From assembly GCA_003223255.1 (NCBI GenBank), contig QHYJ01000105.1, positions 1 to 37,548 of the forward strand: a stretch of DNA of 37,548 nt. The letters are read 5' to 3'. Position 1 is the stretch's first letter. The number at the start of each line of letters is the position of its first letter. The position numbers were made by a program, and so were the translations under genes. The DNA comes from Acidobacteriota bacterium. Lineage in GTDB: Bacteria; Acidobacteriota; Terriglobia; Acidiferrales; UBA7541. The notes under the pieces were generated by a model. That model was given only the letters and a program-made list of their open reading frames with translations, was not told the origin of the DNA and did no database searches. Positions 1 through 37,548 of this stretch are shown piece by piece.

Positions 1-623
1 GTAAGGGTTTGTAGGAGAAGCGGAGAAGCATTCTTGGTGTACCAGGGACGGGCGAAGACCGCGACGGCGTAAGTGCCGGACAGAAGATGAGCGAAGCGAT
101 AGCGGCCCTGATCGTCGGTGGTGGTTTGGTTGACGTTGCGGAGAGTTCGCGAGCCGTCAAAGGTACTTTGTTGGAAGAGCAGGACTTTGGCATCGCGCAC
201 GGGATCGCCCCAGTCGTCGGTAACGACGCCAGTGATGACGGAGCTGGGAGCGAGAGGGAAGCGGATGTGTTCGGAGTCGAGGCGGGGGCCGACAACGATG
301 CTGGTCCAGAAGCTCTCATGCTGATCAAGCGCTTGAGATGCGTAGCCGCGCCGACTAGCCAGCAGGCTGTACTTGCCAGGTGCCAGGCCGGCGAAAAGGA
401 AACGGCCATCATCGGAGGTCATTAAGCTTTGGGCATCATTCATGTCTTGGAGGGGAGCAACCGTGACCTCCGTACCGTCGAGCGGCTGGCCGGTGACGGA
501 GTCGACGACAATTCCGGCAATGCGATAGGTGGCGGCGGGGGGCACGGCTGGAACGGCGAACGCGTTTACGGCGAGAAAAAAACCGAGCAGCGTGACAGCG
601 CGAAGTGTAAGACGACTGATCAT
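1..623 (-). CDS. Secreted carboxypeptidase-regulatory-like domain protein (3' end outside window)
   Basis: An open frame of 207 codons reads from an ATG at 623 to the window edge without a stop. The first 23 residues form a signal peptide (basic start, hydrophobic core, then AFA before VP). Two beta-sandwich repeats of the CarboxypepD_reg type follow: residues about 33-95 (G-x-V-V-D-S-V-T-G-Q-P, then DDGRFLFAGLAPGKY) and about 128-190 (TGVVTDDWGDPV, then DDQGRYRFAHLLSGTYAV). Its ATG overlaps the stop of the upstream gene as ATGA, so the two are probably translationally coupled. Such domains are common in secreted acidobacterial proteins and probably bind other molecules rather than catalyse; the specific role is unknown. 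The product is clearly protein-like and the frame is certain; total length is unknown. Confidence 0.85.
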   Translation of the reverse strand, partial: MISRLTLRAVTLLGFFLAVNAFAVPAVPPAATYRIAGIVVDSVTGQPLDGTEVTVAPLQDMNDAQSLMTSDDGRFLFAGLAPGKYSLLASRRGYASQALDQHESFWTSIVVGPRLDSEHIRFPLAPSSVITGVVTDDWGDPVRDAKVLLFQQSTFDGSRTLRNVNQTTTDDQGRYRFAHLLSGTYAVAVFARPWYTKNASPLLLQTL

Positions 624-2335
624 GGCGCTGACTCTCCCACCGCGGCTAACCCGAGATTGATGGAGGCGGATTGTTTGGGGGCAAGGGTCACTTCTTGAAT
701 CTTCGAAGAGATTTTTGCGAGGAAGGCGGGATCCTGGTAGTCAAAGTCCGCGGAACTGTCCACCGCAAAGATGCGATAGGCACCGGGAGCCAAGCCAGAA
801 ATTGAGAATATGCCGTCGGAACTGACGGGTAAGAAGACTGGCGCCCTGGGTTTGTCGGTGAGCAAGACCACTTGGGCAGGCAGCGGTATGTCGCCGAAGT
901 GCACTTTTCCGTTCAGAGTCGCGCCATCGTCACGAACGGTCATTTGAATGGGAGGAATGGAGCCGGAAGAGTCGAGGATGAGGTCTTCGCGAAGAAGATC
1001 GGTGGAGCCCCAGGTAGCGGATTCGGCGTAATAAGCGGCGTTCTGCTGAGGCGCGATTTCCAGTTCATAGGTTCCTGGCATAAGACCTGCGAACACTGCA
1101 TGAAAATCGCCCGTCGGCTGCGGATTCAGACTAATCGGCTGAGCCCCAACGTTAGGGTTGGGATGAAGGAAAGGCTCCTTGGGAAGGAGAACAAGAGCGG
1201 GGGGCACCGGCTGCAGGGATTCGTCATTGGATGTCGGAAGACCGTGGACAACGACGGGGATCTCGATGGTTGGCTGAAGGGCCAAATGAAGGTTGGACTG
1301 GCTGGTCGTGGCATTGACACGGAGGCTGGCAAATGTAGTTGTGGGAGCACGGGTGAAGCCGCTTGGTCCAGTAGCCGACGATTGCGACGCGATGGAGACT
1401 GCATTGCCCTCGTCAACAACGACTGCGACGGCCGATTGAGAGCTGATGGTGTAGACGCCGGGAGGGACCCATTGCGTGTGGAAGGCGCCGGTGGTACGGT
1501 CGAAAACAATTTCTGAACTCGCGGAAACCCCAAACGGATCTTCCAGCGAAACTGTAATTTGCTCGTCAGGCGTGTAGCCGGAAACCGTGCCGGAGAGTTG
1601 AACGAAAGGTTCGCGCTTGAGAGAAAGAGTCGCTTGAACCATCCTTCCTGGAAGAATTTTGAGGGGAACGGCAGATGCAATGTCCTTGACGCCCGGGTAA
1701 AAGGCGGGTGAGTAGCCCGACGGGGCGAAGGATTTTCCTGTGGCACTGAGGGCGGGCTCATGAACCGGGCGGGCTTCAAGGTAATAAAATCCGGGGCGCA
1801 ATCCGGCGATGCGAAATCTTCCCTGGTCGTCGGTGATCGTAGCGCGGTGAAGCATCTCCGAGGTTAGGCTCCGATGGCCCGGTCTGCGGAGAAGGAGGCG
1901 GATGGTGAAGCCTTCGAGCGGCTCGCCGTTTTCGTCAGAAACCTGGCCGAAAATTACGCCTTCGGAAACAAGTTTGAGAAGAGCCGGCGGACTGTCGGGG
2001 GCAAGTTGGAGAGCTACGGTGGGCGGCGACCACCGGCCGAATCGGTCTCTCGTTAGGAAGCCGGGCTTCTCGGCTTCGAGGGTAAAGGGACCGGCGGGAA
2101 GTGCTTCAAACTGAAATCTGCCGGCGGAGTCGGTGAGCGTGGCGCGTGCTGCGGCGGCGGCAGAAAGCTTCACGAGCGCGTGAGGAACCGGCTGGCCGGA
2201 GACGGCGTCCACAACGGAACCTTGCAGGGTGCAGGGGCCGGAGGAAGAAGGCGGAAGGGATTGGGCTGAAGAGGAATGCGCGGGGAAAAGAGCCGGCGCG
2301 GCGAAGAGAATGATTGGGATGAGACGACGAGGCAT
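620..2335 (-). CDS. Secreted multi-repeat carboxypeptidase-regulatory-like protein
   Basis: The 571-residue protein starts with a signal peptide (MPRRLIPIILFAAPALFPA, cleavage near SSAQS). At least three CarboxypepD_reg-like repeats are visible: residues about 35-110 (LQGSVVDAVSGQPVPHALV, DSAGRFQFEALPAGPF), about 128-190 (IFGQVSDENGEPLEGF, DDQGRFRIAGLRPGFYYLE), and a C-terminal pair ending in SSDGIFSISGLAPGAYRIFA. The middle holds looser repeats, among them VPPGVYTI and LMPGTYELEI. It has no transmembrane anchor after the signal and no recognisable enzyme motif. Its stop overlaps the start of the next gene by four bases. These stretches resemble the plug-like N-terminal extensions of acidobacterial TonB-dependent receptors, but no receptor barrel follows, so a soluble periplasmic or secreted binding protein is my inference. 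Confidence 0.85.
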   Translation of the reverse strand: MPRRLIPIILFAAPALFPAHSSSAQSLPPSSSGPCTLQGSVVDAVSGQPVPHALVKLSAAAAARATLTDSAGRFQFEALPAGPFTLEAEKPGFLTRDRFGRWSPPTVALQLAPDSPPALLKLVSEGVIFGQVSDENGEPLEGFTIRLLLRRPGHRSLTSEMLHRATITDDQGRFRIAGLRPGFYYLEARPVHEPALSATGKSFAPSGYSPAFYPGVKDIASAVPLKILPGRMVQATLSLKREPFVQLSGTVSGYTPDEQITVSLEDPFGVSASSEIVFDRTTGAFHTQWVPPGVYTISSQSAVAVVVDEGNAVSIASQSSATGPSGFTRAPTTTFASLRVNATTSQSNLHLALQPTIEIPVVVHGLPTSNDESLQPVPPALVLLPKEPFLHPNPNVGAQPISLNPQPTGDFHAVFAGLMPGTYELEIAPQQNAAYYAESATWGSTDLLREDLILDSSGSIPPIQMTVRDDGATLNGKVHFGDIPLPAQVVLLTDKPRAPVFLPVSSDGIFSISGLAPGAYRIFAVDSSADFDYQDPAFLAKISSKIQEVTLAPKQSASINLGLAAVGESAP

Positions 2336-2507
2336 TGTGGATCCGCGTGTTTCTAGCTCGGGGTGGATTCAGTTTACAGCAACTTAGACGCGCCTCGTTT
2401 CCGCAAGTTTGTATGAGGACTTGAGGCGGCACCTGATCCGCGGGAACCGGCGAGATTAGCGAGAACGGTCAGCGACGAGGCGGAGGTTTTCGCTGGGACG
2501 CTGAACG

Positions 2508-2535
2508 CCGGCTTCCCGAATGCCCGGGAGGCCGG
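2508..2535. terminator. Strong hairpin between two minus-strand genes
   Basis: An 11-base-pair stem (CCGGCTTCCCG with CGGGAGGCCGG, one G-U pair) closes a six-base loop. It lies 22 bases past the stop of the NTF2-like gene and before the CarboxypepD_reg operon. No clear T-run follows on the minus strand, so it is either a weak terminator or a dispersed palindromic repeat. The remaining bases between 2336 and 2556 show nothing else I can name. Confidence 0.4.
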
Positions 2536-2556
2536 ATCTACTTTTGTTTCCCGAGA

Positions 2557-3162
2557 TTATTTCGCGCCACTGGAGGATTTGCCGGCAAATTCCTTGGGAA
2601 GAGGATTGTCGGGGCGTTCTTCGTCCCACAAAATGCTGACAATCCACCACCGGCTGCCATCGTTGAGCAATTGAATGCTATTGATGCCGCGGGCGAAGGG
2701 CGCTTCCCCCAGAGCGCGGCGGGATTCGTAGCTGCTAAAGACCTGCGTGACGTTTCCGAACGTTTGGACGCGATTCACGATGGGGCTTTCATAGAAAGCG
2801 TGCTGCAGGAAGTAATTGCCCGCGCCCTTGGCGTAGTCTTCGACGCCCATGGGGCGGATGCGGGAAGTACCGTCGGCATTTTTCGTGGCGGCGGTGAGGC
2901 GAGCCTGGGGCAAGAACAGGGACCGGAAGCGATCCCAGTCGCGCTCGCCGTCAGGGCCGGAGATCACGCCGTAAAGCGCGGCGAGAATGTCGTCGATGGA
3001 CTTCACGTCCTCAGGGCGTGCGGAGGGAGCTTTTGCGGAAGTGTCGGCAGCTTGCGAAGGAGCTTGCTGCTGAGCAGCAGGCGGTTTCGTAGAGGGAGAT
3101 TGGGCAGCGGCAGGAAGAGAAATAACAAGGATGGCCAGCAAAGCCAGAAGAGCGAGTTTCAT
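2557..3162 (-). CDS. Secreted NTF2-like (SnoaL/DUF4440-type) protein
   Basis: I place the start at 3162, where GGAGG lies about eight bases upstream on the minus strand and the protein begins with a proper signal peptide (MKLALLALLAILVISLPAAA). An in-frame start at 3213 would put 17 polar residues in front of it. The mature protein has a low-complexity Ala/Pro/Gln linker (residues about 21-50) and then about 130 residues with the look of an NTF2-like fold: an early helix with DILAALYGVISGPDGERDWD, the motif FRSLFLPQARL, and late strands with RGINSIQLLNDGSRWWIVSILWDEE. In Acidobacteria such proteins are usually annotated as nuclear transport factor 2 family. Members include isomerases and simple binding proteins, and no active site can be assigned here. 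Confidence 0.75.
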   Translation of the reverse strand: MKLALLALLAILVISLPAAAQSPSTKPPAAQQQAPSQAADTSAKAPSARPEDVKSIDDILAALYGVISGPDGERDWDRFRSLFLPQARLTAATKNADGTSRIRPMGVEDYAKGAGNYFLQHAFYESPIVNRVQTFGNVTQVFSSYESRRALGEAPFARGINSIQLLNDGSRWWIVSILWDEERPDNPLPKEFAGKSSSGAK

Positions 3163-3296
3163 TAGGTGCCCTCCATCGAGTTGTGGGAATACGATTTGCC
3201 GGTCGCGCGGCATCGAGACTATATACCAACAGCGTGGTGAAAGCTTCCTACAAGTTATCTAATAAATGCCAAGTGGGGGAAGAAAACCAACTCCTC

Positions 3297-3347
3297 CGGG
3301 GCTGAAGCCCGTCTTTCTCAAGCGTTCATGCCGGGAGCTAAAGCTCC
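3297..3347. repeat. Pair of short REP-like palindromes
   Basis: Two similar imperfect palindromes lie about 20 bases apart: CGGGGCTGAAGCCCG-type at 3297-3311 and GGAGCTAAAGCTCC at 3334-3347. The pattern GGGCT-(A/G)AA-GCCC reminds me of dispersed palindromic repeats in acidobacterial intergenic DNA, but I can see only these two copies. They lie downstream of the DUF2905 stop and upstream of the NTF2-like gene, so they could also help end transcription. Confidence 0.4.
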
Positions 3348-3420
3348 GCCCCCCAACACCGCATTCATGAGAGGTCTTCACAAAAGGAGGCACTTCCGGC
3401 GACGTGCAAACAGAAACCAA

Positions 3421-3654
3421 CTAGCGGCGGAAGTGGGAGACGAGCCAAAGGAGGAAGGAGAGCGCGGCGCTGAGGACGAGGCAGGTAACGATGGGAAAGT
3501 AGAAAGTGGTGCGTTCGCCGCGGTGAACGATGTCGCCGGGGAGCTTTCCCAGGCGAAAGGGGAGCTCGCCACCGAAGTAGAGAAGAGCCCCAACGAGGAC
3601 CAGGAGACCGCCGAAGACCAGAAGCGCGCGGCCTAGTTCGCGAGGAGGGTCCAT
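3421..3654 (-). CDS. DUF2905 family small membrane protein
   Basis: The 77-residue protein begins at MDPPRELGRALLVFGG. It has two hydrophobic helices (residues about 9-29 and 52-72) joined by a conserved-looking loop, LPFRLGKLPGDIVHRG, followed by FYFPIVTCLVLS. That loop and the length are typical of DUF2905 (PF11146), short two-helix inner-membrane proteins of unknown function. The in-frame reading could extend 18 residues further upstream, but that stretch is basic and does not resemble the family. It appears to be transcribed alone. Confidence 0.8.
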   Translation of the reverse strand: MDPPRELGRALLVFGGLLVLVGALLYFGGELPFRLGKLPGDIVHRGERTTFYFPIVTCLVLSAALSFLLWLVSHFRR

Positions 3655-3790
3655 AGCGCGGAATTGTACCCGAAGCCGCCGACTAATCTTGAGAAGGGCT
3701 TTACTCACTTAGGTCGACGCTTAAACTATCGTTCACATTATAGATCACTCTTAAGAATACAATTCACGAAATCCACGAGCAACTCACCTA

Positions 3791-3852
3791 AGCCATCGGG
3801 AACTTGCGCCCTTAGGATAGCGTGTTATCCCGTGAGGTATGGTCCGATGGCT
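3791..3852 (+). promoter_or_regulatory. Foldable leader over the 5' end of the FecR-like gene
   Basis: AGCCATCGG (3791-3799) pairs perfectly with CCGATGGCT (3844-3852). Inside lies a second perfect stem, GGATA (3815-3819) with TATCC (3826-3830), closing a six-base loop, flanked by CCT/AGG that can stack on it. The only usable start codon of the downstream frame, GTG 3822, lies in the inner loop. I do not recognise a known riboswitch class. It could be a structured leader that hides a start, or chance. Confidence 0.35.
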
Positions 3853-4259
3853 CTCCATTCCCTGGCCATCGAGATGGCCACGTCCTTGCGTGGAGTTCCG
3901 CCCCGGCACGGCCGACAGTGCTGGGCGTCGTGGTGGAAGCTAATCGGGTGCACGTCAACGGCGGAACGGTTTCGGCGGGAGCGATGGTGTATGAGGGCGA
4001 TCACTTCGCAACCGAGCCGGGAGGCATGCTGCTCTTGCGTGGTGAGGGAGCCATGCTGAGGCTGACCGAAGACAGCGCCGTGATTGTGCGGAGTCGCACA
4101 AACGGCGCACAAGACGCGGAAGCGGAGCTCAGCGAAGGAACGCTGGTCTTCAGTGCGGCGCGGCCAGCGGCGCTGGAAATCGTTGTACGGATCGCCATCG
4201 GGGCGGCAGCGGCCGGAACCGCGGCGATCCTTTACGAACACCAGAATCATGGACACTAA
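3822..4259 (+). CDS. FecR-like domain protein, 5' end uncertain
   Basis: From about residue 33 the protein reads like the FecR-type beta domain common in acidobacterial proteins: VLGVVVEANRVHVNGG, YEGDHFATEPGGMLLLRGEGAML, SAVIVRS, then AELSEGTLVFSAARPAALEIVV. It ends in a hydrophobic stretch (IAIGAAAAGTAAILYEH). In the relatives I know, a signal peptide precedes VLGVV. Here the first 32 codons, from a GTG start, are not hydrophobic, and no Shine-Dalgarno sequence is visible. Neither of the other two frames supplies a convincing signal peptide. Either the true start is hidden or the 5' end is damaged. FecR-like domains usually act as periplasmic sensory or binding modules; no sigma factor gene is adjacent. 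Confidence 0.55.
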   Translation: MLSREVWSDGSPFPGHRDGHVLAWSSAPARPTVLGVVVEANRVHVNGGTVSAGAMVYEGDHFATEPGGMLLLRGEGAMLRLTEDSAVIVRSRTNGAQDAEAELSEGTLVFSAARPAALEIVVRIAIGAAAAGTAAILYEHQNHGH

Positions 4260-4356
4260 GGGATGGAGAGCCCCCGACCGGCCATGATTCCGGGAAGGGT
4301 GAATGTCTCATTGTGTAGTTTTCCGCCCGGAATGGGTGACGATCTTCCCGTAATTG

Positions 4357-4776
4357 TCAGATGAGTTCCAGCGAAGAGAAAAAATAGCCGATTTCGAAAG
4401 CGGCGGTTTCCGGAGCGTCGGAGCCGTGCGTGCAGTTCATTTGAATGCTGGTGCCGAGATCGCGGCGAATAGTGCCCTGAGCGGCTTTTTGAGGGTCGGT
4501 GGCGCCCATGGTTTCGCGCCACTTGGAGATAGCGCCGTCGGCTTCGAGAACCATGGCGAAGATTTTGCCGGAGCTCATGAAATCGGTGAGTTCGCCGAAG
4601 AAGGGACGCTCGCGATGGACGGCATAGAAGCCGGAGGCTTCTTCCTTGGTCAAGCGCATGGATTTAATGGCGATAATTTTGAAGCCGGCTTTGTAAATGC
4701 GGAAGAGAATTTCACCCTGGAGATTACGACTGACGGCATCGGGCTTAATGATGGCGAAGGTGCGTTGGAGAGACAC
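4357..4776 (-). CDS. ndk: Nucleoside diphosphate kinase
   Basis: The 139-residue protein matches NDK over its whole length: RTFAIIKPDAVSRNLQG at the start, ERPFFGEL, and the active-site segment NCTHGSDAPETA, in which His117 is the phosphorylated histidine. It transfers gamma-phosphate between nucleoside triphosphates and diphosphates by a ping-pong mechanism in the cytosol. The start is GTG at 4776, supported by AAGGAG about seven bases upstream on the minus strand. It follows sucD by 92 bases on the same strand. Grouping with succinyl-CoA synthetase makes sense, since NDK interconverts the GTP or ATP that enzyme forms. Confidence 0.97.
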   Translation of the reverse strand: MSLQRTFAIIKPDAVSRNLQGEILFRIYKAGFKIIAIKSMRLTKEEASGFYAVHRERPFFGELTDFMSSGKIFAMVLEADGAISKWRETMGATDPQKAAQGTIRRDLGTSIQMNCTHGSDAPETAAFEIGYFFSSLELI

Positions 4777-4868
4777 AAAAAAGGCTCCTTATGAACTAAT
4801 GATAGGCATCGAACTCGCGCAAGACGTTTATCATCATTTCGTTCTCTCGTTATGTCTGGACTCCCAGA

Positions 4869-5738
4869 TTATTTCAAGACAGTGGCGACGGTGGAGCCGA
4901 GGTCCGCGGGAGTTTCGACGCAACGAATACCCGCAGCACTCATGGCCGCGTACTTGTCCTTCGCAGTGCCTTGGCCACCGCTGATGATCGCTCCGGCGTG
5001 GCCCATGCGACGGCCCGGCGGCGCGGTTTGCCCGGCAATGAAACCAACAACAGGAATCTTCACATTGGCCTTGATCCACGCCGCGGCTTGCTCTTCGGCG
5101 TTACCACCGATTTCCCCGATGAGAATGATGGCGTGCGTGTCGGGATCCTCGTTGAAAAACTTGATGGCATCGAGAAAAGGCGTGCCCATGATGGGGTCTC
5201 CACCGATGCCGATGCAGGTGGACTGGCCGACGCCGAGAAGCGTCAACTGATGGACGGCTTCGTAGGTCAACGTGCCACTGCGGCTGACGACGCCAACATT
5301 TCCCTGCTTGTGAATGCGGCCGGGCATGATGCCGATTTTGCATTTGCCGGGAGAGATGATGCCGGGGCAGTTGGGGCCAATGAGGCGCGTTTTCTTGAAG
5401 TCCACGACCGAGGCCACGCGCACCATGTCGATGATAGGAATGCCCTCAGTGATGCAAACAACGAGAGGAAGGCCAGAATCAGCAGCTTCCAAGACGGCGT
5501 CGGCGGCGTAGGCCGGCGGGACAAAAATGACGGAGGCATTTGCACCGGTAGCTTTGGCGGCTTCGGCGACGGTGTTAAAGACAGGGCGTTCCAAATGTTT
5601 TGTTCCGCCTTTGCCGGGAGTGACGCCACCAACCACGTTGGTGCCGTACTCAATCATTTGCTGTGCGTGAAAAGTGCCTTCGCGGCCAGTAAAACCTTGA
5701 ACGATTAGGCGGGTTTTCTCATTGACCAGGACGCTCAT
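4869..5738 (-). CDS. sucD: Succinyl-CoA synthetase subunit alpha
   Basis: The 289-residue protein is a full-length SucD. It has an N-terminal CoA-binding fold ([18 protein letters not shown], then [12 protein letters not shown]), the ligase segment [20 protein letters not shown], and the phosphohistidine loop [12 protein letters not shown] with His247. With SucC it converts succinyl-CoA, phosphate and NDP to succinate, CoA and NTP in the citric acid cycle. Its ATG overlaps the sucC stop by four bases (5735-5738), the usual sign of stoichiometric coupling of the two subunits. ndk follows downstream. Confidence 0.98.
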
Positions 5739-6904
5739 CGGGCACCCCCGGCCAATTTGACGACTTTTTGGGCGCCATCCTTCATGTCGTTGGCGATGGT
5801 GAAGTTCAGGCCGCTATCTCGCAAAATTTGCTGGCCCACTTCCACGTTCGTGCCTTCCATGCGCACGACGACGGGAACCGTTACATGCAAGTCCTTGGCG
5901 GCAGAAACGACGCCAGTGGCGAGGACGTCGCAGCGTAAGATACCGCCAAAAATATTGATGAAAACCGCCTTCACGGCGGGATCGTTCATCAAAATGCGGA
6001 AGGCGTTCTTGACCTGATCGGCGGAGGCGCCGCCGCCTACGTCGAGGAAGTTAGCGGGCGAGCCGCCAGCGTATTTGATGATGTCCATAGTGGCCATGGC
6101 GAGACCCGCACCGTTCACCATACAGGCGACGCTGCCGTCGAGCTTGATGTAGTTGAGGCCGTACTTGGAGGCTTCGACTTCGAGAGGGTCTTCTTCGTCG
6201 AAGTCGCGCAACTCGCGAAGTTCCTTGTGACGGAATAAAGCGTTGTCGTCAAAAGTCATCTTAGCGTCGAGCGCGACGAGCTTGCCGTCTCCCGTCAAGA
6301 CGCACGGATTGATTTCGAGGAGCGAGGCATCCGTGTCGGTGAAGGCTCGGTAAAGCGCTTGCAGAAAAGGCGTAGCGTAATTGACGACTTCGAGGGGCAA
6401 GCCGAGGCCAAAAGCAATCTTGCGGGCCTGGTAGGCCTGCAAGCCGACAGATGGATGAATCGTCTCGCGCAAGATTGCGGAGGGATCTTTCTTGGCGACT
6501 TCTTCGATTTCCATGCCGCCCGCGGCGCTGGCCATAAAAACAACGCGACCCGAGGCGCGATCCACGAGAAGGCCAAGATAGAGTTCGCGCGTAATGTCCA
6601 GCCCTTCTTCGATCAGCAAGCGCTTCACGATGCGGCCAGCCGGTCCAGTTTGCGGAGTGACGAGCTTCATGCCGAGGATGTGACCGGCAATGTCAGCAAC
6701 TTGCTCCGGCGAATGAGCCAGCTTGACGCCGCCAGCCTTGCCGCGGCCACCGGCGTGGATTTGCGCTTTGACGACGCAAATGTTGGATTTCAGACGTTGG
6801 GCAGCTTGGAGCGCTTCTTCCTTAGTGAAAGCAACTTCGCCGCGGGGAGTAGTGACGCCATAACGCGCGAGTATCGCTTTGGCCTGGTACTCGTGAATTT
6901 TCAT
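5735..6904 (-). CDS. sucC: Succinyl-CoA synthetase subunit beta
   Basis: The 389-residue protein is full-length SucC (E. coli, 388). It begins [17 protein letters not shown] and carries the ATP-grasp domain with [18 protein letters not shown] and [21 protein letters not shown]. The C-terminal ligase domain contains [19 protein letters not shown] and [13 protein letters not shown]. It binds the nucleotide and contributes the succinate site. It is first in sucC-sucD-ndk. The 233-base gap to the divergent trpD should hold its promoter; a weak candidate is TTGCTC, 17 bases, TAGACT on the minus strand. No good Shine-Dalgarno is visible before the ATG. Confidence 0.98.
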
Positions 6905-7040
6905 GAAGGTTCTGTGCTTCCGTTCAGGCTTGAAACCGTCAGCCAGTGTTAGAATTTGAGGCTAGTCGAAACATAAAAGTCTACTCGGAACAGGAAACAG
7001 GAGCAAGAACACTCAACACACAGGAATGGGCTAGTGCGTC

Positions 7041-7069
7041 ATTTCGCAACGTGGCCCATGGTGCGAAAT
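7041..7069 (+). promoter_or_regulatory. Inverted repeat upstream of trpD
   Basis: ATTTCGCA (7041-7048) and TGCGAAAT (7062-7069) form a perfect eight-base inverted repeat around a 13-base spacer, about 70 bases before the trpD start and within the divergent sucC/trpD gap. It could be an operator or an RNA hairpin. It does not resemble the E. coli TrpR operator, and it is not a T-box. Confidence 0.35.
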
Positions 7070-7072
7070 ACT

Positions 7073-7141
7073 ATGGAAATGAAGGGCAAGTGCAAATTAG
7101 TGAGCGTGCCTGACCGCGGCTGCGGGAGCAGTGCGCGATGA
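7073..7141 (+). CDS. Possible 22-codon leader ORF overlapping trpD
   Basis: An ATG at 7073 opens 22 codons (MEMKGKCKLVSVPDRGCGSSAR) and ends in a TGA that overlaps the trpD ATG as ATGA. The geometry would allow translational coupling. It holds no tryptophan codon, so it is not a classical trp attenuator peptide. I see no Shine-Dalgarno before it and the peptide resembles nothing known. It may be chance. Confidence 0.2.
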   Translation: MEMKGKCKLVSVPDRGCGSSAR

Positions 7142-8169
7142 GCCTGCTTCTGATCCAACGCTTGGAAGGAGGAGGCGCGCTCCCGCGTGGTGACGCGGAA
7201 GCATTAATGGAAGAGCTGCTCTCGGGGAGCATCGGTACGCCAGACATTGTGCGCTTGCTGGAGGCGCTGAACCGGCGGCCCGTTCAAGTGCAGGAACTCG
7301 CGGGCTTTGCCCAGGTGATGCGGCGGCGCGCTACGCCCGTGTTCGTGGATGGCGACACACGGCCAACGAAGATGGTGGACACCTGCGGAACGGGTGGCGA
7401 TGCTTCAGGGACATTTAACATTTCGACGGCAGCGGCGATTGTTGCTGCGGCCGCCGGAGCGCGCGTGGCAAAACACGGGAACCGGGCGGCGAGTTCGCAG
7501 AGTGGGTCGGCGGACGTGCTCGAAGCGCTGGGGGTGCGGATCGATTTGCCATTCGAGAGGTATGGGCACGCTATCCGCGAGATTGGGATTGGATTTTTGT
7601 TTGCGCAGGCGGCTCATAAGGCGACACGGCATGCCACTCCGGCACGAAAACAGATTGGCGTCCGGACGGTGTTCAATCTGCTAGGTCCGTTGACAAATCC
7701 TGCCGGCGCGCAAGCGCAAGTGCTCGGGGTTTTCTCAGCAGAGGTAGTTGACTTGGTCGCAGCGACGCTGGCGGAGCTCGGCACGGAGCACGCGTTCGTG
7801 GTGCATGGAGCAGGCGGACTGGACGAGATTTCGCTGGCCGGAGAGACGATTGTGGCGGAAGTGCGCGACGGAAAGGTGCGAAAATTCAGCGTGACGCCGG
7901 AAGAGTTTGGAGTGCAGCGCGCGCCGCTTGAGGCCATTCGCGGTGGAACGGCGGAGGAAAATGCTGGGCTTATTCGACGAATCTTGGAAGGCGAGGATGG
8001 AGCACCTCGCGACATTGTGGTGATCAACACGGCCGCGGCTCTGGTGGCGACAGGCGTCTCTGGAGACTTTCGCGATGCCGCCGGTGTGGCGCGCTCGACC
8101 ATTGATTGCGGGGCGGCAAGCAAAAAACTGGCGCGTCTTAAAATCTTCACGAATCCGGATAGTCGCTAA
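7138..8169 (+). CDS. trpD: Anthranilate phosphoribosyltransferase
   Basis: The 343-residue protein is a full-length TrpD. Key segments are the PRPP-binding loop VDTCGTGGDASGTFNIST (residues about 81-98), AKHGNRAASSQSGSADVLEALG, and the C-terminal part with GPLTNPAGAQAQVLGVFS. It joins anthranilate to PRPP, the second step of tryptophan synthesis. GGGAG about nine bases upstream supports the ATG at 7138. trpE and trpG lie about 1.6 kb away on the other strand, so the pathway genes are neighbours but not an operon. A hairpin and a short leader ORF precede it. Confidence 0.97.
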   Translation: MSLLLIQRLEGGGALPRGDAEALMEELLSGSIGTPDIVRLLEALNRRPVQVQELAGFAQVMRRRATPVFVDGDTRPTKMVDTCGTGGDASGTFNISTAAAIVAAAAGARVAKHGNRAASSQSGSADVLEALGVRIDLPFERYGHAIREIGIGFLFAQAAHKATRHATPARKQIGVRTVFNLLGPLTNPAGAQAQVLGVFSAEVVDLVAATLAELGTEHAFVVHGAGGLDEISLAGETIVAEVRDGKVRKFSVTPEEFGVQRAPLEAIRGGTAEENAGLIRRILEGEDGAPRDIVVINTAAALVATGVSGDFRDAAGVARSTIDCGAASKKLARLKIFTNPDSR

Positions 8170-8191
8170 AAACCGCAACGGGAGAAACACC

Positions 8192-9685
8192 TTGAAGAGA
8201 ATCATAGCCACACTGGCGGCCCTCCTCTCGCCTTGCCTGGCTGCGGGACAGAAGGCCTCACCTCCATCACCCGCGCAGGTGGCACAAGCGGTGCGCGAGT
8301 ACCGAATGGAGAATGAGGACCGCATCGTACGCGAGTTAAGCGAATTTCTGGCGATTCCCAACGTTGCAAGCGACACACCGAACATCCAGAAAAATGCCGC
8401 ACATCTTGTCGAGATGTTGGAAGCGCGCGGAATCGAAACGCACCCGCTGCCCGTCACGGGACGCGGACCCGTGGTGTTCGGGAAGCTGATTTCAGCGGAA
8501 GCGAAGCGCACCGTGATTTTCTACGCCCACTATGATGGGCAGCCCGTCGATCCCACAGCTTGGACCGATGGTTCGCCATTCGAACCGGTGCTGCGCAGCG
8601 CGGCGATTGAAGCGGGAGGAAAACGAATCCCGTTTCCAGCGAGTGGCGCAGGGACGCGCAGCGTTTATAACGACGATTGGCGGATTTACGCGCGGTCGGC
8701 TTCCGATGATAAATCGCCCATTGTGGCGCTGCTCGCGGCGCTGGATGCGCTGCGGGTGAAAAGGATTCCGCTGGCGGTGAACCTCAAGGTGATCTTTGAG
8801 GGCGAGGAAGAGGCGGGTTCGCCAAATTTGCAGAAAACGCTGGAGCTGCACAAGAATCTGCTGGGCGCGGATCTGCTGGTGACGGCGGACGGTCCGGTGC
8901 ACCAGAGCGGACGGCCGCTGGTGTTCTTTGGCAACCGGGGCGACATAGGAATTGACCTCACGGTGTACGGTCCGGTGAGAGCGCTGCATAGCGGGCATTA
9001 CGGAAACTGGGCGCCAAATCCGGCGATGGAATTGTCGCGGCTGCTGGCGTCGATGAAGGACCCGGACGGGCATGTCCTGATTGACGGCTATTACGACGAC
9101 GTCACGCCGCTGGGCGAAGCGGAGAAGAGAGCGCTTGCGGAAATGCCCGATAACGATGCTGATCTGGAACGTGAATTGGGCATCGCAAAGCCGGAAGGCG
9201 GTGGCAAGAAGTTGGTGGAGCTGATTATGGAACCTTCGCTGAACATTCGCGGACTGCGTAGCGCGTATGTCGGCGTACAGGCGCAGAACGTTGTGCCAGA
9301 TAAGGCGGAAGCGTCTTTGGAAGCGCGTTTAGTGAAGGGCGAGGAGCCAAGGAAGAAGTTCGAACAGATCGCGACGTTCATCGGCAGGCAAGGATTCTTT
9401 GTGGTCGATCACGAGCCGGCCACGGAGGAGCGACGGGCGCATGAGCGAATCGCCAAAGTTGTGGACGTGGTGAAAGGTGCTGCGGGTAAGGACACGGTGA
9501 TCATGCCATCGACCGGGGGCAGCGTGCCGATGTACATTTTCGACGACTTGGGATTGCCGTGGGTGGGCGTGCCGATCGTGAATTACGATAATCACCAGCA
9601 CAGCTCGGATGAGAATTTGCGGCTGGGCCATTTTTGGCGCGGGATGGAGATTTACGGGGCAATTTTGGCGGATTTGAATTGGTAG
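8192..9685 (+). CDS. Exported M20 family dipeptidase
   Basis: I start at TTG 8192: GGAGA lies seven bases upstream and the product begins with a signal peptide (LKRIIATLAALLSPCLAAG). Longer in-frame starts run into trpD. The 497-residue product is an M20 metallopeptidase of the carnosinase/dipeptidase group. Metal-site segments are YAHYDGQPVD (His about 113), ARSASDDKSP (Asp about 172), FEGEEEAGS (catalytic Glu about 204) and VTADGP. The lid domain has GPVRALHSGHYGNWAPNP, and HQHSSDE near the C-terminus supplies the last ligand. It probably hydrolyses short peptides in the periplasm with two zinc ions. It follows trpD by 22 bases and may be co-transcribed, with no clear pathway link. Confidence 0.9.
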   Translation: MKRIIATLAALLSPCLAAGQKASPPSPAQVAQAVREYRMENEDRIVRELSEFLAIPNVASDTPNIQKNAAHLVEMLEARGIETHPLPVTGRGPVVFGKLISAEAKRTVIFYAHYDGQPVDPTAWTDGSPFEPVLRSAAIEAGGKRIPFPASGAGTRSVYNDDWRIYARSASDDKSPIVALLAALDALRVKRIPLAVNLKVIFEGEEEAGSPNLQKTLELHKNLLGADLLVTADGPVHQSGRPLVFFGNRGDIGIDLTVYGPVRALHSGHYGNWAPNPAMELSRLLASMKDPDGHVLIDGYYDDVTPLGEAEKRALAEMPDNDADLERELGIAKPEGGGKKLVELIMEPSLNIRGLRSAYVGVQAQNVVPDKAEASLEARLVKGEEPRKKFEQIATFIGRQGFFVVDHEPATEERRAHERIAKVVDVVKGAAGKDTVIMPSTGGSVPMYIFDDLGLPWVGVPIVNYDNHQHSSDENLRLGHFWRGMEIYGAILADLNW

Positions 9686-9743
9686 GAAGAAAACAAACGC
9701 GGAGACAGTAGAGAACGCAGAGAAGAGCGGAAATGCCTGCCAA

Positions 9744-10307
9744 TCAAAGAGAAAGAAAATTCCGAAGAAGCTGCTTGCCGGAATCGGTGAGGACGGATTC
9801 GGGGTGGAACTGCACGCCTTCGATCTTGTGGTGGCGGTGACGAAGGCCCATGATGATGCCATCATTGGTTTCGGCGGTGATGGAGAGCTCCCGCGGCAGA
9901 GATTTCCTTTCAACGATCAGAGAGTGGTAGCGCGTGGCGGTGAACGGATCGGGCAGCTTGCGGAAAATGTTCTTACCGTCGTGATGAATCTGGCTGGTCT
10001 TGCCGTGGAAAAGTTTTGGGGCGCGAATGATTTTTCCGCCAAAAGCGGCGCCGATGGCCTGGTGTCCGAGACAAACACCGAGGATGGGGAATTTTCCGGC
10101 GAGGCGTTCGATGAGTTCGACGGAGATGCCAGCTTCTTGAGGCGTGCAAGGACCCGGAGAAATCACAATGCGCTCGGGCTTGCGGCGTGCAATTTCCTCG
10201 ACGGTGATTTTGTCGTTGCGATGCACTTCGACGGTGCAACCAAGTTCGCCGAGATACTGCGCGAGGTTGTAGGTAAACGAGTCGTAGTTGTCCAGCAGCA
10301 GAATCAT
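9744..10307 (-). CDS. trpG: Anthranilate synthase glutaminase subunit (component II)
   Basis: The 187-residue protein is a class I glutamine amidotransferase of the TrpG/PabA group. It starts [19 protein letters not shown] and shows the oxyanion segment [12 protein letters not shown], the nucleophile elbow [10 protein letters not shown] (Cys79) and the catalytic pair in [10 protein letters not shown] (His168, Glu170). It supplies ammonia from glutamine to TrpE. The ATG at 10307 lies two bases past the trpE stop, and this placement removes a spurious long N-terminal extension. PabA can be hard to tell from TrpG and some bacteria share one subunit for both, so a dual role in folate synthesis is possible. 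Confidence 0.95.
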
Positions 10308-10309
10308 CG

Positions 10310-11809
10310 TTACTTCCCTGGCCCCCTTCCCCGTGCCGCTGCTTCCAAGGCCGTCAACAAAGCCTTGGATTTGTTGACGCTCTCTTGATGTTCGCCCTCT
10401 GGCGTGGAATCCGCAACTATGCCGCCACCTGCCTGGACGTAGGCCACACCATTTTTCACCACCATCGTGCGGAGCGCGATGCAGGAATCGAGGTTGCCTG
10501 CAAAATCGAGGTAAAGAATACCGCCGGCGTAAATGCCGCGGCGAGTGCGCTCGAGTTCCTCGATGATTTCCATGGCGCGCACTTTGGGTGCGCCGGAAAC
10601 GGTCCCTGCCGGAAAGCAAGCCATCAAGGCGTCAAAGCAATCGACATCCTCGCGTAGGCGACCGCGCAGGCTTGAAACAATATGCATGACGTGCGAGTAG
10701 CGCTCGACGGTAAGGAGCTTCTCTACTTTCACCGTGCCGTACTCGCAGACGCGGCCGAGGTCGTTGCGGCCGAGATCGACGAGCATGATGTGCTCGGCGC
10801 GTTCTTTTTCACTGGCGAGCATTTCACGCTCGAGGCGCTGATCTTCGGCTTCATCTTTGCCGCGCGGCCGCGTGCCAGCGATGGGCCTGTAGAAAACGTC
10901 GCGGCCCTGCACCTTGACGAGCATCTCCGGTGAGCTGCCGACGACGGCAACGTCATTGAGTTGAAGACAGAAAAGATAGGGCGAGGGATTCAGCGCGCGC
11001 AACTGGCGATAGACTTCAAACGGATTCGCTTGTGTTTTTACGGAAAAACGCTGGCTCAACACAACCTGGAAAATGTCGCCCGCGCGGATGTATTGCTTGG
11101 CCTTGCGAACGACGTCCAGGTATTCCGGGCGGTGGAAATTCGAACTAACTTTCACGGACGCGCGTTTGGAAGGTTTTGAAGGCATCGTCGGGCGCTCCGC
11201 GGCAACTGGTAGTTCGAGAAGCTGGCGCGTTTTCTTGATTTCGCGGACCGCCGCGTCATATTTCGCGCGCAGGCTGCCATGGCCCTCGGTGAAAACGTTG
11301 CGGACAATCCACAAGCGGTGCTGGACGTGATCGAATGCGATGAGGCCGTGATAGAACATCAGCACCGCATCGTAAAGACCGATCTCGTCGCGCAAGCGTT
11401 TGGGTAAACGCTCGATGAGGCGCACCATGTCGTAACTGAAGTAGCCGATGGCGCCGGCGATCAGCGGCGGCAGGCAGGGAAGCCGCACGGGGCGGAAACG
11501 CTCGACGCGCTCCCGGAGGAAAGAGATGGGATCGCGCTCTTCCCAGATGATGCGGTCGCGGCTTTCCAGGACGCAAGCGCCGTTCCCATAGCGGAAAACT
11601 TCCTCGGGATGAGCACCGGCAAAAGTATAGCGGGCGATTTTTTCACCGCCCTCAACACTTTCCAGGAGAAAGGAGTAGCGCGCACTTTGCGCGATGCGCA
11701 GGTAGGCACTGACCGGCGTGAGCAGGTCCGCGGAAAATACGTCGTACACCGGGAGGAGATTTCCCTGTTTCGCGAGGCGCTGGAACTCTTGGAAGTCTGG
11801 CTGAATCAT
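10310..11809 (-). CDS. trpE: Anthranilate synthase component I
   Basis: The 499-residue protein has the N-terminal allosteric domain with the LLES tryptophan-binding motif (residues about 48-51), expected for feedback-inhibited TrpE and against a PabB assignment. The chorismate-binding domain has [49 protein letters not shown] and [15 protein letters not shown]. It converts chorismate and ammonia to anthranilate. It is the first gene of trpE-trpG, which is followed by a convergent plus-strand gene. The aroDE gene ends 102 bases upstream on the same strand. Confidence 0.96.
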
Positions 11810-11911
11810 GGATGAAAGAGTCTACGGCCCGGCATCGAAACCCCAAAGTAGAAATAACGTTTGCTTAATAAGCGTGATTGGCGACTTTTTGCCGCGTCAA
11901 AGGAAGAGAAA

Positions 11912-13414
11912 TTAAGAACGCCATCGCAGGGCGGAAAGGACAGCGCGGCGCATGACAGCTTCAGGAGCGCGCTTGCCGGTCCAGATTTCCCATTGCGCGA
12001 AGCCTTGCGCCAGAAACATGTTCACCCCGGACACCGTGGCCATCCCCTTTTGCGCCGCAATCTCCAAGAGCTTGGTTCTCTCGGGGCGGTAAATGAGATC
12101 CATGACGATGCGACATTGTAACTCACGAGCCGACAAAGGGGAAATGCCTTCGTGAGGATGCATGCCGATGGGTGTGGCGTTTAAGAGGGCGTCAAAGGAT
12201 TCCTTACATAGCGCGCGTCGAGAAACCACTTCCCCGCCAGCCGCGCGCGCCAATTCTCTCGCAGCGCTTTCGCGGCGGGCGCAGATAAAGACCTGCGCTC
12301 CGGCTCGCGAGAGAGCGAACGCGGCGGCTCTTGCTGAACCGCCAGCTCCGAAGATCAGCACCCGGCTGCCTTGAATGCGCAGTTTCTTTTGCAGCGCGCG
12401 CAATATGCCGACATAATCCGTGTTGCAACCATACAACGAGCCATCCCGCCGCACCACCACGGTGTTGACTGCGCCAATCTCAGCGGCCAATGGCTCGCAT
12501 TCTTTCAAATGTCTCAAGATGGTCTGCTTGTGCGGAATGGTGACGCTGAATCCGCAGATTCCAAATTCGGAGATGGCTTTCAGGAAATCGCCGAGTTGAT
12601 GCACCAGAAAGGGAAGGTAAACGGCATTCATGTGACGCGCCACAAACCCTGTGTTGTGCAACAGCGGTGAGAGCGAGTGGCCGATGGGATGGCCAATCAC
12701 GCCATAAACCCGCGTCCCTCGCGTAAGCAAGTGCGCGCGGTAGAGCTCAAGCACTTCCTCGAGAGAAACCTGGCCGGGCCCCGTCGCCTCCGCAACCGGC
12801 GCATAGGCGAGTTCGCTGCCTTCGCGCAGGGCCAGAAGACGCGCAGGCAGCCCTACGTCTCCCATGGGTACAGCCACAAAGTTTCGGGAGCCCCGGGCCA
12901 ACTTCAAAAGGCGAACGCTGTCGGCGATGGTCTTGGCCTGAGCTGCAATCTTCACGGCATCTACCAGACCATGCCGCGCGACGACGATGTTTCGAGGCAG
13001 GTTTGGGGTGCGTTCAAAATCATGAATCGAGAGCAGGATCCGAGGGGGCACGGGATAGGCGCGCAGGAACCCTTCCGGCAGCTCGCAGAAAGTTTCCATC
13101 TCGATATCGCACCACTCGCAGCCCGCGTCCCGGGCCTGGGTGAGCCAGTAGAGTTGGCGGGCGATATCTCCTGTGAATCTGCCGCCCCCCTCTTTGCGGC
13201 GGCAAGTGGCAAGGAAAGTGGCGCTTGCGGACTTGTGCTTCTTCAGCCAGCACAGGAATTGGGCACGCTCGGCATCGCTTTTCAGCCAATCGAGGCGTGC
13301 TTCGACGGTCCGCGCGCTTCGCAGAGCCGTCCGCACTTGGCGGGACATTTCCGCCGCCGTCGACGCCGCTGCGACCGCACAAATCCGCCGGATTCCCCAG
13401 CCAAAGAGAGCCAA
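11912..13414 (-). CDS. aroDE: Bifunctional 3-dehydroquinate dehydratase (type I) / shikimate dehydrogenase
   Basis: The 500-residue fusion covers two successive shikimate pathway steps. Residues 1-230 are a type I dehydroquinase: Glu39 in VEARLDWL, His131 in LLSIHDFERT and the Schiff-base Lys155 in VDAVKIAAQ. Residues 234-500 are shikimate dehydrogenase: GVIGHPIGHSLSPLLHN, FSVTIPHK with the catalytic Lys, GCNTDYVG, and the NADP loop IFGAGGSARAAAFAL. I use TTG 13414 as start because the next in-frame ATG (residue 23) would delete the first beta strand (ICAVAAA). The run of G before TTG is a poor but possible ribosome site. The fusion is best known from plants and chlamydiae and occurs in several bacterial phyla. 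Confidence 0.93.
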   Translation of the reverse strand: MALFGWGIRRICAVAAASTAAEMSRQVRTALRSARTVEARLDWLKSDAERAQFLCWLKKHKSASATFLATCRRKEGGGRFTGDIARQLYWLTQARDAGCEWCDIEMETFCELPEGFLRAYPVPPRILLSIHDFERTPNLPRNIVVARHGLVDAVKIAAQAKTIADSVRLLKLARGSRNFVAVPMGDVGLPARLLALREGSELAYAPVAEATGPGQVSLEEVLELYRAHLLTRGTRVYGVIGHPIGHSLSPLLHNTGFVARHMNAVYLPFLVHQLGDFLKAISEFGICGFSVTIPHKQTILRHLKECEPLAAEIGAVNTVVVRRDGSLYGCNTDYVGILRALQKKLRIQGSRVLIFGAGGSARAAAFALSRAGAQVFICARRESAARELARAAGGEVVSRRALCKESFDALLNATPIGMHPHEGISPLSARELQCRIVMDLIYRPERTKLLEIAAQKGMATVSGVNMFLAQGFAQWEIWTGKRAPEAVMRRAVLSALRWRS

Positions 13415-13563
13415 CCCCCCACCCCAAGCTGCAAGCTACTGAAAAGACAGCTTCTAGTACCCGTCCAACTCATCCAAGAGCGGTTCCATTCGATTCCGTC
13501 CCTAGGCAATCAGACGGTTTCCGAGGCTTCCCAAAAAGCAAAAACCAAGGAGATGTAAAGCAA

Positions 13564-13606
13564 CCCTCGGCTAGCGGTTGACGCCGAGGGCGCGCCTTGA
13601 TAGTTT
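13564..13606 (+). promoter_or_regulatory. Promoter overlapping a perfect hairpin
   Basis: CCCTCGGC (13564-13571) and GCCGAGGG (13583-13590) form a perfect eight-base stem with an 11-base loop. Embedded in it is TTGACG (13578-13583), followed after 17 bases by TAGTTT (13601-13606), a reasonable sigma-70 promoter for the gene starting at 13664. Because the -35 box lies in the loop and right arm, the palindrome could be an operator. Confidence 0.45.
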
Positions 13607-13663
13607 CGCTTAGAAACGTCCTCACACGGCCAGTTGGGCGTGTCTTCGAAGGAGTCTTGGAAA

Positions 13664-14539
13664 ATGCGCACGAGAATAGCGGCTTTGTCCCTGATGGCGA
13701 TGCTAGGTGCAGCGGCGGTTTCGGCACAAGAAATTCGGACCGCTCCGAAGGTAATCACCGCGCCCGACTACAACATGGTCAACTGCTCGGGTTTTGTGAC
13801 GGACCAAAAAGTCTCCGAGGAATTCCGGCTCGTCTCCGGGGAGCAATCGAATTATAAGCTGACCTTTACCGGTGGCGACTATGTGTATATCAACCGCGGA
13901 CAGGACAAGGGCGTCCGTGTGGGCGACCGGTTTTTTGTAGTGAGAGCGGATGATTACGTCGGCAGAACGCAGTGGTTCAAGTGGCAGGACAAGTTGATGA
14001 GGGCTATGGGCACCCAGTATATCGATGCGGGGCAAGTTCGCGTGGTCAACGTCCAGCCGAAAGTTGCCATCGCCCAGATCATCTTCTCCTGCGACTATAT
14101 GCAACGCGGAGACATTGTTCTGCCTTACCAGGAACGCCCGATTCCACCTTTCAAGGAAGCCGCTACTTTTGATCATTTTGCGCCGGTGAGCGGCAAGCCT
14201 ATGGCGATGGTCGTCGCTGGAAAGGACCATTCCGCGGCCTTGGGAAAGAACAGCACGGTATACATAAACTTGGGCTCCAACCAAGGCGTCAAGTTTGGCG
14301 ACTATTTCCGCATCTTCCGCTATCAGGGCTCGACGGCCGAGACTGTGCCGCAAACCAAGGACTATCAATTCACAATGTACGGGTTTGGGAGTGCGCCGCA
14401 GCGTTATAGTTGGAACGACTTGCCCCGCGAGATCCTTGGCGAGGGCATCGTGTTCAGTGTCAGCCGCAACTCGTCCACGGTGATGATCACGGTCAGTTCC
14501 TCTGAGATTTACGCCGGGGACTACGTCGAAATCGAGTAA
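13664..14539 (+). CDS. Exported protein with two beta repeats, function unknown
   Basis: The 291-residue protein starts at ATG 13664, with AAGGAG about nine bases upstream, and has a signal peptide (MRTRIAALSLMAMLGAAAVSA). Two related modules follow. The first has DYVYINRGQDKGVRVGDRFFVVR and then GQVRVVNVQPKVAIAQIIFS...GDIVLPY. The second has STVYINLGSNQGVKFGDYFRIFR and then EGIVFSVSRNSSTVMITVSSS...GDYVEIE. The pattern (strand, N/D-x-G-x-x-x-G-V-x-x-G-D, then a strand with bound residues and G-D at the end) recalls the C-terminal domain of flagellar protein FlgT and similar small beta barrels. No flagellar genes are nearby, so I assign no function. It is monocistronic, with its own promoter and terminator. 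Confidence 0.8.
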   Translation: MRTRIAALSLMAMLGAAAVSAQEIRTAPKVITAPDYNMVNCSGFVTDQKVSEEFRLVSGEQSNYKLTFTGGDYVYINRGQDKGVRVGDRFFVVRADDYVGRTQWFKWQDKLMRAMGTQYIDAGQVRVVNVQPKVAIAQIIFSCDYMQRGDIVLPYQERPIPPFKEAATFDHFAPVSGKPMAMVVAGKDHSAALGKNSTVYINLGSNQGVKFGDYFRIFRYQGSTAETVPQTKDYQFTMYGFGSAPQRYSWNDLPREILGEGIVFSVSRNSSTVMITVSSSEIYAGDYVEIE

Positions 14540-14567
14540 AAACCCAACAACTCGGCGAATGGTTCAG

Positions 14568-14598
14568 GCCCGCGTGTCTTTCCCGCGCGGGCTTTTTT
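14568..14598 (+). terminator. Rho-independent terminator
   Basis: A nine-base-pair GC-rich stem (14568-14576 with 14584-14592, one wobble pair) with a seven-base loop is followed by six T (14593-14598). It ends the gene that stops at 14539 and lies 47 bases before the stop of the convergent AMMECR1 gene. Confidence 0.88.
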
Positions 14599-14645
14599 CA
14601 TACGAGTCCCCCGGCAACAAGGGGCGCTCGCGGAACGAGGAAGGA

Positions 14646-15209
14646 TCAGCCTTTCCTGGAAGATGAAGTCTCCGAAAAAACCTCGCAGGTAAATCCATAA
14701 ATGCGCGTTTCCGGGTCTTTCCACGCGTCTCGCGTCAAGCCGGCCTTTCTGGAAGTTTCCTCGAGAAATTGTTCACGAGTCAACCGATGTTCGATGGCCA
14801 CCTTTGGCAGAAGCAAGCCACGCTGTGCGTGATTAACGATCAAGAGTCCGTGGCGTCCGAGTTCGACAGCTTCTGGAAGAATTGGCTCCAAAGGGGAAAG
14901 CAAGGATATCTCGATGCTCATCTCCTCGAGTTGGGACGCTTTCAAGGGTGAGAATCGAGGGTCCTCCAAGGCGGCGCTAACTGCACACCGCACGATGGCC
15001 TCTCCCAAGGATTCACCAGGTTCGGTCACGCCGATGCATCCCTGCAGGTTTCCCCGCACGTGAAGGGTGACAAACACACCCGCGCGCTGGGAGAAAATTC
15101 CTTCGCGCGGGATTACGTCGGGGAGTTTGCGGTGCAGGACGGCATCGCGAATCGCCTGGCGGGCCAATTCCAGCGCGGCTCGCTGGTCCGCTTCAGAGAG
15201 GCACGGCAT
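14646..15209 (-). CDS. amrA: AMMECR1 domain protein (AmmeMemoRadiSam system protein A)
   Basis: The 187-residue protein (start MPCLSEADQRAALEL at 15209) carries the AMMECR1 domain. The signature LQGCIGVTEPGESLGEAIVRCAVSAALEDPRFSPL is spread over residues about 58-95, with ISLLSPLEPI and the HGLLIV...GLLLPKVAIEH segment after it. The domain occurs in the AmmeMemoRadiSam set together with Memo and radical SAM proteins; its biochemical role is unsettled. Neither partner gene is next to it here. It overlaps the end of pgsA by 17 bases, so it is probably translated from the pgsA transcript. A longer in-frame start exists but adds unrelated residues. Confidence 0.85.
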   Translation of the reverse strand: MPCLSEADQRAALELARQAIRDAVLHRKLPDVIPREGIFSQRAGVFVTLHVRGNLQGCIGVTEPGESLGEAIVRCAVSAALEDPRFSPLKASQLEEMSIEISLLSPLEPILPEAVELGRHGLLIVNHAQRGLLLPKVAIEHRLTREQFLEETSRKAGLTRDAWKDPETRIYGFTCEVFSETSSSRKG

Positions 15210-15819
15210 CCTGAGGCTTCTTGCGGGCTTCGAGCATGCGCAACTTGCGCCGTTGCTTGATACTATCGTCAACGTGGCTCCAGAAACGCAGGAAATACTG
15301 CGCGGCAGACACCAGTGCGCTAATTACCACCAGCCACATGAGGGCCAGACCCAAAAGGTTAAGCGATGGGTGCCTGGCAGCTACGATCACGATCGCCACC
15401 GCGCACACCTGCAGGACCATTTTTGTTTTGCCGAGAGTGGATGCCTCAATCGTAAACCCTTCCGCGGAGGCAATGTTTCGCAGGCCTAGGACGGTGAATT
15501 CACGACCAATGATGATCACCACCATCCAGGCATTGACAAGGTGCATGTCCACGAGGGCGATGAACGCTGCGGAAATCAGCAGTTTGTCGGCGATAGGGTC
15601 GAGAAGAATGCCCAGCGTGGTCACTTGCAGGCGCCTGCGAGCCAAGTACCCATCCGCCCAGTCCGTTGCCGCTGCCAGCAGCAGGATCAGCACTCCCCAG
15701 ACTTCGAAATGGATGGTGAAGCCGAACATCTCCACCGTCGGGCTGCGCGTAAGGAGAATCACGATGAGCACGGGAACGAAGAATATACGCAGCAACGTCA
15801 GTGAATTCGGAAGATTCAT
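15193..15819 (-). CDS. pgsA: CDP-diacylglycerol-glycerol-3-phosphate 3-phosphatidyltransferase
   Basis: The 208-residue integral membrane protein begins MNLPNSLTLLRIFFVPVL and carries the CDP-alcohol phosphatidyltransferase signature D53-W-A-D-G-Y-x-A-R...G70...D74...D78. Several hydrophobic helices follow. It makes phosphatidylglycerol phosphate from CDP-diacylglycerol and glycerol-3-phosphate, the committed step to phosphatidylglycerol and cardiolipin. NSLTLLR and the helix pattern favour PgsA over phosphatidylserine synthase. It has a near-consensus promoter just upstream and is followed by the overlapping AMMECR1 gene. Confidence 0.94.
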   Translation of the reverse strand: MNLPNSLTLLRIFFVPVLIVILLTRSPTVEMFGFTIHFEVWGVLILLLAAATDWADGYLARRRLQVTTLGILLDPIADKLLISAAFIALVDMHLVNAWMVVIIIGREFTVLGLRNIASAEGFTIEASTLGKTKMVLQVCAVAIVIVAARHPSLNLLGLALMWLVVISALVSAAQYFLRFWSHVDDSIKQRRKLRMLEARKKPQDAVPL

Positions 15820-15869
15820 GGGCGAATGAGGGCGAGGCGCAGCCCCGCGGCTTCAGCCACCCCAGTTTC

Positions 15870-15898
15870 ACTATAGACTTCGGCAAAAGAGGCGTCAA
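15870..15898 (-). promoter_or_regulatory. Sigma-70 promoter for pgsA
   Basis: On the minus strand TTGACG (15898-15893) and TATAGT (15875-15870) are separated by exactly 17 bases, a near-consensus vegetative promoter about 50 bases before the pgsA ATG. The insertion sequence begins only about nine bases upstream of the -35 box. Confidence 0.7.
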
Positions 15899-15906
15899 CA
15901 CGTCCA

Positions 15907-15932
15907 GGTACCTGCGGTACCTGCGTACCTGC
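15907..15932. repeat. Three tandem GTACCTGC units at the IS left end
   Basis: Two copies of GGTACCTGC (15907-15915, 15916-15924) are followed directly by GTACCTGC (15925-15932). The last units resemble the inverse of the right flank of the transposase gene (GGTATCTAGTACCT, read inward from 16890), so the repeat may contain a partly duplicated terminal inverted repeat. Confidence 0.5.
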
Positions 15933-15949
15933 CAAGGCGATGCGAGATC

Positions 15950-16878
15950 TTGAATTGTCTATGCCAAACCTGGCCATGGGGCGCCCTCCTGGCATCGACG
16001 GGGATGGCCAACCGAAGAATCGCCCAAGAACTGGAGACCAGTCGCCCGACGGTGATCCTCTGGCGGCAACGGTTCCAGGAGGGCGGGCCAGCAGCGCTGG
16101 TCGAGGATGCCCCCGGCCGCGGTCGGAAGCCGCAGATTACGACTCAGAAGATCAAGCAAATCGTCGAGGCCACGCTGCAGAGCAAGCCCAGGCGGCGACC
16201 CACTGGAGCGTACGGACCATGGCCGCGGCGCAAGGAGTGAGTCCGGCCACGGTGCAACGCATCTGGGATGCCCATGGCCTGGAACCGCATCGGACCGGAA
16301 ATTTCAAGCTCTCGCGGGACAAACGCTTCGTGGAGAAGTTGACCGATGTGGTGGGTCTGTATCTGAATCCTCCGGACAAGGCCTTGGTGCGATGCGTTGA
16401 TGAAAAAAGCCAGATGCAAGCCCTGGATCGCGCGCAACCGGGACTACCGATGAAGAAGGGCCGATGCGGAACCATGACACAGGACTATAAGCGCCACGGA
16501 ACCACCACGCTGTTCGCGGCACTGAACGTTCTCGAAGGGACGGTGGTCGGCGAGTGCATGCCACGCCACCGCCATCAGGAGTTTCTGCGATTCTTGCGGC
16601 GACTGGACCATGAGTTTCCCCCGGACTTGGATCTGCATCTGATCCTGGATAACTATGGGACGCACAAGGGGACGCACAAGCATCCCAAAGTGAAGAACTG
16701 GCTGGCCAAACACCGCCGCTTTCAACTGCACTTCACGCCCACCAGTTCCTCCTGGCTCAATCTCGTGGAGCGCTGGTTTGGCAAGCTCACGGACAAACGC
16801 ATTCGCCGTGGGACTTTCTTCAGTGTGAAGGAATTGAGACGGGCGATCGAAGAGTATCTTTTAGAGACCGCCCACTAG
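15950..16878 (+). pseudogene. IS630 family transposase, frameshifted and N-terminally degraded
   Basis: The N-terminal helix-turn-helix part ([20 protein letters not shown], then [20 protein letters not shown]) reads in one frame up to about 16190. The rest ([20 protein letters not shown] onward) reads in the -1 frame. The expected joint SKP-x-A-ATHWS implies that one base is missing near 16188-16195. The catalytic DDE residues are all visible in the second part: Asp in [15 protein letters not shown], Asp in [10 protein letters not shown], and Glu in [18 protein letters not shown]. The usual first 30-40 residues of the family are not recognisable before ASTGMANRR. No slippery heptamer is seen at the shift, so I favour inactivation over programmed frameshifting. 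Confidence 0.8.
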
Positions 16879-16892
16879 GTACTAGATACCGG

Positions 16893-17093
16893 GTGGTTAA
16901 CGGCTCCGTTGTGTTGAATGAGGATGAACTTTTGCCGAACGGGTTAAGGAAATTGCTGCAAGACTGTGCAAATTTGCTGGGGAGGGACAACGACGACGAA
17001 GAGCAAGAATTAGCACTGTTGGCGGAGATGAACACCGATAACTCCTTGCATGTCATTAGGTTACTGACTGGCAAGAAAGCGGACCCCCGGTGA
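16893..17093 (+). CDS. Small acidic hypothetical protein, possibly a gene remnant
   Basis: A 66-codon frame from GTG 16893 encodes an acidic, helix-prone peptide (VVLNEDELLPNGLRKLLQDC, then ANLLGRDNDDEEQELALLAE). I see no Shine-Dalgarno, and the frame stays open upstream into the insertion sequence, so it may be the 3' part of a gene cut by the IS. It matches no family I know. Bases 17094-17273, between it and the next gene, show nothing recognisable. Confidence 0.3.
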   Translation: MVNGSVVLNEDELLPNGLRKLLQDCANLLGRDNDDEEQELALLAEMNTDNSLHVIRLLTGKKADPR

Positions 17094-17273
17094 CCTTGCG
17101 AGCATACGGGTTTCCGCCGCAAACTTGGAATTGTAGTTTCCACAACGTTTTCCACAGGCCGTCCTGATCCCAGGGCGCTTAGGCGCCCGCGCTCCAAGTG
17201 CCCCAAAATGAACGACTAACGCGATTTTGAGCTGTTTACTCTGATGTTTATTTATCAAAAGGCGGCAAGGGCG

Positions 17274-17474
17274 TCAGATGGCTCGTGGTCCGCGAAGCAG
17301 CCGCACCGGAAGCAGAAAGAGCGCGCTGATCAGGCTCAAGACACCATGGACGGCGATACCGAAGATGCGCAAGGGAAGAGTCAGAAGCCAAACGATAGGG
17401 TAAACGACCAGGGCCAGCAACGCGATGGGCCAACACAGAACAAACAAAATGCACCACAGAAAGAACGCAGCCAT
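17274..17474 (-). CDS. Small two-helix membrane protein
   Basis: The 66-residue protein starts at ATG 17474, with GAGG five bases upstream. It is almost entirely hydrophobic (FFLWCILFVLCWPIALLALV, a short turn, then VWLLTLPLRIFGIAVHGVLS) and ends in a basic tail with PVRLLRG. It lies 70 bases after hflX on the same strand and is probably the last gene of that unit. I recognise no family. The longer in-frame reading adds about 20 polar residues and lacks a ribosome site. Confidence 0.6.
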   Translation of the reverse strand: MAAFFLWCILFVLCWPIALLALVVYPIVWLLTLPLRIFGIAVHGVLSLISALFLLPVRLLRGPRAI

Positions 17475-17544
17475 GGCAACCTCGCTGGGAAGTTCAAGAC
17501 CCGCTTGCACACACTTACTCGGATTTCCCACCATTCACTTGTCA

Positions 17545-18927
17545 CTACGAAAGAGAAGGCTGAAAAGTTCCTTCCACTTTGTAGTCGTCGAGCCGCAGTC
17601 GCTTTGCGACCGACGAGGGAATCTCAGCATCAAGCCGCATGTGCGAATCGTCGATCTCCGAATGCAGGACGCGCCCCAGGGCGTGAATCATTGCCAGCGT
17701 TCGACCTTCGGCCAGCGGTAGCCGGATGGAAAGCGTGAGAAGAGGATCGACAGGCATGACCGTGTCCATTCGCCGCAAGAGTTGAGCGATCCCTTGGCCC
17801 GTCAGCGCGGATACCAGCACGGGTGCACCCTCGCCTGCTCTGGCCACGCTCGCCTCCAGGGTTTCCCGTTCCTCGAGACTGAGGCGATCCACCTTGTTCA
17901 GTACGTGCAGACGAGGCCGGTCAGCAACGTCCAGTTCACGCAAAATCTTCTCGACATCCTCGTCGAGCTCTTCATGATGAGGGTTCGACACGTCGCTGAC
18001 ATGCAGAATCAGCGCGGTCTCTTGGACTTCTTCCAGCGTGGCGCGGAACGCGGTCAGTAGGCCTTTCGGCAGATCGCGAATAAAGCCGACAGTATCGGCG
18101 AGGAGCACTCGGCGATTCGACAAAAGGCGAATCGCGCGGATCGTCGGGTCGAGCGTCGCGAACATCTTCGAAGAAACCAGGACCTCAGCACGGCTAAGCG
18201 CATTGAACAAAGTGGACTTGCCGGCATTGGTGTACCCCACCAGCGCAATGGTTCCCAGCGGAACCGCATTGCGAGCTTCGCGGCGCAGCGCCCGCTGCTT
18301 GCGCACTTCGTCGATGCTGGCCTGGATCTTGCGCACGCGCTCGCGAATCCGGCGGCGGTCGGTTTCCAGTTTTTTCTCCCCAGGGCCGCGAACGCCGATT
18401 CGTCCTGCCCCGCCTCCCGCCCCACCAGCGCCACCACCCCCGCTCTTGCCGCCTAGACGGGACATCGCCGTGCCTTTCCCGGTCAAGCGCGGCAGTAAGT
18501 AATTCAACTGCGCCAACTCCACCTGCAACTGACCTTCGCGGCTTCGCGCGTGGCGCGCGAAAATGTCGAGAATAAGCTGCGTGCGGTCGATCACGCGGCG
18601 ATCCGTGGCCGACTCGATGTTCCGCTGCTGCACGGGAGAAAGGTTGCTATCGAAAATAATGAGCGGCGCTTTGTGCGCTGTGGCTTCAGCGCGAATTTCG
18701 TCCAGCTTGCCGCGTCCGACGAGCGTGGCAGGATCCGCCGCTTCACGCAACTGGAAGACAGTCCCGGCAACCTCCGCCCCAGCGCTGCGGGCCAGCTCAA
18801 CCAATTCGGAAAGAGACTCGCGGCCCTGGTCGCCCATGGGCATGCCGGGAAACCGGGGTGCACGCTTCCATCCCACGCCGACGAGCAAGGCGCGTTCTGC
18901 AGTCGAGACTTTATGCTGTGTTTTCAT
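17545..18927 (-). CDS. hflX: GTPase HflX
   Basis: The 460-residue protein has the HflX N-terminal domain (AERALLVGV; LVGRGKLDEIRAEA; RTQLILDIFARHARSREGQL; LNYLLPRLTGKG). A glycine-rich linker ends in RIGVRGPGEKKLETDRRRIR, and a coiled helix pair precedes the G domain: G1 VGYTNAGKST (residues about 231-240), G3 DTVGF, G4 NKVD. HflX binds the ribosome and splits or rescues stalled 70S particles under stress. ATG 18927 is my choice; GTG 19002 is an in-frame alternative that would overlap miaA by eight bases. Neither has a strong Shine-Dalgarno. Coupling with miaA is widespread, although hfq, often between them, is absent. Confidence 0.95.
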   Translation of the reverse strand: MKTQHKVSTAERALLVGVGWKRAPRFPGMPMGDQGRESLSELVELARSAGAEVAGTVFQLREAADPATLVGRGKLDEIRAEATAHKAPLIIFDSNLSPVQQRNIESATDRRVIDRTQLILDIFARHARSREGQLQVELAQLNYLLPRLTGKGTAMSRLGGKSGGGGAGGAGGGAGRIGVRGPGEKKLETDRRRIRERVRKIQASIDEVRKQRALRREARNAVPLGTIALVGYTNAGKSTLFNALSRAEVLVSSKMFATLDPTIRAIRLLSNRRVLLADTVGFIRDLPKGLLTAFRATLEEVQETALILHVSDVSNPHHEELDEDVEKILRELDVADRPRLHVLNKVDRLSLEERETLEASVARAGEGAPVLVSALTGQGIAQLLRRMDTVMPVDPLLTLSIRLPLAEGRTLAMIHALGRVLHSEIDDSHMRLDAEIPSSVAKRLRLDDYKVEGTFQPSLS

Positions 18928-18994
18928 CACGGCAGCAGGCCGGGAGTCACGATGGGATCTTGTACTTTCTTGGTGCAATCCATCCGAAACGAAA

Positions 18995-19972
18995 TTATAC
19001 ACCCCTCTCGCCTGCCCCGCGACTTACTTCCACGTCTTGCGATTGCAGGAGCCGCAAGACGCTGGCTTGTATTTCCGGATCATCGCCAAAACCCGGGAAC
19101 CATTGGACGCCAGAATCTTTTCGAAACCAGGTGAGCTGGCGCTTGGCATAACGTCGCGTAGCTTGCTGGATGGCCTCGCGCGCATGCTGTAGTGTTAATT
19201 CGTTTCGCAAAACGGCGCGCAATTCGCGGTAACCGATAAAGTCAAACGGTTTTGCATTTTCATCCAAACCACTTTTGAGCAATTCTTGCGCTTCCTGCAG
19301 CCATCCTTGTTCGAGCATGGAGGCCGTGCGCGCATGGATTCGCTCATAGAGCTTTTCGCGCGGGGGCATCAAGCCAATCTTCACCGCTCGCCAACCTTCA
19401 AGCGGTTTGCGGCCCAGGCGATGCACCTCCGAAATGGGTTTGCGCGCCAGCAAGCAAACTTCGATGGCACGAATCTGCTTTTGTTCATCTGCGGGAGAAA
19501 TTTTATGCGCGGCTTGCGGATCGAGCCGCTTCAAGATGCGGTGCAAATGGCCAGCCGGATGCTCCTCGGCGCTGGCGCGCAACCGCTCGCGCAATTCCTC
19601 TGAGCGTTGCGGAATGTCCGCGAGGCCCTCAAGCAACGCGCGTAAGTACAATCCCGTACCGACCGTTAGGATTGGCACGCGTTTTCGATGCCGCAAGTCC
19701 TCCAGAACCGCTAACGCCCGTTCGCGGTAGCCACCGGCCGTGGCGAATTCATGAGGAGCGAGAACATCAATCAAGTGATGCGGCACGCCGCGCCGCTCCG
19801 TAAGGTGTGGTTTGGCGGTGCCAATGTCAAAGCCGCGGTAGAGCTGCGTGGAATCGCATGCGACGACTTCTCCATCGAGCTGCTTCGCCAGCCAGACTCC
19901 CAATGCGGATTTGCCCGATGCCGTCGGTCCCACGATGGCAACGAGAAATAGCTGCGAGTTTTCCGGATTCAT
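18995..19972 (-). CDS. miaA: tRNA dimethylallyltransferase
   Basis: The 325-residue protein has the P-loop VAIVGPTASGKSALG near the start, followed by DSTQLYRGFDIGTAKP, GGTGLYLRALL-like TVGTGLYLRALLEGLADIP and the C-terminal helices with RRYAKRQLTWFRKD. It attaches a dimethylallyl group to N6 of A37 in tRNAs reading UNN codons. The start at 19972 places the P-loop near residue 10-20 as in the family and creates an ATGA overlap with the 32-codon ORF upstream. The longer in-frame extension is cysteine-rich nonsense. Confidence 0.96.
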   Translation of the reverse strand: MNPENSQLFLVAIVGPTASGKSALGVWLAKQLDGEVVACDSTQLYRGFDIGTAKPHLTERRGVPHHLIDVLAPHEFATAGGYRERALAVLEDLRHRKRVPILTVGTGLYLRALLEGLADIPQRSEELRERLRASAEEHPAGHLHRILKRLDPQAAHKISPADEQKQIRAIEVCLLARKPISEVHRLGRKPLEGWRAVKIGLMPPREKLYERIHARTASMLEQGWLQEAQELLKSGLDENAKPFDFIGYRELRAVLRNELTLQHAREAIQQATRRYAKRQLTWFRKDSGVQWFPGFGDDPEIQASVLRLLQSQDVEVSRGAGERGV

Positions 19973-20067
19973 CGAAACAGGAGGTGCCGCACCCGGGCAA
20001 AAACAAAGAGCAGCACAAAGAGCGCAAGGAGAAGACTGCCAATAATTTGCTGGCGCCGGAGCTTCAT
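19969..20067 (-). CDS. 32-residue single-helix membrane peptide between tonB and miaA
   Basis: On the minus strand an ATG at 20067-20065 opens 32 codons and stops with TGA at 19971-19969. The peptide has a basic N-terminus (MKLRRQQ), one hydrophobic helix (IIGSLLLALFVLLFVFARV) and a basic tail (RHLLFR), typical of a small single-pass membrane protein. Its start overlaps the tonB-like stop as ATGA and its stop overlaps the miaA start as ATGA, which would chain all three genes by translational coupling. Without it there would be a 91-base hole in an otherwise overlapping operon. No Shine-Dalgarno is obvious. The function is unknown. Confidence 0.65.
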   Translation of the reverse strand: MKLRRQQIIGSLLLALFVLLFVFARVRHLLFR

Positions 20068-21428
20068 TGGTAGGCGGCTTCGATGGGCAAATTGTACAGG
20101 AAAATAAACCGCAGCTCGATGAATGGCCCGCTGAAAGCCGGCGGCAGCGGTTCAAAAGGGTTCGAAGAACGAATGGCGGACACTGCTGCCCGGTCCAAAG
20201 GTTCCTTACCCGAACTCATGATCCGCACGGGCTCGCCATCGGGAACCGAACCGTTCTTCATGATGCGGAATTGCAAGGCCACGCGGCCTCGGTCCCCCAA
20301 CATGGCCGATTCCGGCATGACCGCGTACCAATTGCGGCGCACCGCCGCGACGACACGATTCATGTAGTCGCTGAAATCCACACCCTCGGTCGGCGTCAGG
20401 ATTTCGTAACCGTTTCCGAATGTGCCCCCCGAACCTTGTGATCCACCGGCACCCCCGTTGAGTCCACCGCCAGAATGCGGCATCGGGCCACTGTACAGGG
20501 CAGAACGCCCGCCCGAGGTGGGCGCCTTGGCGGTTTCGCGGATGGTGTCCTGCAGCGAGCGGTTAAGCGAATTCTTCGGCAAAATCAGGCCGCGCCGCGG
20601 CGAGGGAGAATCCGGTGCTTCCAGCTTCAGCGCGGGTTTCGGCGCGTCGGTTTTGGGTACGGGAGCACTCGGCTGCGGGTCTGGTACGGGCGTATTTGTC
20701 TTCGGCACGGGAGCGCTAGGCAATTCTTTCACCGGCCGCTCGGGCGCGGGCGCAGGCTGGGGCTCAGGAGGCGCAACTTCCCGCAGTATGCGCGGGTCCA
20801 GGTGCACCTTTGGCTGGGGTGCCAGCGGGCGTGCTGGAGGCTTATAGGGCTCGAACGCTCCAGGAGGGAGCAGCAGCTTCAATTGATTGCGCGCGAGCTC
20901 GATTTCCTCCTGCGTCGGCGCGTGCGCAGGGAAGAATTTCGATTGCAACAAAATCACGGAGATGAGCAGGATGTGAAAAACGACGGACGAGGCTCGCGTC
21001 GCAATTTGCCACCTCCCGCTCTCCTCCTTTTGCTCGGGAATGGCCAGTTGCACTTCGCCGGTCATGAAAATGTCACGGCCGACCAAATCCACAGGAGGCG
21101 GAAGGGTCATTGGCTCAATGACTGCAGGAGGAGCGGCGCCAACGGGCACGGTGATGCGTTGGTCCAAATCCGTGGGCTGTAGTGGCACCGAAAGGTCTTC
21201 CCGAACGCCGTAGGCTTCACGGCTTACGTCGCGCGGGACCACCACACGCGCGGCAATGGACTCGAGTGGCAGATCCGGGGGAATGGTGGATTGCCCGTTC
21301 AACGGCACGATGGGCAGCGTGGCCGGCACGAGCGTGCGTTCGTCCATGGTGGTGGGGCGGCGGCGTTGCGTGACCGCATCAGGAGCTGGTGGACGAGCCC
21401 CGATCGGAACCAGGAAACGAGGGATCAT
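20064..21428 (-). CDS. TonB family energy transducer with long cytoplasmic N-terminus
   Basis: The 454-residue protein has about 145 polar residues first, then one transmembrane helix (SSVVFHILLISVILLQ, residues about 148-162), a Pro-rich spacer with repeated APVPKT units (about 190-290), a glycine-rich stretch (about 320-345) and a C-terminal TonB-like domain (RVVAAVRRNWYAVMPESAML...GRVALQFRIMKNGSV...AAVSAIRSSNPFEPLP). TonB proteins span the periplasm and pass proton-motive energy to outer-membrane receptors. In canonical TonB the helix is at the N-terminus; here it is preceded by a Val/Pro-rich cytoplasmic segment. Both ends overlap neighbours by four bases. Its place after lipid A genes suggests an envelope role. 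No ExbB or ExbD gene is in the window. Confidence 0.88.
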   Translation of the reverse strand: MIPRFLVPIGARPPAPDAVTQRRRPTTMDERTLVPATLPIVPLNGQSTIPPDLPLESIAARVVVPRDVSREAYGVREDLSVPLQPTDLDQRITVPVGAAPPAVIEPMTLPPPVDLVGRDIFMTGEVQLAIPEQKEESGRWQIATRASSVVFHILLISVILLQSKFFPAHAPTQEEIELARNQLKLLLPPGAFEPYKPPARPLAPQPKVHLDPRILREVAPPEPQPAPAPERPVKELPSAPVPKTNTPVPDPQPSAPVPKTDAPKPALKLEAPDSPSPRRGLILPKNSLNRSLQDTIRETAKAPTSGGRSALYSGPMPHSGGGLNGGAGGSQGSGGTFGNGYEILTPTEGVDFSDYMNRVVAAVRRNWYAVMPESAMLGDRGRVALQFRIMKNGSVPDGEPVRIMSSGKEPLDRAAVSAIRSSNPFEPLPPAFSGPFIELRFIFLYNLPIEAAYQ

Positions 21429-22423
21429 GTTGTCGCATTTTCGCGTGCGGCTACTGCTTCTGGTTGGACGCGCGCCGCGTGCTCCTGGATGCTTGCCATT
21501 ACGCGTCCGGCCAAGGCCAGGGCTGCGCGTCCGGCGGCGCCGTTCGTCGGTGGCTCCTTGCGCGTTCGCATGGCCTCCACAAAGGCTTCTAGTTCCGCCT
21601 GCAGGGGTTCCACCACCGGAGCATTCAGCTTTTCAAACCCAAATTCCGGCTGCGGGCCCGCTTTTTTCACTCCAATGCGGAGGGCGTCGCGCCGCGTGTA
21701 GTCCAGGGAAATGTACTCATGCTGCTGGAAGAAGCGCATTTTGCGCACGCGTTCGGTGGAGACGCGGCTCGCGGTAACGTTGGCCACGGCCCCGCCTGCA
21801 AATTCCAGCCGCGCATGGGCAATATCCACTTTGTCCGTTAACACGGGTATCCCGACAGCCTTTACTTCCGTCACGGGCTCGTTGACCAATGCCAGTAGAA
21901 TGTCCAGATCATGAATCATCAAATCATAGATTACGTCCACGTCCAGGCTGCGTGGCGTGAATACACCCAATCGGTGAACTTCGAAAAACAGCGGGCGGTT
22001 CAGGATCGGCTCCACGGCACGCACCGCGGGATTAAAGCGTTCGACATGGCCCACTTGTAGGATACGCTTGTTCTTCCTTGCGGCCTCGAGGAGCGCATCA
22101 GCCTCCGCCAAATCCACGGCCATTGGCTTTTCTACCAAAACGTCCAGTCCCATTTCCAGCAGCCGGCATCCCACTTGCGCATGGGCGACGGTTGGCACCG
22201 CGACACTCACCGCATCTGCGCGTCCCTGCAATTCCTCAAGACTTTGGAACGCCGGCGCTTGAAATTCCTTCGCAACCGCCGAGGCGCGCTGGATATTCTG
22301 GTCGTAAAAGCCAACCAACTCCACGCCGCTGAGTCCGTGATACACGCGCGCGTGATTGCGTCCGAACTCGCCGGTTCCCACGACGGCGACACGCGTTTTC
22401 TTTGGTTCTGCCGCCGCGCTCAT
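21425..22423 (-). CDS. Gfo/Idh/MocA family NAD(P)-dependent oxidoreductase
   Basis: The 332-residue protein has the Rossmann loop VAVVGTGEFGRNHARVY (residues about 12-28), the family signature LVEKPMAVD (EKP 98-100), VGHVERFNPA and YDLMIHDLDILL with the probable catalytic His171. It overlaps lpxI upstream and the tonB-like gene downstream by four bases each. In several Gram-negative lineages an oxidoreductase of this family sits between lpxI and lpxB. In Acidithiobacillus and Leptospira, GnnA of this family oxidises UDP-GlcNAc at C3 for diamino lipid A. That role is possible here, but the partner aminotransferase GnnB is not in the window, so the substrate remains open. Confidence 0.9.
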   Translation of the reverse strand: MSAAAEPKKTRVAVVGTGEFGRNHARVYHGLSGVELVGFYDQNIQRASAVAKEFQAPAFQSLEELQGRADAVSVAVPTVAHAQVGCRLLEMGLDVLVEKPMAVDLAEADALLEAARKNKRILQVGHVERFNPAVRAVEPILNRPLFFEVHRLGVFTPRSLDVDVIYDLMIHDLDILLALVNEPVTEVKAVGIPVLTDKVDIAHARLEFAGGAVANVTASRVSTERVRKMRFFQQHEYISLDYTRRDALRIGVKKAGPQPEFGFEKLNAPVVEPLQAELEAFVEAMRTRKEPPTNGAAGRAALALAGRVMASIQEHAARVQPEAVAARENATT

Positions 22424-23298
22424 TCTTTGTTGATTCCCCTGGTTGCGCCGTTTGGTTCCGCTACAGCCGCGGGAGCAAACGCCTGGATGGCGATTCCTAC
22501 CGCATCCGCCAGCTCAATCAGTTTGGCTTTGTCAAAAAGGAGCGTACGTGCTGCGTCCACTGCCAAAGCGGTGGCCCCGGCACTTCTCATTTGTTCGACG
22601 GTAGGTAAACCAACCACAGGTACATCGAAGCGCATGTCCTGTGCCGGTTTGCTCACTTTTACGACCACCAGGGGCTTGCCGGCAGCGATGCGCCCCGCTC
22701 GCACGATGACTTCATCCGTGCCTTCCATGGCCTCTACCGCAACGCAAGCATGATCGGCAATCACTACGGTCTGACCGATGTCCATTCCTGCAATTTGCTG
22801 CGCAAGTCCGCGCCCGTACGCAATATCTTCAGCCTCATGCTCATTTGGTGCGCGGCGCGTGAGCACGCCGGCCTCTGGAAGGAGCGGTTTCAGGAAAACT
22901 GTCGAATCTACCAACCGTATCCCTTCGCCTTCGAGGACGCGTGCCACCGCCCCAATCAGCGCGTCGGTATTCTTGCGCGGCAGCGAGAACAGCAATTTCG
23001 CCAGCTTCCAATCCGGCCGAATCGAACTGAAGATCTTATTGTGCTTTACTTGTCCGGCCATCACCGCCTGCGTCACGCCTTCCTGATGCATTAAATCGAT
23101 CGTCTTGCTTAGCTCGCCGAGGCCTACCCAGTGCACGCGTTTCGCAGCTTTCTCCAACTCTGGCGAAGCTTCTTCCTTGAGCGCGATGACCGCCATATCG
23201 ATTCCTTGGCTGCGCGCCCCCTCGAGCACCAGGAACGGGAATCGTCCGTTTCCCGCAATCAGTCCCCAGCTTGTCGTATTAGTGTTCGCGTCCGGCAT
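22420..23298 (-). CDS. lpxI: UDP-2,3-diacylglucosamine pyrophosphatase LpxI
   Basis: The 292-residue protein matches the LpxI (DUF1009) family: GLIAGNGRFPFLVLEGARSQ near the start, VMAGQVKHNKIF, then DSTVFLKPLLPEAGVLT and the catalytic-domain segments DIGQTVVIADHACVAVEAMEGTDE, GKPLVVVKVSKPAQDMRFDVPVVG. It hydrolyses UDP-2,3-diacylglucosamine to lipid X, the fourth step of lipid A synthesis, replacing LpxH in alphaproteobacteria and others. It starts 16 bases after the broken lpxA and overlaps the oxidoreductase gene by four bases. Confidence 0.95.
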   Translation of the reverse strand: MPDANTNTTSWGLIAGNGRFPFLVLEGARSQGIDMAVIALKEEASPELEKAAKRVHWVGLGELSKTIDLMHQEGVTQAVMAGQVKHNKIFSSIRPDWKLAKLLFSLPRKNTDALIGAVARVLEGEGIRLVDSTVFLKPLLPEAGVLTRRAPNEHEAEDIAYGRGLAQQIAGMDIGQTVVIADHACVAVEAMEGTDEVIVRAGRIAAGKPLVVVKVSKPAQDMRFDVPVVGLPTVEQMRSAGATALAVDAARTLLFDKAKLIELADAVGIAIQAFAPAAVAEPNGATRGINKE

Positions 23299-23314
23299 GA
23301 AATGGGTAGCCTGT

Positions 23315-24044
23315 TTACTTCACAATGCCGCGTTCGGCACTTTCAATAAACTGGATCAATTCCCGCACGTCCGCCGAATCACTCAGCGTTTTCTTCATTT
23401 CGTCCAATGCCTGCGAGGTATTTAACTTCGACCGTAGGAGCAGCCGATAAGCGCCCTTCAGCGCCTGCAAGCGCTCCGGCGAAAACCCTTTGCGCTCCAG
23501 ACCAATCGTGTTGATGCCGAAGCTCTTCGTCTCGCGCTCGGTCACCACCTTCGAGAACGGCGGCACATCCTGGGTAATCACCGTCGACGCGCCGATGTAA
23601 GCGTAGCGCCCAATCCGGCAAAACTGATGCACCGGGCAAAAGGCACCGACGGTTGCATAATCTTCCACAGTCACATGCCCCGCCAATGTCGCTCCGTTCA
23701 CAAACAGCGTATGGCTCCCAAGTTGACAATCAGCCGCCCTTCTGCGTGCCCCGGCTCACCGTCACGTACTCACGGAAATTGTTTCCATCGCCTGCAACCA
23801 GTTCAACGCGCTCACCTCGAAACGTGTAGTCCTGCGGATCGCCGCCAATCACACAGAAGGCATGAAAAACATTGTTCTTGCCAAATCGCGATGGTCCCTG
23901 AACCACCGCATGCGCGTGCAACACGCAGCCTTCGCCCAATTCCACGTCTTCGCCCACCACGGCATAGGCACCAACCCGAACGCCTTCTCCCAGCTTTGCG
24001 CTTGCTGCGACGGTGGCTTGCCGATGAATCTCGGGTTTGGTCAT
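23315..24044 (-). pseudogene. lpxA: UDP-N-acetylglucosamine acyltransferase, internal deletion with frameshift
   Basis: The first 104 codons are a normal LpxA left-handed-helix start (ATVAASAKLGEGVRVGAYAV, up to EYVTVSRGTQKGG) and then hit TGA at 23732-23730. The rest resumes in another frame at 23731: DCQLGSHTLFVNGATLAGHV, AFCPVHQFCRIG, GLERKGFSPERLQALKGAYRLL, to the stop at 23315. Against E. coli LpxA (262 residues), the segment between GG and DC, about 19 residues, is missing. The two halves (104 + 138) plus 19 give the normal length. The loss of 56 bases removes the position of catalytic His125, immediately before DC. The ATG overlaps the fabZ stop (ATGA). As written the gene cannot make active LpxA. 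Confidence 0.9.
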
Positions 24045-24508
24045 TTTGCGGATTTTTCCGCCTGGGCGGCCGGCCCGCGGTCCACCATTTTGCACATTAG
24101 CGTAGCCTCAGCAGCCAGCTGGCCGTTCACCGTCGCTCGCCCCTCCAGCTTGCAGAAATCGCCGCGCCACGAAATCACTTTCATCTCCACTCGCAATTGA
24201 TCCCCCGGCACGACCGGCCGGCGGAACCGCGCCCCATCTACCGCCGCAAAATACAGCAGCTTCTTTTCGCGGTCGGGAACTTCCTGAAGCAGCAACAATC
24301 CCCCCGTTTGCGCCATGGATTCGATGATCAGCACGCCCGGCATCACCGGCGTGCCTGGAAAATGCCCCTGGAAGTAAGCCTCGTTGATGGTCACGTTTTT
24401 CACGCCCACAATGCTTTTCAGCCGCTCCATCTCCACGATGGCATCCACGAACAGAAACGGGTAGCGGTGCGGCAGAATCTTCTGTATTTCCACAACGTCC
24501 ATGATCAT
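24041..24508 (-). CDS. fabZ: 3-hydroxyacyl-ACP dehydratase FabZ
   Basis: The 155-residue protein has the hot-dog-fold signature: ILPHRYPFLFVD at residues 11-22 and the active-site helix with GHFPGTPVMPGVLIIESMAQ (His49, Glu63). It dehydrates 3-hydroxyacyl-ACP in fatty acid synthesis, and 3-hydroxyacyl-ACP is also the LpxA substrate, which explains the common pairing. I use ATG 24508 because GGAG lies seven bases upstream; the next ATG is two codons on. A perfect TATAAT on the minus strand (24576-24571), without a good -35, may be its promoter. lpxD, often upstream, is absent, so fabZ appears to head the unit. Confidence 0.96.
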   Translation of the reverse strand: MIMDVVEIQKILPHRYPFLFVDAIVEMERLKSIVGVKNVTINEAYFQGHFPGTPVMPGVLIIESMAQTGGLLLLQEVPDREKKLLYFAAVDGARFRRPVVPGDQLRVEMKVISWRGDFCKLEGRATVNGQLAAEATLMCKMVDRGPAAQAEKSAK

Positions 24509-24715
24509 TCGCGGTCTCCGTAGCCGCACACCCGCTCGGCGGCGCCTGGCACGTTCCCGGGAAAACTTCAATTATAAGCGAACCGCCGCGGCTGCGATAC
24601 GCGCACTTCTGGCAACGTTAAGCACGGACTAGCGCTTTTCGCGAGCCCGCGCCCCAACCCGGGACACGCCTTGTAAGTTGCTCTCCTTTCAGGGCGCTGC
24701 TAGCATGTCCGCGCC

Positions 24716-25873
24716 ATGGCGGACTCCCCCTTGCCCTTGGAGTTTCTCCGCGCTTCACAGCCGCGCCTGCCGGAAATGCTTCGGGTTCTGCGGCGCTTTG
24801 TAACCGCGGAATCGCCCAGCCTCGAGAAAGCCGCTGCGGACCGTTGCTGTAGTGTCATCGCCAAAGAGTGGCGAAGACCGGGCGTCCGCATCGAGCGCAT
24901 CCCGCAAGAACACCGCGGCGAGCACCTTCGTGTAACCTACGCCCCCAATAAATCTCGCCCCTCCGGCCAACTCCTCGTGCTGGGCCACTACGACACTGTC
25001 TATTCCACCGGAACTTTGCAGAAAATGCCCTTCCGCATCTCCGGTGGCAAAGCCTACGGTCCAGGGGTCTTCGACATGAAAGCGGGCATCGTCCAAGCGC
25101 TTTTTGCGTTACAAGCGCTTCAGCAGGCCAGACTTCGTTTGCAGAAACAAATCGTCTTTCTCTGGACTTCCGACGAGGAAATCGGCAGCAAATCTTCGTG
25201 CAAACTCATCGAAGCCGAAGCGCGCCGCAGCGATGGGGTCTTCGTCCTGGAACCGTCCTTTGGCCCGCGCGGCCTTCTGAAGACCGCGCGCAAAGGCGTC
25301 GGTGAAGCTGAATTGATCGTGCTAGGCCGCGCTTCCCATGCCGGCCTGGCTGCCGAGGAAGGCATCAATGCCATCCATGAACTGGCGACGCAGCTTACGC
25401 GCATCGAGAAGTGGAACGACGCCCGGCGCGGCGTCAGCGTCAACGCCGACATCATCGCAGGCGGCACGCGCACCAATGTCATTGCCGAGCGCGCCCGCGC
25501 CATTCTCGATTTGCGGGCGCTGCGAACTTCCGACATGCGCGACATCGAACGCCGCCTGCATGCCCTGCGCTCTGTTCATAGCGGCGCAAGACTGAAGGTC
25601 ACCGGCGGTTTCGACCGCCCTCCGCTTGAACGCCAAATGTGCGCAGCCCTCTTTGCGCGAGCGAAGTCCCTCGCCGAGCAAATGAATCTGACTTTAGGCG
25701 AATGCACCGCAGGCGGCGGCTCCGACGGAAACTTTACCGGCGCTCTCGGCATACCCACGCTCGACGGTCTTGGCGCCGTCGGCGATGGCGCGCATTCCAA
25801 TCACGAGTACGTCCTCATTCGCACCATGCCCGCCCGCGCCGCACTTCTGGCCGCTCTTCTAGCCACGTGTTAA
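24716..25873 (+). CDS. M20 family metallopeptidase (carboxypeptidase G2-like)
   Basis: The 385-residue protein is an M20 exo-peptidase without signal peptide. Metal and catalytic residues are His91 (LVLGHYDTVYSTG), Asp120 (GPGVFDMKAGIVQ), Glu154/Glu155 (TSDEEIGS), Glu179 (VFVLEPS) and a late His in DGAHSNHEYV. The dimerisation domain has RASHAGLAAEEGINAIHELA. This pattern fits the glutamate carboxypeptidase/ArgE/DapE branch, which removes C-terminal residues or deacylates amino acids using two zinc ions. The substrate is not predictable from sequence. It is divergent from fabZ and convergent with the next gene. Confidence 0.9.
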   Translation: MADSPLPLEFLRASQPRLPEMLRVLRRFVTAESPSLEKAAADRCCSVIAKEWRRPGVRIERIPQEHRGEHLRVTYAPNKSRPSGQLLVLGHYDTVYSTGTLQKMPFRISGGKAYGPGVFDMKAGIVQALFALQALQQARLRLQKQIVFLWTSDEEIGSKSSCKLIEAEARRSDGVFVLEPSFGPRGLLKTARKGVGEAELIVLGRASHAGLAAEEGINAIHELATQLTRIEKWNDARRGVSVNADIIAGGTRTNVIAERARAILDLRALRTSDMRDIERRLHALRSVHSGARLKVTGGFDRPPLERQMCAALFARAKSLAEQMNLTLGECTAGGGSDGNFTGALGIPTLDGLGAVGDGAHSNHEYVLIRTMPARAALLAALLATC

Positions 25874-25938
25874 GGCAAAACAAAGCCTGTAAATGGAAAC
25901 TGGGATTGAAGATTGGCAGAAGCGTAGTCACACAGCTT

Positions 25939-27429
25939 TTAATGCACGCAGTTCTTTCGCAGATACGCGACAGTGGATTCCATCAAATCGCTGTAGTCAC
26001 TATGCAGCACTTCGCGCAACGCCTGCTCAGTGGCCATGCCCGAGCCGATGCGGTCTAGAATGCGTTCCATATCGGTTATTCCGTCCGTCTGGATGATGTA
26101 TTCCATGTTGGCAAGCGCCCAGGCATACGCATACTGCGCCGTGTCGCGATCGAAGCGAGTCCACGGGCCTTCCAACCGGCCTAGCGGAACGGAATGCTTT
26201 TCATCAAAAATCTGCACCAAGGCCGCAGCGTCATCGCCGCTGCGGTACCCTTCCACCCACTCGGCCAGCCCTTCCTGAATCCACGTCGGCGCGCGATTCG
26301 CGCAACTAGCTGCCAGCCCCATGCAAGCGCTTTTCGTCTTCTGCGCAACGAAGCTGTGCGTCAACTCGTGCTTCAGCGAGCGCGACAATTCCCCGTCCAC
26401 GGACGTCAGGCCCCGCACCGGAACGCGAATCCGTCCATCGTACAGGGCACCCGACCACGAGGGCGCCCTGGTGATATCCCGAAACGCCTCATCGGTGTAG
26501 AGAACCACGCCGATCGATTCCGGCGGCGTATAGTTCAGCTCGGATTCAATCGCCGAAAAATGCGCCTCCAGCGTGCGCAGCACATCGCGCGCCAGCCCTG
26601 GTTCGGCCGCGCCGTTGTACTTCAATTTGAAATGAGCGCTCTCGTTTTCTTTGTAACTTTCCTCTTCCTTCTTGTCGCGCAGGGCCGCTTCCAACGCGGC
26701 TTGCAATTCTTTGTCGGGATGCAACGCTAAGGCGTGCTTCCATTCGGCCACCGCCTCATCGAGTTGGTTCAAGCCGTAGTAAGCCCAGCCCGCGAGCTTC
26801 GAGACATCGGGATTGTCCGGCACAAAGCGCTTAGCCCGGTCCAGGTAATCCAAGGCCTGCTTGTATTCGTTCCGCCGCAGGTAAATGTACGCCACGTTCA
26901 TCAGCAGCGCCGGCTCGTCCGGCGCGTAGGTCACGGCAGTGCGCTCGTCGGACAGCGCGTGCTCCAGGTCGCCGCGTGACAGTTCAAAGATCGCCGCAGC
27001 GTGATGGCCCAAGGCCGCATTGAAATTCGCTCGCGCATGCCCCTGCCGGGCTTCGCTCTCCAACTTCCCAATGTATTCGCGATCGATGGACCCCTCGCGC
27101 ACCGCGGCCCGCTGAATATCTTCCCTTCCAATCACGGGACGGACCTCCGGCGTCGTGATGGTCAGATTGGCCGTAGCATCTCCCGGCGGCCCCGAAGTGG
27201 CCGCGAATCCCCCTTTTTCAATGCGGTCCACGATGGACTTCGGCAGGCTCAACTCACCGGCAGAGGTCATGTATCTGACTTTGTCTCCCTCTTCAACGGC
27301 GTTTAGCGCGACGATCCGGCGCCCATTCTTCAGGACAATCGTATCCGCCACCGTTTGCGCGCTCAGGAAAAAAAACGCAGCACCGGACAAGAAAAACCTC
27401 ATTTTGCGGGAAACTGTCGGAATCGCCAT
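25939..27429 (-). CDS. Exported TPR protein with peptidase-MA-like metalloprotease domain
   Basis: The 496-residue protein has a signal sequence (hydrophobic residues about 11-28), an N-terminal segment TIVLKNGRRIVALNAVEEGD that resembles small beta modules in acidobacterial proteins, TPR repeats at about 150-250 (LLMNVAYIYLRRNEYKQALD, AGWAYYGLNQLDEAVAEWKH) and a C-terminal gluzincin domain. The zinc motif is HELTH (354-358) with Glu387 in WIQEGLAEWVEG as likely third ligand. Peptidase MA-like proteins are mostly uncharacterised periplasmic proteases. It starts divergently from the M1 aminopeptidase gene. MRFFLSG at 27402 is an alternative start. Confidence 0.88.
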   Translation of the reverse strand: MAIPTVSRKMRFFLSGAAFFFLSAQTVADTIVLKNGRRIVALNAVEEGDKVRYMTSAGELSLPKSIVDRIEKGGFAATSGPPGDATANLTITTPEVRPVIGREDIQRAAVREGSIDREYIGKLESEARQGHARANFNAALGHHAAAIFELSRGDLEHALSDERTAVTYAPDEPALLMNVAYIYLRRNEYKQALDYLDRAKRFVPDNPDVSKLAGWAYYGLNQLDEAVAEWKHALALHPDKELQAALEAALRDKKEEESYKENESAHFKLKYNGAAEPGLARDVLRTLEAHFSAIESELNYTPPESIGVVLYTDEAFRDITRAPSWSGALYDGRIRVPVRGLTSVDGELSRSLKHELTHSFVAQKTKSACMGLAASCANRAPTWIQEGLAEWVEGYRSGDDAAALVQIFDEKHSVPLGRLEGPWTRFDRDTAQYAYAWALANMEYIIQTDGITDMERILDRIGSGMATEQALREVLHSDYSDLMESTVAYLRKNCVH

Positions 27430-27507
27430 CTGCTTATTTTAATTCCTGGTAGCTCTCTTGGGCGTCCCGCCTTGTTCCGGCATGCCGAATCTGACTACAC
27501 TGCTCCT

Positions 27508-29964
27508 ATGCGCGTTGGGGCCGGAGTGTTTGCGCTGTGGTGTTTCCTTGCACCGGTGGCGGTTGTTGCGGCGGAGCAATCTCCTCATGAATTGTATGAT
27601 GCGATCAACTTACTGACTGTCGATCCTTCCTCGGTCTATCATTTGGTCCCAGCAAATCGCGTTGAGCTTCGCCGCGGTGATGCGCTGATTTCGCTCGAAG
27701 AGGGCATCCTTGCTTTCTTTTCCCCGCTGGATGGGCGCGTCACGGGGGCAGTTTTTTCCGGCCGAGGTCACGTGCTTGCCGCTCCCCGTGACCCCGTCGA
27801 AAAGCAGCAGATGGGGCGTTCTCTCGGCGCTCCGGTTCTTGACGAAACTTTCAGCAGCGCCTATGTCCGCTTCACGGACGGCACGGCGGACGAGCTGCTT
27901 TCGCAGTTTCATAAAGCCAACCTCACTCCGCACACGGATACTGCTTTCGCATCGCAGTGGGAGCCGACACTTGCCGGCCTCAATTCGCTTTACACCCTCC
28001 GTATTCTCATCGACTTCTTCTCACCCGATCCCCGGCCCGCCTTTTTCGCCAGCCTGGGCGGAGCATCCACCGGCCCTTTTGATGTCGTCCTGGATGAGCG
28101 GCGCGAGGAACAATTCTTGCTCGGTCAGACTCGCAAAGTCCCTGCTGGGAACTTTTACGACCTATGGACCTGCCACCAAGTTGCGAATCTTCCGACTCGC
28201 CCTGCGGCGTTCAGCGCGTTGCGCTATTCCCTGGAATTGTCCATTCTCCCCAACATCTCTCTCGATGCGACTGCAGCCGTCCGGGTCAGTGCGCAAACCG
28301 GTCGAGCGCGCATCCTGGCGTTTCAGCTTTCTCGGGCCTTAAACGTCGATCGCGTAACCGGCGAACGTGGCGAACCTTTGGCGTTTTTTCAGAATGAGGG
28401 CATGAACCTGCAAGAACGCAGCGCACGCGGAAACGATTATTTGACTGTGGTTCTGCCGGCTGCTCCGCCTCAGAATCAGGAATTTACGCTGCAGTTTCAC
28501 TATCGCGGCAATGTAATCGAGGACGCGGGAAACGGCGTTTTGTTCGTTGGCGCCCGCGAAAGCTGGTACCCCCATCTCGGCGGTCCCGCGGACTTTGCAA
28601 ACTACGACTTGACCATCCGCTGGCCCCGCAAGCTTCACCTTGTCGCCACTGGCTCGAAGCTGGAGGAGCGCGAGGACGGTGAATTTCGCGTTGGCCACTG
28701 GAAAACGGAAAAGCCAACCTCGGTGGCGGGATTCAATCTGGGAGAATACGCCGCAGCCTCGGTGACTTCCGGCGGCCATTCCATCGATATCTATGCCAAC
28801 CGCGAGCTCGAAGAGAGCCTAATGAAACGGCTTGCGGCTTCGCCTGCGGAAGGGATCGCCATTTCTCCCACCACGGCCGGGCCTCCTTCCTCTAGGCTCG
28901 CGCTTGCACTTCCTCCGCCACCGCCGAGTCCCGCCGATGCGCTGAAGCGGCTCGGGAAAGAGATTGATTCCTCGGTTCGCTTCTACGAAACCTATTCCGG
29001 GCCATTCCCCTTTCGCAATCTCAGCGTCTCGCAGATTCCCGGAACCTTTGGTCAGGGTTGGCCCGGCCTCCTTTACGTTTCTACGTTCTCCTTTCTCTCG
29101 GCGGAAGCGCAGCAGCGCGCCGGACTGACAACGACCAGCCAGGAACACTTTACCGAGCTGCTTCCTTATCATGAGGTCGCGCATCAATGGTGGGGTAATG
29201 TGGTTGGCTGGTCCAGTTATCGCGACCAATGGATTGACGAAGCCATCGCCAACTACCTCGCGCTGCTCTTTGCGGATACCCGCGGCAATCCCGAGCACAC
29301 GCTGCACGCCTGGCTTTCGCGCTACCGCCTTCAGCTCGTCGAACAATCTCCGGATTCCCACGAGCCCGCGGGCGATGTCGGAGCACTCACTCTCGGCCTA
29401 CGCCTTAATTCCTCCAAATCCCCTGCCGCGTATGAGCACCTCGTTTACAGCAAGGGTTCTTGGATTATTCATATGCTCCGGGAAATGCTCCGCCAACCTG
29501 CTGTGGCAGGGCAGGCCGGTAGCAAGCAGGTCGACGCGCGCTTCATTGCGCTCCTCCAGAAACTGGTGACCAAGTTCGCTTACCGTGCGCTCTCCACCGA
29601 GGACTTCCAGCACGAAGTGGAATCCGTCATGACTCCCAGCATGGCACTCGAAGGCGGCCGCTCGATGGATTGGTTCTTCGACGAATGGGTGCGCGGTACC
29701 GGAATTCCTCATTATCGCGTCGAGTTCGCGACGCACCATGATGAGGATGGATACACGGTCCGCGGCAAGCTTTTTCAAACCGGCGTCCCGCGCTCATTTC
29801 TCGCCAGCGTTCCACTTTATGCCACCAGCAGCAGTGGCAGACGCTCCTTTCTCGGACACGTGGTTGCGGCTGGCGCGGAAACGCCGTTCCGCTTCCACGC
29901 CTCCAGCCTTCCGCGCAAAATCCTCATCGACCCGCAGATGACTTTGCTGTGTACCACGGATTAG
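27508..29964 (+). CDS. Exported M1 family (gluzincin) aminopeptidase
   Basis: Starting at ATG 27508, the 818-residue protein has a signal peptide (MRVGAGVFALWCFLAPVAVVA). A long N-terminal region, about 270 residues without a name I can give, precedes an M1 N-terminal beta domain (RARILAFQLSRALNV, YRGNVIEDAGNGVLFVGARESWYPHLGG) and the catalytic domain. There HEVAHQWWGNVVG (555-567) and Glu578 in WIDEAIANYLALLF form the zinc site. The usual GxMEN substrate motif is replaced by FGQGWPGLLYVS, so specificity may differ from typical aminopeptidases. A longer in-frame start upstream would run through the divergent neighbour and is unlikely. Confidence 0.88.
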   Translation: MRVGAGVFALWCFLAPVAVVAAEQSPHELYDAINLLTVDPSSVYHLVPANRVELRRGDALISLEEGILAFFSPLDGRVTGAVFSGRGHVLAAPRDPVEKQQMGRSLGAPVLDETFSSAYVRFTDGTADELLSQFHKANLTPHTDTAFASQWEPTLAGLNSLYTLRILIDFFSPDPRPAFFASLGGASTGPFDVVLDERREEQFLLGQTRKVPAGNFYDLWTCHQVANLPTRPAAFSALRYSLELSILPNISLDATAAVRVSAQTGRARILAFQLSRALNVDRVTGERGEPLAFFQNEGMNLQERSARGNDYLTVVLPAAPPQNQEFTLQFHYRGNVIEDAGNGVLFVGARESWYPHLGGPADFANYDLTIRWPRKLHLVATGSKLEEREDGEFRVGHWKTEKPTSVAGFNLGEYAAASVTSGGHSIDIYANRELEESLMKRLAASPAEGIAISPTTAGPPSSRLALALPPPPPSPADALKRLGKEIDSSVRFYETYSGPFPFRNLSVSQIPGTFGQGWPGLLYVSTFSFLSAEAQQRAGLTTTSQEHFTELLPYHEVAHQWWGNVVGWSSYRDQWIDEAIANYLALLFADTRGNPEHTLHAWLSRYRLQLVEQSPDSHEPAGDVGALTLGLRLNSSKSPAAYEHLVYSKGSWIIHMLREMLRQPAVAGQAGSKQVDARFIALLQKLVTKFAYRALSTEDFQHEVESVMTPSMALEGGRSMDWFFDEWVRGTGIPHYRVEFATHHDEDGYTVRGKLFQTGVPRSFLASVPLYATSSSGRRSFLGHVVAAGAETPFRFHASSLPRKILIDPQMTLLCTTD

Positions 29965-29990
29965 GCGTCGGCAGGGCCACGAAGTGAGAG

Positions 29991-30833
29991 CTATTTAAAC
30001 CGTTCAAAGAACAATTGTTTTTCGAGGAGCGGGCTATTGAGATTCAGAGCGGCTTTGCCGTTGTCGTCGAAGACGTACGTATAGCCCAGCGGATCGACGG
30101 GCATGGCGCTAATCATTCCGGCCTGCACCAATTCGCTGATGCGCTTGGGGCGATGTCCAAAGCGCTTCGCGTACTGATCGGCCAGCAAGTCGAGCTGTCT
30201 GCAGTCCTCATGGGCTTTGAGCAGTTGTAAGTGGGCCTTCGCGTTTTCTTTAATCTTTGGATCCCTTGTCGCTGTATAAACGTCGTTCCAAAGAAAGAAG
30301 GAAGTTTCGTAAGACTCTCCCTCGGCCGCAATTTTCGCTGCCATTATTTTCATCCAGATAAGGGCCTTGGGGTTTTTACTGCCCTCTAGAAATGCTTCCG
30401 AGGCCTTCTTGTAATCTTTCATGTCCATGTAATAGATGAACCCCAGGTCTTCGTAGAGCCGCCAGTAGTCCGGATTCGCTTTGATGCCGCGCTGACTGAG
30501 AAAAATCGCTCCAAACCGGTAAGCCACGATCAAATTCGGGTCCAGCGTCGTGGTAATGTCCAGCAGCGGCCACAGTTCCTCCAGGTTGGCATCGCCCCGC
30601 ACGTGCTTGTTGCCGTAAAACTGCACCACGCGCGTCCAATAGAAGTCCGCCATCAGCGGCGCATATTCCAGGCTCACCGCCTTTAGCAGCTTCGCCGAAC
30701 TCAGCAGCACGTAATCCCGCTCTTCGGTCAATGCCGCGCGCTGTTTGTCGATGGTGTGCTGCAGTTTCCAGATGCCGAGAAATCCCGCCTGCAAAATCAC
30801 CAGCACGAGAACGATGGTTTTCGCTGTTTTCAT
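29991..30833 (-). CDS. Membrane-anchored TPR-like protein of an ABC-2 exporter operon
   Basis: The 280-residue protein has an N-terminal membrane anchor (TIVLVLVILQAGFLGIWKL), then helical repeat-like sequence (YWRLYEDLGFIYYMDMKDYKKASEAFLEGS) and a C-terminal segment ELVQAGMISAMPVDPLGYTY followed by VFDDNGKAALN. That last piece resembles the conserved end of type II pseudopilins, where P-x-DP-x-G-x-x-Y is typical. It overlaps the permease gene by four bases, so it probably works with that transporter. I know no characterised homologue. Confidence 0.75.
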   Translation of the reverse strand: MKTAKTIVLVLVILQAGFLGIWKLQHTIDKQRAALTEERDYVLLSSAKLLKAVSLEYAPLMADFYWTRVVQFYGNKHVRGDANLEELWPLLDITTTLDPNLIVAYRFGAIFLSQRGIKANPDYWRLYEDLGFIYYMDMKDYKKASEAFLEGSKNPKALIWMKIMAAKIAAEGESYETSFFLWNDVYTATRDPKIKENAKAHLQLLKAHEDCRQLDLLADQYAKRFGHRPKRISELVQAGMISAMPVDPLGYTYVFDDNGKAALNLNSPLLEKQLFFERFK

Positions 30834-31606
30834 TTCAAATTCCGCCGGGAGAAGACCAGGATTGCCCCCGTCAGCACGATCGCGCAGTAAATTGCCGTGT
30901 ACAACGTATTCTGCACAATAAGCTTCCCAGGCACCTGCCGGCTGTGCGCGGCCATCGCCATGATGTTGAAATTTTCAAAATTCGGCAGCAGGTACGACAG
31001 CCACTTCGTAAATGCGGTCATCCCCGGACTCATCACCTGCATGGGCATGTTCCGCAACTCCTGCACGTACAGGCCGACAATGTAGACGCCTGCGGTAAAC
31101 AAAATCGCCAGCAGCGGCGTGGTAAAGCACGAGAACAGCAGCGCCAGTGCCACCACCAGCGCCAGTTTCAGCCAGATGAAATACACCGCCACGAATACGG
31201 TCGCATCGCCCCGCTCGAGCGTCTGTTTGGCGTACATCAGCGCGAGAAAGAGACCCAGTCCCATCGCCGCCGTGTTCACTGCCAGCGTCAGCACCAGCCC
31301 GCCGAATTTTCCCAGCAGAAATTCCCACCGCCGCACCGGCTTCGCCAGCAGAGCATACAGCGTGCGCTTGTCCATTTCCTTGGACACCAGTCCCACGCCG
31401 ATAAAAACGGAAATCAGCAGCCCGATCAGCGAGATTGCACTCAACCCCAGCGTTACGATGACTGTCTGTTCGATCCCGATCGAAATCTGCCCCGCGATGA
31501 TTGACGCCGCCATCATCACCAAGGCAAAGAACAGCAGGTTATAAAGCACGCGATCGCGCACTGCTTCACGAAACGTATTTAACGCCACTACGCCCGCGCG
31601 CTTCAT
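30830..31606 (-). CDS. ABC-2 type transporter permease
   Basis: The 258-residue integral membrane protein has six likely helices. It begins MKRAGVVALNTFREAVRDRVLY, the usual cytoplasmic start of ABC-2 permeases, and contains SKEMDKRTLYALLAKPVRRWEFLLGK, a conserved loop of this class. Four-base overlaps tie it to the ATPase upstream and the TPR-like protein downstream. Together they form a half-exporter of unknown substrate, similar in layout to Nos/Gld-type and antibiotic-export systems. Confidence 0.9.
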   Translation of the reverse strand: MKRAGVVALNTFREAVRDRVLYNLLFFALVMMAASIIAGQISIGIEQTVIVTLGLSAISLIGLLISVFIGVGLVSKEMDKRTLYALLAKPVRRWEFLLGKFGGLVLTLAVNTAAMGLGLFLALMYAKQTLERGDATVFVAVYFIWLKLALVVALALLFSCFTTPLLAILFTAGVYIVGLYVQELRNMPMQVMSPGMTAFTKWLSYLLPNFENFNIMAMAAHSRQVPGKLIVQNTLYTAIYCAIVLTGAILVFSRRNLK

Positions 31607-32556
31607 TTCCCGCTCACCTCGACCGCCGCTGCCTGGGCGCCGTCCGCTCCCACCAGGTTCATGAAAAACTCTTCGAGCGTGGCTCTCACCGGCGTCACCG
31701 AGAGAATTCTTGCTCCGGCGGCCCGCACTTGCTCGATGGCTCCGTACAGTTCCGCCTCGGGGACTTGCAACCGGTAGCGGTCACCGGTGCGCGTCGCCTT
31801 GGCCAGCAGCGGCGCCGTGCTCTGTCCCGTCAACTCGAAGAAAATCTCCATGCTCTGCGTCTTTACATCCACCAATTGCTCCGGTGCGCCAACTCCGCGC
31901 AGCTTTCCTCCCACAATCACGCCCACGCGGTCGCACAACATCTCCGCATCGCTGAGAATGTGTGTCGAGAACATCACCGTCTTGCCTTCGCGTTTCAATG
32001 CCAGGATGATGTCGCGTACTTCGCGCCGTCCCACCGGGTCCAATCCCGACATTGGCTCATCCAGGATCACCACTTTCGGATCGTGCAGAATCGCCTGTGC
32101 CATCCCCACGCGCTGGAGCATCCCTTTCGAATACTTGCGCAGTTGAATTTTCCCCGCTGTTTCCAGCCCCACTTTCTTGAGCATTTGCTGCACGCGCTCT
32201 TTGCGGTCGCTAGCAGTCAGGTCGTGGATCCGCGCGAAATAATCCAGCAATTCCTCCGCGGTCAGATAATCATAAAAGAACGGTTGCTCCGGCAGATAGC
32301 CGACGTCGCGGTGCATTTCGATATCGCTGATGGGTTTGCCGAGAATGCGCGCGCTCCCGGCGGTCGGGAAAATCAGCCTCATCAACAGCTTGATGGCCGT
32401 CGTTTTCCCTGCGCCGTTCGGCCCAATGAACCCGAAGATTTCGCCCTCGTCCACTTGCATATTTAGCCCCTCGAGCGACGTCTTCTTCTTCAGGTTCAAA
32501 AACCCATGGGGATATTCCTTGGTTAAATTTTCCGTTTCAATCGCTGGTGCATGCAT
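31603..32556 (-). CDS. ABC transporter ATP-binding protein
   Basis: The 317-residue protein has Walker A GPNGAGKT (45-52), the signature YSKGMLQRVGMAQ (142-154), Walker B VVILDEPMSGLDP (162-174) and the switch His in VMFSTHILSD. The extra C-terminal domain of about 90 residues is typical of ATPases that pair with ABC-2 permeases. It energises the permease encoded next, with which it overlaps by four bases. There is no Shine-Dalgarno; a promoter-like element ends seven bases before the ATG, so translation may be leaderless. Confidence 0.95.
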   Translation of the reverse strand: MHAPAIETENLTKEYPHGFLNLKKKTSLEGLNMQVDEGEIFGFIGPNGAGKTTAIKLLMRLIFPTAGSARILGKPISDIEMHRDVGYLPEQPFFYDYLTAEELLDYFARIHDLTASDRKERVQQMLKKVGLETAGKIQLRKYSKGMLQRVGMAQAILHDPKVVILDEPMSGLDPVGRREVRDIILALKREGKTVMFSTHILSDAEMLCDRVGVIVGGKLRGVGAPEQLVDVKTQSMEIFFELTGQSTAPLLAKATRTGDRYRLQVPEAELYGAIEQVRAAGARILSVTPVRATLEEFFMNLVGADGAQAAAVEVSGK

Positions 32557-32563
32557 GCCTACA

Positions 32564-32591
32564 TTTTTAGCAGGGGTTGCCGGACCGTCAA
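32564..32591 (-). promoter_or_regulatory. Candidate leaderless promoter of the ABC exporter operon
   Basis: On the minus strand TTGACG (32591-32586), 16 bases, then TAAAAA (32569-32564) sits so that transcription would begin at or within a base or two of the ATG at 32556. No ribosome-binding site is present between them. Confidence 0.4.
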
Positions 32592-32656
32592 TCCCCCCCA
32601 GTATGGCATGTGCATGGAGTGAAAACAGGTACGGAAAAATGGAAAGACCTTTCGAA

Positions 32657-33730
32657 TCAGGAATCGCCGCTCGCCGGCTCGATTTGTACCAGTTCCGGTT
32701 GGAGTTCGGGGGCCGCCATGGGCTGCGGTTTCAGCGTTTGCGGCGCGCGCCAATTATCCAGCATTCCCACTTGCTGCACGCAGGAAACGGTGCACAGCGG
32801 CGCGCAGAACTTGGCGGTATAAAATTCGCGATGCCTCATCTCGGGCGTATACCGTTCCAGCGGTATCCCCGGATACCCGCGCTGCTGTGAGCACCAGTGC
32901 ACCAGCCCGTCCTCGCACACATACAGATACCGAGAACCCGACCGGCAACGCCAGTTGTGCTCTTTCCCGCGCGCTACGTTGTGCTGAAAATCGTTGAAGC
33001 GCGAGAAGGATCGCTTGCTTAGCGTCATGATCTCTTCAAAAATTTCGATTTCGCGCGGTCCCAGCGGCTTCAATTGGCCGTTATGATCGTGAATAATTCC
33101 CACCGTGCTGGTCAATCCCAGGTCCACCGCGCGATATGCAATGCGCAGCGCATCTTCCGGATCTTTCACGCCGCTCCCGAGGACCGAATTGATGTTCACC
33201 TGGAAATAAGCGTAGGTGGCCAGCAACTCGAGCTTCTGGTCCAGCGTTTTTAGGCTTTTCATCGACACATCGTCGGGCTTGGTGTTGTCGATGCTGATTT
33301 GCAGGTGTTCCAGCCCGGCGCGATTCAATTCTTCGATGCGCTTCTGCGTCAGCAGGAACCCGTTCGTGATCATCCCCGCGATCATCCCGCGACGCCGGAT
33401 ATGCCGGATGATTTCATCCAACCCCGGGTGCAGCAGCGGCTCGCCCCCGCTGATGGTGATGATGGACGTCCCCATGTCCGCCAGAATGTCCAGCCGCTTT
33501 TTCATCTCTTCCAGCGGCACCGGCGGCGAGAAATCGTCAAACTCGTTGCAATACGTGCATGCCAGGTTGCATCGCCGGATGGGGATGATGTGCACCAGGA
33601 AAGGGTGTTTCGTCGAAATCAGCGCTTTCACAATCGCGCGCAGTTCTCTTGCCCGTGTGTGGAAGAAGCGCTCCGCTCGCCAGAACCACACCTTCAGCGA
33701 AGCATGCGATTTTCCAAAGCCCTTTGGCAT
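32657..33730 (-). CDS. Radical SAM enzyme with C-terminal cysteine-rich region
   Basis: The 357-residue protein carries the radical SAM cluster motif CNLACTYC (Cys54, Cys58, Cys61), then [20 protein letters not shown], the SAM-binding GGE motif. The C-terminal part has several cysteines ([20 protein letters not shown] and [12 protein letters not shown]) that recall SPASM or twitch auxiliary cluster domains. SPASM proteins often modify peptides or act as anaerobic sulfatase maturases, but I see no precursor peptide or sulfatase nearby. It lies 100 bases upstream of the ABC exporter on the same strand, with a separate promoter between. The substrate is unknown. Confidence 0.88.
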
Positions 33731-33995
33731 GAAACTCTAGGATTCGCCCAGACCGTTCATTATACACAACGCCGCGTTCTCGGCCCCCTTCTGTTCCCAA
33801 GCATAACGGCTTGTATCCGCTCCGTGCGCTGGGTTTCCGCATCCAATATTGAATCGCAGTGAGCGCGCCCAATGGCGCTTAACGCTCCAGTCACTTCCTT
33901 GGCTTAATCGCTGTCCTTGGCTCCTTGGCTTGCTCGTCTTGCTCGTCCATGCGAAAATGAAATATCGTGCCGATTCCCTGTTTGCTAGAGTCCCC

Positions 33996-34070
33996 GGCGA
34001 TATCGTCTAAGGGTTAGGACGTAGCCCTCTCAAGGCTAAAATCCGGGTTCGAATCCCGGTATCGCTGCCA
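33996..34070 (+). tRNA. tRNA-Glu (anticodon CUC)
   Basis: The 75-base sequence folds as a complete cloverleaf. Acceptor GGCGATA pairs with TATCGCT (one G-U), the D-arm is CGTCTAAGGGTTAGGACG-like as in other tRNA-Glu, the anticodon stem is TAGCC/GGCTA with loop CTCTCAA (anticodon CTC), the T-arm is CCGGG-TTCGAAT-CCCGG, and CCA is encoded. TAGAGT just upstream (33986-33991) may be its -10 box. The rest of the 33731-34251 gap holds the operators described below and otherwise nothing I can name. Confidence 0.95.
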
Positions 34071-34184
34071 ACCCCCGTTAAGCCTCTTGTCTGAAAGCAC
34101 ATTTGCCAAAAGTCAAGTACTGGGAGCCAAGTTACCGGTTACCCCACTTATCGGGACTTTGAACCGAATGCCAGAATATTTGAA

Positions 34185-34204
34185 ACTCCTAAAATATTAG
34201 TTGA
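34185..34204 (+). promoter_or_regulatory. Upstream BlaI-type operator
   Basis: CTCCTAAAATATTAGTTG is an imperfect palindrome centred on CTAA-AATA-TTAG and shares TCCTAAAA-ATTAG with the second site 43 bases downstream. It overlaps the TTGACA -35 box (34201-34206), as expected for a repressor of its own promoter. Confidence 0.55.
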
Positions 34205-34227
34205 CAACCTCTATTAGGTAGCCGTAG

Positions 34228-34247
34228 TCTCCTAAAACATTAGGAGA
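34228..34247 (+). promoter_or_regulatory. BlaI-type operator overlapping the ribosome site
   Basis: TCTCCTAA-AACA-TTAGGAGA is a perfect eight-base inverted repeat with a four-base spacer. Its right arm supplies the AGGAGA Shine-Dalgarno of the repressor gene at 34252. With TTGACA at 34201 and TAGTCT at 34225 (18-base spacing) it covers the -10 box and start region, the classic position for autoregulation. Confidence 0.7.
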
Positions 34248-34251
34248 CAAG

Positions 34252-34656
34252 ATGGGCCCAAAACGAAAGCCTTCGCCACAGCTAACGCGCCTTGAACTGC
34301 AAATCATGGAAGTCCTCTGGAGGATTGCCGCGGGAACTGTTCAAGAGGTCCAGGCTGCGATTCCGGGAGACCCTCTAGCATATACGACGGTCCAGACAAT
34401 GTTGAACATCCTGCACCGGAAGGGGCGGGTGAAATGCAAGCTGGTCGGCAAGGCTTACACGTACAGCCCGATCCTGAGCCGCGAAAGAGCAGTCAAAGAG
34501 GCGCTGATCGATATGGTGGACCGGATGTTCGGTGGCTCCGTGGAAGCGTTGGTAATGAACCTGCTCAAGACAAGACAACTGGATCCGAAGAAATTGCGAG
34601 AGCTGAAAGAGGTTGTGCGAAAGCAGCGGCAGGAGGACACAGATGGCGATGATTAG
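34252..34656 (+). CDS. BlaI/MecI/CopY family transcriptional repressor
   Basis: The 134-residue protein has the winged-helix domain of the Penicillinase_R family: LTRLELQIMEVLWRIAAGTV, VQEVQAAI, LAYTTVQTMLNILHRKGRVK, then YSPILSRERAVKEALIDMVD and a C-terminal dimerisation helix. Such repressors bind palindromes as dimers and are cleaved when a BlaR1-type membrane protease is activated. Two matching palindromes precede it. It overlaps the M56 protease gene by 14 bases, confirming the pair as one unit. AGGAGA five bases before the ATG supports the start. Confidence 0.95.
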   Translation: MGPKRKPSPQLTRLELQIMEVLWRIAAGTVQEVQAAIPGDPLAYTTVQTMLNILHRKGRVKCKLVGKAYTYSPILSRERAVKEALIDMVDRMFGGSVEALVMNLLKTRQLDPKKLRELKEVVRKQRQEDTDGDD

Positions 34657-36643
34657 CCTGATTCTGTCGACCTACGTCCTGAATGCGCTCTGGCAGATAC
34701 CAGTCATTGCGGCGACGGCATGGGTGTGTATGAAGTTCGCCAACCGACTACCGGCGAAGTACCAACATGCGGTGTAGGTAGCGACGCTCCTGCTTGGGGT
34801 TGTTTTACCTCTGATGAGCCTGGCGAGACCAATAGCCGGAAGTGCGGATACGGTGGGTTCGGTTCATATTGCCCAAAAGGATGGATTTAACCCGCTGCTT
34901 GAGAAGAATGCGACTGGGCTGCGATTGAGCGGCGTACATCGGCGGAGCCAGCAGGTAGCGTTGGGCGCAAAGCTGCAGTGGACATTGAACATCGTTTACA
35001 CAGCGATTCTGGTACATCGGCTGCTTCGGCTGGTATGGGCCTGGCGACGGACCATGCAACTGTTGGCCGATGTGAAAGATGTGAACCTGCCACCCGCGAT
35101 ACGGGAAATCGTCAACCGTTTGGAGCAGGAAGGTTCACTGGGCAAGGTACTGATCCAAAGTTCGCCGGAAGCCGCGAGCCCATTCATCACGGTCATTCGC
35201 CAACCGATGCTGGTAATTCCGGAAAGCCTATTGCAGAAAAGCTCAGAGGCTGACCTGTCCCTGGTGCTGGCGCATGAGTTTGCGCACTTGAGGCGGCGCG
35301 ACTTTCTGCTGAATCTAGTTTACGAGATTGCTTCCATTCCCGTGGCATTTCATCCGATCACGACCTTGATCAAGCAGAAGATTGAAGATTCGCGTGAACT
35401 GGCTTGCGACGAAATCGCGGCGGAACAGACGGGATCGCGCAGCAAGTATGCGAGTTCGTTACTCCGAATTGCACAGTCGATTAGCGGGGAGTCCATGCAG
35501 AGACAGGCGAGCCATGTCTTGGGATTGTTTGAGACCGACAATATGGAGGTACGGATCATGAGTTTAATGGCGAGGAAGAAGCAGATTGGCGAGAAAGTAG
35601 GGCGGATCGGTCTGGGCGCGGTTGGAGCGGTTTTTGCGGTCGTGTGCCTGGGAATGTCTGGGTTCGCGCTGCAAGTGAATGCCGCTTCGTCGGAAGCGTA
35701 TGCCGGGACCTGGAGAGCGGAATATCAAGGGAAGAATTTCCTGGTGATCAACCTAGAGGACGATAAAGGCAACCTGGCGGGCACCATCAGAACGATGAAC
35801 GTGCAGATTGACCTGGAGGGAAGCGGCGAAGTGTACAGCGTCAGTGGCGAATTATCGGAACCGATGAAGCTCACGAACGTTCACTCCGATGGGAAAGCCA
35901 TGTTCTTCGAGTACCTGGAGGAAGGAGACACGGATCCTGTCCACTGGCGCATGGAATTGATGACGCCCGGTAAGGCGAGCCTGGATTGGGTGGAGTTGCC
36001 GAAAGGGCTCAAACTGAAACCGATCGGACTAGCGAAAGATGCCGGGAACAGCGGATCCATGGAGAACGAGGGCGGCACGCGCTCGACCATCGCTTCCGCA
36101 ACTCAGAAGGCGGAATACATCTTGGGCGATTTGAAGATCGAGGGTGATGTTCATGACCGGAATGCAGTGAGAGATCGGGTCCTTAAGCAGTTGGCAGGTC
36201 AGGAATTTGATGACGTCAAAGATTTGGTAGAAGCCGTGGCGCAGCGCGGCGTCAGGTCCGACTTTCAAAGCCGAGGATACCCCAAGGTTGTGGTACAGGA
36301 CCCAACATCAAAACCCCTGGATGAAAGCGGAGGGAAGCAGCAGATCCTCGTCGTCGTCCCGGTTTCGGAAGGCACGCAGTACCGGCTAAAGAATTTAACG
36401 ATAACAAGCGTTCCGCCGGACAAGTCGTTGAGCATCCTAACTGCAACCCTTCGGGAACAGTTCCACCTTCGGCCGAATGATCTGTTCAGTGTGGTTGAAG
36501 TCCGTGCGGGGATGGAGAGGGCGACACAGCTTTATGCGGATCATGGCTACCCGGAAGCGCAACTGCAACCTGAGACGGACATCGACGAAGTCGCACATCA
36601 AATTAATTTGATTATTCGAGTCACCGAGGGTGCTCATAAATAG
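34643..36643 (+). pseudogene. BlaR1-like M56 metalloprotease with tandem POTRA-like domains, amber-interrupted
   Basis: An ideal AGGAGG six bases upstream fixes the start at ATG 34643. After 44 codons ending KYQHAV a TAG (34775-34777) stands where M56 proteins have Trp (HAVWVA), and the same frame continues for 621 more codons. Residue numbers count the whole frame: membrane helices in the first 130 residues, HEFAHLRRRD zinc site at 211-220, SRELACDE at about 250-257, a last helix about 323-345, then a beta-rich domain (about 352-455, GTWRAEYQGKNFLVINL) and two POTRA-like modules (about 493-577, ILGDLKIEGDVHDRN; and 580-664, YRLKNLTITSV...LYADHGYPEAQL...INLIIRVTEG). No penicillin-binding domain is present. 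Restart at ATG 34814 lacks a ribosome site and would lose the first helices. Confidence 0.85.
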
Positions 36644-36787
36644 TAAGCGATTGGAAGTCCTGTGGATTGCGATCTCTCCGTCAAGTCCTGACGCGGTAAT
36701 CGGAAACTTGGGGTCCTGGTACGGGACTCGTCCGGTTAGGGCTTACTTGCTCCGAGTCATCCTTATGGTCACTTTTCGTCCGTTTGA
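36644..36787. other. Gap without recognised genes
   Basis: No open frame, tRNA, terminator or convincing promoter could be recognised after the M56 stop. It borders the decayed gene that follows. Confidence 0.4.
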
Positions 36788-37149
36788 TTAGGGCTTCGTC
36801 TCAGAAATCTTGACACCGTCGGGCCTTGCAAAGAGTTTGGAATCAAGAGGAACTTCCTCGTAGGCGGTATAAATGAATACCAAAGGATGCGGCACGCGGT
36901 CAGGACCGCTTAGGCATTGTGGACGAATGCTTTGTCGGACCGGTCCCCGGCGTTGGCGGCCAGGTCTTCCTTTAGGTAGTTCAGTTCCAATTTCAGCGCC
37001 TCAAGGAGGCATTCGTGGGACACGTGCGGTGCGATCCTCTTCGCATCCTGGCCCCACAGCGTGATGCCCGACTCCGCGATATTCATCCAAATGATGGGGT
37101 TCCCATCCGAGCCATGGCGGACGAGTTTACCGGTGTAGTGGTTGAAGCC
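36788..37149 (-). pseudogene. Remnant of a DUF4111/AadA-like nucleotidyltransferase
   Basis: Read on the minus strand from 37149, FNHYTGKLVRHGSDGNPIIW, then MNIAESGITLWGQDAKRIAP, VSHECLLEALKLELNYLKED runs to HNA, where TAA (36912-36910) replaces the Tyr or Val expected before AVLTACRIL. A further piece (YTAYEEVPLDSKLFARPDGV) reads in another frame to a stop at 36790. The pattern of an N-A-E-x-G-I-x-L-x-G strand, the S/T-x-E-x-L helix and xAVLxACR is that of the C-terminal part of aminoglycoside-adenylyltransferase-like proteins (DUF4111). The catalytic N-terminal domain (G-S-x10-D-x-D) is absent. Family assignment is from memory of the pattern. Confidence 0.5.
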
Positions 37150-37211
37150 GCAGCACCGCGAACTGCCGGGGGTACAATGAGCAGCGATGCGAGAATATTT
37201 GGGCTCTTAGA

Positions 37212-37548
37212 GTGTCCGAGACGCTTGGCCAAGGAGAATTAGTGGCATTCTTGGAATCTCGCTTTCCCAGCGCGACTAAATCAATCGGACGGAACGCAAT
37301 CCAGGGAACCAAGTGCGTAGAGACTCGGGTGCCCGCAGATTCACCGGAATTTCGGGAAATTGCGCGTTTCATAGGTTCTAGGAGAGCGCAGGGCCAGAAA
37401 GCGTTCGAGTATTTCCCCATTGCTTCGTATCTTCGCAAATACACTAAGAATGAATTACGCGACGCAGAACTACTTACACTCGATGTTTCCTCGTATTTCG
37501 AGCCTAGTGGGGAGGAGTGCGGGACTGTTTACGAGACCCTCTGCCAAG
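37212..37548 (+). CDS. Hypothetical protein, 3' end outside window
   Basis: From GTG 37212 the frame stays open for 112 codons to the edge and reads like a real protein: VSETLGQGELVAFLESRFPS, VPADSPEFREIARFIGSRRA, FEYFPIASYLRKYTKNELRD, then LDVSSYFEPSGEECGTVYET. The last part (ECGTVYE...C) resembles the start of a Cys-pair metal-binding motif. The frame is open back to 37146 without an ATG, and no Shine-Dalgarno precedes GTG, so the start is uncertain. I recognise no family. Confidence 0.5.
   Translation, partial: MSETLGQGELVAFLESRFPSATKSIGRNAIQGTKCVETRVPADSPEFREIARFIGSRRAQGQKAFEYFPIASYLRKYTKNELRDAELLTLDVSSYFEPSGEECGTVYETLCQ

Follow-up and report, generated by a model that had tools for sequence, protein, structure and literature searches.

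To our knowledge, only the beta-lactam-sensing version of the M56/BlaI chassis is understood at the level of molecules. The closest described systems are BlaI/BlaR1 and MecI/MecR1 of staphylococci and bacilli, and the protease table of one review places BlaR1 and MecR1 under M56 (PMC7593790). The acidobacterial locus analysed here shares with these systems the repressor family, the protease fold, the active-site residues and their spacing, the dyad operators 5' of the repressor gene, and the adjacency of repressor and protease genes. It differs from them in its operator, CTAAN4TTAG present twice with 43 bp between the copies, and in the domains that follow the protease, a barrel and a pair of POTRA modules in place of a penicillin-binding sensor. 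On sequence evidence the repressor-protease logic is BlaR1-like, and what is new is the input domain. We found no M56-POTRA system among the papers listed from the open-licence literature, where one review mentions BlaR1 and POTRA once each and a search for BlaR1 with M56 and Acidobacteria returned nothing; this agrees with a preliminary description of the same DNA, according to which no system combining BlaI, M56 and POTRA had been described.

The window, i.e. the whole stretch of DNA analysed, is a complete contig of 37,548 bases in a draft genome of 6.66 Mb and 428 contigs, and the locus lies at its end. Its features are as follows.

33996..34070, + strand: tRNA-Glu (ctc), the upstream neighbour of the repressor-protease pair
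34189..34200, unstranded: putative operator 1, CTAAAATATTAG, immediately 5' of TTGACA (34201-34206)
34232..34243, unstranded: putative operator 2, CTAAAACATTAG, core of an 18-bp dyad at 34229-34246
34252..34656, + strand: BlaI/MecI-type repressor, 134 aa (PF03965, E 5.3e-30)
34643..36643, + strand: M56 protease-sensor frame of 666 codons and a stop, with a TAG breaking it at codon 45
34643..35677, + strand: protease domain of the M56 family, membrane helices included, aa 1-345 (H211, E212, H215, E252, D256, R304)
34775..34777, + strand: in-frame TAG, codon 45 of the M56 frame, in the second membrane helix
35681..36046, + strand: predicted beta-barrel domain, aa 347-468, avidin/lipocalin-like (AlphaFold block means 81-97)
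36107..36373, + strand: POTRA-like module 1, aa 489-577, BamA POTRA3-like (hhalign: whole in the family alignment, second half alone)
36374..36640, + strand: POTRA module 2, aa 578-666, BamA POTRA4-like (Pfam, hhalign, NCBIfam)

As first described, the blaI-like gene and the M56 frame overlap; the shared stretch is 14 nt long, and both families were recovered by Pfam (E 5.3e-30 for the repressor, 1.2e-22 for PF05569). Eight of the ten other frames scanned in the window have Pfam matches, mostly to enzymes. The contig runs out 0.9 kb past the M56 frame (36644-37548), where the sole same-strand frame of at least 80 aa, spanning 37212 to the contig end, matches nothing in Pfam. An island inserted at the tRNA-Glu gene was considered and rejected: the 3' end of this gene (22 bases, up to three mismatches) has no second copy in the window, and the genes have a G+C content of 0.52-0.56, compared with 0.52-0.60 across 30.0-37.2 kb.

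The repressor is well above the Pfam cut-off for its family (104.6 bits against 22.6) and is also matched by the NCBIfam models for BlaI, MecI and CopY, each below its own cut-off. Upstream of it, CTAAN4TTAG occurs twice in the window against a mean of 0.04 in shuffles, and the two putative operators, 43 bp apart with TTGACA between them, flank the promoter. A looser pattern, CTAN6TAG, which was picked after a first look at related upstream regions, is found at least once in 77 and at least twice in 68 of the 78 upstream regions of distinct related blaI frames. The spacing is 42 or 43 bp in 56 of 70 site pairs. Letter-shuffled upstream regions give 2.24 and 0.04. Since twin sites are present both at this promoter and at those of related blaI genes, autoregulation of the operon by the repressor, via the two sites, is very probable. 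The pair of CTAN6TAG sites at 42-43 bp recurs as a hallmark of blaI-M56 operons in Acidobacteriota and could serve to find such operons and their targets. Within the own genome, which has five M56 loci with a blaI-like gene, the 43-bp twin spacing is seen at the present locus only; among the other four loci, the site occurs twice at one (20 bp apart), once at each of two, and not at all at the last.

Two acidobacterial pairs, QHYZ01000037 and QIAM01000101, are useful for comparison. Their M56 parts are 34 and 36% identical to the present one over the best segment, they carry the same barrel domain, and blaI again lies 5' of the protease gene; the twin operator is found in QHYZ01000037 and, by the pattern searched, one site in QIAM01000101. 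Unlike the present gene, neither of them has POTRA modules.

For the Pfam scan of the protease-sensor, the 609-aa ORF from 34814 served as query, and PF05569 was matched with 80.9 bits against a cut-off of 31 (E 1.2e-22). No penicillin-binding or beta-lactamase family appeared in Pfam at E up to 1, which bears out the earlier statement that the penicillin-binding sensor is lacking, and the NCBIfam model blaR1_generic reaches 45.9 bits against a cut-off of 400, over the protease part only. The HEXXH motif, the glutamate zinc ligand and the Asp and Arg of the active site are all present (H211, E212, H215, E252, D256 and R304). The active site reported for BlaR1 comprises His201, His205, Glu242 and Asp246, with Arg294 contributed by the partner chain (PMC9834060); the spacing of H211, H215, E252, D256 and R304 is identical to it. 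The best solved structure by sequence is S. aureus BlaR1 (E 8.1e-7). An AlphaFold model of the frame read through its stop, built on an alignment of 42 rows (41 M56 relatives; mean pLDDT 74.9), superposes on S. aureus BlaR1 over aa 8-299 with Z 17.8 and rmsd 3.2 for 243 aligned residues. Its block means are at least 79 for aa 1-60, 101-280 and 301-470, and it contains the four predicted membrane helices.

The gene as sequenced stops in helix 2. The preliminary description had taken the frame 34643-36643 as whole and overlooked the TAG, which falls at a position where 36 of the 41 aligned relatives share one residue (these 41 being a selection from the 55 loci of the peptide-pattern scan described below). 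Because of this codon, the four-helix sensor cannot be made from the gene as sequenced. Past the TAG, 621 codons are nevertheless uninterrupted and retain the invariant residues of M56; we read the stop as either a fresh inactivation in this strain or a base error of the draft assembly. Rescue by a downstream start, ATG 34814, was judged unlikely, as the first two helices would be lost and the ribosome site is unclear by eye.

These observations bear on a first alternative, namely that the fusion arose and was then inactivated in this lineage, leaving a POTRA pair with no present function, a possibility that deserves to be taken seriously even if it is on the doubtful side. The stop at a residue shared by most relatives fits with it, as do the single occurrence of M56-POTRA and the long branch of the POTRA pair in its tree, whereas the 621 open codons, with their invariant M56 residues and an over-cut-off POTRA match, and the intact repressor and operators argue against it. 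Given the open frame and the intact repressor and operators, any decay would have to be very recent, or else the stop is a sequencing error. The M56-POTRA gene, seen once, is possibly a fresh pseudogene.

After the protease part comes the domain that had been described as beta-rich. It is present, as a predicted barrel, and is common to close M56 relatives, a point that the preliminary description had missed. Structural comparison with VIA-align gave Z values of about 9-10 against streptavidins and other avidins, and Z 10.3 with rmsd 2.9 over 85 aligned residues against TP0435; Foldseek lists lipocalin-like proteins for it at E above 0.05. The likeness of the modelled barrel to avidins and lipocalins is thus middling. 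The barrel search returned 18 frames at E up to 0.05, four of them copies of the own locus and four second copies, and ten different relatives have a similar barrel after the M56 part, none of them with POTRA modules. Because it is found in these ten, the barrel is ordinary equipment of close M56 relatives and, for the same reason, may be the original sensor. Frames with the barrel and no M56 part also occur (L182:1495-2340 and L183:1369-1926), secreted or membrane-anchored as judged by eye, and the two that were read have no Pfam match.

It is conceivable, though somewhat doubtful, that the barrel, like those of lipocalins and avidins, senses a ligand that is small or hydrophobic, and that the POTRA pair only docks this sensor to a partner. 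Its occurrence in ten M56 relatives that have no POTRA modules (E up to 0.05) and in M56-less frames, together with the modelled resemblance to ligand-binding barrels at Z about 10, speaks for this alternative; on the other side, a common fold shows no ligand, and a Z of about 10 is middling. The barrel may just as well be the sensor.

The two C-terminal modules were assessed mainly by profile comparison. Module 2 passes the Pfam cut-off for PF07244 (38.9 bits against 21.3, E 1.4e-9), and as a single sequence it is matched by hhalign at 98.3% (E 1.7e-14). Module 1 has no Pfam match by itself, and as a single sequence it reaches 82% (E 1.1e-5) with residues 39-89 of its 89 aligned, the best of 30 shuffles of it giving 0.8%. 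When a profile of the present pair and four secreted POTRA proteins was compared with one of eight acidobacterial BamA proteins, the POTRA region aligned with BamA POTRA3-4 and onwards, beginning at the initial strand of module 1 (99.9%, E 3.6e-36). The latter half of module 1 together with module 2 is matched by BamA chains in the PDB (best E 0.0017, over query residues 71-195) and by positions 201-320 of the NCBIfam BamA model (E 1.4e-13, below the cut-off of the model itself). Because single-sequence hhalign covers module 2 as well as the latter half of module 1, for which shuffles reach 0.8% at most, these parts are firmly assigned as POTRA on sequence grounds. The first half of module 1, the weakest part of the assignment, draws on the family alignment. 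Of the two modules first proposed, the second and half of the first stand by themselves.

Structure prediction, by which the C-terminus was to be recognized, adds nothing to the hhalign evidence for POTRA3-4. The pair modelled alone from its single sequence has a mean pLDDT of 34.6, and the POTRA part of the read-through model, built without aligned relatives, has block means of 27 to 65, both uninformative; the fold searches gave no POTRA rows, the POTRA part of the query lacking a usable model.

Both modules align with BamA POTRA3-4 in the same order, but the present protein ends after module 2, with no C-terminal outer-membrane barrel, and its protease part is an inner-membrane tether. BamA proteins with extra, divergent POTRA domains, acidobacterial ones included, have been reported (PMC4494059). 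The BamA of the own genus was considered as a possible donor of the pair: in a midpoint-rooted POTRA tree of 40 distinct rows, from 44 covering more than three quarters of the profile, the pair lies outside the group holding 31 of the 32 BamA rows; this grouping is weak (80/34) and the branch of the pair is long. No relatives of the POTRA part or of the M56 part were found in viral contigs; a contig scan with the single protein as query gave 44 stretches matching the pattern and no relatives.

Both modules also align with those of barrel-less POTRA proteins of about 300 aa from the same genus, at 19-30% identity in the seven rows that have both. These proteins differ from the present one by a signal peptide (by eye), mostly by extra C-terminal sequence, and by having no membrane protease. 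Four of them align with BamA POTRA3-5. Apparently secreted proteins of this kind, about 250-390 aa, are encoded at L067:4211-5125, L084:1258-2220 and L104-L109 in the same genus, and further ones at L192-L196 in the same family; eight frames of this size were counted in 7 of 36 genus genomes. Neither a blaI nor an M56 frame was found in the available flanks of the barrel-less POTRA genes. Another POTRA array that lacks a barrel, about 440 aa long, occurs at L197:1448-2764 (contig C71 of the own genome) and L204:707-2335. POTRA-matching frames of 433-543 aa are present in 25 of the 36 genus genomes, two such proteins having been read.

Further M56 plus POTRA architectures in Acidobacteriota, for which the preliminary description had proposed a search, did not turn up: among 82 distinct M56 frames examined, the only POTRA match is that of the present gene. 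These frames were drawn by likeness to the present M56 part, and three of them are cut C-terminally by the locus edge. They come from 30 loci among the matches listed for the class (399 genomes, 281 matched, at most three candidates scored in each), from six loci of the own genome, and from all 55 loci obtained with two short peptide patterns in a set of 84,980 species, each represented by one genome. Such sampling could overlook a fusion whose M56 part is distant.

The search from the POTRA side gave the same picture. POTRA matches were obtained in all 36 genus genomes (E up to 1e-5) and in 85 of 89 family genomes (E up to 1e-6), in frames which, by their length and the frames read, represent BamA, POTRA proteins lacking a barrel, or fragments at contig ends; the M56-POTRA fusion is present in one of the 89 family genomes, our own. 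With the C-terminal part as query, 121 of 297 phylum genomes match, and only the own match starts before query residue 116; residues 1-120 being the barrel, all other phylum matches leave the barrel uncovered. A query of barrel and POTRA start, in which POTRA begins at about residue 170, matches 30 of 399 class genomes, and only the own match passes residue 165. No M56 part was found in the POTRA frames of about 600-740 aa in G253, G156, G544, G266 and G438, G159 (652 aa, contig end) being left out. Of the 72,556 records in the plasmid collection, 11 gave a match, over the M56 part only and each over at most 31% of the query.

M56 beside BlaI is itself found in many Acidobacteriota genomes. 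Ten M56 proteins of the class were scanned (L001-L003, L039-L060), and their ends include TonB_C, CarboxypepD_reg, GWxTD and HlyD-like domains.

An assembly artefact joining an M56 gene to a POTRA gene is a very improbable explanation. It would accord with a draft genome of 428 contigs, a gene 0.9 kb from the contig end and the sole occurrence found, but a single 621-codon frame with its linker spans the junction, and the stop comes just past module 2, where most secreted POTRA relatives continue. M56-POTRA is a real domain combination, unrecorded as far as these data show, in one genome and with an in-frame stop.

Operator searches had been proposed as a way to define the regulon. The genome-wide search used the exact form CTAAN4TTAG and gave 13 sites in the 6.66 Mb of the own genome, the reversed control pattern giving 106; beyond the operon's own pair, no second 43-bp twin was found. 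One of the 13 sites precedes another blaI-like gene (C290). Contig C219 has four, three of them reading CTAAGCGCTTAG. Two sites on this contig, 108 bp apart (L172:1465-1584), lie 218 and 326 bp before the gene of a TonB-dependent receptor, an outer-membrane protein with Plug and CarboxypepD_reg in Pfam. The remaining two are beside a LacI-family gene and an oxidoreductase gene. In view of these neighbours and of the shared reading of three sites, we judge the C219 sites to be those of a LacI-type regulator. The C303 site also has a LacI-family gene nearby, and the rest, apart from one near the start of C221, are near carbohydrate kinase, arabinofuranosidase-like or Maf-like genes or genes with no Pfam match. 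As the sites at the receptor gene read as LacI-type and the twin is found only at the own operon, the regulon appears to give no firm support for an outer-membrane role.

The repressor, the two putative operators round the promoter and the intact active-site residues can be read from the DNA, the barrel comes from a model and the POTRA pair from homology. Our preferred reading, held tentatively and as possible rather than probable, is that of a BlaI/M56 pair whose periplasmic sensor consists of a calycin-type barrel and an added BamA POTRA3-4-like pair. The repressor would shut its own operon by binding both operators. The POTRA pair would bind a periplasmic polypeptide, candidates being an exposed beta-strand of an outer-membrane protein in transit, a Bam-type partner, or a barrel-less POTRA protein of the lineage. 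Binding would be relayed via helix 4 to the zinc protease on the cytoplasmic side, and this protease would cut the repressor. In BamA, the POTRA modules serve to bind both lipoprotein partners and strands of client proteins, and a polypeptide ligand is for this reason likelier than a drug; by POTRA homology, polypeptide binding by the present pair is plausible. Against the sensor reading we count the stop at codon 45, the single occurrence, the lack of another 43-bp twin of the exact operator in the genome, and a POTRA pair with no usable model. For the role first proposed, sensing of outer-membrane assembly stress, a further counterweight is that the close M56 relatives examined have no POTRA modules.

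A more specific proposal is a one-step envelope stress pathway, in which stalled outer-membrane proteins or a Bam partner would be felt by a BamA-type POTRA pair transferred from the outer-membrane assembly machinery to an inner-membrane protease, leading directly to destruction of the repressor with neither an anti-sigma factor nor a kinase; we consider this unlikely.

Since BlaI-M56 pairs occur in many Acidobacteriota genomes with differing periplasmic domains, M56 plus BlaI looks like a modular signalling chassis. The single occurrence and the stop codon weaken the present case. If it is true, a POTRA pair on the M56/BlaI chassis would couple the assembly of outer-membrane proteins to proteolysis of a repressor.
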